From NCBI GenBank assembly GCA_016211105.1, contig JACQSX010000010.1, positions 62,001-126,000 of the forward strand: a stretch of 64,000 bases of DNA. Reading direction: 5' to 3'. Below, piece after piece: positions 1-64,000 of this stretch; the first letter of the stretch is position 1; every line of letters starts with the position of its first letter. The notes under the pieces are model-generated. The model was not told where the DNA came from. It did not search any database and was given only the letters and a program-made list of their open reading frames with translations. The stretch is from Acidobacteriota bacterium. GTDB lineage: Bacteria; Acidobacteriota; UBA6911; JACQSX01. The translations under genes and the position numbers were made by a program.

Positions 1-684
1 ATCTCAATGGATGCGGATCTCCAGCATCCGCCCGAACTCGTCAAAAGCATGGTGGAATTGTGGCGTCAAGGCAATGAGGTCGTCTATACCGTCAAACAGG
101 CGGCAAAAGCGTTCTCCCCCGTTCGCCGATTTGCCATGTGGTGCGCCTATTCGATCATCCGTCGCACGACGGGCCTCCAGATCGCGTTTGGGCAGTCCGA
201 TTTTCGACTGCTAGATCGGGCGGTGGTAGATGTAATCAGCAAAATGCCGGAACAACGTAAATTCTTGCGCGGTTTGGTCAGTTGGGTTGGATTTAAGCAA
301 GTGGCTCTGCCTTACGAACTAGCAGACAGATATGCAGGAAGTTCAAGTTACTCGTACTGGAAACTCTTCCGCCTTTTTTTTGATGGAATATTCTCCTTTT
401 CGATTGTCCCCCTACGAACGACGCTTGTTCTGGGATTTCTCGCAGCGTCGCTAGCCCTTTTCTATGCTGTTTTCAGTCTTACGGCTGTATTCCTCGGGTG
501 GCGCGTGGCGCCGCCCGGCTGGCTGTCCACGACCATGGTTGTGCTTTTTCTGGGCGGCGCCCAACTGATTGGGATTGGGTTGGTCGGAGAGTATCTGGGA
601 CGAGTCTATGAAGAGACACAACAACGGCCTGTCTATATTGTTCGGCGTCGTATCGGCTTTGACGCGCTTGACGATCAACGATGA
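1..684 (+). CDS. Polyprenyl-phosphate glycosyltransferase, family 2 (5' partial)
   Basis: Membrane-anchored family 2 glycosyltransferase of the DPM1/GtrB/ArnC type, which loads a sugar from a nucleotide donor onto polyprenyl phosphate at the cytoplasmic face of the inner membrane. The reading frame is open at base 1. The first visible residues are the metal-binding segment MDADLQHPPE, so the N-terminal part of the catalytic domain (roughly 90 residues in this family) lies outside the window. Other family marks are SDFRLLDR, the segment AGSSSYSYWKLF before the membrane part, two hydrophobic helices in the last 90 residues, and the closing GEYLGRVYEE. Its stop overlaps the next start as ATGA, so the two are translationally coupled. 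The family call is firm; the sugar is unknown. Confidence 0.9.
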   Translation: MSMDADLQHPPELVKSMVELWRQGNEVVYTVKQAAKAFSPVRRFAMWCAYSIIRRTTGLQIAFGQSDFRLLDRAVVDVISKMPEQRKFLRGLVSWVGFKQVALPYELADRYAGSSSYSYWKLFRLFFDGIFSFSIVPLRTTLVLGFLAASLALFYAVFSLTAVFLGWRVAPPGWLSTTMVVLFLGGAQLIGIGLVGEYLGRVYEETQQRPVYIVRRRIGFDALDDQR

Positions 685-1493
685 AATGCATTGTTTGCGG
701 TTCGGATAAAACGAGAGATTATTGGGATCATCGTCTTGTCCAATGTACGGAATGCTTCCTGGTGCGTGCGGCAGACTCTTACTTTTCGTGCCAACCCTCC
801 GGCTTATATACCGAGACGTACTATCAAGGCGCCGAATATGCAGACTACATGGGAGAACGTAAGGCTCTAGCTCGCAACTTTCAGCAGCGCATCGCGATAT
901 TGCGCCGCCTGGCGCCGGAAGCGAGGAAGCTGGTTGAAATTGGATCCGGCTACGGCTTCTTTCTTGAGATGGCGGGCCGGTACTGGGGTGTGAAAGGCTT
1001 TGAGATCTCCGAATATGCGGCGCAGCAAGCGCAGAGGATGAGTCTGCCCTGCATACAGGGTGACTACCTTCTTGAAGACATCGCCGCCGAGAAGTCAGAT
1101 ATCGTGTGCCTGTGGGATGCAATCGAGCACCTCAGGACCCCCCGGTTGGTGCTGGAAAAAGTCGAAGCTGACTTGCGCCCGCGAGGTGTGGTAGCGATCA
1201 GTACCGGTGATATCGGCGCCCTTTTGCCAAGACTACAGAAAGCGAGGTGGCGTTTAATTCATCCTCCCACCCATCTCTGGTATTTTTCCTTGACCCTCTT
1301 GCTCCGGCTGTTGCGCGAGGTGGGTTTTGAACCCGTGAAAATTTCCTACCCGTTTCACTATCGGTCGCTGCGGTGGCTGGCGGGTAGAGTATCGCGATGT
1401 GCTCCCCGGTGGATCGGAGACTTGCCGATTCCGCTCCAGACGGGCGATATCGTGGAGGTCTACGCGCGGAAGCGTAGAGGAACAAGTGACTAA
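681..1493 (+). CDS. SAM-dependent methyltransferase with N-terminal Cys pairs
   Basis: Class I S-adenosylmethionine methyltransferase of 270 residues, probably modifying a sugar or lipid-linked intermediate of the surrounding glycan pathway. The first 25 residues carry two Cys-x2-Cys pairs (CIVC and CTEC), which resemble a small zinc-binding knuckle found at the start of many sugar-cluster methyltransferases. The SAM-binding motif I is LVEIGSGYGFF near residue 88, and an acidic motif CLWDAIEHL follows about 55 residues later. The start is the ATG in the ATGA overlap with the preceding glycosyltransferase. The next gene begins 8 bases before this stop. The substrate cannot be read from sequence. 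Confidence 0.85.
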   Translation: MKCIVCGSDKTRDYWDHRLVQCTECFLVRAADSYFSCQPSGLYTETYYQGAEYADYMGERKALARNFQQRIAILRRLAPEARKLVEIGSGYGFFLEMAGRYWGVKGFEISEYAAQQAQRMSLPCIQGDYLLEDIAAEKSDIVCLWDAIEHLRTPRLVLEKVEADLRPRGVVAISTGDIGALLPRLQKARWRLIHPPTHLWYFSLTLLLRLLREVGFEPVKISYPFHYRSLRWLAGRVSRCAPRWIGDLPIPLQTGDIVEVYARKRRGTSD

Positions 1494-2595
1494 GCTGCTC
1501 CTTGTCATCAGTGAGGCGTTCCGTTCCCATGGTGGCATCCAGCAGTACAACCGATTGCTCTGCAAAGCAGTGTCAGACTACGCCGAACACACAGGTGCGC
1601 GGGTGCAGATTGTGTCTCGCAATGACGAAAATCTGGATTCGGTGAATTCGTACATTCATGGCTCTGGCGTCCGTTTCCGCGGGTATGATACCGATTTGCG
1701 GCGCTTCGTGAAAGGCGTGCTACGGGCGAGTGTGCAACTGCGCCCCGACATTACGTTGCTGGGTCTGGTGAACTTCTCCCCGATCGGGCCGATTTTACGT
1801 CTGCTTGGCTTGACCCAACGATTTGGTGTTGCGTTGTATGGCGTTGAAGCGTGGCGGGTGTTGCCGCCCTTGCAGCGGTGGGCATTGGGTCGAGCAGACT
1901 TTGCCCTCGCCATCAGCGAGTACACGCGAGGTATGACCGTCTCGCTTAACAGAGTATCACAAGATCGGATTTACATTCTTCACCCGGCGTTGGATCCATT
2001 TTGGCCGAAGTCGTCCACGAGTTGCCCGCCTCCAAGAGGTGGGTCCAAAGGGCGTTATTCCTTATTGACGGTGGCGCGACTGGACGCGAGCGAGAAATAC
2101 AAAGGCACCGACCAGGTGATCCGGGCCCTGCCGCAAGTCATTTCTGAGGCCGGCGATCTCAGTTACGTTGTCGTGGGTGATGGTGATGACCGGCCACGCT
2201 TGGAGAGGCTGGCGCAGACTGTGAATATCTCTGACAAAGTCCAGTTCTTGGGTCATGTAGCGCCAGATGTCCTGAGACGGCTATACGCCGAGTGCGATCT
2301 CTTCATCATGCCTAGCCTGAAGGAAGGCTTTGGCATCGTGTTCCTGGAAGCCATGTCGTGTGGCAAAGCGTGTATTGGAGGTTGCCATGGTGGGACGCCG
2401 GAGGTGGTGGTTGAAGGACAAACGGGCCTTCTCGTTGATTATCACGATTCGCAAGGCTTAACGAAAGCGATTTGTCGTCTGCTACAGGACAGCGAGACTC
2501 GGGACAGAATGGGCAAAGCGGGTCAGGCAAGACTGCACGACCAATTTATGTATCCGTCATTTCGAAGCCGTTTCGCTGACATTTTGGAATCGTAG
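1486..2595 (+). CDS. Glycosyltransferase family 4
   Basis: GT-B fold, family 4 retaining glycosyltransferase (about 369 residues), cytoplasmic and expected to extend the lipid-linked glycan. It opens with a strand and Gly-Gly turn (VISEAFRSHGGIQQYN) and has the family's C-terminal nucleotide-sugar site with an E-x7-E motif in KEGFGIVFLEAMSCG. I place the start at a GTG at 1486 because AGAGGA lies four bases upstream and conservation begins right after it. An in-frame ATG at 1399 exists but would lie deep inside the methyltransferase gene. The overlap with the preceding stop is 8 bases, indicating an operon. Confidence 0.88.
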   Translation: MTKLLLVISEAFRSHGGIQQYNRLLCKAVSDYAEHTGARVQIVSRNDENLDSVNSYIHGSGVRFRGYDTDLRRFVKGVLRASVQLRPDITLLGLVNFSPIGPILRLLGLTQRFGVALYGVEAWRVLPPLQRWALGRADFALAISEYTRGMTVSLNRVSQDRIYILHPALDPFWPKSSTSCPPPRGGSKGRYSLLTVARLDASEKYKGTDQVIRALPQVISEAGDLSYVVVGDGDDRPRLERLAQTVNISDKVQFLGHVAPDVLRRLYAECDLFIMPSLKEGFGIVFLEAMSCGKACIGGCHGGTPEVVVEGQTGLLVDYHDSQGLTKAICRLLQDSETRDRMGKAGQARLHDQFMYPSFRSRFADILES

Positions 2596-2653
2596 TTGAT
2601 GGCTGCATCCTCATAGATGTCCCCTGAAGGTAAATAGAAAAGGTAAATAGAAT

Positions 2654-4522
2654 ATGTGTGGCATCTGTGGTCTCTATGGGTTTTCGGAGCCGCTCCCTCG
2701 CTTGGATCGCATGCAACGGGCGTTGATCCACCGTGGTCCCGACTCGGAAGGACAATATTACGATGGCCAGATCGCGTTGGGAATTCGCCGCCTGGCCATT
2801 ATCGATCTGAAAACAGGCGAACAGCCGATCTATAACGAGGATCACTCCGTCGTAGTGGTGTTTAACGGTGAGATCTATAACTATCAAGAACTGGCGTCTG
2901 AGCTCGTGGCTAAAGGACATCGGTTCGTGACGCATACGGATACCGAAACGATCGTCCATGCGTACGAAGAGTATGGTCCGGATTGCGTGCAACACCTGCG
3001 TGGCATGTTTGCCTTTGCAGTGTGGGATCGCAAAACTCAGAAACTCTTTCTCGCTCGAGATCGTTTCGGGATTAAACCACTTTATTTCTGGCAGACAGGA
3101 TCCCAATTGGCTTTCGCATCCGAGGTGCGGGCTTTGCTGGCCGGTGAGGTTACGCCCAGATCCTTGTCGCAGTCGGGGTTGAAGAGCTATCTCGCCTATG
3201 GCGCCGTTCAGGAACCGTTGACGCTCGTCGATGGCGTGTATTCCTTACTTCCGGGACAAACCCTCACTCTGGGACACGGCAGGATCAGCATACAACGTTA
3301 TTGGGCGCCGCCTCACCAGCAGAGCGGGGCAACTGACCGAGATCTGCCGGAGATTCAAAGAGAAGTGTGCAGGCTGTTGTCACAGTCCGTCGCTCAACAT
3401 TTATTGAGCGACGTGCCTTTGGGTGTTTTCCTGAGTGGTGGAATGGATTCGGGAACCGTCGTGGGCCTGATGAGTCAGGCTGTGCGCGAGCCAGTTCGTT
3501 CGTTCACGATTCACTTCCGTGAAACGGAATTCGACGAAAGTCGTGCCGCGATCGCTACTGCTGAATACTGGAAAACACAGCAAACCACAGTACTGTTGAC
3601 TGGGGATGAAATTCTACACGATCTACCGCAAGCCGTAGCGGCAATGGATCAACCTACCGTAGATGGCGTCAATTCGTGGTATGTGTCGAGGGCAGCCAGG
3701 CGGGGAGGGGTGAAAGTCGCGTTGTCGGGTCTTGGGGGGGATGAACTGTTTGGCGGGTATCCTACCTTCCGTGAGATCCCATGGATGGAGCGCGCCGGCG
3801 CTCTTTTGTGCCATGGGCCGTTACTGCTACGACGTATGGGGGCAAGCGTCACGGGAAGGTTATTGGGGAAAAACGACGTTGCGGCCAAGTTGGATGCTTT
3901 TCTACGTGATGATACTTACTTTCCACATCCGTATTATGTCCATCGGGTACTTTTTACGCCAGCGCGGTGCGAAGAACTGCTTCGGGCGAGGCACCGAAAT
4001 GGATCCGTCGCAGCAGCGTGGCGGCGGAAAGTAGCCGACGACCTGGATCATGCAGCCTTCTATGATGCAGTTGGGGCTATTAGTTATCTTGAATTGCGCA
4101 ACTATCTCCTTTGCACGTTGCTGCGAGATGCCGATTGCATGAGCATGGCTCATTCATTGGAATTAAGAGTCCCGATGCTTGATCACGAACTGGTTGAATA
4201 TGTGATCCGTGTACCAGGGCGCCTGAAGGTAACTGGCAAGAGGGCAAAGCCGCTGCTGGTAGGAGCAATGAAGGGTATATTGCTCCCCGGGAGACGTTAC
4301 GAAAAGCGTCCATTCACCTTTCCGTGGCGCGCGTGGTTGTCAACTTCTTTGCGAAGCCAGTTAGAGAAAACTTTTTCCGATCACGAAAGCGCCTTGGACA
4401 GCGCTCTCGACCATCCCTCGGTAGCGGCCGTATGGAACCGATTTCTGGCGGGGCAGACTTCGTGGGCGAGGCCCTGGGCGCTCTATGTCCTGGAACGGTG
4501 GATCGCGAGACACTTGGGATGA
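2654..4522 (+). CDS. asnB: Asparagine synthase (glutamine-hydrolysing) family amidotransferase
   Basis: Two-domain glutamine-dependent amidotransferase of 622 residues. The N-terminal class II glutaminase begins MCGICGLYG, with Cys2 as nucleophile after Met removal, and has the glutamine-site segments RGPDSEG and FNGEIYNYQ. The C-terminal synthetase domain has the ATP pyrophosphatase loop LSGGMDSGT near residue 260. In glycan clusters such enzymes are usually not for free asparagine but amidate a sugar acid or related group; that role here is inference from context. The start has a GGTAAATAGA stretch upstream, partly repeated. Its stop overlaps the next start as ATGA. Confidence 0.88.
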   Translation: MCGICGLYGFSEPLPRLDRMQRALIHRGPDSEGQYYDGQIALGIRRLAIIDLKTGEQPIYNEDHSVVVVFNGEIYNYQELASELVAKGHRFVTHTDTETIVHAYEEYGPDCVQHLRGMFAFAVWDRKTQKLFLARDRFGIKPLYFWQTGSQLAFASEVRALLAGEVTPRSLSQSGLKSYLAYGAVQEPLTLVDGVYSLLPGQTLTLGHGRISIQRYWAPPHQQSGATDRDLPEIQREVCRLLSQSVAQHLLSDVPLGVFLSGGMDSGTVVGLMSQAVREPVRSFTIHFRETEFDESRAAIATAEYWKTQQTTVLLTGDEILHDLPQAVAAMDQPTVDGVNSWYVSRAARRGGVKVALSGLGGDELFGGYPTFREIPWMERAGALLCHGPLLLRRMGASVTGRLLGKNDVAAKLDAFLRDDTYFPHPYYVHRVLFTPARCEELLRARHRNGSVAAAWRRKVADDLDHAAFYDAVGAISYLELRNYLLCTLLRDADCMSMAHSLELRVPMLDHELVEYVIRVPGRLKVTGKRAKPLLVGAMKGILLPGRRYEKRPFTFPWRAWLSTSLRSQLEKTFSDHESALDSALDHPSVAAVWNRFLAGQTSWARPWALYVLERWIARHLG

Positions 4523-5664
4523 AGCCAATTCGGATTGCCATCGACGCAACCTCGGCGGTTACGGGAGGAGGAATGACCCATCTGCTCAATCTCCTGCCTG
4601 CTCTTGCGGACATTGATCAGGCAAACACGTATTGGATCTTGCTCTCAAGCTGGCAGACAGGCATGGAACTCGATCTACCGTCCCGTTTCAAGGTAAAGCG
4701 GATCCATTTTCCGAAACCAACGAAATTATGTCGTCTGGCTTGGCAGCAGTTTGTTCTACCGATATTTTTAGCTCGGCGAGGCGTGGATGCGCTGCTTTCC
4801 CCTACAGATGTCGCGCCACTGCTCGGCGTCATTCCCACGGTGCTCGGTATCAGGAACCCCAATCCATATTGGGGACCCGAAGCGACGACACGACTTGGAC
4901 GCATACGTGAAAGCGTACAGCCTCGTCTTACCCGGTTTTCTGCTCGGAAGGCGACTCGTCTGTTCTTTGTAACGGAGTACTCCCGGCAGGTGATTTCCAG
5001 CAAGCTCGGTTTACCGTTGAACAAGTCCCGCGTCATTTATCACGGCGTGTCGAGGGCCTTTAGCGACGGCCACGCGGTCTCTGGGAGCTTACAGAGTTTC
5101 GAAGGCTCTCATCCGTACATATTGTGTGTCTCCGCTGTGCGAGTTCACAAAGATTATGCAACCTTGATACGAGCCTTCAAAGACCTGGTTTCAAGGCATT
5201 CAGTCAGCCACCACCTCGTAATTGCAGGCCCGGTGGTTGATCCTCCGTATTATCAACGTCTCGAATCGATGCTTGGACAGGAAGGCGTTGCCGATCGAGT
5301 TCACTTCATTGGTGAATTGCCCTATCGCGCGATGCCGGGTTTGTATCGCGATGCGGAGTTGTTCGTGTTACCTTCACAAGCAGAGACATTCGGGCATCCG
5401 CTTGTGGAGGCCATGGCGTCCGGTTTGCCTGTGATTACTACGGACCTTCCGGTGAGCCGTGAAATCTGCCATGATGCGGCATCGTATTTTCCCCCGGGAG
5501 ACCCAAGGGCACTGGCCGACAAGATGCATCTCTTGCTGAGCGACGCCGGCGCCCGTGACGCACTGGCCGCTAGTGGGCTAAAACGGGCTTTAGATTTCTC
5601 CTGGACGAAGACAGCACAGCAAACGCTGCAGTTGTTATACGAAGCCGTCAATTCGCGAGAATGA
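4519..5664 (+). CDS. Glycosyltransferase family 4
   Basis: Family 4 glycosyltransferase of 381 residues. It begins MKPIRIAIDATSAVTGGGMT, a typical first strand with a glycine-rich acceptor loop. The donor site E-x7-E is in QAETFGHPLVEAMASG, and VSAVRVHKDYATLIRAF matches the strand-turn at the start of the second Rossmann domain. I use the ATG at 4519, which forms an ATGA overlap with the stop of the amidotransferase. The frame stays open upstream to 4324, but that part lies inside the previous gene and is not conserved-looking. The stop again overlaps the following start. Confidence 0.88.
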   Translation: MKPIRIAIDATSAVTGGGMTHLLNLLPALADIDQANTYWILLSSWQTGMELDLPSRFKVKRIHFPKPTKLCRLAWQQFVLPIFLARRGVDALLSPTDVAPLLGVIPTVLGIRNPNPYWGPEATTRLGRIRESVQPRLTRFSARKATRLFFVTEYSRQVISSKLGLPLNKSRVIYHGVSRAFSDGHAVSGSLQSFEGSHPYILCVSAVRVHKDYATLIRAFKDLVSRHSVSHHLVIAGPVVDPPYYQRLESMLGQEGVADRVHFIGELPYRAMPGLYRDAELFVLPSQAETFGHPLVEAMASGLPVITTDLPVSREICHDAASYFPPGDPRALADKMHLLLSDAGARDALAASGLKRALDFSWTKTAQQTLQLLYEAVNSRE

Positions 5665-6656
5665 ATCGTATGAGGAACCGTGTATTTGTTGAGAAAGTTG
5701 AATCCGGAAAACTATCCAACGTTGTCAGGCAAGCCCTTGAATGGCTCGACTGGGGCTCGCTGATTCCCCAAGGCGCGCGCGTCTTCCTAAAGCCGAATTT
5801 TACGTATCCCTTCTACAAGCCGGGCGTGTCGACTTCGCCGCAGGTGATTGAAGCGCTCGTGTCGATCCTGCGGGAGCGTACGACTGCCATTTTTATCGGC
5901 GAGTCTGATGGAGGCTCCCTTGCATGGAGTGCGGAAGAGGCTTTTGATGGCCATGGTTTACCGGAATTAGCCCGGCGCTATGGCGTTGGGTTGGTCAATC
6001 TGAGCCGGGTGGCCAGGGAGGAGGCATCCGTCGCCGTAGCGGGACGGCAAGTCCGTGTGGTCCTGCCGTCGATGCTTCTGCGCGAAATCGACGTGTTTAT
6101 TACTCTACCGGTGCCTAAGGTACACGTAATGACAGGCGTGAGCCTTGGCTTTAAGAATCAATGGGGTTGTCTCCCTGATGTGAAGCGGCTGCGTTATCAC
6201 TCGGAGTTTGCTCACGTGGTGCTTGCGGTTCACAAATTGCTCAAACCGCGCATCGCCTTTTTCGATGGCACTTACTTTTTGGATCGTACCGGACCGATGG
6301 AGGGCGATCCGGTAAAGATGGATCTTATTGTCGCAGCTAACGATGTTGGGGCAGGGACGCTGGCATGTTGCGAGATTATGCAAATCCCACCCGGACGCAT
6401 CCGTCATCTTCGCCTGGCAATGCGGGAAGGACTGATGCCAAAGAAATCTGGGGAACTAGGTTTGAACCAACCCCTGGAATCTTTGAAGCAACACCGCTTT
6501 ACCTTGCAACGGACCCTCATGAACTGGGTCACACTTGCGATCTTCCATAATTCGCTGGCGACCAGGTTAATTTACGATTCCAAGCTCGCCGGACCCATTC
6601 ATCAGTTGATTTATTCGGTCCGCGGCAAGCCAAAGGATGTGGTCCCACAGTGGTAG
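5661..6656 (+). CDS. DUF362 domain protein
   Basis: Protein of 331 residues matching the DUF362 family. Visible family marks are VFLKPNFTYPF near residue 44, the segment GVSTSPQVIEALV, and IFIGESDGG, followed by a central region with LPVPKVHVMTGVSLGFKNQWG. DUF362 proteins are often fused to or near ferredoxin-type Fe-S proteins, but no cysteine cluster is present here. The position inside a tightly coupled glycosyltransferase operon (ATGA overlap with the GT4 before it) suggests a role in glycan or lipid-carrier chemistry; this is inference only. A second ATG nine bases downstream is an alternative start. Confidence 0.8.
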   Translation: MNRMRNRVFVEKVESGKLSNVVRQALEWLDWGSLIPQGARVFLKPNFTYPFYKPGVSTSPQVIEALVSILRERTTAIFIGESDGGSLAWSAEEAFDGHGLPELARRYGVGLVNLSRVAREEASVAVAGRQVRVVLPSMLLREIDVFITLPVPKVHVMTGVSLGFKNQWGCLPDVKRLRYHSEFAHVVLAVHKLLKPRIAFFDGTYFLDRTGPMEGDPVKMDLIVAANDVGAGTLACCEIMQIPPGRIRHLRLAMREGLMPKKSGELGLNQPLESLKQHRFTLQRTLMNWVTLAIFHNSLATRLIYDSKLAGPIHQLIYSVRGKPKDVVPQW

Positions 6657-6694
6657 GTGAATCGTAAGTCACACTCCGGCTACACTAGAGCCCG

Positions 6695-8287
6695 ATGCCT
6701 GCGAATCCTGAGCAAAGTAGTTTTTGGCGGCGCCACGAGCGCGCGGTTCTCATCGCGGTTATTCTGTTGGGTCTGACGTTGCGCCTCTACGGCGTGACAC
6801 TGCCCCTGACGGACAGTCACCACCAGCGTCAGGCGCAGACGGCCATGGTGACACGCAACCTCTTCGAGAACCACATGAACATCTTCTACACTCAGTATGA
6901 CATTTATGGCAACTCACCAGGATATGCGATCCTGGAATTTCCCTTGTTAAATGCTCTGGTGGCTCTGATGTATACCCTCTTCGGCGTCCACGAGATGATT
7001 GGCCGGTTGGCGACGGTGGCGTTTTCTGTGGGCGCCATGCTACTGATGCACCGCTTGGCGAGCCGATTTTTCCAGCCGGGGCCGGCGTTGGCTGCCACCG
7101 CAATGTATGCATTGTCTCCCATGAACATCTACTTCAGTCGGACGTTCATGCCCGAGTCGCCCATGATGTTTTTCATGGTCGGCGCTGTCTGTTTTTTCTT
7201 GGAATGGATCGATCGCCAGCGAGCTGGGACTTATTTTGCGGCCATCTTGTTCGCCGCGTTTGCTTTCCTAGTGAAAATACCCACACTATTTATTCTCGTG
7301 CCAGTCAGCTACATCTATTGGGACCGTTATGGGATGCGTGGCTTCCGGCAGGCGAAATTCTGGGTTTATAGCCTGGGCGCGACGGCGCCCGCCATTCTGT
7401 GGACCTTGCATGCTTCTACCGTGAACTCGCTATCAGCGGAGGGTTGGGCTCCTGAAGCGGATCTAGTGCGATTTATGGGTGATTTCGGCGTGCGTTTCAG
7501 CTTTTCCTATTACTCTTTTCTGTTCAGGTCGGCCATCTTCCTGCTTGGCCCTCTGGGATTCCTGCTGTTGCTGGCAGGGGTACGGATGGGAAAAGATCAG
7601 AAGAGCTATCGCGTGCTATACGTATGGCTGATCGCCGGCCTAGCCTACCTCTTTGTTCTGGCGGGCGCGGCGTCATCCCATTACTATTACATTCTTCCGC
7701 TACTACCGCCTGCCGCGCTGTTTGCTGGTGTCTGGGTGCAGAAAACTTTTCACAGCGAGATGGCGAAGATATGGCTCAGGAGAGGTTCTTCCAGGCGATC
7801 TCTTTTTGCGCTGGTTTTACTGATTGCTCTATTGATCCACGGGTCCTTTTGCATCGCCCTGGCGCGGGATCTGTATGATGTGAAAAAAAGGGTTCCCTAC
7901 CACTTGGAGATAGCTCAAATCATTCGGCAGAAGACGATTCCCAGTGGGGCCCTGATCTTGAATGATCCGCCCAATGCTCTCAACACCACGTTGACTTACT
8001 ATTCCCACCGCAAAAGTTGGCCCTTTTCAGTGGAACCCGGCGATCAAGCAATTCGCGACCTGGAGACGTTAAGGGCGAAAGGAGCGACAACCTACGTTGC
8101 CGTGGACAACAGCTACGGTAGCGGCGTTGCGGAGACACGCCGGAACGGCGAGTTCTGGCGTTATTTAAACGATCACTATGAGCCGATTGCGCTTCACACG
8201 CATTACGTTATTTTTGATCTTCTCGTTCCTAAGAGATCAAAAGAACGGCCCTGGTCGGCCATGGAAGCAAAAGGTGGAAGTATTTGA
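6695..8287 (+). CDS. ArnT/PMT-like membrane glycosyltransferase (GT39/GT83 type)
   Basis: Polytopic membrane protein of 530 residues, resembling the dolichyl-phosphate-mannose/ArnT transferases that use a polyprenyl-phosphate sugar on the periplasmic side. After the first hydrophobic helix comes LPLTDSHHQRQAQTAMVTRN, which has the acidic residue and Arg/Gln pattern of the first periplasmic loop in this family. Around ten further hydrophobic stretches follow, then a soluble C-terminal part of about 120 residues. The polyprenyl-phosphate sugar synthase at the window start would supply the donor. The acceptor (lipid A, glycan or protein) is unknown. Confidence 0.8.
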   Translation: MPANPEQSSFWRRHERAVLIAVILLGLTLRLYGVTLPLTDSHHQRQAQTAMVTRNLFENHMNIFYTQYDIYGNSPGYAILEFPLLNALVALMYTLFGVHEMIGRLATVAFSVGAMLLMHRLASRFFQPGPALAATAMYALSPMNIYFSRTFMPESPMMFFMVGAVCFFLEWIDRQRAGTYFAAILFAAFAFLVKIPTLFILVPVSYIYWDRYGMRGFRQAKFWVYSLGATAPAILWTLHASTVNSLSAEGWAPEADLVRFMGDFGVRFSFSYYSFLFRSAIFLLGPLGFLLLLAGVRMGKDQKSYRVLYVWLIAGLAYLFVLAGAASSHYYYILPLLPPAALFAGVWVQKTFHSEMAKIWLRRGSSRRSLFALVLLIALLIHGSFCIALARDLYDVKKRVPYHLEIAQIIRQKTIPSGALILNDPPNALNTTLTYYSHRKSWPFSVEPGDQAIRDLETLRAKGATTYVAVDNSYGSGVAETRRNGEFWRYLNDHYEPIALHTHYVIFDLLVPKRSKERPWSAMEAKGGSI

Positions 8288-8313
8288 ATCATTCTTCAAC
8301 CGGAGGTTAGCAA

Positions 8314-9240
8314 GTGACGAGAATCCTTGTGACAGGCAGCAAAGGCACGTTAGGACGCCCACTAGTGCGCGAACTGAAGCACCGCGGGCATGAAGTCTGG
8401 CAGCTCGACTTACAGCATCAGGCCGATGAGATGTACATCCGGGCGGACACCAGCTCCTACAGGCAACTGGAACGCGTATTCGAGCAGGACTACGACTACG
8501 TCTATCACCTGGCCGCGGAATTCGGACGGATTAACGGCGAAGAGTACTACGATACGCTATGGCAAACGAATGTCATTGGCACGCGCAACATTTTGGAGTG
8601 GCAAAAGAAGAAGAGATTTCGTCTAATCTTCGCGTCATCCTCGGAAATTTACGGGGACAAGCACGCAGAGATTTTGTCTGAAGATATACCGCTTTATCAT
8701 TCGATCATCCAACAAAATGATTATGCCGTCACGAAGTGGGTCAACGAAATTCAATGCATGAACTTCGAAAAACGCTTTGGATTAGAAATCGTCCGGCTCC
8801 GTTTCTTCAATGCCTACGGTCCGGGTGAACACTATCATCACTACAGAAGTGTCGTTTGCCTCTTCTGTTATCGGGCGCTGCATAACCTATCTTACACCGT
8901 ATATAAGAATTATCACCGCGTGTTTATGTACATTGATGACTTCATCCCCACACTGGCGAATGTCGTCGACAACTTTATCCCAGGCGAAGTGTACAACATT
9001 GGTGGTAATGAATTCAGGAGTGTGGAAGACTTGAGCAATATTATTCTAGAGCGCTTGGGACTAGATGGTTCGAGAGTGACCTATATGCCGCAGGATGCGC
9101 ACAATGTTCAGAATAAGAGGCCCGATATTAGCAAGGCGAGCAAGGCGTTTGGTCACAATCCTGGGGTGACTTTAGAAGAGGGCGTGCCCCGCACGATCGA
9201 ATGGATGCGGCAGGTGTATGCCAGTACGGTAAAACATTAG
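8314..9240 (+). CDS. NAD-dependent sugar epimerase/dehydratase (SDR)
   Basis: Extended SDR enzyme of 308 residues acting on a nucleotide sugar. It begins MTRILVTGSKGTLGRPLV, with the Gly-rich NAD(P) motif G-x2-G-x2-G, and has SSSEIYGD followed by the catalytic YAVTK (Tyr-x3-Lys). The start codon is GTG at 8314 with a strong GGAGG eight bases upstream. It follows the ArnT-like gene by 26 bases and precedes a GT2 by 8 bases. Whether it epimerises, dehydrates or reduces cannot be told from the sequence. Confidence 0.88.
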   Translation: MTRILVTGSKGTLGRPLVRELKHRGHEVWQLDLQHQADEMYIRADTSSYRQLERVFEQDYDYVYHLAAEFGRINGEEYYDTLWQTNVIGTRNILEWQKKKRFRLIFASSSEIYGDKHAEILSEDIPLYHSIIQQNDYAVTKWVNEIQCMNFEKRFGLEIVRLRFFNAYGPGEHYHHYRSVVCLFCYRALHNLSYTVYKNYHRVFMYIDDFIPTLANVVDNFIPGEVYNIGGNEFRSVEDLSNIILERLGLDGSRVTYMPQDAHNVQNKRPDISKASKAFGHNPGVTLEEGVPRTIEWMRQVYASTVKH

Positions 9241-9248
9241 GGGAAAAA

Positions 9249-10016
9249 TTGAATCCCGAAGTTTCAATCATCGTACCGTGCCTTAACGAAGAACAGAATA
9301 TTCCTGTTCTCGTGCAGAAGCTGATCGCTTTGATCGAGGAAAGGAAACTTTCGGCGGAGATACTGATTGTGGATGATTGTAGCGATGATTACACCTTTCG
9401 CGAGGCGTTCATTCTGTCGAAGCAAGATCCGAGGGTGAAGGCACTGCACAAAGGGCTTCCGCGCGGCATCGGCAACGCAATCCGCCACGGGATCCAGCAT
9501 GCGTTGGGAAGGGTCGGCGTTGTGGTCATGGGTGATCTAGTGGACCCGCTTGCTGCGATTCCTGATTTCCGCGATCGCGTCGTTGAGGAAGGTTATCAAT
9601 TAGTGTTGCTCTCCCGGTATATGGACGCGGCAGATCACGCGAATATTCCTTCTCTATATCGTTTCTATCATTTCTGGTACCGCTTGCTTTGTCGGTGGTT
9701 GGTTGGGGTGAGAATCCGCGATATCACTTATGCGTTTCGAGGATTTGATCTCGCTTACGTAGGAGGTCTCAATCTGGAGTCTGGCGGATTTGAGGTCTCG
9801 CCGGAGATGACGCTGAAAATATGGCTCTCACGTGGTAGGATTTGTGAGCTCAAGGGCCGGCAGGGGCGCAGGATTCACGGAGAATCGAAGTTTGTGTTTT
9901 CCCGGGTTGGATTTGGTTATGTCCGTGTCCTGGTAAGGGCCGTGGTCGCGCGTGTTCTGGGACGATGGCCGCAAAAGAATTGGAAAGGTAGAACCGTAGA
10001 CCGCCCGGTGGTTTGA
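9249..10016 (+). CDS. Glycosyltransferase family 2 (dolichol-phosphate-mannose-synthase-like)
   Basis: Soluble family 2 glycosyltransferase of about 255 residues. It begins PEVSIIVPCLNEEQNIPVLV and has the nucleotide-binding segment ILIVDDCSDD. The usual DxD position reads VVVMGDLVDPLAAI, with Gly-Asp-Leu-Val-Asp instead of a clean DADLQ, so metal binding may differ. There is no C-terminal membrane anchor, unlike the first gene in the window. I place the start at TTG 9249, because AGGGGAAAA sits just upstream and homology starts there. A longer ATG start at 9201 would overlap the epimerase gene by 40 bases. Confidence 0.82.
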   Translation: MNPEVSIIVPCLNEEQNIPVLVQKLIALIEERKLSAEILIVDDCSDDYTFREAFILSKQDPRVKALHKGLPRGIGNAIRHGIQHALGRVGVVVMGDLVDPLAAIPDFRDRVVEEGYQLVLLSRYMDAADHANIPSLYRFYHFWYRLLCRWLVGVRIRDITYAFRGFDLAYVGGLNLESGGFEVSPEMTLKIWLSRGRICELKGRQGRRIHGESKFVFSRVGFGYVRVLVRAVVARVLGRWPQKNWKGRTVDRPVV

Positions 10017-10036
10017 GGGGAAACCCGACAGAGAAG

Positions 10037-12316
10037 ATGCGCCAGGTGATTTTGAGTTACAAGACAGGAACGCTAACGGTTGCTGATGTTCCCCCGCCTC
10101 TTGTGCGACCCGGCGCGATTCTGGTTAAAAATGTCAAATCTGCTGTGAGCTCTGGTACCGAGAAACTTGTCATGGATCTAGCGCGAAAGAGTTTGATCGG
10201 TAAAGTCTTGGCACGGCCCGACCAGGTGAGACGAGTCATTGATAAGGTTCGCACGGATGGAATTTTGGAAGCTTACCAGCAAGTAGCGAATCGTCTCGAC
10301 AGTCCGGTGCCGTTGGGATATAGCTGTGCCGGAGAGATCATCGCGGTCGGTGACGTTGTCTCTGGATTTCGAGTTGGCGACAGAGTCGCCTGCGCGGGTC
10401 AGGGTTACGCAAGTCACGGCGAGATAGTTTGCATACCTAAGAATCTGTGCGTTCCCATCCCGGCCACGGTCGACTATGAGAGTGCCGCCTTTGTCATGTT
10501 GGGGGCGATTGCTCTGCACGGTGTTCGCATGGCCAAGCCCCAGCTAGGCGAGCGCGTGGTTGTTCTGGGGCTGGGCCTGTTGGGACAGATCACCGCCCAG
10601 ATTTTAAAAGCGGCCGGCTGTCATGTTTTGGGCGTGGATATAGAAGCTGATAAAGTTTCCCTTGCGCGAAGGTTGGGCGCTGAGGCAGGGAGCGTGATGG
10701 TCAAAGACGACGTCATTGCCGCTGTAGCCGAATTCACTGGCGGCGTTGGCGCCGACGCCGTGCTCATTTTGGCCGGAACCACGAGCAATCAGCCGATCGA
10801 GGTAGCTGGCGAAATCTCTCGTGAGCGGGGTCGCATCGTGGCGGTTGGCGCAGTCCGTCTGGATATTCCACGTAATCTCTTTTTCGAGAAGGAGCTCGGC
10901 GTTATTGTCTCCCGTGCTTCAGGACCGGGGACCTTTGATTCACAGTACGAAGAAAGGGGTTTAGATTATCCGGTATCGTACGTCCGGTGGAGTCAACAGC
11001 GCAACATGGAGGAGTTTCTCGAGTTAATCAGCCGGGGTCAGGTTGACCTGGGCCCGCTCATTACTCATCGCTTCCCTATCGAGCACGCAAGTGAGGCCTA
11101 CGATCTGCTGCTGGGAAGGAAAAAGGAGCCTTATATCGGAGTTCTCCTTAGCTACGATCCCAAGGAAGAGCAAAGATTACCTGCGACCGGTCTTTTATCG
11201 ATCAACCAAGCTCCAGTCCCAAAGAAGGCTAGCCGGCCTTCAGCGCGGAAGGCGCGGCAACCGACGAAGGTGGGTTTGATCGGCGCTGGTTTGTTCGCTA
11301 AGACGACGCTACTGCCGGCCCTGAAAGGAATTTCTAACATCAAATTGAGTGCTGTCGCGAGCGCGACTGGAAGCAGTGCCCGGCACGTTGGAGATAAGTT
11401 TGGTTTTGAGTATTGCACGGCTGATTACAGGGAGCTTCTGAGGTGCTCGGACATCGATTGTGTGTTTATCTGCACCCGGCACCATCTGCACGCACCCATG
11501 GCTGTCGAGGCTCTTCGAGCAGGCAAGCATGTTTTTGTTGAAAAGCCCCTCGCGCTTACTTTGGCACAGGTTTATGACGTCATTGACGCCGTGAAAGATC
11601 AAGGTTCGCGAAGGTTGTTGATGGTGGGCTTCAATCGACGCTTTTCGCCATTTAGCGTTCAAGCTAAACAATGGCTTACACCTAGAACCGAGCCCTTGAT
11701 TATCAATTGCCGGGTCAACGCCGGCTTTGTCCCGAAAGACAGTTGGGTCCATGATCCGGTAGAGGGCGGGGGTCGCATCATTGGTGAGGTGTGCCATTTT
11801 GTGGACCTGATCCAATACCTTACGGATTCTGTCCCCACGCGGGTTTACGCCGAGGCCATTTCAGGCGCCAGTGTATTCTCCGCTCAAGATAATGTTGTGA
11901 TTACCCTCAAACTGGCGGATGGTTCTGTGGCCACCATTACTTACACGGCGGCTGGAGATCGTGCCTTTCCTCGCGAGCGTATCGAAATTTTTGGTGGTGG
12001 CGCAGCTTGCGCCATTGACAACTTCAGATCTATCAGCTTCAGGAAAAAGGGCAGCCGGAAAAACAAGCGAAACTTGTTGAGACTTGACCGAGGTCATGGA
12101 GCAGAATGTGAAGCGTTCTTTGCGGCGATTCGCGGCGAAAATCCCCTCCCCGTGGACTTCAACGAATATGTCTATACCACGCTGGCAACCTTTGCCACGG
12201 AGGAGTCTCTGCGGTGTGGCGTATCGATACCGGTGAATCCAGGGGCGCTGCGTGGAGTTGAGAAAGAAACAGGACCCCTGGTGCAAGAAAACGCAGAAAG
12301 AGCCATGGATGCCTGA
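10037..12316 (+). CDS. Bi-domain oxidoreductase: MDR dehydrogenase fused to Gfo/Idh/MocA dehydrogenase
   Basis: Fused dehydrogenase of about 759 residues. Residues 1-380 are a medium-chain (zinc-type alcohol dehydrogenase fold) domain with the cofactor loop VVLGLGLLGQITAQIL. The usual catalytic-zinc Cys is replaced in SAVSSGTEKLV, as is typical of this bi-domain family. From about residue 410 a Gfo/Idh/MocA domain begins KVGLIGAGLFAKTTLLPAL and contains the family's EKPLALT (Glu-Lys-Pro) motif. Such fusions occur in glycan clusters and presumably make a keto-sugar or reduce it, but the substrate is not established. The ATG at 10037 is preferred to a TTG at 10013 because homology begins at MRQVIL. 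Confidence 0.85.
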   Translation: MRQVILSYKTGTLTVADVPPPLVRPGAILVKNVKSAVSSGTEKLVMDLARKSLIGKVLARPDQVRRVIDKVRTDGILEAYQQVANRLDSPVPLGYSCAGEIIAVGDVVSGFRVGDRVACAGQGYASHGEIVCIPKNLCVPIPATVDYESAAFVMLGAIALHGVRMAKPQLGERVVVLGLGLLGQITAQILKAAGCHVLGVDIEADKVSLARRLGAEAGSVMVKDDVIAAVAEFTGGVGADAVLILAGTTSNQPIEVAGEISRERGRIVAVGAVRLDIPRNLFFEKELGVIVSRASGPGTFDSQYEERGLDYPVSYVRWSQQRNMEEFLELISRGQVDLGPLITHRFPIEHASEAYDLLLGRKKEPYIGVLLSYDPKEEQRLPATGLLSINQAPVPKKASRPSARKARQPTKVGLIGAGLFAKTTLLPALKGISNIKLSAVASATGSSARHVGDKFGFEYCTADYRELLRCSDIDCVFICTRHHLHAPMAVEALRAGKHVFVEKPLALTLAQVYDVIDAVKDQGSRRLLMVGFNRRFSPFSVQAKQWLTPRTEPLIINCRVNAGFVPKDSWVHDPVEGGGRIIGEVCHFVDLIQYLTDSVPTRVYAEAISGASVFSAQDNVVITLKLADGSVATITYTAAGDRAFPRERIEIFGGGAACAIDNFRSISFRKKGSRKNKRNLLRLDRGHGAECEAFFAAIRGENPLPVDFNEYVYTTLATFATEESLRCGVSIPVNPGALRGVEKETGPLVQENAERAMDA

Positions 12317-12374
12317 TTTGCGGTTCAAAGGTTTGATGCTTCTGAGGTCTCCTCTTTTCGAAAGTTAACTGACC

Positions 12375-13613
12375 ATGCGGATCCTGTTCCTCAACACGTC
12401 GTTTCCTCCGATGGCTCGCTCCGCAGCACATCTTTTTCACAATCTCGGCTGTAATTTGGTTTCCTTCGGGAACACGGTGAGCGTTGTCACTGAGCTGCCC
12501 TGGCGCAGATTAGGTTCTGCTGAGTGCGCCGACAAATATCGAAATGCTCGGTTCTGGCTACCGGAAAAAATGAATGGGATGAACGTGATTCGAGTGAGGG
12601 GTTTTCCTTTCCGGGAGGGCGGCCTGATCGGTCGTGGAGTAAACGCGCTGTTGTTGCCGTTGACTTTCTACCTTGGGGCCCGTTCGATGGGCGAGCATGA
12701 CGTGGCATTGGTCTATTGTCCTCCAGTGACCTTGGGGTTGGCCGCGTTTCTCATAAAGCAGCTCCATCGAATGCCTTTTGTCTTCAATGTGCAGGATATC
12801 TATCCGCAGACCTTGATCGATCTGGGTTTGATGAAAAACCGTTTGCTGATTCGTTTTTTTGAATGGGTGGAGCGATTTAGCTATTCGCGAGCAGCGGCGA
12901 TTGTTGTTCATTCGGAAGGGAATCGTCAATACCTGATTCATCGAAGAGGGGTCTCGGCAGAGAAGGTTGAGGTAATCCCAAACTGGGTGGATATCGATCT
13001 ATTCCGCCAGTCGGACCCTGAGAACGGTTTTCGAGAAAAACATGGGTTGGGCTCTAAATTCCTTGTCTGTTATGCTGGCACGATGGGGTACGCCCAGGAT
13101 CTGGGTCCCATAATTCAGGCTGCCAAGGAACTCCAAGAGATTGATGATATTCGGTTTCTGTTGATCGGAGAAGGAGTGCGAGCCATTGAGTGGCGGCGGA
13201 TGGCGGAGCGTTTATGTCTTGACAACGTCCAGTTCTTACCGTTGCAGCCTCCCTCAGTCTACCCATCGATCGTGGCCGCCTGTGATGTGGGTATGGTGCC
13301 TCTGACCACCCAGTTACGTACTCCAGTTGTCCCCGGCAAGCTTCTGGACTTCATGGGAGCGAGACGGCCTGTCATCGCGACTGTCAACGCAGACGGGGAT
13401 ACGAGCCAAATCATCCGCGAGGCAAATTGTGGCTACGCGTTCTCGCCCGATGATGGTCACAGCGTTGCTGCAGCGATTTTGACTTTATACCGGAATCCAA
13501 CGATCGCGCACGAACTGGGGCAAAACGGGGGAACGTACGCTGAGAGCCACTTTTCGCTTTCCGTATGTGCAGCCAAGTATGAGGCGCTTTTTAAAAGAAT
13601 CATTTCAAGTTAA
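12375..13613 (+). CDS. Glycosyltransferase family 4 (WbuB-like)
   Basis: Family 4 glycosyltransferase of 412 residues, resembling WbuB-type fucosamine or similar deoxyaminosugar transferases. It begins MRILFLNTSFPPMARSAAHL, and the acceptor domain has a hydrophobic segment (FVFNVQDIYPQTLIDLGLM) characteristic of the WbuB group. The donor domain starts at KFLVCYAGTMGYAQDLGPII and ends with VVPGKLLDFMGARRPVIATV. No E-x7-E motif is obvious, as in that subgroup. The gene is followed by a short relic of the 273-275 bp repeat found elsewhere in the window. Confidence 0.83.
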   Translation: MRILFLNTSFPPMARSAAHLFHNLGCNLVSFGNTVSVVTELPWRRLGSAECADKYRNARFWLPEKMNGMNVIRVRGFPFREGGLIGRGVNALLLPLTFYLGARSMGEHDVALVYCPPVTLGLAAFLIKQLHRMPFVFNVQDIYPQTLIDLGLMKNRLLIRFFEWVERFSYSRAAAIVVHSEGNRQYLIHRRGVSAEKVEVIPNWVDIDLFRQSDPENGFREKHGLGSKFLVCYAGTMGYAQDLGPIIQAAKELQEIDDIRFLLIGEGVRAIEWRRMAERLCLDNVQFLPLQPPSVYPSIVAACDVGMVPLTTQLRTPVVPGKLLDFMGARRPVIATVNADGDTSQIIREANCGYAFSPDDGHSVAAAILTLYRNPTIAHELGQNGGTYAESHFSLSVCAAKYEALFKRIISS

Positions 13614-13629
13614 ATGAGTGGCAGAAAAG

Positions 13630-13646
13630 CTAAGTACCTCGATTCA
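13630..13646 (+). repeat. Relic of the inverted-repeat element end
   Basis: The 17 bases CTAAGTACCTCGATTCA, 16 bases after the stop of the preceding GT4 gene, match the left end of the larger elements at 17,940 and 42,209. They have the same orientation relative to the upstream gene as the element at 17,940. The match stops abruptly and no right end is seen before the next gene, so this looks like a decayed copy or a solo end. Confidence 0.45.
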
Positions 13647-13717
13647 CTTTTGCTTTTGCTTCATTTACACACATCTGGTTTGTTGTGTATCTGGTGGCTA
13701 AAGGAGGAAATGTCTGG

Positions 13718-14770
13718 ATGGAAGATCAAGAAGATTACATAGAAGCGTACAATGGAAAGAGGATTCTGGTGACGGGTGGAGCCGGAGCCATCGGCTCCAA
13801 TCTTTCCCGCCGCTTGGCCGAACTCGGCGCTCAAGTTATTATCATTGATGACTTGTCATCATCGGAACGCTGGAACATTCCCTCCATCGCCGGGATACTC
13901 TTTGTCGAAGGCGATATTGGCGACGAGAGCAAACTGAAGAGGGTCTTCTTTGAGCGGCCTCACATTCTATTCCACCTGGCAGCGTTTTTCGCAAACCAGA
14001 ACTCGGTGGACCATCCGGAAAGGGACCTGATGGTCAACGGCCTAGCGATGCTCCGGCTGCTGGAATACTCCGTACTCACAGGAGTGGAGCGGTTCGTGTA
14101 CGCGTCTTCCGGGTGCTCCATTTATGGCAGCGAATCTCCTCTACCGCTGCGCGAGGAGTTCATGTCGATGCATTTAAGCTCACCCTATCAGATTACGAAG
14201 ATGCTGGGGGAACTTTACTGCAACTTTTTCTACAACCATTATGGGCTCAAAGTTGTGAAACCCCGGTTCTTTAACTCTTATGGACCTGGCGAGGTGCCTG
14301 GGCAGTACCGCAATGTCATCCCAAACTTCATCTACTGGGCTATGAAGGGTCTACCTCTGCACATTACTGGCACGGGTGAGGAGACGCGCGACTTTACTTA
14401 TGTGGCTGACATTGTAGACGGCCTGCTGCGTTCTGGAGTTTACAAAAACGCCGTGGGGGAAGAATTCAATCTGGCTTCTGGCAAAGAGACACGCATTCTC
14501 GACCTTGCTTCCATGGTCAATGAATCGACCGGCAACACTGCTGGCATCCGCTTCGCGCAACGTAGAAAGTGGGATACAAAGAGCCGATTGTTGGCCTCCA
14601 CAGAGAAAGCCCACGACCTGATCGGTTACCGACCCCGTATTCACTTTGAAGCTGGATTGGGCCAGACAGTCCAGTGGTTTCGCGATCACTGGGAAAGAAT
14701 CGAGGCCTCCGCCCGTTTTGGTCCGGGTATTTCGTCCGCAGTTCGTGAATTGACGGTACTTCATCAGTGA
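13718..14770 (+). CDS. NAD-dependent sugar epimerase/dehydratase (SDR)
   Basis: Extended SDR of about 350 residues, probably a nucleotide-sugar 4-epimerase or 4,6-dehydratase. The NAD motif is TGGAGAIGSNLSRRL, followed by SSGCSIYGS and the catalytic YQITK (Tyr-x3-Lys). The substrate-side segment PRFFNSYGPGEVPG is typical of UDP-glucose/GlcNAc 4-epimerase relatives. The ATG at 13718 is chosen because AAAGGAGG lies ten bases upstream; a GTG at 13685 is in frame but upstream of that site. The following 2-epimerase starts four bases after this stop. Confidence 0.87.
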   Translation: MEDQEDYIEAYNGKRILVTGGAGAIGSNLSRRLAELGAQVIIIDDLSSSERWNIPSIAGILFVEGDIGDESKLKRVFFERPHILFHLAAFFANQNSVDHPERDLMVNGLAMLRLLEYSVLTGVERFVYASSGCSIYGSESPLPLREEFMSMHLSSPYQITKMLGELYCNFFYNHYGLKVVKPRFFNSYGPGEVPGQYRNVIPNFIYWAMKGLPLHITGTGEETRDFTYVADIVDGLLRSGVYKNAVGEEFNLASGKETRILDLASMVNESTGNTAGIRFAQRRKWDTKSRLLASTEKAHDLIGYRPRIHFEAGLGQTVQWFRDHWERIEASARFGPGISSAVRELTVLHQ

Positions 14771-14773
14771 CGA

Positions 14774-15970
14774 ATGATCCATGTTCTGAGCATCTTCGGC
14801 ACTCGTCCCGAAGCAATTAAGATGGCTCCAGTGGTGCGAGAGCTGGAAAAGCGCTGTGACCATATCAAATCGATTGTGTGCGTTACAGCCCAGCATCGAG
14901 AGATGTTGGATCAGGTTCTCAATATCTTTAAGATTCGTCCTGACATGGACTTGAATCTAATGGAGAACAACCAAAGTCCCGCGTCTCTCACAGCCCGGGC
15001 GATCACGGCACTGACTCACGTATTTCAGCGCGTGCAGCCTCACGTGGTTCTAGTACAGGGTGATACGACCACTGCCATGGTGGCCGCTTTGGCTTCTTTT
15101 TACGAAAAGATACCTGTGGGCCACATAGAAGCCGGTTTACGCACCCACAATCGCTACAGCCCATTTCCTGAAGAGATCAACCGTCATTTAATTGATGTCC
15201 TGGCGACTTACCACTTCGCCCCCACACGCACCGCAGCCGAGAGCCTACGCAGTGAAGGCGTCTCTGACGGGAACATCTTTATTACCGGCAATACCGTCAT
15301 TGACTCTTTGCTTTGGGTGGTGCGCCAGTCACCGTCAATGACGACTCGCGCTCTCCTTAGCCGTTTGGGAGTAAAGGAGTACGAGAATGGAGGAGAAGAT
15401 TCTTTTTCTGCCGCTGTTAACGCCGGCCTTTGCGTGAACGGAAACCGAATTATTTTGGTGACGGCCCACCGGCGGGAAAACTTTGGTCAACCGTTTGAAA
15501 ATATTTGCCGTGCCCTTCGAGACATTGTGCGGCGAAATCAGGATATTGAGATTGTGTACCCGGTCCACATGAATCCCAATGTCCGGGAACCCGTTCAACG
15601 TATCCTCAAGGGCCACGAGCGGCTGCATCTTATCGAGCCCTTAGCTTATGAACCGTTTTTACACCTGATGAAACACACTTTTCTCGTCCTCACGGATTCT
15701 GGTGGTATTCAGGAAGAAGCGCCAGCACTGGGTAAGCCAGTGCTGGTTATGCGCCAGGAAACGGAACGACCGGAAGCAGTTGTGGCCGGAACTGTTAAGA
15801 TCGTCGGTACTGACGTAGAGCAGATTGTCACCGAGACTGAACGAATATTGAGGGATCCGGCAGAGTATGAGCGCATGTCTCGCGCGGTCAGCCCATACGG
15901 TGATGGACACGCGGCGGAGCGGATCGTCAAGACGATTCTCGGCGAAGGACATGGGTTGGAATTCAACTGA
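14774..15970 (+). CDS. wecB: UDP-N-acetylglucosamine 2-epimerase (non-hydrolysing)
   Basis: Interconverts UDP-GlcNAc and UDP-ManNAc in the cytoplasm, supplying ManNAc-derived sugars to the glycan. The 398-residue protein has the usual family length (about 375) plus a small insertion. It begins with the signature FGTRPEAIKMAPVV and contains VQGDTTTAM, HIEAGLRTHNRYSPFPEE and the active-site region LTDSGGIQEEAPALGKPVLV. It is coupled to the upstream SDR gene with a four-base gap. Confidence in function is high, because the motifs are diagnostic for this epimerase. Confidence 0.93.
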   Translation: MIHVLSIFGTRPEAIKMAPVVRELEKRCDHIKSIVCVTAQHREMLDQVLNIFKIRPDMDLNLMENNQSPASLTARAITALTHVFQRVQPHVVLVQGDTTTAMVAALASFYEKIPVGHIEAGLRTHNRYSPFPEEINRHLIDVLATYHFAPTRTAAESLRSEGVSDGNIFITGNTVIDSLLWVVRQSPSMTTRALLSRLGVKEYENGGEDSFSAAVNAGLCVNGNRIILVTAHRRENFGQPFENICRALRDIVRRNQDIEIVYPVHMNPNVREPVQRILKGHERLHLIEPLAYEPFLHLMKHTFLVLTDSGGIQEEAPALGKPVLVMRQETERPEAVVAGTVKIVGTDVEQIVTETERILRDPAEYERMSRAVSPYGDGHAAERIVKTILGEGHGLEFN

Positions 15971-16024
15971 CGCTGACTCACTTAGGGCGGAGATTTTCCG
16001 CTTAAAACTTTCGAACTGACATCG

Positions 16025-17935
16025 ATGGGAAAATTGGACGCATCAGAAACTTTGCTTTCGCAAACTTCCGTGGTCCGCGTAGCGGCGATCGCGGTTCCTA
16101 AAGCCAAGGAACCATTTTTGAAGCGCCCCCTTGACATTGCACTTTCTGCCGGAATGCTGCTTCTGTTGGCCCCGCTTTCTCTGATCATCGCCCTGGCCAT
16201 CAAGTTAGAAGACGGAGGTCCGATCTTTTACCGTCAGGAACGCTGGGGACAGGGTGGTACCCGCTTTCGAGTTTTCAAGTTTCGCACCATGGTGCCTGAC
16301 TCCGACCAAAAGTTCGGGTTGAAGCAGGCCGAGGAGAACGACCCGCGTATCACGCGCGTCGGTCGGATCCTGCGTGCCAGCGGCCTGGATGAGCTTCCAC
16401 AGATCCTCAACATTCTTAGGGGCGAGATGAGCTTTGTAGGCCCCAGAGCTTTGGCTGTGGGCGAGCTTGTCGATGATGGAAAAGGCAACTACATTAACTA
16501 TGAGGAGATTCCGGGACTGACGGAACGACTATCGGTCCGCCCCGGACTCACGAGTTTAGCCACCATCTATATTCCGAAAGACACGGTTGCGCTTAGAAAA
16601 TTTCGTTATGATCATCTCTACATCCGTAAACGCTCCCTTTGGCTCGATCTGCGCCTCATCGCTCTTTCCTTCTGGATCAGTCTCCAGGGGAAGTGGGAGA
16701 TTCGAGGCAGAAAAGTCTGGATGTTTGACGTTCTGAAAAAACCGGTGCCGCGGAGTCCGGGAGCGGAGACTTTCATCACCGTGGCGATAGTTTACGTATC
16801 TCTTTTGGCTGCCCTCGTTCTCAGGTTTTTGCGACTGGTCTTCGTCGATCAGATTAATTCGCCGACCGTCTACTGGGATTTTGTGCATTATTCGATGTTC
16901 GCTTTTCGAAATTCGATTCTCCCCGTACTCGCCTTTGGCCTCGTTGTTTTCTATGTCAGCAGGCGGGAAAGCAAATCCACTACCGCAGTTGCGGAGTTCA
17001 TGCGTGGTTTTTGTGCGCTCACGGGATTATTCATTGCCATGGTCATTTTGGGAGTCGTGGTGGGCCCTAACTTTACCTTTCCGCGAGTGACTTGGATCGG
17101 CGCATGGGTCTTAGCGTTCTTGGGTTTTAGTGCAATAACGATTACCCGGTGCTTAGATTCAAAAGTGAAGGAAAGAATTGTCTATAACCGAGCAAGCCAG
17201 ATGTTCATAGACTGTCTAATTGCGGGCGCCGCATTTTCCGCCACCTATGTAGCCGACGTCGACAGCCTCTTGCGTTCGCCGTCTCGAGTGCAAATTCTTA
17301 TTTTGGCGCCCTATATCATGCTCCTCTATATCGGAGTCAGCTACTTTTTCGGAGTTTACACCTTCGTGTGGAGGTTTACGGGGCTGAGAGAGACGTTAGT
17401 CATTGGCCAATCTGTAGGAGCTACCGCACTCGTTCTGCTCGTGTTGCGGATCTTGTTCTTCGAATCCTACGACTACTTACGAGTTCCCTTTGGCGCCCTT
17501 GTGCTGCAGCCCGTCTTGACCTTCCTCGGAGTTGTGGGCGTCCGAATGGCAAGACGGATCCAGTATCAACGGAATGTAAGAAGAGAACTGGAGAGACGAA
17601 GGGAACCAGGGCGCAAAATCCGATTACTCATCGCGGGCGTTGGAAAAGCTGCCCTCATCTTAATCCGGGAACTGGAGCGAATGTCACACTTTGAGCTTGT
17701 CGGATTCGTAGATAGTGACAAGCAAAAAACAGGACAACTGATTCATGGCGTTCCGGTGCTTGGGACCACCCAGATGCTAACGTCCGTTGCAAGGGCCTAT
17801 AACATTGAAGTAGTCGTTTTAGGTGTACTCGACGCCCCAGGCTCATTCATTCGCCAGCTTGTGAATCATTGCGACGAAATTTCGATCTCAGTCTTGACGA
17901 TCCCCGCCCTTTCTAAGATCGCCCTTCAAGAATGA
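16025..17935 (+). CDS. Phosphoglycosyl transferase fused to a truncated FlaA1/PglF-like module
   Basis: Protein of 636 residues with unusual order. Residues 30-230 are a monotopic bacterial sugar transferase (PglC/WcaJ type) that primes glycan synthesis on undecaprenyl phosphate. Its marks are one hydrophobic helix near 38-58, FKFRTM, the catalytic Asp122-Glu123 pair in SGLDELPQILNI, and FVGPRALAV. Two sets of about four hydrophobic helices follow, then a Rossmann CoA-binding-3-like domain (IRLLIAGVGKAALILIRELE, from about residue 530) as in FlaA1/PglF dehydratases. The frame stops at IPALSKIALQE, just where the dehydratase domain should begin. The stop is four bases before an inverted-repeat element. 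In the usual WbaP/WcaJ proteins the Rossmann-like part is N-terminal, so this order is inverted. Confidence 0.85.
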   Translation: MGKLDASETLLSQTSVVRVAAIAVPKAKEPFLKRPLDIALSAGMLLLLAPLSLIIALAIKLEDGGPIFYRQERWGQGGTRFRVFKFRTMVPDSDQKFGLKQAEENDPRITRVGRILRASGLDELPQILNILRGEMSFVGPRALAVGELVDDGKGNYINYEEIPGLTERLSVRPGLTSLATIYIPKDTVALRKFRYDHLYIRKRSLWLDLRLIALSFWISLQGKWEIRGRKVWMFDVLKKPVPRSPGAETFITVAIVYVSLLAALVLRFLRLVFVDQINSPTVYWDFVHYSMFAFRNSILPVLAFGLVVFYVSRRESKSTTAVAEFMRGFCALTGLFIAMVILGVVVGPNFTFPRVTWIGAWVLAFLGFSAITITRCLDSKVKERIVYNRASQMFIDCLIAGAAFSATYVADVDSLLRSPSRVQILILAPYIMLLYIGVSYFFGVYTFVWRFTGLRETLVIGQSVGATALVLLVLRILFFESYDYLRVPFGALVLQPVLTFLGVVGVRMARRIQYQRNVRRELERRREPGRKIRLLIAGVGKAALILIRELERMSHFELVGFVDSDKQKTGQLIHGVPVLGTTQMLTSVARAYNIEVVVLGVLDAPGSFIRQLVNHCDEISISVLTIPALSKIALQE

Positions 17936-18216
17936 CTGAGTATCTCGATTCATAAATACGGTAACGTTTGCTGATGAGGCTTGCGAGGCGAGATCCAGGA
18001 GCGAGGAGGAGGCGATGCAGGGGACATCGGCGACAACGAGCGACGCCGAGATCGCCCGCAATCCCCATCAGCCCGGAGGGTTGCGGCGGGATGGCCCCGC
18101 TTTCTTTGTCGCTCCTCCTCGCCAATGGGCCCCGCATTGACTCGTCGTCACTCCGCGAAATCAGGGCCATCGCACTCGCAACAAACGTTATCGTATTTAT
18201 GAATCGAGATACTTAG
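17936..18216 (+). repeat. Inverted-repeat element, family A, copy 1
   Basis: Core 17,940-18,212 (273 bases) is bounded by imperfect 31-base inverted repeats (GTATCTCGATTCATAAATAC at the left, its complement at the right), flanked by CTGA and TTAG. By eye it differs from the copy at 42,209-42,483 by about eleven substitutions and a two-base indel. The interior is GC-rich and can fold: CCGCAA pairs with TTGCGG around 18,056-18,095, and GCGAGGAGGAG recurs in inverted orientation. Short reading frames inside are not kept between copies. It begins directly after the sugar transferase stop. It could be a MITE-like non-autonomous element or a 3' regulatory module. Confidence 0.8.
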
Positions 18217-18318
18217 TCGAGTGCTGTGGGGTTATTAGTAGCGGTAAGTCGCGGCCAGACGTAAGATTCAATAGCGTGTCCACAACGCAAGGATACAGGC
18301 AAGTGCAAGGAGGATCCG

Positions 18319-19503
18319 TTGAACTTTGATGTTGTTGTTATTGGGGCCTCGGCCCCCGGCTTGTACGCCGCCCAAATTCTGGCACGTGCTGGGAAGAAAG
18401 TTGTCGTTTTTGAGCGGCACGAAGAAATAAATCCGGCTCGTCGCACGCTAATTGTGACGCGTGAGCTGTGCAAAGTAATCGATGAGGTTCCGTTGCCTGC
18501 GTTGCTGCATCGGATTGGAGTCATGGCCATTTCATCGCCGGACGTCACTGCCCGGATTCGTTTGCGTGATCCGGATCCGATCGTGGAACGTTCGTACTTA
18601 ATCCAGTGGTTAGCGTCGAGGCTTCAGGATTCCGGTGGCGAATTGCGTTTAGGGTACCGCTTTGAGGATTTCGTCGAATCTGAGAATGGGCTGCACCTCC
18701 GCGTCCAAGGCCCAAATGGAGAGTTGCTCGTCTGCGTAAAAGACGCAGTGATCGGCGCGGACGGCGTGTTCAGCGAGGTGGCGCAGAGCGCCGGGATCCC
18801 TCGCCCGCCTTTTGTTTCTGTTTTGCAGGCAGAAGTTAGCCTCCCAGTGGGTTGGGATCCTGATGTTACTCAGGTTTGGTTCGATAGTAACGATACACGG
18901 TTTTTCTATTGGCTGATTCCTGAATCCGCTGAAAGAGGGGTGGTAGGTCTTGTAGGTGATTCTGGCGCCCAGGCGCGGGAACTTTTGAGGCGCTTTCTTA
19001 TTCAGCACAACTTAAAACCTGAAGTCTACCAAGGAGCCCAAGTTGCCATGCACCATCCGGGGCTCAAGCCGTGGAGCAAGGTCGGGGAAACGCCAGTGTA
19101 CCTGGTCGGTGATGCAGCGGGTCAGGTGAAGGTAACCACGGTTGGAGGTACCGTCACGGGACTGATGGGTGCGAAAGCCGCGGTGCGGGCCATTTTGAAC
19201 CGTACGTCCTATAAAGCGGAACTACGGGCGTTAAAGCGCGAACTCGATGTCCATTGGCTGATTCGCGCGCTTCTCGACCGATTAGATAATCTAGGATATG
19301 ATTCCCTCATAGGCGCTCTCTCTTCAAGCGTGCGCATTTTTTTGGCCCGGCACAACCGGGACTCTATGGCCCCTGTTTTCTGGCGTCTGCCCTTCCTCGA
19401 ACCTCGGTTGTTTAGGGTAGCCCTTAATAGCCTCCTGGGGAGGTCCGTTGAACGGGGAAAACGGGCTAAGCGAGCGCGCGCGGCCGCCACCGAGGTCGAT
19501 TGA
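18319..19503 (+). CDS. FAD-dependent geranylgeranyl-reductase-family oxidoreductase
   Basis: Flavoprotein of 394 residues of the geranylgeranyl/digeranylgeranyl reductase and squalene-epoxidase-like group. The dinucleotide motif at the start is VVVIGASAPGLYAAQILARA, followed by an Arg/Glu strand (VVFERHEE). The second FAD contact, YLVGDAAGQVKVTTVGGTV, has the GDAAGQVKxTT pattern of geranylgeranyl reductases. A possible job is reduction of an isoprenoid chain such as a lipid carrier or quinone; the glycan context makes a carrier plausible but does not prove it. The start is TTG with AAGGAGG six bases upstream. Confidence 0.8.
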   Translation: MNFDVVVIGASAPGLYAAQILARAGKKVVVFERHEEINPARRTLIVTRELCKVIDEVPLPALLHRIGVMAISSPDVTARIRLRDPDPIVERSYLIQWLASRLQDSGGELRLGYRFEDFVESENGLHLRVQGPNGELLVCVKDAVIGADGVFSEVAQSAGIPRPPFVSVLQAEVSLPVGWDPDVTQVWFDSNDTRFFYWLIPESAERGVVGLVGDSGAQARELLRRFLIQHNLKPEVYQGAQVAMHHPGLKPWSKVGETPVYLVGDAAGQVKVTTVGGTVTGLMGAKAAVRAILNRTSYKAELRALKRELDVHWLIRALLDRLDNLGYDSLIGALSSSVRIFLARHNRDSMAPVFWRLPFLEPRLFRVALNSLLGRSVERGKRAKRARAAATEVD

Positions 19504-19623
19504 GATCGCAAAAACAACCATACCCCGCTTTCCCATCCTTTTAGGCTCAGCCGGAGGCCGGTCCTCTGGATCGCCCCCTTTTCCGCCGTCCGCAGATTTC
19601 CGGGCCGTCACGAATTACCTACT

Positions 19624-21111
19624 GTGCACCATAAGACGAGAATAGAACCGTGGCTCGATGGCATCGCGCTTCTCTTGGTCATGCTGGTGACGCCATTTCT
19701 CCTTTTTCCAAATATGAAGGTTATTTGCGTCGCGATCCTGATTCCTTGCATGTGGTTGTGCAATTATTGGGTGAAAGGGCACTTTGTAAAACCGACTCCT
19801 CTTAATATGCTTTTGCTTTCTCTTATATTCATGGTGCTGACGAGCTGTCGCGCTACCTTCGACGCACAGTTCAGCTTGCCAAAGGTCGCAGGGGTTCTTC
19901 TGGGCGTCTTTGTCTTCTTTTCCCTGGTTCAGTTCATTGAGTCTGAGTCAAAGCTGAAGGCTGTGATTGGTTTCTACTGTCTGGGAGGACTTGCCCTTGC
20001 CCTCTTTAGTTTGGTGGGAACACAGTGGCAAGCAAAGCTTCCAACCTTGGGAAGATTAGTTCGGTTCTTCCCGACAAGATTCAAAGGGTTGCCAGGAGCC
20101 GAAGAAGGGTTTAGACCGAATGCGGTTGGTGGTTCCATGATCCTTTTTATCCCACTTCTGTTTCTACTTTCATCTTATGTTTTGCAAAACTGGTCGAAAG
20201 TGAAGAAAAGATTCCGTGTTCTCTTGATTATTTCTTTGATTTCTTCATTTTTTTTATTTACTTGGATTCTCTTGCTCAGCCAGTCGCGCGGTGCATGGGT
20301 TGGTTTGGCAGTAGCTGCAGGTTTGCTGTTGGCACAGAATTTGCGATGGTTTCGCTGGCTGGCATCCGGACTCGTGGGAGTCTGCTTTTTACTCGCTACG
20401 ATCCTTTCCCCCTGGCAATCGCCGGAGCCGATCCTGCAGGATCGCTTTGCAAATAGTGAGCTTTCTTTGAGCGCCCGATTCGGAGTGTGGGAGAGAGCAA
20501 TTTACGGCATCCAGGATTTTCCGTTTACCGGAATGGGGATGAATATTTTCAGAAAGGTCATGCCGGTCTTGTATCCCGCCCCTAACCTACCCCCTGACGT
20601 CGATGTTGCCAGTGCCCACAACCATATTTTGCAGGCGGCATTAGACTTGGGCCTACCTGGAATGGTTGCTTATCTGGCGATTTGGGCGGCGACCGCACGA
20701 CTCATCTACTACGTCTGGAAAGAGTCACAGAATCCTCTAGATAAGGTTCTTGCACAGGGATTAGGGACAGGGCTGCTGGCACAGTTCATATTTCAAATGA
20801 CGGATGCGATACCGCTTGGGGCGAAGGCTGGGCTTTTCTTTTGGATGGCGTTGGCGCTTTCAGTTGCCCTTTTTGAGCGGGTGCGAAAAGGGACAACGAA
20901 GCTCGAAGTGATGGTCACCACTAGGAGCAAGGTTACTTCGTTGGAAGTGTTCGTGATGTGGGGCTTGTTTTCGCTCTTGGCGATCGGCTTCATGGGTGAA
21001 CATCCGTATGCCGGCTTATCTGTGGGTACGGTTGGAGGAATTTTTTTGGGATATGGTGCTTTTGAAAATTTCCTGGGCGCCCAACGGGACGAATTGAATT
21101 CAGGAATTTAG
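19624..21111 (+). CDS. O-antigen ligase/polymerase-like membrane protein (Wzy_C family)
   Basis: Polytopic inner-membrane protein of 495 residues with about ten to twelve hydrophobic helices and the Wzy_C/WaaL pattern. The Arg-containing helix end LLSQSRGAWVGLAVA and the large periplasmic loop with the functional His in ASAHNHILQAALDLGLPGMV are both present. Proteins of this type join polymer to lipid A core or polymerise repeat units at the periplasmic face. The start is a GTG without a clear ribosome-binding site. It is one of three such proteins in the locus, the third being broken. Ligase versus polymerase cannot be decided. Confidence 0.85.
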   Translation: MHHKTRIEPWLDGIALLLVMLVTPFLLFPNMKVICVAILIPCMWLCNYWVKGHFVKPTPLNMLLLSLIFMVLTSCRATFDAQFSLPKVAGVLLGVFVFFSLVQFIESESKLKAVIGFYCLGGLALALFSLVGTQWQAKLPTLGRLVRFFPTRFKGLPGAEEGFRPNAVGGSMILFIPLLFLLSSYVLQNWSKVKKRFRVLLIISLISSFFLFTWILLLSQSRGAWVGLAVAAGLLLAQNLRWFRWLASGLVGVCFLLATILSPWQSPEPILQDRFANSELSLSARFGVWERAIYGIQDFPFTGMGMNIFRKVMPVLYPAPNLPPDVDVASAHNHILQAALDLGLPGMVAYLAIWAATARLIYYVWKESQNPLDKVLAQGLGTGLLAQFIFQMTDAIPLGAKAGLFFWMALALSVALFERVRKGTTKLEVMVTTRSKVTSLEVFVMWGLFSLLAIGFMGEHPYAGLSVGTVGGIFLGYGAFENFLGAQRDELNSGI

Positions 21112-21147
21112 TCACTGGATCTTACGAATTTTCAGAGAAAGGTATAT

Positions 21148-22038
21148 TTGCCTGCCATGCGCGCAAAGCTGTTAAGAGTTATCCTTGCTTTTCTACTAGG
21201 TGGGGTATCACTGTATTTTGCGATGCGGGGTGTGGCGATTGATGAGGCATGGAAAGTCATGAGAGAACTTCGATGGGGATACTTAACTGCGGCCATCGGA
21301 TTGGTGCTGATCTCACCGCTGGTTAGGGCATGGAGATGGAGGGAGTTGTTTGGGGAGGAGCCGCCAGGTTTGCCTCCCCTGGTGGGGGCAATCGCCATGG
21401 GGCAAACACTAAATTTTTTGGCGCCGTTGCGGTCAGGAGAGGTCGCCAGGGTTCTTATGGTGGGAGGCCGAAAACTGGAAGTGGCTGGAACCATTGCCGT
21501 GGAGAAATTCTTGGACATAGCCCTTTTTGCAGCTATATGTTTACTGTTGCCCTTGGTGTGGGTCCTGCCGGGATGGCTCAAGGGTACCCAGGTCTCTTTG
21601 ATGTTCATGGCGGTGGCTTATTTGGCGGTTGTGGTTACACTTACAGTGGTGCTTCCGCGGACGACGCGATTACCCCAAATCGTGCGAATACCGCGGATCG
21701 AGAAGGTACCGTTGTTGGTTGGTGCTTCAATATTACTCTGGTTGAGCAGTGTGTCCGTGAACTATTTTGTGCTGCGCGCACTGCAGGTGCAAGCTTCATT
21801 TCTGGCGGCGGTGGTGGTGCTGGTGGTGTTGCAGGCAGGAGTGTCGGTCCCTTCAACGCCGGGAAAGGTAGGGGTGTTCCAGTACCTGGCCGTGCTGGGG
21901 CTCTCGCTTTTTGGTGTTGCGAAGGCTCGCGCCCTGGCGTTTGGCCTCACTTTGCATCTCATCGTCTTCCTGCCGGTGGCGTTGATGGCGGTAATTTTTT
22001 GGGCATCGAATTCTAGGACAAGCAGACGTAGTCCCTGA
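21148..22038 (+). CDS. Flippase-like membrane protein (LPG synthase TM / UPF0104 family)
   Basis: Integral membrane protein of 296 residues with about eight hydrophobic segments, matching the lysylphosphatidylglycerol-synthase TM region family (UPF0104, flippase-like). Family marks are the helix-loop SPLVRAWRWRELFG with its Arg/Trp cluster, GQTLNFLAPLRSGEVARVLM and VSVPSTPGKVGVFQYLAV. Such proteins are often found beside glycosyltransferases and may move a lipid or lipid-linked sugar across the membrane; that is inference. The TTG start has GAGAAAGG five bases upstream; an ATG nine bases later is the alternative. Confidence 0.83.
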   Translation: MPAMRAKLLRVILAFLLGGVSLYFAMRGVAIDEAWKVMRELRWGYLTAAIGLVLISPLVRAWRWRELFGEEPPGLPPLVGAIAMGQTLNFLAPLRSGEVARVLMVGGRKLEVAGTIAVEKFLDIALFAAICLLLPLVWVLPGWLKGTQVSLMFMAVAYLAVVVTLTVVLPRTTRLPQIVRIPRIEKVPLLVGASILLWLSSVSVNYFVLRALQVQASFLAAVVVLVVLQAGVSVPSTPGKVGVFQYLAVLGLSLFGVAKARALAFGLTLHLIVFLPVALMAVIFWASNSRTSRRSP

Positions 22039-22039
22039 C

Positions 22040-23053
22040 GTGGCCAGGACCGTTCAGCAAGTGGCGGACAGCAGACTATTTCCTAAGATCTCCATCGTAG
22101 TCCCTGTGAGAGACGAGCAAGGGGCTCTTCAGCGCTGTCTGGCGGCGCTCAACAATCAAAGTGTCGATAGGAAGGAATATGAAGTGATCGTCGTCGACGA
22201 CGGATCAGTGGACGAGAGCGGGAAAGTGGCTGCTCTGTGGGGAGCGCGGGTTATCCGGCAGAATAAAAGGGGAGCCGCGGCAGCACGGAATCGTGGTGTG
22301 CGTGAAGCGCAAGGAGAAATCGTCCTGTTCACGGATGCGGATTGCTTAGCTGAGAAGGATTGGGTCGAACGACTTAGTTCTCCACTCTGGCAAGATGGTG
22401 TCCATGGGACCGTAGGTCAGTGCATGTCGGACCAAAAGCACTGGATCGCTAGGTTGATTCAGTTGGAACTCAATGAGCGTTATTCTCGCATGGAGCATCA
22501 AGATCGCATCGATTTCTTAAACAGCGGAAATTGCGGATTCAGGCGGGCGTTGCTGTGTGACAACCCTTTTGATGAGGGTTTTTGCTGGCTTGAGGATGTG
22601 GAACTCTCTTTCCGATTGGCCCAAAACGGAAATCGAATGGTCTTTGTGCCGGCCGCGCGGGTTTACCATCCCCACGCCCAAAGTTTGTGGGCCTATATGC
22701 GCAGGAAATTCCACTATGCGAGTTATGCACTATTGCTTTACCGGCGCTACCCCGAAAAAACTTTTTCTGACAGTCGGACGCCTCCTAACAGGAGGTTACA
22801 GATCCTTCTCCTGGTATCGGCGCTGATGACACTACCAGGGACCCTTTTCCATCCAGGTATGGGGCTGGTGAGTCTTGGGTTTGTCGGTGGTTCGATTGCA
22901 TTTTCGTCGCACCTGGTTGTCCGCGCTTTTCACAAGTCGATTATGTTGGGGATCGTTTCTCCATTCTTTGTTCTCCTGGGAAACTTGGCCTTCATAGCGG
23001 GAACATTCTGTGGAACAGTTGGCTTGGGTAGGAGTCGGAGCGGTGTTGAATAG
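22040..23053 (+). CDS. Glycosyltransferase family 2 with C-terminal membrane helices
   Basis: Family 2 glycosyltransferase of 337 residues. It has ISIVVPVRDEQGALQRCL near residue 17, VIVVDDGSVD, and the metal site LFTDADCLAEKDW. The later ED-type motif reads CWLEDVELSFRL, in the place of the catalytic base region. Three hydrophobic helices near the C-terminus anchor it in the inner membrane. It begins at a GTG one base after the stop of the flippase-like gene, so the two are likely co-translated. Donor and acceptor are not known. Confidence 0.87.
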   Translation: MARTVQQVADSRLFPKISIVVPVRDEQGALQRCLAALNNQSVDRKEYEVIVVDDGSVDESGKVAALWGARVIRQNKRGAAAARNRGVREAQGEIVLFTDADCLAEKDWVERLSSPLWQDGVHGTVGQCMSDQKHWIARLIQLELNERYSRMEHQDRIDFLNSGNCGFRRALLCDNPFDEGFCWLEDVELSFRLAQNGNRMVFVPAARVYHPHAQSLWAYMRRKFHYASYALLLYRRYPEKTFSDSRTPPNRRLQILLLVSALMTLPGTLFHPGMGLVSLGFVGGSIAFSSHLVVRAFHKSIMLGIVSPFFVLLGNLAFIAGTFCGTVGLGRSRSGVE

Positions 23054-23126
23054 GCACTCTTTAGATATCTCTGGGCGGCATCGGATCGGGAGCGCGGGTT
23101 AGGGTTCAACGGGAGAGGAAGTGAAA

Positions 23127-24050
23127 ATGATAGTTTTCGTGGTGACGGTTGGCATCAGTCTTGCAATAACGCCGCTGGTACGACAGCTAGCGGTACGGGA
23201 GAAATGGCTGTCCCGGGCCACACGTAAAGGCGGAATCCATCCGACCATGATGGGCGGAACTGCTGTGCTTGCCTCCACCCTCGTAGCGCTCCTTCTGCTA
23301 GGAAAGACGATTACTTTCACTGGACTGGCGTCCTTCTGGGTGGGGGCAATTGTCATGTTCGGAATGGGGCTGGTAGATGATTTTGCGGTCTTGAGTCCGG
23401 GGGTGAAGCTCAGCGTACAAGTGTTTGCCGCGCTGGTTTTTCTGGTGCTTCTCGTGTTGGAAGGGAGACATATTTTGAGTTTGTGGACGCCACTATTTTT
23501 TTTCTGGCTCCTGGCGATCACTAATTCACTCAACCTGTTTGATAATATGGACGGATTGACTGCCGGCGTCGGGGCTATTGTTGGTTTGGCCTTAGCTAGC
23601 AATATTTTTGGAGGCTCAGGCGCCGCGGCAGGCATAGTTCTTTTGGCCCTGGCCGGGAGTCTTGCGGGCTTCCTGGTCTATAATTTTCATCCTGCGCGTA
23701 TCTTTCTGGGAGATTCGGGTAGCCATCTTGTCGGGTTTTCACTGGCAGCATTGCCTTTCTATGGACTCTCCTCCAAGCCGGACTATCCTTGGCGGGAACT
23801 TTTGATGCCACCCTTGTTGTTGCTGCTACCTATTTGTGACACAGCATACGTGACTTTCTCACGGCTTCATCGAGGAACTCCAATCTTCCAGGGGGGGAAG
23901 GATCACATTTCGCATCGGCTGTTGGAGGCTGGCCTTTGCGAAAGGACGGTGGCACTGATCTTCTATGGCGCGACGATTTTACTTTCTCTTGTAGTCTGGT
24001 TTCTAGCCATGAGTTTGGCGGATGTCGCGAAAAGCGCTGTGCGTTTTTGA
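23127..24050 (+). CDS. WecA/MraY-family polyprenyl-phosphate sugar-1-phosphate transferase
   Basis: Integral membrane enzyme (about 307 residues, ten or so helices) that transfers a HexNAc-1-phosphate from UDP-sugar to undecaprenyl phosphate, starting lipid-linked glycan synthesis. Family motifs in order are GIHPTMMGGTAV, GLVDDFAVL (Asp-Asp), NLFDNMDGLTAG, RIFLGDSGSHLVGF and GKDHISHRL. The last replaces the HxHH of WecA and the HHxxE of MraY, so it belongs to a divergent group. The ATG at 23127 is preferred because GAGAGGAA has proper spacing to it; a GTG six bases earlier is possible. The locus thus has two different priming enzymes. Confidence 0.88.
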   Translation: MIVFVVTVGISLAITPLVRQLAVREKWLSRATRKGGIHPTMMGGTAVLASTLVALLLLGKTITFTGLASFWVGAIVMFGMGLVDDFAVLSPGVKLSVQVFAALVFLVLLVLEGRHILSLWTPLFFFWLLAITNSLNLFDNMDGLTAGVGAIVGLALASNIFGGSGAAAGIVLLALAGSLAGFLVYNFHPARIFLGDSGSHLVGFSLAALPFYGLSSKPDYPWRELLMPPLLLLLPICDTAYVTFSRLHRGTPIFQGGKDHISHRLLEAGLCERTVALIFYGATILLSLVVWFLAMSLADVAKSAVRF

Positions 24051-24293
24051 TCTTGCCGTGACTGGTAACTCGGAAAAGCCCAGTGGGAATTGGAAGATCT
24101 CCTCGGTGGGATCCGGGGCGGGCCGCCCACTCTTGGCAAATTCTCGCTAGAACCGGAGTATTCGTAGGACTTCTTTTGGATCCCACTGCGTATTGGCAAG
24201 GAGCGTCGTGCGGCAGCTCATATTACGGTTCGTTTGAAGTGCTGCGCTGGCCGCTGATGGGTGAACGGCCAAAGGTGGGTTATTCGCGGACAG

Positions 24294-26216
24294 ATGAAAA
24301 TGCTACCGAAACTGCTTGGTGACGAGTTCTATTTGATCTGTGCGGGGATGACCATCGTATCCGTTTGGCAACCCGCATTCGGGATTACCTTGTTTGTTGC
24401 GTCTATTCCGATTGTTTCCTATCTCTTCCAGATCCCGGTGCTGAATGCCTCCGTAGTGGAATTAAGCGCTCTCTCTGTCGTCTTGGGAGCGAGCATCCAT
24501 CTTTTGTGGGGTCGCCGGGAAGACGACACTCCTGGACCTCGCTTCCATCCCGTGGAGTCTTTGATCCCCCTTTTGTTGGCGCTGGGCATCCTGGGTACCT
24601 ATCTGTTTGCGGGAATTAGCCGTTTCGCGCCGTTGTTCCGCTCCTATCCGAGATTGTTGAGAGATAACCTTTTCCTGGCAGATCAATTGAATCCGTTTTT
24701 CTTTGTTCAGAAGACGGGTTTGTGGGTTACGGCCGTATGTCTCTATTCTTTGGTTCGGTGGAAATCCAAGGAAGGTCGAACGAGAAGGCTCGTCTACTAT
24801 GGTTTGCTGGCGCAGGGGGTGGTATTCGCCGTGATTTTTTTTGTTGATTTACATCGGTATGGAAAACCATTCCCTGGGCACATGCTCAATGCCAGTTGGC
24901 ACAATGCGCCGGGTCTTTTCGCGATATTCAGTGAACACAATACCTTCGCGGTCTTCTGGTTGATTCAAACTTCTCTACTGATGGGCGTTTTGACTACCCG
25001 GCATGGCCTCTCGCGCATGTTAGCGGTAGGTGCCCTGGCACTCTATTCCTCACTCGTAATTCTTTCACTTTCCCTTTCGGCCATCTTCGCCTATTGCATA
25101 ATAGTGTTATTGGGTTGCTTCCTCCTGTTCAAAAAGGAATTTTTAAAGCGATTTCATCTCACGAGTCGACATGTCAGTAGGGCAGTCATCCTGACCACGC
25201 TGGTCCTGGGCGCTGTCATTCTGGGGGCTCTTCTTCTTCGTTATTCGCCCATCAACATGAGTGAAGCCGTACAACGACGGATTGCAATGATTGCTCCAGG
25301 AAAATTCGTCCAGTCCCTCTATCAACATCGGATGTATCCCTGGTTTATAGCGGGGGGAATGATCCAAGACTCACCGGTTTTTGGCATTGGCTTGGGTCGA
25401 TTGTATTTGATGTACGATCAGTACCGGCAGAAAGCGAATCTCTCCACGACAGATTGGTTTTGGAATCGCTACCAACACGAAAACGCTCATAATTATTTCA
25501 TTCAGATCGCTGCCGAGACTGGGTTGGTCGGCCTCTCGCTGATTGTCGCGTTCCTTGTTGGGCTATTTCGGCGGTGCGATTGGCACAATTCGATTTCATG
25601 CGGCGCAGCGATTGCTGTGATTGGTTTGTCAGTCGATTCACTCACGCAGCACACACTGTTGGTTGAATCGATTTTTTTGACCTTCGCGATCGTCTGTGCG
25701 TTGGTTCCGACGGGCAGCGTAGGAAGTAGTGATCGTTGGAGACAGATTGTGAGAAGTAGAATCTTTTTGGCTGGTATGACCATGCTAGTGATCCTCTATG
25801 TGACACATCTGGTCCATATTTGGGGAGAGATGCCGGAGCGGTTTGAATATGGCATTTACGAGGTCGAAAAGGATGGAGAAAAGGAATTCCGATGGTTCTC
25901 GGATCTGGTTTTAATTCGGCGGCATTGGGAAATCGCGCCGGGACAAACAACTTCGGGGGACGATTCGAAGCATGTCGAGCGCGAGTTCAGCTTTAAGGCA
26001 CACAATCCCGACATCGAAACGAATCCGTTGATCGTCATGATCGAGCAAGGAAATCGAGTTCTGACCAGATTCGCGCTGACCGATCATGAATGGCATCCAA
26101 GAACGGTTCACTTTGACGCTACGGCGGTGCTGATCCTTCGGTGTAGCCGAGCCTTAGAGCCCCCCGGTGAATTTCGAAGACTGGGAGTTGCTGTTTCCGG
26201 CCTACCAGCGGATTGA
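24294..26216 (+). CDS. O-antigen ligase-like membrane protein with soluble C-terminal domain
   Basis: Protein of about 640 residues. Residues 1-490 are a polytopic Wzy_C/WaaL-type region with the expected large periplasmic loop, including YQHENAHNYFIQIAAETGLV, where the functional His-Asn pair sits. After the last helix there is a soluble, probably periplasmic domain of about 120 residues beginning at GIYEVEKDGEKEFRW, with beta-strand character and no family I recognise. The same domain follows a broken paralogue at 29,301-30,900. The preceding 243 bases (24,051-24,293) hold no convincing gene. An in-frame GTG at 24261 is a possible longer start. Confidence 0.82.
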   Translation: MKMLPKLLGDEFYLICAGMTIVSVWQPAFGITLFVASIPIVSYLFQIPVLNASVVELSALSVVLGASIHLLWGRREDDTPGPRFHPVESLIPLLLALGILGTYLFAGISRFAPLFRSYPRLLRDNLFLADQLNPFFFVQKTGLWVTAVCLYSLVRWKSKEGRTRRLVYYGLLAQGVVFAVIFFVDLHRYGKPFPGHMLNASWHNAPGLFAIFSEHNTFAVFWLIQTSLLMGVLTTRHGLSRMLAVGALALYSSLVILSLSLSAIFAYCIIVLLGCFLLFKKEFLKRFHLTSRHVSRAVILTTLVLGAVILGALLLRYSPINMSEAVQRRIAMIAPGKFVQSLYQHRMYPWFIAGGMIQDSPVFGIGLGRLYLMYDQYRQKANLSTTDWFWNRYQHENAHNYFIQIAAETGLVGLSLIVAFLVGLFRRCDWHNSISCGAAIAVIGLSVDSLTQHTLLVESIFLTFAIVCALVPTGSVGSSDRWRQIVRSRIFLAGMTMLVILYVTHLVHIWGEMPERFEYGIYEVEKDGEKEFRWFSDLVLIRRHWEIAPGQTTSGDDSKHVEREFSFKAHNPDIETNPLIVMIEQGNRVLTRFALTDHEWHPRTVHFDATAVLILRCSRALEPPGEFRRLGVAVSGLPAD

Positions 26217-26439
26217 CGCTCGGAGCTTAGAGGCTGGGACCGCCTCAGGGAGGTAGAATATTGGAGCGCCTGAGCGCGTTGAGGCTTGGCGGGGTGGTCA
26301 TTGTTCGCTGCTGCCTGATATGGAAGAGAGAACTGAGTGATGGCAAAAGGAAGCCCGATTTTGTAATCGCCACTCTGACGTCGTAGCTAAGCTGTTGAAA
26401 CTCTTCGTAGCGAGCAACTCAAGTTAACAAGTTGACACG

Positions 26440-27030
26440 ATGAATACCGACCCGATTTCCGAACAAGTACGCAGTTACCTGATTGCGAGTGCCGAAGTGA
26501 AGAGGCAAGTAGCCGAATTTTGCGCTGCGGACATCGCCCGCGCCGCCGAGTTAATTAGTTCCTGCCTGCGGAAACGGAATAAGATACTCTTGTGTGGCAA
26601 TGGTGGGAGTGCGGCGGACTGCCAGCACGTGGCTGCCGAACTAGTCGGCCGTCTGACGATGGAGTATGAACGACCGGGGTTGGCCGCAGTCGCCTTGACC
26701 ACGGACACTTCTTTTATCACTGCATACGCCAATGACGTCGATTATGACGGAGTATTTTCCCGCCAGGTGCAGGCACTGGGAAAACCGGGGGATGTTCTGA
26801 TCGGAATCAGTACCAGTGGGGAATCACGCAACGTGGTGCGTGCGGTGAATGAGTCGCGAATGATTGGCATAAGCGTAGTGACTTTGACGGGTTTGACGGG
26901 AATTCTGGCGAACATGGCGGACGTGGCGATACGTGTGCCCAGCACGTTGAAATCACATATTCAGGAAAGCCACTTGGCAATTGAGCACATACTTTGTCAT
27001 CTAATTGAGCGGTATGTTTCTGTGGAGTAA
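26440..27030 (+). CDS. gmhA: Sedoheptulose 7-phosphate isomerase
   Basis: SIS-domain isomerase of 196 residues that converts sedoheptulose 7-phosphate to D-glycero-D-manno-heptose 7-phosphate, the first step to ADP- or GDP-heptose. Marks are LLCGNGGSAADCQHVAAELV (the phosphate-binding serine loop), ALTTDTSFITAYANDVDYD and IGISTSGESRNVV. The length matches the family. GmhB lies 3.9 kb downstream, with the ABC exporter between them, so the two heptose genes belong to one locus. The 223 bases upstream contain no gene, suggesting a promoter there, though I see no clear consensus. Confidence 0.93.
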   Translation: MNTDPISEQVRSYLIASAEVKRQVAEFCAADIARAAELISSCLRKRNKILLCGNGGSAADCQHVAAELVGRLTMEYERPGLAAVALTTDTSFITAYANDVDYDGVFSRQVQALGKPGDVLIGISTSGESRNVVRAVNESRMIGISVVTLTGLTGILANMADVAIRVPSTLKSHIQESHLAIEHILCHLIERYVSVE

Positions 27031-27099
27031 AAGGCGCAGCCAGATGGACCCCAATGAGCGTGTGCCGGTTGTTTTGAAGAAAAATTACTCTTTCAATAG

Positions 27100-27930
27100 A
27101 TGGTCATGAATCTGGTTCTGGCTGAGCAGGACGTGTTCAAGGCGTGGATCCGGCAGAGATTCATTCAGCGGTACTTGATCGCCCAGATGGTGGCCCGCGA
27201 GTTACGCGCCCGATATGTTGGTTCGTCGATTGGCCTGTTTTGGTCCGTCATCCACCCTCTTCTTTCGATGGCAGTTTTCACCTATGTGTTTTCGTACGTG
27301 TTGAGAGTACGATTCAGCGAAGATACAGGCGTGGGAAGTTTTGCGCTTTACTTGTTCTGTGGAATGCTTCCCTGGAATTCTTTTCGGGAGATCGTGGAAC
27401 GCTGCGCCACTTCGATTACGGACAATGCTTCGCTTGTCAAGAATTTGTCCTTTCATTCGAAAACCTTGCAGTTATCCATTGGGATCACGTCGCTGGTCAC
27501 CCAATGGATCGGATTAGCAGTGCTTCTGGTGGTAACAATTATCTTGCGCGGGAGCCTTCCGTACATGGCGCCCATCGTCTTACCCTTGTCGATCCTGCTC
27601 ATGTTGTTCGGCATCGGCCTCGGCTTCCTGGTATGCACGCTACATGTTTTCTTCCGCGACACAGCTCAGTTTGTAAATGTGGGGTTAATGATTTGGTTTT
27701 ACCTTACCCCTGTTTTCTATCCGGCACACGTGATTCCTCCGAAGTTTCAATTCCTGATCTATATTAACCCTCTGGCGTATGCCGCTAACATTTACCGGCA
27801 CATTGTTCTGAACAACGGATTTCCGGACCTGTTTGGGCTTAGTGTGTTTACTGGTCTCTCTGCCGGAACCTTTCTCTTGGGATATTGGGTGTATTCCAAG
27901 AATTTTCCGGCTTTTATTGATGAACTATAA
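27100..27930 (+). CDS. wzm: O-antigen/polysaccharide ABC exporter, permease
   Basis: ABC-2 type permease of 276 residues with about six membrane helices, the channel half of a Wzm/Wzt polysaccharide exporter. The amphipathic N-terminus leads into RYLIAQMVARELRARYVGSS, typical of the elbow helix of Wzm/TagG proteins. Further marks are GLFWSVIHPLLSMAVFTYVF and the late segment IWFYLTPVFYPAHVIP. It abuts the ATPase gene exactly (stop codon followed at once by ATG). A second ATG two codons downstream is possible. Direction of transport is outward for an undecaprenyl-linked glycan. Confidence 0.9.
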   Translation: MVMNLVLAEQDVFKAWIRQRFIQRYLIAQMVARELRARYVGSSIGLFWSVIHPLLSMAVFTYVFSYVLRVRFSEDTGVGSFALYLFCGMLPWNSFREIVERCATSITDNASLVKNLSFHSKTLQLSIGITSLVTQWIGLAVLLVVTIILRGSLPYMAPIVLPLSILLMLFGIGLGFLVCTLHVFFRDTAQFVNVGLMIWFYLTPVFYPAHVIPPKFQFLIYINPLAYAANIYRHIVLNNGFPDLFGLSVFTGLSAGTFLLGYWVYSKNFPAFIDEL

Positions 27931-29202
27931 ATGAGAGCGATCTCGGTCAAGAATCTTTCCAAAACTTTCAAGATTTATGCGCGGCCCAGCGATCGGCTGA
28001 AGGAGTTCTTTTTTCGTAAGCCTCTGCATTCAAATTTTGCGGCGCTGCAAGGCATTTCGTTTGAAGTGCTCCGGGGGAAAACGGTGGGTCTGATCGGCCA
28101 GAACGGCTCAGGTAAGAGCACCCTGCTCAAGATCTTGGGGGGGCTGATGCAACCGACGACCGGAACGGTCGAGATTAACGGCTGCGTTTCGTCCCTGATT
28201 GAACTGGGTACCGGCTTTCATCCGGAGTTCAGCGGCCGCGCCAATGTTTACATGAATGCGTCCTTGCGTGGGATGCCGCGAGAAGAGGTGGACCGACGCT
28301 TTCCAGAAATTTTGGAGTTCTCTGGCCTGGAGGGATTTATTGATCGTCCTTTGAAGACCTACTCGACCGGGATGTGGGTGCGTTTGGCGTTCTCGGCGGC
28401 CATTTCCGTGGATCCAGAGATTCTATTAATTGACGAAGCTCTGGCGGTCGGCGATGCCCTGTTCCAGCACAAATGTCTGCAGAGGCTGCGACAACTCCAG
28501 GAGCAGGGCCGGACTATTTTTTTTGTGTCGCACGACATGGCGGCGGTGAAGACCTTTTGTGAAGAGGCGATGCTACTGGATCAAGGGCAGTTGGCTGCCT
28601 GCGGAAAGCCGGATGAAGTCTGCGCTCTGTATATATCGCTGCTTGCACAGCGGGCTTCTCAAGATCGCATTGTGTTTCGAACGGTGGAGGGTGCGCGAGC
28701 CAGATTCGATCCGTCTATCTACAGCCAGACGATGGTTGGGTACGGCAATTTTGATGTGGAAATTTCCCACGTCGAGTTGTTGAGCGCGCGCGGGGAAACG
28801 GTGCAAGCGGTTGTCTCGGGCGACATCGGTCGCATTCGAATCCACTTGGTCGCCCACCGGCCGGTCGCCGATCCAGTGGTAGGGGTTCTCATTCGAGACC
28901 GAATGGGGAACGACATCTATGGGACCAATACATTTTATGAAAATATCAAAATGGGCGATTGGCCTGCGGGACGAATCATGGAAGTGGAATACACGCTGAA
29001 GTTCGACTTGGCGCAAGGAGACTATTTTATTTCTGTCGCCGCTCATGGCGGGAGGGACCATTTGGGACTCTGTTATCATTGGATCGATGTTGCCCTAGTG
29101 ATGAAGGTGCTTCCCCCCGCAAGTCACTTTGCCGGGCACGTGCGGCTGCCGACCAAGATTGCGTTTCGAGAAGCGCCGGTAGCCAAGATCGGGCGCATGT
29201 AG
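27931..29202 (+). CDS. wzt: O-antigen/polysaccharide ABC exporter, ATPase with C-terminal carbohydrate-binding domain
   Basis: ATP-binding subunit of 423 residues. Walker A is GQNGSGKST at about 56-64, the signature is YSTGMWVRLAFS, and Walker B is ILLIDEALAVGD. The switch His is in FVSHDM. Residues from about 265 to 410 form an added beta-rich Wzt_C domain (RIRIHLVAHRPVADPVVGVL onward), which in O9a-type systems recognises the chain end of the polymer before export. This favours a chain-terminated, ABC-dependent glycan. It directly follows wzm, and a rho-independent terminator lies 48 bases after its stop. Confidence 0.92.
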   Translation: MRAISVKNLSKTFKIYARPSDRLKEFFFRKPLHSNFAALQGISFEVLRGKTVGLIGQNGSGKSTLLKILGGLMQPTTGTVEINGCVSSLIELGTGFHPEFSGRANVYMNASLRGMPREEVDRRFPEILEFSGLEGFIDRPLKTYSTGMWVRLAFSAAISVDPEILLIDEALAVGDALFQHKCLQRLRQLQEQGRTIFFVSHDMAAVKTFCEEAMLLDQGQLAACGKPDEVCALYISLLAQRASQDRIVFRTVEGARARFDPSIYSQTMVGYGNFDVEISHVELLSARGETVQAVVSGDIGRIRIHLVAHRPVADPVVGVLIRDRMGNDIYGTNTFYENIKMGDWPAGRIMEVEYTLKFDLAQGDYFISVAAHGGRDHLGLCYHWIDVALVMKVLPPASHFAGHVRLPTKIAFREAPVAKIGRM

Positions 29203-29249
29203 GCGGGGCTTTTCACAGAAGAAGTGCGATGTTCTCATACGCTGATTTG

Positions 29250-29276
29250 AAAACGCGGGTGTTGCCCGCGTTTTTT
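29250..29276 (+). terminator. Rho-independent terminator after wzt
   Basis: A perfect ten-base stem (AAAACGCGGG pairing with CCCGCGTTTT), a five-base loop TGTTG and a run of six T. It lies 48 bases after the wzt stop and before the ribosome-binding site of the next, broken gene. Confidence 0.9.
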
Positions 29277-29300
29277 GCTTTATTTAAAGAAAGGAGTCGG

Positions 29301-30900
29301 ATGAGTAGAATGACCTCTTGGGTGCTCCGTCCCCATGCGGCTGTCTTTCTTTTTTCGATTTTTTTTGCCTACCAGTATTTTTCTCTGATGCAGATCCTGC
29401 AGTGGCTGACTATTCCAGGATTTGTCATTGCCGCAGTGAGCGGATTTCAAAATCCTGTTTTGGCGGTCAGCCTGCTTTTGGGTCTTCTGCCCGCGATCCA
29501 ATACCTAGACTTGACCGAAGTATGGTTGCCTGTTTCTCTGACTGAGATTTTCTTGTGGGGAATATTTGCCGGCGCCTCACTAAGAAGTTGTTTTGAAGGA
29601 GAGGATGACCAGCACAAGTCGTATTCAACACTGCGTCTAATTCTAGGTATTTTGGCAGTTGCGGTCATTTTTTCTTCGGTTCGTCAAATTGTTCGTCTTC
29701 ACGAAGCTCCAGGTTCCGTGCTGATCAGGCTCATTGCGGATCAAGTTAGCCGGATACCTTACTACTACCAGTTGGATTACTTTTACTTTCTTCGGAGAAG
29801 CGTTACTTTTCTTTCCGGGCTCTATCTGTTTTGGATTCTGTGCCGGTATCTGAAAGATTCTGGGAGCCGACGACTCTTACTCTGGGGATGGATAACCCAC
29901 GCGATCGTAGCGATTTTGGTCTCGATGTCTCTGCTCGGGGAAAGTGGCTGGTCCATTCCGTTTGATGGATTTCATGAAGGTCGCAATGCATTCAGCACGG
30001 ATTGCTTGTTGACCATCGGAGGCGTATCAGCGGCGTTTACCTATTGGAGGGGGCGGTTTCGCATTTTACTTGTCCCCCTAGGGCTGTCCGTTTTCTTTTT
30101 GATCTGTCTTAGCGTCTCCCGAGCCGCGATTTTCACCGCAGTGGCGCTCCTAGTGCTGGTGGCGGCAGTGGAACTGCAAGAAAACCTACCCTCAATTTTC
30201 ACTGCATTTCTTTGCCGCAAAAACCGGTGGAAGGTCACCGCTGTGGCCTGTACCGCTGTACTTCAATCCGGCTTTATCCAGGGAATGGAAGAAGAGCGCC
30301 TGGGTCGTATTCATGGGATTGATCGCCTACTGCCTCACTTTGCTCGTGGAACACACGCTGCTGATTCTGGAGATGCAGATTTCTTTCTATGCGCTCCTAG
30401 CACTGGGCGTTTTCCCAGACGTGAAAGCAAAACCATTGGACCGAGCCAAACGCGTGCTACCGGTTTTGACCGCCGTTTTTGGCGTGGCCTTGATCTGGAC
30501 ACAGGTTATGCCCACTCCTCCCGGTGATTATGGTTTCTACGACTGGGAAGGACATGGGGAATTCCACTGGGCGGGCGCCGCGGCGTTCATGAAAGTCAAG
30601 AAGGAAGGGGATGAAGTTCGCTTTAGAATCTATCCAGTTGGAAGAAACTTGCCAGACCAAATCTATATGAACGATGGTCATCGTTGGGTGATCCTGCGAC
30701 TGCCCTTTGAGCAAGGGACGGCCTACTCGCTTAGGACTCCTGGCGGTGAATTTGTCAGACTGAGTTTCATCGCGGGTGAGGTGACAAATCTTCGGACGGA
30801 AGGTGTGAGCCTGGATTTTCGGAACCTAGGGTTTGCTGTCAGTCGGCTGCAGTGGAGAAAAGACGAGATAGAAAGAGACTCGCAAAAGAAGACCCCATAA
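29301..30900 (+). pseudogene. Broken O-antigen ligase-like gene, paralogue of the gene at 24,294
   Basis: The start has AAGGAGT five bases upstream. The first frame (to about 30,260) encodes some 320 residues of hydrophobic helices similar in layout to the ligase-like protein at 24,294. The last part is in another frame (about 30,265-30,900) and gives KKSAWVVFMGLIAYCLTLLV, EHTLLILEMQ and then the soluble domain GFYDWEGHGEFHWAG. These align with the end of the intact paralogue. About 120 residues that the paralogue has in between, including the periplasmic loop with AHNYFIQIAAETG, are missing. A deletion of roughly 365 bases that also shifts the frame explains this. An assembly error is the alternative. 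Confidence 0.75.
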
Positions 30901-30946
30901 AAGGGAGAAGGCAGGTCGCTAGCTACTATAGGTGCGTACGTACGTG

Positions 30947-31531
30947 ATGCAAGAGCGAGAGCATTCCGGCGCTAATTGCCGGCGTTACGTGATTCTGGAT
31001 CGGGACGGAACCTTGAACGTTGAAAAGCATTATCTTTCCGATCCCCTTGAGGTAGAACTCCTGCCGGGTGTGCTGGAGGGTTTGGCCCATCTGCAAGCCC
31101 TGGGTCTGGGGCTGATCGTGATGACCAACCAATCCGCCGTGGGGCGCGGTTACTTTGATTTAGAACGACTGGCGCAAATTCACTCACGTCTGGAAAAACT
31201 GCTGGCCGAGGGAGGCATTATCCTCGACTCTATCTATTATTGTCCGCACCGGCCGGATGAGAATTGCCTGTGCCGCAAACCTGCCTCTGGTTTGCTAGTG
31301 CGGGCAGCCGGTGATCTGAAATTTGATCCGGGGCGAGCTTTTGTCATCGGTGACCAGGCCTGCGATATTTTGATAGGCAAAGCCGTAGGAGCGACGACAA
31401 TTCTGGTGACCACTGGCTACGGTGAGCAAACGCGCGATGAGCTTGCAGTCCAGCCCGATTTCATCGCGGACAGCCTGGTACATGCCGCGGAAGTCATTGA
31501 AAATATCCTCTCTTCGAAAACGGACTCGTAA
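30947..31531 (+). CDS. gmhB: D-glycero-D-manno-heptose 1,7-bisphosphate 7-phosphatase
   Basis: HAD-superfamily phosphatase of about 194 residues that removes the 7-phosphate from heptose bisphosphate on the way to nucleotide-activated heptose. The nucleophile motif is VILDRDGTLN (Asp-x-Asp), the second motif is VMTNQSAVGRG, and the zinc-binding loop is CPHRPDENCLCRKP with its Cys/His set. The final acidic motif is VIGDQACDI. ATG 30947 is chosen over a GTG at 30932 by proximity to homology. It and gmhA point to a heptose in the glycan or core. No hldE- or hddC-like gene is in the window. Confidence 0.9.
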   Translation: MQEREHSGANCRRYVILDRDGTLNVEKHYLSDPLEVELLPGVLEGLAHLQALGLGLIVMTNQSAVGRGYFDLERLAQIHSRLEKLLAEGGIILDSIYYCPHRPDENCLCRKPASGLLVRAAGDLKFDPGRAFVIGDQACDILIGKAVGATTILVTTGYGEQTRDELAVQPDFIADSLVHAAEVIENILSSKTDS

Positions 31532-31852
31532 GGGGATCGATTTTCACAGGAACAAAAACGGAGAGACCACGAGTACGATGAAGCACTGGTCTACGATCCG
31601 TTGTGATGGATTTGAGCGGTCGGGCTTTCCCGCTGGCGCTTACAACGGATACTAAGACTTGTCTCCCATTGGGTGGATGCGGGGATCAGTTCCCGCAACA
31701 GTGAAGTCAGCCATGCCGGGATCCAGTATCCGTTGCACACATTTGAAGTCACGACTGTGCATCGAAGGGAGGGAACGGCTCTACGACCTTTGCCGGTGGC
31801 GCCGGCCATCACTGCCCTATGTCAAAGACCTGATTCAGTAGTTTCCGAGCAA
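31532..31852 (+). other. Intergenic region, no gene recognised
   Basis: 321 bases between gmhB and the YfhO-type gene. The frame of the latter is open back to 31,673, but the upstream translation is low-complexity and unlike the family. An 11-base inverted repeat, CAACGGATACT at 31,643 and its complement at 31,725, could form a long-range hairpin. No clear promoter was found. Confidence 0.5.
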
Positions 31853-34189
31853 ATGCAGAGCTATCAGAAATCTCACCTATTCAAAACTGTCATTGCCTTC
31901 CTGGGTATCATCTTGCTTCTTTATGGCAAGGCGCTCTTTAGTTCCGATGTCCTGAGCCAGGCGGATCTGTTGCTGACCTTTCCTCCATGGAAGAATTTCC
32001 AGCCCAAGGATTTCGAGCGGCCTCGCAACGACCTTTTAGCCGATCAGAGCTTTCAGGTGATTCCCTACCTTTATTACCTGAAGCACGCGGCGTCTGAAGG
32101 CCGCGTTCCGCTGTGGAATCCCCACATTATGGGCGGAATGCCCTTTCTGGCCAACATGCAGTCGGCAGTTTTTTTCCCCGTCTACTGGCTGGTCCTATGG
32201 ATGCCGGTGGAGAGCGCTTTGGAATGGATCGGCGTGATCAAAATTTTCCTTGCCGGGCTCGGTTTCTATCTGTTTTGTCTGCGCGCTCTAGCCGTCACAC
32301 CTCTTTCCGCATTCGCCGGCGCCGTCGTCTATTCTCTGTGCGGCTTCAACACCGTTTGGCTGTTGTACGCCAATAGCAACGTTTCTCTGGTCGCAGGGTG
32401 GCTGCTGCTGTCCATCCACGAGGTCATCCATCGCGGGACGGCGAAAAGCCTCTTCTTCCTTGCCTCGATAGTAGCCTTGGCCATTGCTGGCGGGCATCCG
32501 GAGACCGTCCTTCACTTGGTTGTGATCGGGGTTCTCTTCGCCGCATTTGCCTTGTGGCATAGCCGGGCGAAGATTGGGTCCGTTACTTGGAAACTTGGGT
32601 TGGCCGCAATTCTTGGGGCGGCTCTTTCTGGCGTGGTCTTGTTGCCGTTTATCGAAAATGGTCTGGCGAGCGCAACTTTGGCGGTACGCCAGTCTGTGGA
32701 ACACCCTAAGCTGCCGTGGTTCTCGGCAGTCACGGCCTTGGTCCCGAATTTTTTTGGAAATCCTGCGGAAGGCTTTTATCGAGGTCCCAACAATTACAAT
32801 GAAATTGCCTGTTTTGCCAGCGTTTCGTCTTTGGTCTTGGCGGGTCTGGCGGTGGCATTTGCAAGGCGCAATGTCGGCACCTATTTTGCGATTACGGTGT
32901 TGGCCGTGTGCGGCATGGTCGCTTATGGCATCACGCCGCTGTTCCAAATGTTCCATGCATTGCCGTTGTATCGCTATTCCCTGAATACCCGATTGATCCT
33001 GGGACTGTCTCTGGCATTGGCAGCGCTGACGGCCATCGGTCTGGATTGCGTTCTGCGGATCGGAGAGGCAAGAGTCTGGAAACGAGTGCGGCAATACACG
33101 ACTGGAGCCGCAATCGCGCTTCTGTTGTTGTTAAGCCCGTTTATTGCCGCGCACTTGGTTATTTTGAGCGGGAATAAGCAACAACTCGAATATGTGTCTG
33201 CGCAAGTGATTTGGTTTTTCTTGACGGTCGTGGCGCTGGTGGGCCTGTTGACATGGCTTGGTTCTCATCCTGAGCGGGGGAGCTGGATTCGCGTGCTGTG
33301 GGTAATGTTGATTTGCGCGGAGATGATTCGTTTTTCAGCGGGTTACAATCCTACGATCCCCCGTGCGCATTATGCGTACCAGTATCTCCCTTCATCCATC
33401 CGGTTCCTCCAATCACGCGGCCTGGATCGTCACGTCGGGGTGAACTACGGCGAATTGGCCTGCAACAGTTCCATGGTCTATGGCACCTACGATTTTAGAG
33501 GCTATGACTTCCCTGAAACCGCGGCTTACCACCGCTACTTTTATGAGCTGATCGACAGCAGCAGCCGTTTGAACATCACCCACAGCGTCTCCCAATGGAC
33601 ACCGGCTGCCGTGCAGGCGCTGGGGAATGCAGGGGTACGGTATTTTGCGCACGATTCGGAAATACAGTTTCCGGGACTGCGGCTCGTCCACTCAAGCGAC
33701 ATGAAAATTTATGAGTACGAGCGGGCTGTGCCCCGCGCCTACCTTCCGCGCAAGGTCGTTGAGGTTTCAACCGTCGAGGATGCCCTCTCTCGAATGAAGG
33801 CGCCGGGGTTTGATGCCGCGATGGAGACTTTTATAACCAGCGACGCCGCTCTCGGATCGGTACCGTCTCGTCCTCCGCAGGACGCCGATGTAAAAATCGT
33901 TTCCTACCTCCCAGAGTCGGTTCGACTAGAGGTGCGATCGTCTGCGCCCGCAGTGGTCGTGCTCAACGACACGGCGTGCGAAGGATGGCAGGCATACATC
34001 AACGGGAGTTCTCGTAAAATTTACATTGCGAATGGAATGTTCCGGGCGGTGGCAGTTCCGGCGGGGCGTTCTTTGATTGAGTTTAAGTATCAGCCGCGTG
34101 GATACGCCCTTGGAAAGCTTCTCTCTTTGGCCGCGCTGGCAGTAATTTCGCTGGGATGGATCGTGGCGGTCATCTCAGCTAAGCGGTAG
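31853..34189 (+). CDS. YfhO-family membrane protein
   Basis: Large polytopic membrane protein of about 778 residues of the YfhO family, thought to be GT-C-like glycosyltransferases acting outside the membrane, in Firmicutes linked to teichoic-acid glycosylation. After the first helix come the family segments QADLLLTFPPWKNF, VPLWNPHIMGGMPFLANMQS and, further on, VFFPVYWLVLWM. About twelve helices follow, then a soluble C-terminal region of some 250 residues containing the typical NDTACEGWQAYINGS. I take ATG 31853, immediately before the first conserved residues. A role as last modifying transferase of the locus is inference. Confidence 0.82.
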   Translation: MQSYQKSHLFKTVIAFLGIILLLYGKALFSSDVLSQADLLLTFPPWKNFQPKDFERPRNDLLADQSFQVIPYLYYLKHAASEGRVPLWNPHIMGGMPFLANMQSAVFFPVYWLVLWMPVESALEWIGVIKIFLAGLGFYLFCLRALAVTPLSAFAGAVVYSLCGFNTVWLLYANSNVSLVAGWLLLSIHEVIHRGTAKSLFFLASIVALAIAGGHPETVLHLVVIGVLFAAFALWHSRAKIGSVTWKLGLAAILGAALSGVVLLPFIENGLASATLAVRQSVEHPKLPWFSAVTALVPNFFGNPAEGFYRGPNNYNEIACFASVSSLVLAGLAVAFARRNVGTYFAITVLAVCGMVAYGITPLFQMFHALPLYRYSLNTRLILGLSLALAALTAIGLDCVLRIGEARVWKRVRQYTTGAAIALLLLLSPFIAAHLVILSGNKQQLEYVSAQVIWFFLTVVALVGLLTWLGSHPERGSWIRVLWVMLICAEMIRFSAGYNPTIPRAHYAYQYLPSSIRFLQSRGLDRHVGVNYGELACNSSMVYGTYDFRGYDFPETAAYHRYFYELIDSSSRLNITHSVSQWTPAAVQALGNAGVRYFAHDSEIQFPGLRLVHSSDMKIYEYERAVPRAYLPRKVVEVSTVEDALSRMKAPGFDAAMETFITSDAALGSVPSRPPQDADVKIVSYLPESVRLEVRSSAPAVVVLNDTACEGWQAYINGSSRKIYIANGMFRAVAVPAGRSLIEFKYQPRGYALGKLLSLAALAVISLGWIVAVISAKR

Positions 34190-34203
34190 TGGCGTGGTTG
34201 GAC

Positions 34204-34851
34204 TCAAGGCCGTCTACGATCTCGGGCGTCTTCTGTTGCAATAAGACTTTTCGGCCAAGGAGCCTGCCTACTCGTCGAGGTAAGAATCAAGGATTTGTAA
34301 GATCTGAAAACGCCCGCGAATTCAGGCAACTGTCCCTGTTTGGAGAACACCCATACAATCACCGGACTCCAGAGAGCTAGCTCCAGCAGGGTATAAGGTA
34401 TCGCTACCTTGAGCAAACTGGTCGGATCTCCTCCCGCAGCCTGGTACAACGGGATTAGAAAACTTGGATGCCCCCAGGTAGTCGTGCTAAAAGGCCAAAA
34501 GAGCATCTCTCCGTCGCGGTAAAAATTGGAAACGCAGAAAAAGTCGAGCGCTGCATGTGAAAGCAAGACGAGAAAAACCGCCAGCCAGCAGCGAGCGCGG
34601 TTGAAATAACCCATGCTCCTCCCCAGCAAGAAGATCAATAGGGATCCAACGAGAGCAAATAAAATGGAATGGCTGAAAGTTCGGTGGTACTGACGCCAGT
34701 CAAGACCCAGGACGAAGACAAAGAAGAAATCAAAATCAGGAAGGATCGATAGCAAGGACCAAAACAATGTCTGTTTCCAATCGGTTAATCGTCGGCCGAG
34801 GAGCGTAGCAATTCCGCATCCTAAGCTGATGTGTGCTACTGGAAACGCCAT
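34204..34851 (-). CDS. Membrane-bound metal-dependent hydrolase (YdjM/DUF457-like)
   Basis: Small integral membrane protein of 215 residues in the YdjM/DUF457 family, annotated by similarity as a metal-dependent hydrolase. The defining cluster is present: MAFPVAHISLGCGIA at the start with an early His, LPDFDFFFVFVLG with acidic residues, and HRTFSHSILFALVG (His-x4-His). Four or five helices are visible. It is transcribed towards the YfhO-type gene, with 14 bases between the two stops. Substrate unknown. Confidence 0.78.
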   Translation of the reverse strand: MAFPVAHISLGCGIATLLGRRLTDWKQTLFWSLLSILPDFDFFFVFVLGLDWRQYHRTFSHSILFALVGSLLIFLLGRSMGYFNRARCWLAVFLVLLSHAALDFFCVSNFYRDGEMLFWPFSTTTWGHPSFLIPLYQAAGGDPTSLLKVAIPYTLLELALWSPVIVWVFSKQGQLPEFAGVFRSYKSLILTSTSRQAPWPKSLIATEDARDRRRP

Positions 34852-35440
34852 GAGGGTTGCAGGTTATCAGGAATTGGTGATCGGTAGCAAGAGCTGTAGT
34901 GGGTTCTTGCGCTCCCTCAGTTTGTGAAGTTCGCTGTTGTTGGGGTTCGGTGGCGCACTTGGAGATACGGCCGCAACAGGGGCCGCTTCCACAGCGAATT
35001 CGTCGCACGCCTGGTTCTACCTTTTGGATCCACTTCGGAGCAGATTTGAGACGGCTTTGCCGCCCCCGACTCTGGCGGCGAGGCTTGCCTCGCCGAAGGC
35101 TAAAACCTCCTCTCTTACCTTGAGGCTGCGCCTCGCTTATCTACTCTTTTCTCGGTACGGCTCTGGATGACCTGAAAACTTAAGGGGAGGGCAGCCCCAT
35201 CGCGGCCGCGTTGAGCTACCCACTAAAATCCTGGTTGAAACGTGGTCAGGACCAAAGCTAATATGGGGAGCACATCGTGAGTTTGACGCTTTCAGAATGA
35301 GAGATGCGCATTCCAATTTCCAAAGTTGTCTGTACCCGCCTGACGGCTTGAGCATGCAAGGGAGGGCAAGCCGACACTTTGCCATTGCGTTTCGACAGAG
35401 TTGCAGTCCGCTAGTGCGCTGTAACAGGAGGATCGGTACT
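34852..35440. other. Gene-free region with three GC-rich hairpins
   Basis: About 590 bases between divergently transcribed genes. Between 35,041 and 35,135 three short hairpins follow each other: CGGC-TTT-GCCG, GGCGAGG-CTTG-CCTCGCC and GAGGC-TGC-GCCTC. This is REP-like in style. The frame of the downstream DUF5916 gene is open back to 35,297, but that stretch does not look like signal peptide or domain. I see no convincing gene. Confidence 0.55.
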
Positions 35441-37750
35441 ATGTTTTCGTGTAGAGACGCCCCGGCGGGGCGTCTCTACGGTGCACGTCGGTACTGTTTG
35501 TGTTGCTACAGTGCAGTCGTTGCCTTTCTTTTGCTCTGCCTCTTGATCGCATCGCCTGGCTACGGCTACGGTCAGGGAACTGCTTACGGCAACGCGGGCA
35601 CCCACGGCAAGAAAACAATCCAGGCGGTGCGCACAGAATTGCCGGTCGTTCTGGACGGAAAACTGGACGAACCGGTCTGGTGGCAAGCTCCGGTCTCGCT
35701 GGGGTTCGTTCAGAAAGACCCAAAGGAGGGAGAACCGTCGACAGAAAGGACGGAGTTCCACGTCGTTTATACTTCTCAAACTTTGTATATCGGCGTTATT
35801 TGTTACGATTCCAACCCCCAAGACATTCTGGCGACCGAGCGGCGCCGGGACAACAACCTGGAGAACGATGACACTCTGACCATCGTTCTGGACACCTTCC
35901 ACGATCACCGTAACTCCTATTTGTTTCGGACCAATCCGCTGGGAACGCAATATGACGCCTCGGTCACCGACGAAGGGAGGAGCCTTAACGAAAACTGGGA
36001 CGAAAAATGGGAGGTCGCGTCGCAGATTCTCGAGGTCGGTTGGGTGGCGGAGTTTGCGATTCCCTTCAAGAGTCTGCGCATGGGCGAGCAAAACGAGATC
36101 CGTTGGGGATTAGATTTGGAGCGGGTAATCCGCCGCAAGAACGAATTCTCATACTGGAACGGCTATCGGCGCAGCTTCAAGTTGGAAAACGTGTCGCAGG
36201 CTGGACACTTGGATGGCTTGCAGGGCGTTGATCCGGGGATGCGGATGCGGGTCAAGCCTTTCACGGTCGGGGGATTTCAGCAATCTTCCAGTCTGTCGCG
36301 CCATAGCTTCCGCAACGCCTCGGACATCGGTATGGAGGTGTTGAAATACCGGATCACGCCCGGCCTGACCGCCGATTTTACCTGGAATACCGACTTTGCC
36401 CAGACCGAAGTAGACGACCAACAAGTCAGTCTGGACCGCTTTCCACTGTTCTATCCCGAGAAAAGGGAATTCTTTCTGGAAGGGGCAGGCATCTTTGAGT
36501 TTGGTCGTGCCAGGGCTGAATTTGTCCCCGAGATGAGACTGCTCCACACGCGGCGGATTGGGATGACTCCCGATAGCAGCGCGCAGGTACCGATGACCGC
36601 AGGAGCTCGCATGACCGGCAACTGGCAAGGCTTCACCCTCGGTCTAATGAACGTGCAGACCGAAGCTCTTGAGTCGCATGATGTTTCGGCGAGCAATTAC
36701 AGTGTGGTCCGAGTCAAGCGGAATGTGCTGGATCGTTCCTTCTTGGGCGGATTTATCCTCAACCGGGAGGTGGGTGAAAGCGCGGACTTCAATCGGGTTT
36801 ATGGCCTGGACGCCAACTTTACCTTCCGCAAGTACCTTCAGATACTAGGTACGTGGGTTACTTCAGACCAGCCAGGCTCTCGGCGCGACAACTCGCTGGC
36901 CAACGGCAGCATCTGGTGGGACACCGACTTTTGGGCCGCCGGCTTGGAGTTCGTTTCTGTGGAGCCGAATTTTCGTAATGATCTGGGCTTCCTCCGCCGC
37001 AAAGACTGGCGCCGCCACACTGCCAGTTTTGCGATCAACCCGCGTCCCAAGAGTGGACCCATCCGCCGGATTTGGATCAACCCTCGGTTCGATTACGAAA
37101 CCGACAGTCAGTGGCGGTTCGACCGCCGCCTCGCTCACTTCCACACCCGCGTGGAGTTCCACAGCGGCGACTCCATTGGCATTTCGCCACATCTGCCCAG
37201 GGAAAGGCTGGTCAAACCCTTTGTGCTGCGCTATCGGGTGGCCGAGGTGGCTGCCGATGGCCAACTGCGCAAGGAGCCGCTGGTGGTGGTCCCGGCCGGG
37301 GAGTACAAGTGGGCGTATGTCCGGTTGCGCTATACCGCCAATCCAGCCCGCCGGCTCTCGGGCTTCGTTGAGGTGTCTCCGACTCCCGGTTATTACGGCG
37401 GGGACCTGGTCGAATATATTTTCAGTCCCCAACTCAAAGTAACCGATAAGCTGGCGGTGGAAGTGAGCTACCGGATCAACGACGGGCGGGTCGCGGAAAC
37501 CGATTTCACCGACCATGTGGTCAATTTCCGCGTCCACTACAATTTCAGCAATCAGTGGCTGACCACCACGACCGTTCAATACAACAACGCGGATGCCTTT
37601 GCCGGACTGAACTTCCGCTTGAACTATATCTTTCGCCCCGGCGACGATTTTTTCCTCGTGTATAACGAAGGACGGCGGCTTGGAGATGTCTTCGAGGACA
37701 GGAAGGACCGCACCCTCCAGGTGAAGTTCACTTATTCTTTTGACTTCTAG
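35441..37750 (+). CDS. DUF5916 / CBM9-like outer-membrane-type protein
   Basis: Secreted protein of about 769 residues. A hydrophobic signal segment (AVVAFLLLCLLIASPG, about residues 24-40) is followed by a carbohydrate-binding family 9-like domain (VVLDGKLDEPVWWQAPVSLG, about 60-250). The long C-terminal DUF5916 region has alternating beta-strands and ends in an aromatic residue (SYSFDF), consistent with an outer-membrane beta-barrel. The signature FPLFYPEKREFFLEGAGIF is typical of DUF5916. The start ATG has AGGAGG eight bases upstream. Ten bases into the gene lies a perfect 29-base palindrome that becomes part of the leader peptide. Substrate and function are unknown. Confidence 0.83.
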   Translation: MFSCRDAPAGRLYGARRYCLCCYSAVVAFLLLCLLIASPGYGYGQGTAYGNAGTHGKKTIQAVRTELPVVLDGKLDEPVWWQAPVSLGFVQKDPKEGEPSTERTEFHVVYTSQTLYIGVICYDSNPQDILATERRRDNNLENDDTLTIVLDTFHDHRNSYLFRTNPLGTQYDASVTDEGRSLNENWDEKWEVASQILEVGWVAEFAIPFKSLRMGEQNEIRWGLDLERVIRRKNEFSYWNGYRRSFKLENVSQAGHLDGLQGVDPGMRMRVKPFTVGGFQQSSSLSRHSFRNASDIGMEVLKYRITPGLTADFTWNTDFAQTEVDDQQVSLDRFPLFYPEKREFFLEGAGIFEFGRARAEFVPEMRLLHTRRIGMTPDSSAQVPMTAGARMTGNWQGFTLGLMNVQTEALESHDVSASNYSVVRVKRNVLDRSFLGGFILNREVGESADFNRVYGLDANFTFRKYLQILGTWVTSDQPGSRRDNSLANGSIWWDTDFWAAGLEFVSVEPNFRNDLGFLRRKDWRRHTASFAINPRPKSGPIRRIWINPRFDYETDSQWRFDRRLAHFHTRVEFHSGDSIGISPHLPRERLVKPFVLRYRVAEVAADGQLRKEPLVVVPAGEYKWAYVRLRYTANPARRLSGFVEVSPTPGYYGGDLVEYIFSPQLKVTDKLAVEVSYRINDGRVAETDFTDHVVNFRVHYNFSNQWLTTTTVQYNNADAFAGLNFRLNYIFRPGDDFFLVYNEGRRLGDVFEDRKDRTLQVKFTYSFDF
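35451..35479. repeat. REP-like palindrome inside a coding start
   Basis: Thirteen bases GTAGAGACGCCCC, a three-base loop GGC and the exact complement of the arm. It lies within codons 4-13 of the DUF5916 gene and encodes the leader residues RDAPAGRLYG. The form resembles mobile GC-rich palindromes known from several bacterial phyla. Confidence 0.8.
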
Positions 37751-39064
37751 TTACTGCATCGCTGCCTTCTTACTTGAAAACCAAAAATAAAAAGGCAGGC
37801 CCATGGCTACGGTAGCAACCCCCAAAAGCGATGGGATGGGCTTTTCCCAAAAAGTGTAAATCAGAATCCAGAAAGAAACGGTTACAAACAGTCCCGGGAC
37901 CACGGGATAACCCAAGACAAGTCTGCGATGGGCCGGGAGAAACAGTGAGGAAACGGCCAGCATTGCAAAGAACACCAGGACAAATCCGGCATACTCGATG
38001 AGACTTTCAAACGTCCCACTTAGAATCAACAGACACGTCCAGGCCCCTTGGAGATAAATCGATCGTACCGGGGTGTCAAAAACTGGGTGGACTTGGGCAA
38101 AGAAAGAAAACAGATTCCTATCACGTGCCATTGCAAAGTAAACTCGCGGGCCCACAAATGTCATCGCGCTTGCCGAGGCCAGGATCGAAATTGCCATCAT
38201 GGCTGCAAAAAATGCGGCGGCTCGTGATCCCAGCAACGCCGTTGCAGCTTTTGCTCCAATGGGCAACACGTTCATCATCTCCCCGATTGGCAGCGCATAA
38301 ACGTAGAGCGCATTCAAAGCAATGTATATGACCGTCACGGAGATGGTTCCGATCAGCAGCGAGCGGGTGACGTTGCGCTCCGGCTCTTTAATCTCTTCGG
38401 CAATATAGGCAGCAGCATTCCAGCCGCTGTAACCGTACAGCACAAAGATAAGCGAAACTGCGGCATTTCCCCATAGGAAGTCCGGCGACACGACAAAGTG
38501 GCCCCAATGGCCGCGGCCGAAAACGAAGCCTGTCAGGACAAAAAGGAAAATGAATCCGACTTCGACGACAATGGCCGCGCCTTGAAAGAAATTCCCCACT
38601 TTCCAGCTTGCTGAGTGGATGACCATCAAGGTGATGGCCGCCAGACAAGCCGCCACTTGATTGGTATTTAAGGAAATCGGGCTGGCCTGCAGAATCGGAT
38701 GGGACCTCGATATACCGGGGAAAAAGAAGCCCAGATACTCGGCAAACGCAATGCACGCTGCCGCTACGGGCGCGGCGAAGCCAACCCAGAAAGAGGCCCA
38801 GCCGGAGAGGAAACCCCAAACGGCTCCGTAGCTTTCACGTAGGTAGATGTACTCTGCTCCAGACTCCGGATAACGCGAAGCCAGCGCAGAGTAGCAAAGC
38901 GCCCCGCAAGCGGCCAAGATGCCTCCCGCGATCCAGAGCGACAAGAGGGCCGGCGCTGAAGGGACCATCGCCGCCATGAAGCCCGTAGTGGTGAAAATGC
39001 CCGTGCCCACCATATTTGCAATCACCACTCCGGTGGTCGGTATCAGCCCATACTTTCGAAGCAT
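37751..39064 (-). CDS. APC-family amino acid permease
   Basis: Inner-membrane transporter of about 437 residues with twelve predicted helices, of the amino acid-polyamine-organocation superfamily. The first helix has the unwound Gly motif ANMVGTGIFTTTG (G-S/T-G-I/F), followed by SLWIAGGILAACGALCYSAL and YPESGAEYIYLRESYG, both family hallmarks. The ATG at 39064 starts MLRKYGLIP; an in-frame GTG at 39100 is less likely. Its stop directly abuts the stop of the convergent DUF5916 gene with no base between, so no terminator can lie between them. The substrate is not predictable. Confidence 0.88.
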   Translation of the reverse strand: MLRKYGLIPTTGVVIANMVGTGIFTTTGFMAAMVPSAPALLSLWIAGGILAACGALCYSALASRYPESGAEYIYLRESYGAVWGFLSGWASFWVGFAAPVAAACIAFAEYLGFFFPGISRSHPILQASPISLNTNQVAACLAAITLMVIHSASWKVGNFFQGAAIVVEVGFIFLFVLTGFVFGRGHWGHFVVSPDFLWGNAAVSLIFVLYGYSGWNAAAYIAEEIKEPERNVTRSLLIGTISVTVIYIALNALYVYALPIGEMMNVLPIGAKAATALLGSRAAAFFAAMMAISILASASAMTFVGPRVYFAMARDRNLFSFFAQVHPVFDTPVRSIYLQGAWTCLLILSGTFESLIEYAGFVLVFFAMLAVSSLFLPAHRRLVLGYPVVPGLFVTVSFWILIYTFWEKPIPSLLGVATVAMGLPFYFWFSSKKAAMQ

Positions 39065-39130
39065 GGAGAGAGATTGTAACTTACCGGGAAACTTGCGCAC
39101 CTGGGATTATTCAATCGGGACCTCGTTTTC

Positions 39131-39160
39131 TTGACAAATCGCTCCGGCGCCCTTTACTAT
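39131..39160 (+). promoter_or_regulatory. Sigma-70-type promoter for the FmdB-like gene
   Basis: TTGACA at 39,131-39,136, an 18-base spacer and TACTAT at 39,155-39,160, 67 bases before the start of the zinc-ribbon gene. Confidence 0.65.
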
Positions 39161-39226
39161 GAGGATTGTTAGGATGGCTGCCGGCCCGCAATTCGCGCCA
39201 ATAACGTGTTTCAGGAGGAATGTGTA

Positions 39227-39547
39227 ATGCCTTTGTACGAATATCGCTGTTCCAAGTGCGGGGATACCTTTGAGATCATCCAGAAGTTCTCAGATCTCCC
39301 CTTGGAAACGTGCTCAAAGTGCGGTGGCAAGGTTCAGAAACTGCTTTCAAGCCCGGCGATCCAGTTTAAGGGCACCGGATGGTACGTTACCGATTACTCC
39401 CGCAAAAATGGCGAAAGCGTTAACAGCAAGTCGAAAGTGGGAGAACCGGGCAAGGATGCAAGCTCTGGGAATATCAATGGAGGGAAGCCGTCCAGCGACT
39501 CGGCAGGCAGCACAACCTCGAAGGAGAAGACATCAACGGCGGGCTAA
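39227..39547 (+). CDS. FmdB-type zinc ribbon protein
   Basis: Small protein of 106 residues. The N-terminal half is the FmdB/CxxC_CxxC_SSSS zinc ribbon: MPLYEYRCSKCGDTFEII, a second pair in ETCSKCGGKV, and the conserved tail LSSPAIQFKGTGWYVTDY. The C-terminal half is low-complexity, rich in Ser, Gly and Lys. The ATG at 39227 has CAGGAGGA seven bases upstream; a frame extension to 39206 is not needed. It has its own promoter. These proteins are widespread; a precise role is not known, though regulation is often proposed. Confidence 0.88.
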   Translation: MPLYEYRCSKCGDTFEIIQKFSDLPLETCSKCGGKVQKLLSSPAIQFKGTGWYVTDYSRKNGESVNSKSKVGEPGKDASSGNINGGKPSSDSAGSTTSKEKTSTAG

Positions 39548-39677
39548 CGGACTGAAACACCGGAACTGCAGACGCGACAATGTCGCGGCACGAGACGGTT
39601 TTTGCGGCAAATGATCTGACCTCCAAGACAGACGCGTCGCAGTAAATACTTTCCAGCGGTAGCGCAGAACTGACACA

Positions 39678-39790
39678 TCGAGAGTCCGCTTGCTTACGCG
39701 CGGCTCGGACGTTCTCTATCGCGGCTCGGCCGACTTACTCACTTCGTTGCCTGCTTTGGACAGGTGTAAACGATACGCCCCTCGGTGATC
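39678..39790 (+). repeat. Inverted-repeat element, family B, truncated copy
   Basis: Starts TCGAGAGTCCGCTTGCTTAC, matching both ends of the element at 53,993-54,158, and the interior (around GATACGCCC) is also similar. No right inverted end is seen, so it looks truncated. It lies about 130 bases after the FmdB-like stop. The preceding bases CAGAACTGA are shared with the other copy. Confidence 0.6.
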
Positions 39791-39816
39791 TTGGATGCAT
39801 TGATTTGCCATCGCAA

Positions 39817-40713
39817 TCACGATTTTGACGTTTTCTCATTAAGGCAGGGGAGGGTTCGCAAGTACTCCCTGAGAGCTGGGCCTAGATCCCCCCGCTTGAG
39901 CGCGAACTCCACAGTAGCCTTCAAGAACTCCAACTTATCGCCGGCGTCGAAGCGTTTCCCTTCGAACCTGAAAGCGTAAACCCGTTCCGTTTCCAACAAG
40001 TGTCGAATTCCGTCGGTGAGTTGGATCTCTCCACCTGCGCCGGGTCTGGTTTCTTCCAAGGCGCGAAAGATCGCGGGACTCAAGATATAACGTCCGATGA
40101 CCGCCAGCCGGGAAGGAGCATCTTCAGGAGACGGCTTTTCGATCATGTCCCGGATTCGAAACACCCGCCCGCCATTGGCTGCGTCCTTTCGTATCTCGAT
40201 GATGCCGTATCGGCTGACCGCCTCGCGCTCCACTTCCATGACCGCCAGGATCGAACCGCCGGTGGTGTTGTAGACATCCAACATCTGTTTCATGCAAGGA
40301 ACCGCCGCGTCGATGATGTCGTCACCCAGAAACACTGCAAAGGGCTCTTCGCCCACCAGGGTCTCAGCCATCAGGACGGCATGGCCCAAGCCAAGCGCCT
40401 CCTTCTGGCGCACGTAGGCAACGTGAATCATGTCGGAGATTTGCCTGACCTGTTGCAGTAAGTCCAGCTTGTTGCGCGCAGTCAAGATTGCTTCCAGTTC
40501 ATAGGAAACGTCGAAGTGATCCTCGATGGCATTCTTACCGCGGCCAGTCACCAGGATGATGTTATCCAGTCCAGCCTGCACCGCCTCCTCTACGACGTAT
40601 TGAATGATCGGCTTGTCTACGAGGGTCAGCATCTCTTTGGGCTGCGCTTTGGTGGCGGGCAAGAATCGAGTACCCAATCCCGCAGCTGGAAAGACCGCTT
40701 TACGAATCTTCAC
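39817..40713 (-). CDS. galU: UTP-glucose-1-phosphate uridylyltransferase
   Basis: Makes UDP-glucose from UTP and glucose 1-phosphate in the cytoplasm, supplying sugar donors to glycans such as that of the upstream locus. The 298-residue protein has the expected length. Marks are VFPAAGLGTRFLPATKAQPK (nucleotide loop with catalytic Arg/Lys), VDKPIIQYVVEEAV, FAVFLGDDIID and IEKPSPEDAPS. It is divergent from serS with a 166-base spacer that should hold both promoters. The call is secure; sequence alone cannot exclude a paralogue for another sugar. Confidence 0.94.
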   Translation of the reverse strand: MKIRKAVFPAAGLGTRFLPATKAQPKEMLTLVDKPIIQYVVEEAVQAGLDNIILVTGRGKNAIEDHFDVSYELEAILTARNKLDLLQQVRQISDMIHVAYVRQKEALGLGHAVLMAETLVGEEPFAVFLGDDIIDAAVPCMKQMLDVYNTTGGSILAVMEVEREAVSRYGIIEIRKDAANGGRVFRIRDMIEKPSPEDAPSRLAVIGRYILSPAIFRALEETRPGAGGEIQLTDGIRHLLETERVYAFRFEGKRFDAGDKLEFLKATVEFALKRGDLGPALREYLRTLPCLNEKTSKS

Positions 40714-40879
40714 ACTCTCTTCCTTGATTTCCTCAAAACTTCATCACGGGGCCGCCGGTCACAAAGTGTACAATATCGCGTCGCTCTCTGCGTACCCTTG
40801 TCCGCTTGGGTTCATTGTTTCACAAAACCCGCGTTGGGGCCAATGGCAGGTGGTCAATGACTGAGAGAGTATAGCTGAA

Positions 40880-42151
40880 ATGTTGGATCGAACTTTCATT
40901 CGAGAAAATATTGATCGGGTTCGAATGGCCTTGGGGAATCGCCACTCGGATGTGGATCTTTCCCAGTTTCAAAATCTGGATGCTTGTGAGCGCACATTCC
41001 GCAAGGAAGCGGAAGAACTCCGGGCAAAGCGTAACAGTGTCAGCGAACAAATCGGCCGCCTTACTCGACAAGGCCAGGATACGACAATCCTGAGAAAGGA
41101 AATGCGCGAAGTGGGAGACCGTATCAAATACCTGGAAGAAGAACTGGTGAGGCTGGAAGCATCGTTGAGTCAGTTTTTGCACTCCATTCCTAATGTACCG
41201 AACTCCAGCGTGCCCATCGGCCCGGACGAGAGCGCCAACCAGGTGATTCGCAGAGTGGGCGAGCTGCGGGCGATGGAGTTTGCTCCGAAGGATCATGTAG
41301 AACTGGGCGCCAGGTTGGGCATTCTGGACATAGAGCGCGCGACCAAGATCACTGGTGCGCGCTTTGCAAATTATTGGGGTCTGGGAGCCCGACTGGAGCG
41401 GGCGCTCATTACCTTCATGTTAGACGTGCATACGCGCGAGCATGGATATCAAGAGGTGTTGCCTCCGTTCATGGTGAACGATCAGGCCTTATTTGGGACC
41501 GGCCAGCTTCCAAAGTTTGCCGCTGACCTTTTTAAAATCGAGGGATTCAACTATTATCTCGTCCCCACTGCAGAAGTTCCCGTTACCAATCTTTACAGGG
41601 ATGAGGTCTTAGAGGGTGAAAAGCTCCCTGTGAAGTTGACTGCTTACACCCCATGTTTTCGTAGCGAGGCTGGGTCTTATGGAAAAGATACCCGTGGGCT
41701 GATCCGCCAACACCAGTTTAACAAAGTAGAACTGGTCTGTTTTTGCCGCCCGGAAGACTCCTATGATGAGCTGGAGAAGCTGACGGCGGCGGCAGAGACG
41801 ATCTTGCAAAGACTCGAGCTTCCCTATCAGGTTGTGGCACTGAGCACGGGCGATCTCGGTTTTGCCTCTGCCAAGACGTATGATCTTGAAGTTTGGCTTC
41901 CCAGCCAGCGACGTTATCGCGAAATTTCCTCTTGCAGCAACTTTGAAGATTTTCAGGCGCGCCGCGCCAACATTCGCTTTCGCCCGGATCCGCAATCAAA
42001 AGCCAGACTCGTGCACACGTTAAACGGTTCCGGATTGGCTGTGGGACGAACCTGGGTCGCGGTGGTGGAGAACTACCAGCAAGGGGATGGATCGGTAAAG
42101 ATCCCGGAAGTGCTGGTATCTTACATGGATGGAACTCGTGAGATTCGATGA
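40880..42151 (+). CDS. serS: Seryl-tRNA synthetase
   Basis: Charges tRNA-Ser with serine. The 423-residue protein is full length. It has the N-terminal long-helix coiled-coil arm (about residues 25-105) that contacts the tRNA variable arm, then the class II catalytic core. Motif 2 is in [17 protein letters not shown] and motif 3 in [18 protein letters not shown]. The TAEVPVTN serine-site segment is also present. There is no T-box-like leader in the 166 bases upstream. The gene converges on efp, with a family A repeat element between. Confidence 0.96.
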
Positions 42152-42208
42152 GATCTTCGAAGGGTTAAAAGTCAGCGCAACTTCATTCTGACCTTCCGAC
42201 TCCCCTGA

Positions 42209-42483
42209 GTACCTCGATTCATAAATACGATGACGTTTGCTGCGAGTGCGATGGCCCTGATTTCGCGGAGTGACGACGAGTCAATGCGGGGTGCCCATTG
42301 GCGAGGAGGAGCGACAAGGAAAGCGGGGCCATCCCGCCGCAACCCTCCAGGCTGATGGGGGTTGCGGACGATCTCGGCGTCGCTCGTTGTCGCCGATGTC
42401 CCCTGCATCGCCTCCTCCTCGCTCCTGCATCTCGCCGCGCAAGCCTCATCAACAAACGTTACCGTATTTATGAATCGAGGTAC
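42209..42483 (-). repeat. Inverted-repeat element, family A, copy 2
   Basis: 275 bases, in opposite orientation to the copy at 17,940-18,212 and about 96 percent identical by eye (about eleven substitutions and one two-base indel). The ends are GTACCTCGATTCATAAATAC and its complement, flanked by CTGA and CTAG. The right end directly abuts the efp stop codon at 42,484-42,486. Seen from efp, the element has the same orientation that copy 1 has from the sugar transferase gene. The element separates convergent serS and efp. Confidence 0.8.
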
Positions 42484-43044
42484 CTAGCGAGCCCGCTCGA
42501 CGTAGCGGCCGTCAATCGGATCGACCCGAATCCGTTCCCCCTCTTTTATGAATGGCGGGACCTGAACCACAACTCCAGTCTCCAGCTTGGCTGGTTTGGT
42601 GACGTTACTGATCGTAGCCCCTTTTAGTTCTGGTTCGGTTTCAACCACCTTGAGTTCTACGACCGGGGGAAGTTCAATTCCGATCGGGTTTCCTTCAAAA
42701 AATTCTACCTTAATTCTCAAGTTTTGAATCAGATAGTCAACCGCCGCCCCCAACATTTCGCTGTCCAGAGCGACTTGTTCGAAATTTTCCATGTTCATGA
42801 AATAGTGCATGTGGCCGTCGCTGTAAAGGTATTCCATCTCATGCTCTTCCAGTGAAGCTCTCGAGACCTCGTCACTGGCTCGAAACCGAACGTCAATGCT
42901 GGCTCTTGTCTTTAGATTGCGCAGCTTGGTTTGCACCATGGCGCGCAAATTTCCGGGCGTGTGGTGATGAAAGTCGAGCACCCGGTGAGGCGTCCCCTCA
43001 TAAACCAAAATCATGCCTTTTCGAATTCGAGTCGCAGGAATCAT
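42484..43044 (-). CDS. efp: Elongation factor P
   Basis: Three-domain translation factor of 186 residues that binds ribosomes stalled on proline runs and promotes peptide-bond formation. It starts [17 protein letters not shown], and the ATG has GGAGAGAGGA just upstream. A longer frame back to 43,179 has no family similarity. Domain III ends in the usual [16 protein letters not shown]. The tip of domain I reads [10 protein letters not shown]. The residue that is Lys (E. coli type) or Arg (Pseudomonas type) in modified EF-Ps is Asn32 here, so the EpmA lysylation and EarP rhamnosylation routes do not apply. The gene body ends at a repeat element. Confidence 0.95.
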
Positions 43045-43538
43045 TCCTCTCTCCGATACGATTTTGCAGCGGTGGCAGAAAAGTACTTCCCCTGAGAATA
43101 CGTGAAAAAGTAAGGGCGTACTACAGCTCTGACCCTTTCGTGCTTCCGAATCCGACCCCCCTCTCTTAAAGCCGACCAATTAAGTCGACTTTAGTTGCCT
43201 TTCGGAACTGTAAGTACTTTTGCTCCAAAACATTATCTTAGCACGCTCCGATGTCCTCCGGCAATGATTCCACTCGCTCGGCTCGGTTGCTGCGAGGGAC
43301 CCCCAAGAAAATCCTAGATTTGTACAATGAGACTTGTGGAAAAAATGTCTCGTAGTTAACTTGTTTATTTTCAGTATATTACTGATGTAAATGGCACTGA
43401 GATGATTCTTTAAGGAACTACTTTTCCACAATTCGTATATAATTTGGTGGGTAAGAAGCGAAATTTCCTTGCCTTTTTTACAAAATAGTTCAAACTTGCA
43501 CTTTCTCAAGAGAAAAGTGGTCTGAGGAAGAAACGAAA
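43045..43538. other. Divergent intergenic region, AT-rich
   Basis: 494 bases between efp (minus) and the basic protein (plus). The part from 43,310 to 43,480 is AT-rich, unlike the surroundings, and contains a TATAAT at 43,438-43,443 without a good -35 partner. On the minus strand TTGCCG and TAAGAT, 18 bases apart near 43,230-43,265, are a weak candidate promoter for efp. No gene seen. Confidence 0.4.
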
Positions 43539-44096
43539 ATGAAGGTTGCCCGCAAAGTTAAGAAAACGCCGGTGAAGCGAAAGCCACCCAGGGGAAAGAC
43601 GGTAAAGAGAACCGCTAGGGCCACGGCGGTAGCAAGGGCCGAGTTAAGCTCAGCCAGGAGAGTGCGTGGCAGAGCGCGAATCAGGCGAATTCCAACCCAA
43701 TCCTCCAGGAGACGGACGCGGAGAGTCACAGTTAGAGTGAAGCCCGTCTCTGTGTCTGGGACCTTGCCGAAACCTTCTGGTGTGAACGAACTTGATAAGA
43801 AGAAAACGTTTCGGTCGCGCTCCACCCTCAACGGTTGTAGCCGGCGTAAGCTGATCGCTTTTGCCGAAGGGCGCATGGACCTAGATGAAAAGCTCGATGT
43901 CCTCTACCACCTTGATCGATGCCAAAAGTGCTGGGACGACCTGTACCTCATCCGCAAGTCCAAGAATGGTCGCTTGTATAGCCGCAAGACTCGTTCGTAT
44001 TCCGAGGCGGACATCAAGGCATTGGAAAAGGAGAGTGTTCCCGCCGAAGACGAAGACGCGTTGATAGAATCAGAAAACGCCTTTGACGTAGCGTAG
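43539..44096 (+). CDS. Basic-tailed protein with ZAS-like zinc motif
   Basis: Protein of 185 residues in three parts. Residues 1-70 are extremely rich in Lys, Arg, Thr and Pro with almost no acidic residue, like histone H1 or Alba-type DNA-binding tails. Residues 98-135 carry a Cys100 followed by His124-x3-Cys128-x2-Cys131 in YHLDRCQKCWDDL, which matches the zinc-binding anti-sigma (ZAS) pattern. The last 40 residues are acidic. No membrane helix is present, unlike most anti-sigma factors. The start has GAGGAAGAAAC upstream. I do not know the family; a DNA-associated regulator is a guess. No sigma factor gene is next to it. Confidence 0.75.
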   Translation: MKVARKVKKTPVKRKPPRGKTVKRTARATAVARAELSSARRVRGRARIRRIPTQSSRRRTRRVTVRVKPVSVSGTLPKPSGVNELDKKKTFRSRSTLNGCSRRKLIAFAEGRMDLDEKLDVLYHLDRCQKCWDDLYLIRKSKNGRLYSRKTRSYSEADIKALEKESVPAEDEDALIESENAFDVA

Positions 44097-44137
44097 GAAA
44101 GAATTCCCGCAACAGACTCTTCCAGCGTTTGAAATTC

Positions 44138-44233
44138 ATGGGCTTCTATTTTGCCCTTTTCTTCTTCATCGCCGCGGTGATTGTGGTTGCATTGTTGGTA
44201 GCGTTGTATTTCTGGGCGCTGGGAGGGGAGTGA
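44138..44233 (+). CDS. Possible small single-helix membrane protein (31 aa)
   Basis: A 31-codon frame after the basic-tailed gene. It encodes MGFYFALFFFIAAVIVVALL followed by VALYFWALGGE, an almost purely hydrophobic single helix. It begins 41 bases after the stop of the preceding gene and ends before the VWA gene's stop. No clear ribosome-binding site is seen. It may be a real microprotein or a chance hydrophobic frame. Confidence 0.35.
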   Translation: MGFYFALFFFIAAVIVVALLVALYFWALGGE

Positions 44234-44264
44234 GGAGATGGGGATTTTCGGTTCCGCACTCCGA

Positions 44265-45488
44265 TCAATGGATGGTTTGCTTCTTCTTCATGTAATCCAT
44301 CAAGATGTAGTGGCCCAGGTTGAGCGTGGTGGCGAAATACGCCTTTCCACGGCAGATTTGTGAAACTTTCTTTACAAACTCCACAAGGTAATAGTCGCGC
44401 GCCAGCATAAAAGTATTAATCAGAATATCGTTGCGGCGACAGTAACCCACTTCTTTGAACGTCTCACCGATAATCATCGGATCCAATCCAAACGAGTTCT
44501 TATAAATCTGTCCATTCGGCATCGTGATTGCCGAAGGCTTACCATCCGTAATCATGATGATCTGCCGCATGTCCTTGCGCTGCCGATTCAACAGGCTGCG
44601 AGCCAACCGCAGTCCCTCGCGGGTGTTGGTATAGTAGGGTCCCACCTGCACGCGCGCCAGCTTTTTCAATGGGATTTCTTCCGCGCTGTCGTGGAACAGG
44701 ATCACGTGCAGCGAATCTCCGGGATATTGGGTACGAATCAAATGTGACAATGCCAGCGCAACTCTTTTGGCGGGGGTGAAACGATCTTCCCCGTAGAGAA
44801 CCATGCTGTGGCTGGTATCCAGCAGCAGGGCCGTAGCGCAGGAACTCTGGTATTCAGCTTGTCGCACCATGAGATCGGAATATTCCATATTGATCGGGAA
44901 GTGCCGCCCCTCGCGCCGTATGCTGTTGAGCAGCGTTTCGCTGATGTCGAGATTGGGATAGTCGCCAAATTCATAGGGCTTGCTGGCTTCGAATGCTTCC
45001 ACTCCCGTGGAGAGAAACTGCGTATCATGGCGACCTAAACTGCTCCTTCCGAGCGACGCCATGAGATCCTTCAGAGTTCTAAACCCCAGGAAGTCGACGG
45101 TCTTGTCTGTGATTTCAAAGCGGCCTACGACTTGATTTTCTCCGAGATTGCCGCGGGGCTGGGAAGGCGCGGGCGTTTCCTTCAGATATCCTTCTTCCTG
45201 CATGCGCTCGATCAACCGATTTAGGGCCTGGGTGAGCTCTTGATTCGGATTTCCTTCCTCGTCAAGCCTCTCATCGACTTCCTCCTGGCTCAGGAGCCCT
45301 TGTTCGCGCAAAGCTTGCATCAAAGCGCGCTGCAGATTTTCCAGGTCGACTTCGTTCCCCCATGGTTCGAAATACTGGTCGGCGAATCCGCTGTTTAGAA
45401 GCCAATCGCTCAGCCGGTGGATCAGTGCTTCCAGACTGAGAGAGTCCCAATCTTCACCCGTCCAACGGCCATAAACCACCTTGGGCAT
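44265..45488 (-). CDS. VWA-domain protein of a MoxR-type pair
   Basis: Cytoplasmic protein of 407 residues with a C-terminal von Willebrand factor A domain. The metal-ion-dependent adhesion site is complete: LLLDTSHSM (Asp224-x-Ser-x-Ser228), a later Thr in YTNTREG, and ITDGKPS. The first 120 residues are helical and acidic, without a recognised family. Together with the AAA+ gene 78 bases upstream on the same strand it forms the common ATPase-plus-VWA pair of MoxR or magnesium-chelatase-like systems, which act as metal-insertion or protein-remodelling chaperones. The client is unknown; no cofactor genes are adjacent. Confidence 0.85.
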
Positions 45489-45566
45489 GTCTTTCTGCCA
45501 AGACTGCGCGAGCTACGAATTGGCCACCCAACCACGGATCCTTCTGTCAGCGGCGGGCATCAGGAC

Positions 45567-47027
45567 TTAGTTGAATGGCTTCTTGACTCGCTCGGACTCG
45601 CCATAAAAGCGCTCTTCCTTCTTCCCTTCCATGCGGCGGTAACCTTGCTCCTCGGTACGGCTGATTTTCTTTTGCGCGTACAGACCCTCGAGTAGAAACT
45701 CAGCGGCGGCCACCGGGTACCCATCCTCCGCCAGTTTCAGACGGATGCTGGACGCCTTTTCAAGCAAGCCTTGAATTTTTTTCAATTCCTTGAGGGCGGA
45801 CTTGTCTGAGAGCATGCTGTCGAGTTTCAAGGTGCCGCCCAATTCGAAAAAGTCGACGATTTGGCGCGCGTCCACTCCGGGAAAATACTCCGGAAGCACT
45901 CGCAGCACGCTTTCGCGAATTAGCTCGCGGGCAATGTTTTCCGCCCCACGCAACTCTCCCTCATATTCCAATTCCATTTTGCCTGTAATGGCGGGAAGAG
46001 CGCTATAAATATCACCCAGCCGCGCCACTGCCGTCTTTTCATTGTTCAGCAAGGCCCGCCGCTCCGCATTGCTGATCACATTCTCCATGCAACTGATGGG
46101 CATGCGCTGGCTGACCCCGGAGCGTTTGTCAATACGCTGATCGGTTCGCGCCAGAAAAGCCGCCTGCTCCACAATGTCATGAATGAAAGGTGGAACTCTT
46201 ACGTGCAAGCCGGATTGTCGATCGGTCCAGGCCTCTTGCTTGGTGATGGCGACACCATCACGCACGGTGGCCGGGTAGTGGGTCTTGATCTCCGAGCCGA
46301 TGCGATCCTTCAGCGGGGTGATGATCTTTCCGCGCGCCGTATAATCCTCGGGGTTGGCCGAAAAAACCATTAGCAAGTCCAGCGGCAGACGCACGGGATA
46401 TCCTTTAATCTGGACATCGCCTTCCTGCATGATGTTGAACAAACCGACTTGAATCTTGGCGGCAAGGTCCGGCAATTCATTGATGGCAAAAATCCCGCGA
46501 TTAGCGCGCGGCAGCAATCCGTAGTGAATGGTCAGTTCGTCACCCAACGTGCGACCTTCCTTGGCGGCGCGAATGGGGTCGATATCTCCGATCATGTCGG
46601 CGATCGTCACATCGGGAGTGGCGAGCTTCTCCACGTAACGCAGCGCTCGCGGCATCCATGCAACCGGCAAGTCATCACCCAGCTCTTCGAAGCGCTCGTG
46701 ACAGCTCCGGCACAGCGGCTGGTAGGGACTGTCATGAATCTCGCAACCCAAGACGACGGGGATTTCCGGATCCAAAAAGGAGATCAAACTCCGTAGAATG
46801 CGGCTTTTTGCTTGTCCCCGCAATCCAAGCAAGATGAAGTTGTGTCGCGACAGGATGGCGTTGATGATCTGGGGCTCTACTGTCTCCTCGTAGCCCAGAA
46901 TTCCCTCGAACAACCCCGCAGGTCGTTCCTTTAATCGCTGTATCAGATTGGCCCTCATCTCGTCCTTCACACAACGAGTTTGATAACCCGATGCCTTCAA
47001 TTGTCCGAGCGTGTCCGGCTGTTTCAT
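45567..47027 (-). CDS. MoxR/ChlI-like AAA+ ATPase with a Cys/His insertion
   Basis: AAA+ ATPase of 486 residues related to magnesium chelatase subunit I and MoxR. Walker A is GLRGQAKS at 68-75. Walker B is degenerate, IFAINELPDL near 179-188, with Asn in place of the usual Asp before Glu. Between them is a short insertion with Cys95-x2-His98 and Cys106-x2-Cys109, which would suit a zinc knuckle. The C-terminal 150 residues are helical. It precedes the VWA-domain gene on the same strand and is its likely ATPase partner. Confidence 0.83.
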   Translation of the reverse strand: MKQPDTLGQLKASGYQTRCVKDEMRANLIQRLKERPAGLFEGILGYEETVEPQIINAILSRHNFILLGLRGQAKSRILRSLISFLDPEIPVVLGCEIHDSPYQPLCRSCHERFEELGDDLPVAWMPRALRYVEKLATPDVTIADMIGDIDPIRAAKEGRTLGDELTIHYGLLPRANRGIFAINELPDLAAKIQVGLFNIMQEGDVQIKGYPVRLPLDLLMVFSANPEDYTARGKIITPLKDRIGSEIKTHYPATVRDGVAITKQEAWTDRQSGLHVRVPPFIHDIVEQAAFLARTDQRIDKRSGVSQRMPISCMENVISNAERRALLNNEKTAVARLGDIYSALPAITGKMELEYEGELRGAENIARELIRESVLRVLPEYFPGVDARQIVDFFELGGTLKLDSMLSDKSALKELKKIQGLLEKASSIRLKLAEDGYPVAAAEFLLEGLYAQKKISRTEEQGYRRMEGKKEERFYGESERVKKPFN

Positions 47028-47163
47028 AACTTCGGCAGTTGATACTAGCAGGTTACCACAAGAGCGGTCCGGCCTTGAAAATTTCTCGCCTGGTTCTTTC
47101 CTTGTTGGAGCGAGAAATCCATGCTATTTCTTGGAAGTGAAATTTTATTTCTGAGAGCAAGGG

Positions 47164-47463
47164 ATGTCCGACGTCCAACCGAGCCTTTCGCACTTGAAAA
47201 CCTTTTGCGCGCTGCGCAATTGCACCTTGCGGGTAGGACATCGCGAAATCGGCTTTCTGGAAATTGACGCCGACGGAATTCTCAATCCACGCGCCTTCAG
47301 CAGTTTCAACCCAGCGGGAGAAATGATGGGTCGTCCCAATCCCGCAAGTGTCTTGAGCGCGGCCAATGAGTTTATCGTAAGGAAAAATGGCGCAACCCAA
47401 ACCTTAAACCGGGAGGAGTTTCTAAAGCTGCTCGAGTTCGTAGTGAAGCCGATTTTTGGGTAG
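47164..47463 (+). CDS. Hypothetical protein (99 aa)
   Basis: Frame of 99 codons, divergent from the AAA+ gene with 136 bases between. The residues (SLSHLKTFCALRNCTLRVGH, FLEIDADGIL, SAANEFIVRKNG) look like a globular protein with two cysteines, and it has AGAGCAAGGG just before the ATG. I recognise no family. Its position suggests it could be co-regulated with the divergent pair. It may be real, but support is modest. Confidence 0.5.
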   Translation: MSDVQPSLSHLKTFCALRNCTLRVGHREIGFLEIDADGILNPRAFSSFNPAGEMMGRPNPASVLSAANEFIVRKNGATQTLNREEFLKLLEFVVKPIFG

Positions 47464-47594
47464 TCCGTCGCACCAGACCGGGGGTGGCTGGCCCGATCCT
47501 GCGTCAGCGCCGTCGTTCTACGTTGCCGAAAGGGCTTTGCGCGGAGGACGCGATCGCTCCAGCCATCCCGGCGGGTGGGCGCGAAAGTGTCAGC

Positions 47595-49325
47595 TCAATG
47601 ATGCCTTGTCGTCGGGGTCAACACTTTGCCCGGTAGTCTGCCCGTCGGTTTTCCATTGTCCACCACCAGATCTCCGTTGACCAAAACGTGAGGTATCCCT
47701 TCGGCAAACTGGTGCGGATTCGCGTACGAAGCCCGATCGGTGATTTTCTCGGGATCGAAAATGACAATATCAGCCCAATAGTTTTCCTTTAAGAGGCCGC
47801 GATCCTGCAGCCGCATAATCTGGGCGGGCAACGAGGTCATACTTCGTATCGCGAATGGGAGCGAAATGATTTTCCGGTCGAAGACATATGTGCGGATTTT
47901 GCGCGGAAACGCTCCATAGGACCGCGGATGGGAAAGCCCATCGCCCAAGGCCACGGTGGGCGCGTCGGCGCAAGTCGCGGTAAACTCCTGTTTCATGATC
48001 TGTTCGATGTCCGTTTCCGCCATGGAGAAGCCGCGCATCCTGGCCCCTCCCGGTCGGTTCAAGCCGTTCAGTTGAATCCAGATGGCGGTATCCACCGGAT
48101 CCTCCCGGCGCAGGCGCGCCACGCGCGCCAACGATTTCCCGGCGAAGCCGGGATCTGGAAATTCATCGATCATGATCCCCTCGGGTCCGCCGCGACGATC
48201 GATCTCGTGAGCGATGTCCTCCCTTATTTTTGCCCGTGTCGCGGTATCCTCCAACCTGCGCACGAAATTCTTCTTCATTCTGGCAAAGGTTCCCATCCGG
48301 CCTCGCATGAGCTCCGCTAGTTGTCCACCCACATCGATCCCTTCATCTGCCAGTGCCCACATCGGTATCAGCAAAGTCTCACCGTCGGAACCAGAACTGT
48401 TGTAAGGATGCTGATCGGCGTAGACCTGGACACCCCGGCCGCGAGCTTCCGTGATCAGGCGAGTGACTGCATGACTGGAGCCCCAGGAGAGGACGCCTTT
48501 GACCTTGAGGTGGGAAGCGATCACAGCAATACCCGCGCTTTCGCCTACACGGATGGTTTCTCTTACTGCCTCAGCCAGGCTAATGGGGGGACTTGGGTCC
48601 GAAGCATTTTTCCACATCGGATCATGACCTTCGCTTCTTTGATGCGAGATGAAAAAGCCCCCGTACGGCGCAATCGCTTTGGCTAGCTCGATTAACTCGT
48701 TCGTGGTGCTCCATCGTCCTGGGACGTACTCAAGACCCGCGCTAAGACCGAATGCGCCATCGTTCATTCCCTGCCGCACCAACGTTTTCATCTCTTCGAT
48801 CTCGCTTTGCGTGGCTGCGCGCTTAAAGTCGTTTTTCATAACGATGCTTCGGACGGTGCCATGCCCGACTAATAAAACCACGTTGGTTCCGATCCTGCGC
48901 GTCTCGTAGGCAGTTCGCTGCTGCGAAATCGGCCAAGAAGAGCGGCCATCTTGATTGACTACGACCATAGTCACCCCCTGCGTAACCATATTGAGGTTTG
49001 TGTTCGTTGCCCTCTTACCGAGACCTGCATCGGCATGCGAATGTATATCGATAAAACCAGGCGCCACATAATGGCCGCTGGCGTCAACCGTGCGCGCGGC
49101 GGGGCCGTCGCTGAGGTCTCCGATTGCGGCAATCTTGCCGTTCCTGATCCCGATGTCAGCAGGAAACCAGGGGTTCCCCGTCCCGTCCAGCACACGGCCG
49201 CCTTTGATCAGAATGTCATACAGAGGTTGCCGGCTGAGCCTGGGCGCGCCTGAGGCAGCCGCTAAGATGACCGTAGCAAAGGCGTACCGCTTGGAGAATG
49301 AGAGCAATCTTCGCGCCACTGGCAA
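47595..49325 (-). CDS. D-aminoacylase/N-acyl-D-amino-acid deacylase-like amidohydrolase
   Basis: Amidohydrolase-superfamily enzyme of 576 residues, most like N-acyl-D-amino-acid deacylases. A hydrophobic N-terminal segment (about residues 12-26) could be a signal or anchor. The small beta-domain begins DILIKGGRVLDGTG, then come the metal ligands FIDIHSHAD (His-x-His), later VASHLKVKG and ADQHPYNSS, and the late ADIVIFDPEKI beta-sheet. It would hydrolyse N-acyl D-amino acids, perhaps from cell-wall material, but substrate is inferred. It is the last gene of a four-gene minus-strand run, nine bases after the methyltransferase. Confidence 0.85.
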   Translation of the reverse strand: MPVARRLLSFSKRYAFATVILAAASGAPRLSRQPLYDILIKGGRVLDGTGNPWFPADIGIRNGKIAAIGDLSDGPAARTVDASGHYVAPGFIDIHSHADAGLGKRATNTNLNMVTQGVTMVVVNQDGRSSWPISQQRTAYETRRIGTNVVLLVGHGTVRSIVMKNDFKRAATQSEIEEMKTLVRQGMNDGAFGLSAGLEYVPGRWSTTNELIELAKAIAPYGGFFISHQRSEGHDPMWKNASDPSPPISLAEAVRETIRVGESAGIAVIASHLKVKGVLSWGSSHAVTRLITEARGRGVQVYADQHPYNSSGSDGETLLIPMWALADEGIDVGGQLAELMRGRMGTFARMKKNFVRRLEDTATRAKIREDIAHEIDRRGGPEGIMIDEFPDPGFAGKSLARVARLRREDPVDTAIWIQLNGLNRPGGARMRGFSMAETDIEQIMKQEFTATCADAPTVALGDGLSHPRSYGAFPRKIRTYVFDRKIISLPFAIRSMTSLPAQIMRLQDRGLLKENYWADIVIFDPEKITDRASYANPHQFAEGIPHVLVNGDLVVDNGKPTGRLPGKVLTPTTRHH

Positions 49326-49334
49326 CCTCTCCTG

Positions 49335-50348
49335 TCAGGACTTGAATCCAATCACGAGGGGCGAATGGGATCCGATATCCGCGGTCTCGACACGAACGAA
49401 TCCGGCTTCTGTCAGCCACTGGCGATACTCTGCGAGGGAAAACGTTCCCCCCTCCTCCGTGCTGACCAGCATATGCAGGGCAAAGACCAGAGGGAAAGGC
49501 GGACCGGTCCGTTCGTCATTTGGGATCATGTCCATGATTGCAATCCGACCCCCGGAACGAAGCGCGCGGTGCAGCTTCGTGAACAACTCGCGCGAGGAAC
49601 GCTCACCTTCGGAATGGACGATGTTCCCGACCAGGGCCAGATCAAAGCGGTCGTGGCCGAAGTCGACCTGCTTCAGATCCCCTGTCAGGAAATCATACCT
49701 TTCCTCGACGCCATGGCGCTTCAAATATTGGCGCGTCACATCCAGCATTGTTGGAAAATCCTGCGCTGTCACGCGCGCCTGCTGATCTGCCTCAGCAATG
49801 GCGATACTCCACACTGCAGAGCCGCATGCGATGTCGACGACCCGCAGGCCGTGGTAAGAGGCGCCGGCTCCGAGCACTTGGGCGGTTCTCCGCGCCGGTT
49901 CATGGTGGGTCACATGCAGGGTGCGAACCAGGGTGGAAAAAAACTGTTCTGCTTTTTCCTGTTGTTCAATCCGGCGATCGGGCCTCCCGGTACGAATGAC
50001 CTTTGTCAAGCCACTCCAGGATTCCCAAGGGGGGTCGTGCTCCAGGCTATGCCCGAGATAGTTAGGACTGGTGCGGACCAGGAACTCCGCCGCGAGCGGT
50101 GTCAATTCGTAGTGCGGGTCCTTCTTGGTCAAGAGCTGGAAAGCGGCAAGCGTGTCCAGCAACATGGCAGCGCCGCGAGGCGATACCTGAGCGGCCTGCG
50201 CTACGTCGGCAGCCGTCTTTCTGCCAGTGGCGAGGTGTGAAAAGAAATTCAATTGCAAAGCGGCAGACAGCGCGTACGCCGGCGCGAATGAAAAATACAT
50301 TTGCTGCAGGACTTCTGGATTTGGCTTGTTGCCGGCTTCTTGGGCCAT
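49335..50348 (-). CDS. SAM-dependent O-methyltransferase-like protein (dimerisation plus Methyltransf_2 fold)
   Basis: Protein of 337 residues with an N-terminal winged-helix dimerisation part (residues 15-90, containing KTAADVAQAAQVSPRGAAML) and a C-terminal SAM-binding domain. Motif I is VVDIACGSAVWSIAIA near residue 170. LTGDLKQVDFG follows, and GGRIAIMDMIPNDE is the strand-4 to strand-5 motif. This is the plant/actinobacterial small-molecule O-methyltransferase architecture. The substrate is unknown. It lies between the phosphate transporter and the amidohydrolase, 36 bases after the former. Confidence 0.85.
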   Translation of the reverse strand: MAQEAGNKPNPEVLQQMYFSFAPAYALSAALQLNFFSHLATGRKTAADVAQAAQVSPRGAAMLLDTLAAFQLLTKKDPHYELTPLAAEFLVRTSPNYLGHSLEHDPPWESWSGLTKVIRTGRPDRRIEQQEKAEQFFSTLVRTLHVTHHEPARRTAQVLGAGASYHGLRVVDIACGSAVWSIAIAEADQQARVTAQDFPTMLDVTRQYLKRHGVEERYDFLTGDLKQVDFGHDRFDLALVGNIVHSEGERSSRELFTKLHRALRSGGRIAIMDMIPNDERTGPPFPLVFALHMLVSTEEGGTFSLAEYRQWLTEAGFVRVETADIGSHSPLVIGFKS

Positions 50349-50384
50349 TTTGAAAACCTCCCGAATGGACTTTAGAAATGGTTC

Positions 50385-51380
50385 TCAGCCGAACCAGGAA
50401 ACCACGACGTAACAGAGGGCGGCAATAAGCGCTGAGGCTGGGATTGTCAGGATCCACGCCCAAACGATTCGACCTGCCACTCCCCATTTGACTGCCGACA
50501 AACCGTGCAGTGAGCCCACACCCACAATCGAGCCGGTGATCGTATGGGTGGTGCTCACGGGGATTCCGAAGTAGGCGGCCGTCAAAATGGTGATCGCCCC
50601 AGCCGTTTCAGCGCAGAATCCGCCAATGGGCCGAAGTCTTACGATTTTCTGTCCCATGGTCTTGACGATTCGCCATCCCCCCAGCAGGGTTCCCAATGCG
50701 ATGGCGGCGTGACAAATCAGCACCACCCAAAAGGGAATTTCAAATCGTGACAGGTAACCTGCCGAAAAGAGGACTCCGGCAATGATCCCCATGGTTTTCT
50801 GGGCATCGTTGGTTCCATGTCCAAGACTGTAAAGGGCTGCGGAGATCAACTGCAATCGGCGGAATCCATGATCGACTTTGTAAGGCGTTTTCCCTTGGAC
50901 CAGCGCATAGGTGACAAAAATCATTACGAACCCTAGCACGAATCCAATCACTGGTGAAAGGACGATAAACAAGACTGTCTTCTTCCATCCTGCAGGAATG
51001 ATGACGGACCACCCCGCGCGGATCACCGCCGCACCGGCGTAGCCTCCAATCAAAGCATGGGAACTGCTGGTAGGGATACCGAAGTACCAGGTAATGATGT
51101 TCCATGCAATGGCGCCGAGCAGTCCGCCAAGGATTACTCTTTCATTAATCTGGGTCACGTCAATCATCCCGGCGCCCACGGTCTTGGCCACAGCGGTTCC
51201 GAAACCAAACGCTGCCACAAAATTGAAGAACGCCGCCCATACCACGGCTTGTAGGGGGGTTAACACGCGAGTGGAAACGATGGTCGCGATCGAGTTCGCG
51301 GCATCGTGAAAGCCGTTAAGGAAATCAAACACCAAGGCTACGAGAATAATAAAGAGGATGGCGTAAAAGAACATTCCCAC
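50385..51380 (-). CDS. pit: PiT-family low-affinity phosphate transporter
   Basis: Inner-membrane phosphate (metal-phosphate) symporter of 331 residues with about ten helices. The two Pho4 signature repeats are visible: FDFLNGFHDAANSIATIV near the start, and the second GHGTNDAQKTMGIIAG in the middle, plus PTSSSHALIGG and PVSTTHTITGSI. It starts three bases after the DUF47 gene, its usual partner, so the two form one unit. The partner is thought to modulate the transporter. Confidence 0.93.
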   Translation of the reverse strand: MGMFFYAILFIILVALVFDFLNGFHDAANSIATIVSTRVLTPLQAVVWAAFFNFVAAFGFGTAVAKTVGAGMIDVTQINERVILGGLLGAIAWNIITWYFGIPTSSSHALIGGYAGAAVIRAGWSVIIPAGWKKTVLFIVLSPVIGFVLGFVMIFVTYALVQGKTPYKVDHGFRRLQLISAALYSLGHGTNDAQKTMGIIAGVLFSAGYLSRFEIPFWVVLICHAAIALGTLLGGWRIVKTMGQKIVRLRPIGGFCAETAGAITILTAAYFGIPVSTTHTITGSIVGVGSLHGLSAVKWGVAGRIVWAWILTIPASALIAALCYVVVSWFG

Positions 51381-51383
51381 CGG

Positions 51384-52001
51384 TCACGCGTTCTTGATTA
51401 CGATTGATTCCAGAACGTCTGCCACATCTTCGCTGCGATTGAGCGCAGTCTCTACGGTTTCCACAATCTCCTTCAACTTGATCAGCTTGACGGGGTCTGT
51501 CACGGAGTCGAAAATCAAGCAGACGGTTTCGGCGTAGATGCTATCGCCTTGATGTTCCAGCTCATTGACGCGCTCGCATCGGCGCAATACCTCTTTGGAA
51601 TCCTTAAGATGGTCCGCAGCCGCTTTCAACTCGCGGCTCTGCTCGGTCAATAGTCTTGCCAGTGCCCGAGAGCCAGGGACTTCGCTTTCGATTCGATACA
51701 TCACCATTTTTGCTGCCGCACGATGAACAAGATCGAGCACGTCGTCCAGAACTTCAGCCAGTGCATGGATGTCTTCGCGGTCAAAGGGAGTGATGAAAGT
51801 GATATCCAGCTTTTGGATCACTTCCTTGACCAGTTGGTCACCGCGCCTTTCGTGCTCCTTGATGCGGGCGTTCACGGCCCCATCTGTCGGGTCCGCCAAC
51901 ATTTGCTCCAGCAGTTGGCAGGCAGCAATCAGGTTGGAGGTCATGGACTGAAAAACATCGGTAAATTTCTCGTCTTTTCGGAATAACCTTATTAAGGCCA
52001 T
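51384..52001 (-). CDS. DUF47 / PhoU-like Pit accessory protein
   Basis: All-helical protein of 205 residues of the DUF47 family, PhoU-like in fold. It begins MALIRLFRKDEKFTDVFQSM and has EHERRGDQLVKEVIQKLDIT and ITPFDREDIHALAEVLDDVLD, the family's central signatures. Encoded next to PiT transporters, it probably regulates phosphate uptake. It is the first gene of the four-gene minus-strand run. Its promoter should lie in the 300 bases upstream, which also carry the divergent ncRNA promoter. Confidence 0.92.
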   Translation of the reverse strand: MALIRLFRKDEKFTDVFQSMTSNLIAACQLLEQMLADPTDGAVNARIKEHERRGDQLVKEVIQKLDITFITPFDREDIHALAEVLDDVLDLVHRAAAKMVMYRIESEVPGSRALARLLTEQSRELKAAADHLKDSKEVLRRCERVNELEHQGDSIYAETVCLIFDSVTDPVKLIKLKEIVETVETALNRSEDVADVLESIVIKNA

Positions 52002-52300
52002 AGTTTCAAGATCCTCGCTAAATACAGCCGATGCCCATTACAACATATTGGAGACAACATATTGAAGCAGACGCGGCGTCACAAGCAATTTTTCAGCGAA
52101 CACGAGGAACGACGCTGATCGAACTGACCGGTTTGCGGTTGTTTTCATGCGTTTCGTTGCCACAAAGCGTGAAGAAAATGAATAGGCGCCTTGTGGATTT
52201 TTCTGTGGAAAAGGCACTGCTGACGTGAACCGGTGTGAAACCTGGAGGCGCCCGTATTTTGCTGCATCCAAGTGCAAAGAGAAAATTCACAAATTTTGTG

Positions 52301-52328
52301 TTGACAGGACATATGGGAGGGGTAAAAT
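52301..52328 (+). promoter_or_regulatory. Near-consensus sigma-70 promoter for the ncRNA
   Basis: TTGACA at 52,301-52,306 and TAAAAT at 52,323-52,328, separated by 16 bases and set in AT-rich sequence. The expected transcription start near 52,335 coincides with the first base of the closing helix of the RNA candidate. Confidence 0.75.
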
Positions 52329-52334
52329 CGGTAC

Positions 52335-52600
52335 TGTCCCAAGAGGTAAACACAAATCGCGGCAGCGGTTGTCCTCGGGTGGGGCTTGGACACACTCGAT
52401 GCGGAAACGGATCGGGTGAATGTCTGAGAGAAGCCGCTCAGGGCACATAAGAGGCTGTGATACCTCAGCGACGGATGTCCTGCAGTCAGACCTGGATCGG
52501 TGCCAGCCCGCAAGGGTTGGTGGCTAAGATGCGGGCGAGCGGCTACACAGGGCACGTAAGTCGACGAAGGTTTGAGTGTTTGTCACTTGGGACATTTTGT
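52335..52600 (+). ncRNA. Candidate structured non-coding RNA, about 260 nt
   Basis: Starts seven bases after the promoter at 52,301. Its ends close into one helix: 52,336-52,353 (GTCCCAAG, then AGGTAAACAC) pairs with 52,576-52,593, giving seventeen pairs with one A-A mismatch. The sequence then runs into ATTTTGTTTT, so the transcript would end like an intrinsic terminator. Inside are a hairpin of 52,383-52,435 (GGCTT...AAGCC, inner CACTCGAT with ATCGGGTG) and a nine-pair hairpin at 52,501-52,522 with a GCAA tetraloop. A long-range pair AGCCGCTC with GAGCGGCT (52,432 and 52,537) competes with the first hairpin. I do not recognise the family; 6S RNA is the nearest idea by layout. It could also be a leader for the peptidase gene 150 bases on. 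Frames on the other strand look non-coding. Confidence 0.55.
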
Positions 52601-52753
52601 TTTCAGGCAAATGACTCGCCCGTTTTCCGGTAGCGCGTCGGATCCAATCCTCCGCCATCGGCATTCCGTAGGAGGCTCCAACCTGGATTTCACGAATTTT
52701 TGCTTTGCTCCCCTCCCTCTGTGATTGAAAATGGCTTCCAAGGAGAAATGTTT

Positions 52754-60345: not shown

Positions 60346-63300
60346 TACTGCGGCGCCAGCGCGGTCAAGCTTCCAGGCTGTGCGATCAGTTGAAATCCCA
60401 GGAGTGGAAGGTTGCTCTCGATTACGAGGTAACCACCCAGAGTCGGCTTGAGATCCGGAATCAATTCACTGAGCAGTTTCGCCACTTTTTGTCCGGGCTG
60501 AAGGAACGCCAGCGAACTCTGTGTATTCCCTTGTCCGAGTGGGCGTCCATCGCTTGCAAACAGCTTGAGGGTGTAGAAAGCGGTTTGGTGGTTGGGGTTG
60601 TGTAGCGCGATGCCTGCTAAATAGGAAGTTCCCCCGACGTCCGCGTGTGCCACTTGTGGAAATACCATCCTGTCCTTCGGAAGGGCCTCAATGGCGACGG
60701 CTGCAATATATTGGTTGTCGGTGTGCCCATAGCGGATGGCGCCTAGCAGGCCGGACGCCGATCCGCTTATTCGTAGGGACCCCACATGGGATTTGGATAG
60801 GTCTGACATGTCAAATAGATCTCGCAATGACGTTTCCAGCATCTGCCCAGGCTCCAGAGTCATCGACTGAGGTTTCAGGTCCTCAAAGGGAGTACCCGAT
60901 TCGGCAAGCGGAGTGATCGTGATCCGGATTTGCTGCCGGGTGGGGTTAACCAGGTCCAATATCGTAAACAAGCGTACATTACCTGCGATCGGAGCTTCAA
61001 CGAAATGAGGAACATAGAGTAAGTCGCTGGTTTCTGAGATGGCACGCAGCCGCAGGCCGGTGATTCTCTGGTCGCCGTGAACTTCAAAGCCGCTAATGGG
61101 GCGATCACTGCGAACGCGGATATATCCGAAAGGCAGGGCTGCCTTGACCCATTCAGACAGGAATTTATGAAAATGGCCAAAAGGTCGAATGGAAACTGAT
61201 TGTGAAATGACTGCCTGTCCCCGTGGACCATACACCGTGATTTCAATTCTGGCTGAAGAAGCGTTGGGATTGACGAGATGGATCTCCGTGTCTAACGTAG
61301 AGGAAGGAAAAGTTGACGATGTTGCAGAGGCGCTTGCCAATAGAAAGACCGATTCAGTGGAGGTAGCGGCCGTAGCGTCAGCGCCGAGCAGAAAACCGGG
61401 ACCACCGTAAAGAAAATATCCTTTGACATCCGGCGAATTACTGCGTACTTGCAGCCAGCCTGAGGATAGCGATTGATAGCCAAACATTTCGGAGTCCAGT
61501 AGAGAGATCTGTTTCCCGGCGGAAAGCGTGATGAGGCGAGGATTGTCCGCGTCCACGATTTGCCCCTCATCATCGAACAAGACGAGGCCGATGATCGCGT
61601 CGTTAACGCCGGTGTTCGCCAATGCTACTCCGGTGAATGTGCTCCCATTGGAGGAAACGCGCGCAATGTGCAGCGCATTCTCCGTCGGATGGATCAGCAA
61701 AAGATAGGATCCGCGCGATGCGCTTCTAAACGAGGAGACCCGGATGAACAGGTTTCCCACGGTTGGGCTCGCAAACACGATGCGCGAATCCTGCGTCCCT
61801 CCGTCTTTTAGGTCATTGTTTTCTAAGAATCCCCCACCTGTGTTAGGAATCCGGTTCCCGAAAGCATCTAGAATTTCTAGAAAAGAGTCCAAAGTGGACG
61901 CAGGGGTCAATCGTTTGGCGTAGGTTTCGATTACATAAAGCTGGTTTGGCCGCAATGTGAAACGGTAGAAGTCGACATCGGTATCACTGCTGATCTGGCC
62001 ACTGAGGACGTGCTGGTCATCGGTAAGCGTTGCGGCAGCCGCAACGCTGTCATTGGGTTCCATCTCTCGGAGCTGCGCCGGCGGCAGTCGGAAATTGTTA
62101 CGCAAGATCCTTCTCTCACTGAAAATTCGACCCAGTAAGTCTTCATGGGCGCCGTTGTTCAATTTTTGATCCGCTGCAATCAGAGCCTGCGCAGCTTCTT
62201 CGAAGGTTGCGTCGGTCCGATAAAGAAATTGGCTTTCCAGAAGGAGTCGAATGAGTGTATCGCGCGCTTGCTGGGTGGCGCCGGATCGCTTGAAAAAATC
62301 CCACAAACTCGCCGCCCAGATTGTCCCGTTACGGTGAACGTTCCCACCCGGATCGTAGTTGAAAAACGTTTCGTCGCTTTCCACCGACCGAAGGCGAGGA
62401 ACCTCCGAAACGCGGTCGTAAAATGTCGCATCCCATTTGCCGATCAGTTCGTCGTGAAAGCCATCCGAATATGGAACAAAAAACAGCGCCGCTAGAATAT
62501 CGCCGAAACCTTCACCCAGCGATTGCGCTTCATGGGAGCGTGCGAACCCGGGGACCTGGTCATCTTGAATGGCGTGGCCGTATTCATGAGCCACAATTTC
62601 TCCATCTTCGGCATCGTGGATACCACCTAACCCGAAAACCAGCTCCCGGGTCTCCGGACTGTAAAACGATTGGTCTTGGCTCCGGCCAAAATCGATAAAC
62701 CCGTTTGCATTTACAGGGATGGCGCGGTTGTTTACGTTGTGGAAACCGAGTTGTTGAATGTACCGTTGAATCGAATCAATCGTGTAATAAACGTTGACTT
62801 CGTTGAAACGCACATCGCAGCGACGATACCAAAAATTGGGATCTCCCTTGGCGCGAGCAGCGACTGGAACATTGGCGCCTGCAGTGGTTACGAATTCGCC
62901 ATCCAGCATTCCCGAGGAAGACAGCCCCGCCAGCTCTACTTCGCGATACGCCACCACAGGAATGAGTGCAGGCGCGCAATTGGCGTCAGCCGTCGTGGGG
63001 TCTCTTCCGGTATCCCGCGCAAGCGGGTCGCGCAGTGTGGGGTCCTGTAAGGTCACCACCGGGTTCGGAAAGAAGACCCGGCCGCGCGCGAATTGCAACC
63101 GATTCAATTTCTGCAAGATTTCTCCGGATTCTCCGTCGACCAAATAACTCCAGTCTCCCAACGGGGTGTTTGCCGGAATCTCGACCCTCCAAACGTAACG
63201 AAGGCTCTGCTCATGCTCCATGAAATACAGGCCTTCGCGCATGGGTCCGCGTAAGTTGCGGAGATCCGGTTTCAGGTCGTTTAAAACAAGCATGCGAGCC

Positions 63301-63782
63301 TCGTCCTCGGTAAGCTGAAGTCGATTGGCGATCGTATCCGTGGAGACAGACTGATTGTTGATCCAGAATATCCTTCTCTGGGAGTCCAGGTGTACGGAAA
63401 TCCGTGACCCGTAGATGGGTATTCCGTACAGTCGCTGTTCGAATCGGATGTGGATTCCCAAAGAGCTCACTTTTTCGTCAATGAGTAGAAGTTCCATGGC
63501 GCTGGGAAAATTCAGCAGATCGGACTGTTCCACAAGAAAGCGGCGGGCTACTCTTTCAGGGCTTTCCCCGCCGGGGCGAGAAAGCCCAAAGCGCAATTGC
63601 CGTACTGTCTGAGTTGCTTTGTCCCACTCCATAGTCCATGGTTTTTCTGAGGAGAGGCTGAGGCGCTCCAAAAGAGCCTTCTTTTTCAATTCTGCCGGCG
63701 GTGCGGTTGTCCGCTCTCCTCGGGCAAACAAAGGGCCGGCCAGAGCGGCCACAACGAGGAGGGTGACGAAATATCTTTTCAT
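60345..63782 (-). CDS. Secreted M36 (fungalysin/thermolysin-like) metallopeptidase with PPC and C-terminal domains
   Basis: Large exported protease of 1145 residues. A signal peptide (FVTLLVVAALAGPLFA) is followed by a propeptide with FTP/PepSY-like parts, then the M36 catalytic domain. The zinc site is HEYGHAIQDDQ (His-Glu-x2-His at about 394) and a third ligand region is ESLGEGFGDI-like (SLGEGFGDILAALF). Around residues 590-700 lies a bacterial pre-peptidase C-terminal domain (PPC: VDFYRFTLRPNQLYVIETYA). The final 450 residues are beta-rich repeats of unknown fold, perhaps for anchoring or substrate binding. The start overlaps the stop of the upstream kinase-like gene as ATGA. Confidence 0.85.
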   Translation of the reverse strand: MKRYFVTLLVVAALAGPLFARGERTTAPPAELKKKALLERLSLSSEKPWTMEWDKATQTVRQLRFGLSRPGGESPERVARRFLVEQSDLLNFPSAMELLLIDEKVSSLGIHIRFEQRLYGIPIYGSRISVHLDSQRRIFWINNQSVSTDTIANRLQLTEDEARMLVLNDLKPDLRNLRGPMREGLYFMEHEQSLRYVWRVEIPANTPLGDWSYLVDGESGEILQKLNRLQFARGRVFFPNPVVTLQDPTLRDPLARDTGRDPTTADANCAPALIPVVAYREVELAGLSSSGMLDGEFVTTAGANVPVAARAKGDPNFWYRRCDVRFNEVNVYYTIDSIQRYIQQLGFHNVNNRAIPVNANGFIDFGRSQDQSFYSPETRELVFGLGGIHDAEDGEIVAHEYGHAIQDDQVPGFARSHEAQSLGEGFGDILAALFFVPYSDGFHDELIGKWDATFYDRVSEVPRLRSVESDETFFNYDPGGNVHRNGTIWAASLWDFFKRSGATQQARDTLIRLLLESQFLYRTDATFEEAAQALIAADQKLNNGAHEDLLGRIFSERRILRNNFRLPPAQLREMEPNDSVAAAATLTDDQHVLSGQISSDTDVDFYRFTLRPNQLYVIETYAKRLTPASTLDSFLEILDAFGNRIPNTGGGFLENNDLKDGGTQDSRIVFASPTVGNLFIRVSSFRSASRGSYLLLIHPTENALHIARVSSNGSTFTGVALANTGVNDAIIGLVLFDDEGQIVDADNPRLITLSAGKQISLLDSEMFGYQSLSSGWLQVRSNSPDVKGYFLYGGPGFLLGADATAATSTESVFLLASASATSSTFPSSTLDTEIHLVNPNASSARIEITVYGPRGQAVISQSVSIRPFGHFHKFLSEWVKAALPFGYIRVRSDRPISGFEVHGDQRITGLRLRAISETSDLLYVPHFVEAPIAGNVRLFTILDLVNPTRQQIRITITPLAESGTPFEDLKPQSMTLEPGQMLETSLRDLFDMSDLSKSHVGSLRISGSASGLLGAIRYGHTDNQYIAAVAIEALPKDRMVFPQVAHADVGGTSYLAGIALHNPNHQTAFYTLKLFASDGRPLGQGNTQSSLAFLQPGQKVAKLLSELIPDLKPTLGGYLVIESNLPLLGFQLIAQPGSLTALAPQ

Positions 63783-64000
63783 GTGGGTGGGACAAGGACG
63801 TGGAGGACCCGAGGAATTACGGTGATCTCCAGCGGTAGGTGTCCTAGAGGCTCGCCGTCGATCTCAATGAAAGTAGGCTGGTCGGACGTGGCCTGCAAAT
63901 GCTTGACTCGATAATGTCTCACTTTCGGGTGCTCATAGATCCTTCCATTGTACAGGTAGGCGATGTCACGAAGAATTTCCCACGTGAACAGCTTTTTCAT
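63779..64000 (-). CDS. Diacylglycerol kinase-like protein, C-terminal part (partial)
   Basis: The last 73 residues of a lipid or diacylglycerol kinase of the YegS/DagK type. The characteristic closing segment IEIDGEPLGHLPLEITVIP is followed by LHVLVP. The gene continues past base 64,000 on the minus strand, so the ATG that falls at the very end of the window is not the start. Its stop overlaps the start of the M36 peptidase, so both belong to one transcript. Confidence 0.75.
   Translation of the reverse strand: MKKLFTWEILRDIAYLYNGRIYEHPKVRHYRVKHLQATSDQPTFIEIDGEPLGHLPLEITVIPRVLHVLVPPT

Follow-up and report, generated by a model that had tools for sequence, protein, structure and literature searches.

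A MITE-like inverted-repeat element of Acidobacteriota that targets C-TNA-G, often abuts stop codons and is mostly co-oriented with neighbouring genes

Analysis of a 64,000-nucleotide stretch of an Acidobacteriota genome (the window) revealed two copies of an inverted-repeat element, each abutting the stop codon of a gene. Comparison of the copies found throughout this genome and in its relatives, an uncultured group of Acidobacteriota, indicates that the element behaves as a non-autonomous inverted-repeat transposon of the MITE-like kind. The account that we favour, with moderate confidence, is that it is mobilised in trans, inserts at C-TNA-G, regenerates the stop codons at which it lands, keeps its orientation relative to genes by selection and has conserved the pairing of a three-way junction.

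Results

The two copies in the window

Copy 1 (17936–18216, plus strand) is bounded by CTGAG on its left and CTTAG on its right. Its A-end is directed toward the stop codon of a bacterial sugar transferase gene (16025–17935, plus strand), the last base of whose TGA (17,933–17,935) immediately precedes the element; a FAD-binding oxidoreductase gene (18319–19503, plus strand) follows in the same direction, 102 bp past the B-end. The left terminal inverted repeat at the A-end (17936–17973, plus strand; CTGAGTATCTCGATTCATAAATACGGTAACGTTTGCTG) pairs with the right one at the B-end (18179–18216, minus strand) over 38–40 bp with 93% complementarity. The border triplets are TGA on the left (17937–17939, plus strand) and TTA on the right (18213–18215), so that copy 1 has an imperfect duplication. 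Copy 2 (42205–42487, minus strand) is inverted relative to copy 1, with its A-end toward the stop codon of efp, the gene for elongation factor P (42484–43044, minus strand). This stop, a TAG (the complement of 42,484–42,486), lies inside the terminal C-TAG-G of the element, and the 3′ end of a seryl-tRNA synthetase gene (40880–42151, plus strand) is 53 bp from the B-end. Across the two copies, the terminal inverted repeats are 34–40 bp long and 91–93% complementary.

A reading of the window from its sequence only had placed the elements directly 3′ of stop codons, and both copies do abut a stop. The same reading had started copy 1 four bases past the stop; with CTNAG recognised at both sides, the copies are 281 and 283 bp long, not ~277 and 275 bp. 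Their identity, put by eye at about 96%, is 94–95% as measured. The relic that it had described after the stop of a GT4-type glycosyltransferase gene (12375–13613, plus strand) is an exact 17-bp element end, CTAAGTACCTCGATTCA (13630–13646, plus strand), situated 16 bp past the stop and lacking a partner arm.

Elsewhere in the window, on the minus strand at 54151–54167, the sequence agrees with the element end over 13 bp (CTTAGTACCTCGA) and then diverges at once, which may mark another relic. At 60094–60371, the 7-base unit YTGYGAC (CTGTGAC/CTGCGAC/TTGTGAC) is repeated in tandem between a plus-strand gene ending at 60160 and a minus-strand gene ending at 60345.

Distribution and coding content

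A search of the whole 3.5-Mb genome identified some 25–30 full or partial copies, together with solo ends and mini-palindromes. The 17-base end motif has 57 matches in the genome and its reversed control has 0; with controls at zero for both the 17-base and the 22-base end motifs, a chance origin of the repeat was rejected. The element was matched in 15 of 40 genomes (the window's own and relatives), the best relatives having ~80% identity, and across relatives in three bacterial families its length stays within 277–284 bp. The inner end core motif, TTCATAAATACGRTRACGTTTG, occurs only in three families of the class, again with controls at zero. A scan of genome contigs identified a sister genome of the same genus, a groundwater Acidobacteria MAG, and also one match in an Actinomycetota MAG; scans of viral contigs, plasmids and phages returned no match. 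A short overlapping frame matches no family, and the length differences between copies are not multiples of three. With terminal inverted repeats of 36–38 bp, a length under about 300 bp and a non-coding interior, the element has the build of a bacterial MITE.

Target site, duplication and empty sites

A cytosine precedes the border triplet, at position −4, in all 21 of the paired copies of this genome, full-length and internally deleted, and a guanine follows the far triplet, at position +4, in 19 of the 21; on this basis we assign the target as C-TNA-G. In genus g15, which comprises three species (G024, G026 and G035), identical triplets are found on both sides of 16 of 50 copies, where permutation predicts 9.5 (p = 0.0035), and the same test reveals no excess of duplication at 4 bp. 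The signal is weak in the window's own genome, at 8 of 21 copies against 5.4 expected (p = 0.12). About half of the copies have unlike border triplets, more than fresh transposition would leave, and these may be the product of decay, of recombination between copies or of an unusual joining step.

Empty sites are also found. Other copies of a host repeat carry a single TCA where the filled ones are flanked by a triplet at both borders, and the insert that directly follows the stop of a G024 gene is absent from the corresponding gene end in G035; a further empty site, in G001, has diverged too far to be read base-exactly. The target-site duplication (TNA) and empty sites expected of a MITE are thus both in evidence, more weakly so in the window's own genome. 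The MITE-like insertion proposed in the sequence-only reading is borne out by the many copies, the inverted ends, the 3-bp TNA duplication and the empty sites.

Some copies are associated with other repeats. In genus g15, the element is present at one fixed site within another dispersed repeat, GGCCTCCTCAACGTACTCAAGAGTACGTTTGCGGGGGCC (L202:1943, L203:10425, L207:2503, L209:1963, L213:10000 and L231:8321), and these copies are probably a single insertion that spread along with its host repeat. Those at L189:9398, L206:5906 and L230:6711 directly adjoin what looks like the end of an insertion sequence, CCTAGCCCGGATTATGCAT..., itself found at L233 and L237, which suggests composite or nested elements.

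Stop codons at the borders

The stop codons TAA, TGA and TAG are contained in CTAAG, CTGAG and CTTAG, respectively, and, as the first base of the element is G and its last is C, each border again reads CTNAG. The sequence thus shows that insertion at C-TAA-G, C-TGA-G or CT-TAG regenerates the stop, the initial G restoring it. In this genome, the stop occupies exactly position −4 or −5 at 16 of 66 sites. Element-free, non-coding CTNAG sites are stop-aligned in 19 of 166 cases in this genome and 41 of 243 in the other genus; compared with these 60 of 409 available sites (15%), the 16 stop-aligned copies out of 70 represent a ~1.6-fold use (p = 0.06), and removal of likely duplicates leaves 16 of 61 (p = 0.02). 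The preference for stop-codon-like targets that had been suggested therefore stands in so far as CTNAG holds all three stops, but the use of stop-aligned sites is raised by ~1.6-fold only. We attribute most of the abutment to passive causes, namely the choice of target and the loss of insertions within genes, which leaves a mild extra excess; a dedicated recognition of stops is not needed.

Orientation relative to genes

The ends of the element are near-palindromic, and it is the interior that tells the A-end from the B-end. For the orientation test, the elements were masked before gene calling, and the gene calls came from a home-made caller. Between co-directional genes, 37 of 44 copies (84%) run from A to B along the genes (p = 5e-6), and the A-end (the CTGATGAGG side) faces gene 3′ ends up to 40 bp away in a ratio of 33:6 (p = 1.4e-5). 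When orthologous or co-amplified copies are left out, the corresponding ratios are 33:5 and 31:6. The bias amounts to 26:3 where a 3′ end lies within 60 bp and to 11:4 otherwise, while divergent gene pairs hold 8 copies and convergent pairs also 8. Spurious open reading frames inside the element were rejected as the cause after repetition of the test with masking and with longer, higher-scoring genes only. The shared orientation noticed for the window copies is thus a wider property, with the A-end toward the upstream stop in 33 of the 39 cases within 40 bp, and the random orientation that would have spoken against it is not seen (37:7 and 33:6).

A terminator-like hairpin, GGCGGGATGGCCCCGCT, followed by the T-tract TTCTTTG, is present on the gene-sense strand of copy 1 (18085–18108, plus strand). 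In this genome, where the signal is strong, 12 of 13 copies have a sense-strand GC hairpin with a T-tract, and, at a cut-off of −8 kcal/mol, 59 of 63 copies are terminator-like in sense compared with 17 of 63 in antisense. In the largest g15 subfamily, the hairpin (~−8.4) is near the shuffled mean (−7.3), and some of the T-tracts are broken.

Fold and covariation

The predicted fold of the element has z scores of −12.3 as RNA and −9.1 as DNA, and single sequences fold back as one long hairpin. This fold-back was rejected as the conserved structure: across 43 full copies from three families, its inner part contains 14 double-change cells against 10.4 after shuffling, and there is no covariation above the shuffles. 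A three-way junction, in contrast, has 56 double-change cells in the 43 full copies, compared with 14.3 after shuffling and at most 6 when the partners are slid. The junction is formed by the terminal stem and two arms, at alignment columns 36–146 (17970–18072 in copy 1, plus strand) and 154–259 (18080–18182, plus strand), each with compensatory changes. On a tree built without the junction columns, at least 14 inner and at least 42 outer double changes are independent. G·T and A·C mismatches are equal in number (10:10 inner and 39:42 outer), a symmetry that is unlike a constraint on one strand of RNA and that looks to be at the level of DNA; a constraint on RNA only was rejected on this count. 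Such a pattern would follow either from conserved hairpins in the DNA or from the correction of short palindromes in association with replication.

Solo ends, mini-palindromes and a group II intron

Some 13 solo 17-bp ends share almost nothing past position 17 or 18; they are flanked on either side by unrelated DNA and lack a second arm, and the boundary always falls after ATTCA or one to two bases later. In the window's genome (G000), solo ends are located at C4:266158, C13:9465, C13:25079, C22:196013, C24:28357, C25:114002, C27:50286 and C43:107147. Decay of mini-palindromes was rejected as their origin, since a second arm is not detected beyond chance. The mini-palindromes themselves, of 22–35 bp, consist of two outer ends head to head (G000 C10:15839-15872, C28:62238-62271, C39:40039-40072, C42:10673-10694 and C7:29461-29495) and may be copies of the element with extreme internal deletions.

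A group II intron (RF02003) of G016 starts exactly past the outer 17 bp of the element, CTTAGTACCCCGATTCA or CTTAGTACGCCAATTCA, in two copies, and a third copy starts after the last nine bases of these 17 bp, ...CCCAATTCA; the loci are L158 (G016:C63, position 1501 onward), L325 and L333. The element end appears to serve the intron as an insertion site. A search of the window's genome found no RF02003, and group II introns were rejected as the source of the solo ends there. The boundary common to the solo ends and the G016 introns coincides with the dyad centre of 34-bp palindromes.

Search for a mobiliser

No transposase with matching ends was found among the PF01609, PF13359 and Y1/RAYT genes of the carriers. 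The PF01609 DDE transposases of nine genomes are without these ends, PF13359 is absent from the carriers, and Y1 genes, which most carriers possess, are equally common in non-carriers; at seven carrier Y1 loci, no element ends adjoin the gene. Two pairs of CTNAG ends 2.6–2.7 kb apart (C8:35126-37824 and C27:50286-52861) were considered as autonomous copies and rejected, as they enclose ordinary genes.

Discussion

In the account that we favour, an element of ~273 bp, accompanied by the TNA that it duplicates, would be mobilised in trans by a transposase other than those checked. It inserts at C-TNA-G and, having G as its first base and C as its last, leaves CTNAG at each border, as the copies display. 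With the stop kept after insertion, arrivals at stop codons would be neutral and those inside genes would be lost. The surviving copies lie mostly on the strand of the flanking genes with the A-end toward the stop. We attribute this bias to selection: transcripts that run through the element in the sense direction, from A to B, would be tolerated or of use, possibly as 3′ ends, and those of the opposite direction would do harm. The three-way-junction pairing, kept through compensatory changes with mismatches that show no strand preference, may reflect a requirement of mobility for a hairpin or cruciform in the DNA, or else the repeated correction of short palindromes in replication. Against the MITE-like reading, the solo 17-bp ends and the 22–35-bp palindromes are not ordinary products of transposition, no transposase bearing these ends came to light among the PF01609, PF13359 and Y1 genes, and the TNA duplication is weak in this genome.

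The main alternatives concern the orientation and the function of the transcript. Since the palindromic target offers no sequence cue, either selection removes the other orientation or insertion senses transcription. We infer the former, and the bias suggests that the host tolerates or uses the element in one direction only. An orientation fixed instead by the insertion reaction, through coupling to transcription, R-loops or the replication fork, would accommodate both the 84% bias in tandem contexts and the absence of a cue in the target, but we think it rather improbable: the bias is stronger near 3′ ends than far from them, and replication coupling alone would cap it at the co-orientation of genes with replication, which is usually well below 84%. 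A somewhat better, though still unlikely, proposition is a mobile 3′-end module, in which the sense transcript serves as a terminator or a stabilising 3′ untranslated region and copies are kept for the better 3′ ends that they provide. The transferable 3′-end module of the sequence-only reading is compatible with the A-end facing nearby stops and with the prevalence of the hairpin and T-tract in sense, but the hairpin of the largest g15 subfamily is weak, copies are as numerous in divergent pairs, where no gene 3′ end is on offer, as in convergent ones, and the covariation has no G·U preference. Moreover, many copies lie between close co-directional genes, and a sense-oriented terminator would be expected to have polar effects in operons, a point against simple selection for termination. 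We give little credence to a wider version, in which a mobile palindrome has become a directional genome accessory: its first base rebuilds the stop codons into which it inserts, so that no damage is done, one orientation is retained because the sense strand makes the 3′ ends of mRNAs or shields them, the three-way junction is kept across bacterial families, and an undescribed enzyme acting on folded DNA may mobilise it.

A view of the copies as ordinary genes for structured non-coding RNAs, spread by duplication, would explain the conserved length of 277–284 bp and the covariation across three families, and yet is extremely improbable given the sharp CTNAG borders in unrelated flanks, the TNA duplication and the empty sites; in addition, the element matches no Rfam family at the gathering score, has no promoter-like site and lacks strand asymmetry in its wobble pairs. 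A REP or TIR repeat moved by a Y1 (HUH) tyrosine transposase, RAYT or TIRYT, is very unlikely, even though the element resembles REPs in being self-complementary, intergenic, near 3′ ends, a supplier of stops and present as singles and head-to-head pairs, and TIRYT genes do occur in Acidobacteria (PMC3733652). To the equal frequency of Y1 genes in non-carriers and the seven Y1 loci without adjoining ends must be added the absence of a GTAG tag and the 3-bp duplication, which is unexpected for Y1 transposition.

The MITE-like transposon that we favour has partial counterparts among known systems. IS5-family elements of the IS1031 type duplicate TNA, and the eukaryotic PIF/Harbinger-Tourist MITEs duplicate TWA in a CTTAG-like target, so that a 3-bp TNA duplication in a palindromic CTNAG-like target is common to both and to the element. 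The TNA (TWA) duplication of these groups is present here, but a cognate DDE transposase with the same ends was not found among the PF01609 and PF13359 families in carriers, and the element end, GTACCTCG..., is one that we take to be unlike those of IS5/IS1031 and the PIF/Harbinger family. Bacterial MITEs (Correia/NEMIS, RUP, ERIC and YPAL) are likewise short, non-coding, inverted or palindromic, intergenic and dispersed; compared with them, the element has a longer GC-rich interior, a covarying three-way junction, strong co-orientation with genes and no known partner transposase, and its target is C-TNA-G where that of Correia, RUP and ERIC is TA. Folding near genes is common to YPAL, ERIC and the element, and YPAL may be co-transcribed with upstream genes and influence them (PMC2229807). 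REP repeats are palindromic, lie near gene 3′ ends and often supply the stop codon, characteristics shared by the element with REP/BIME and with TIR repeats (RAYT/TIRYT) (PMC3733652). At 280 bp rather than 20–40 bp, with a TNA duplication, it has neither the 20–40-bp stem-loop with GTAG at one end that defines a REP (PMC3733652) nor, at the seven carrier loci checked, repeats flanking a Y1 gene. The element cannot be filed under IS5/PIF or RAYT because the defining link to a transposase was tested and not found.

The covariation of the element sets a branched fold apart from the fold-back favoured by energy prediction on its own. Stop codons contained in a target palindrome, combined with a first base that rebuilds them, offer a simple mechanism for the repeatedly observed abutment of stops by small bacterial repeats, to which the element adds a measurable bias of orientation relative to genes. 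With its orphan ends, the search for a new transposase in Acidobacteriota has a defined target.
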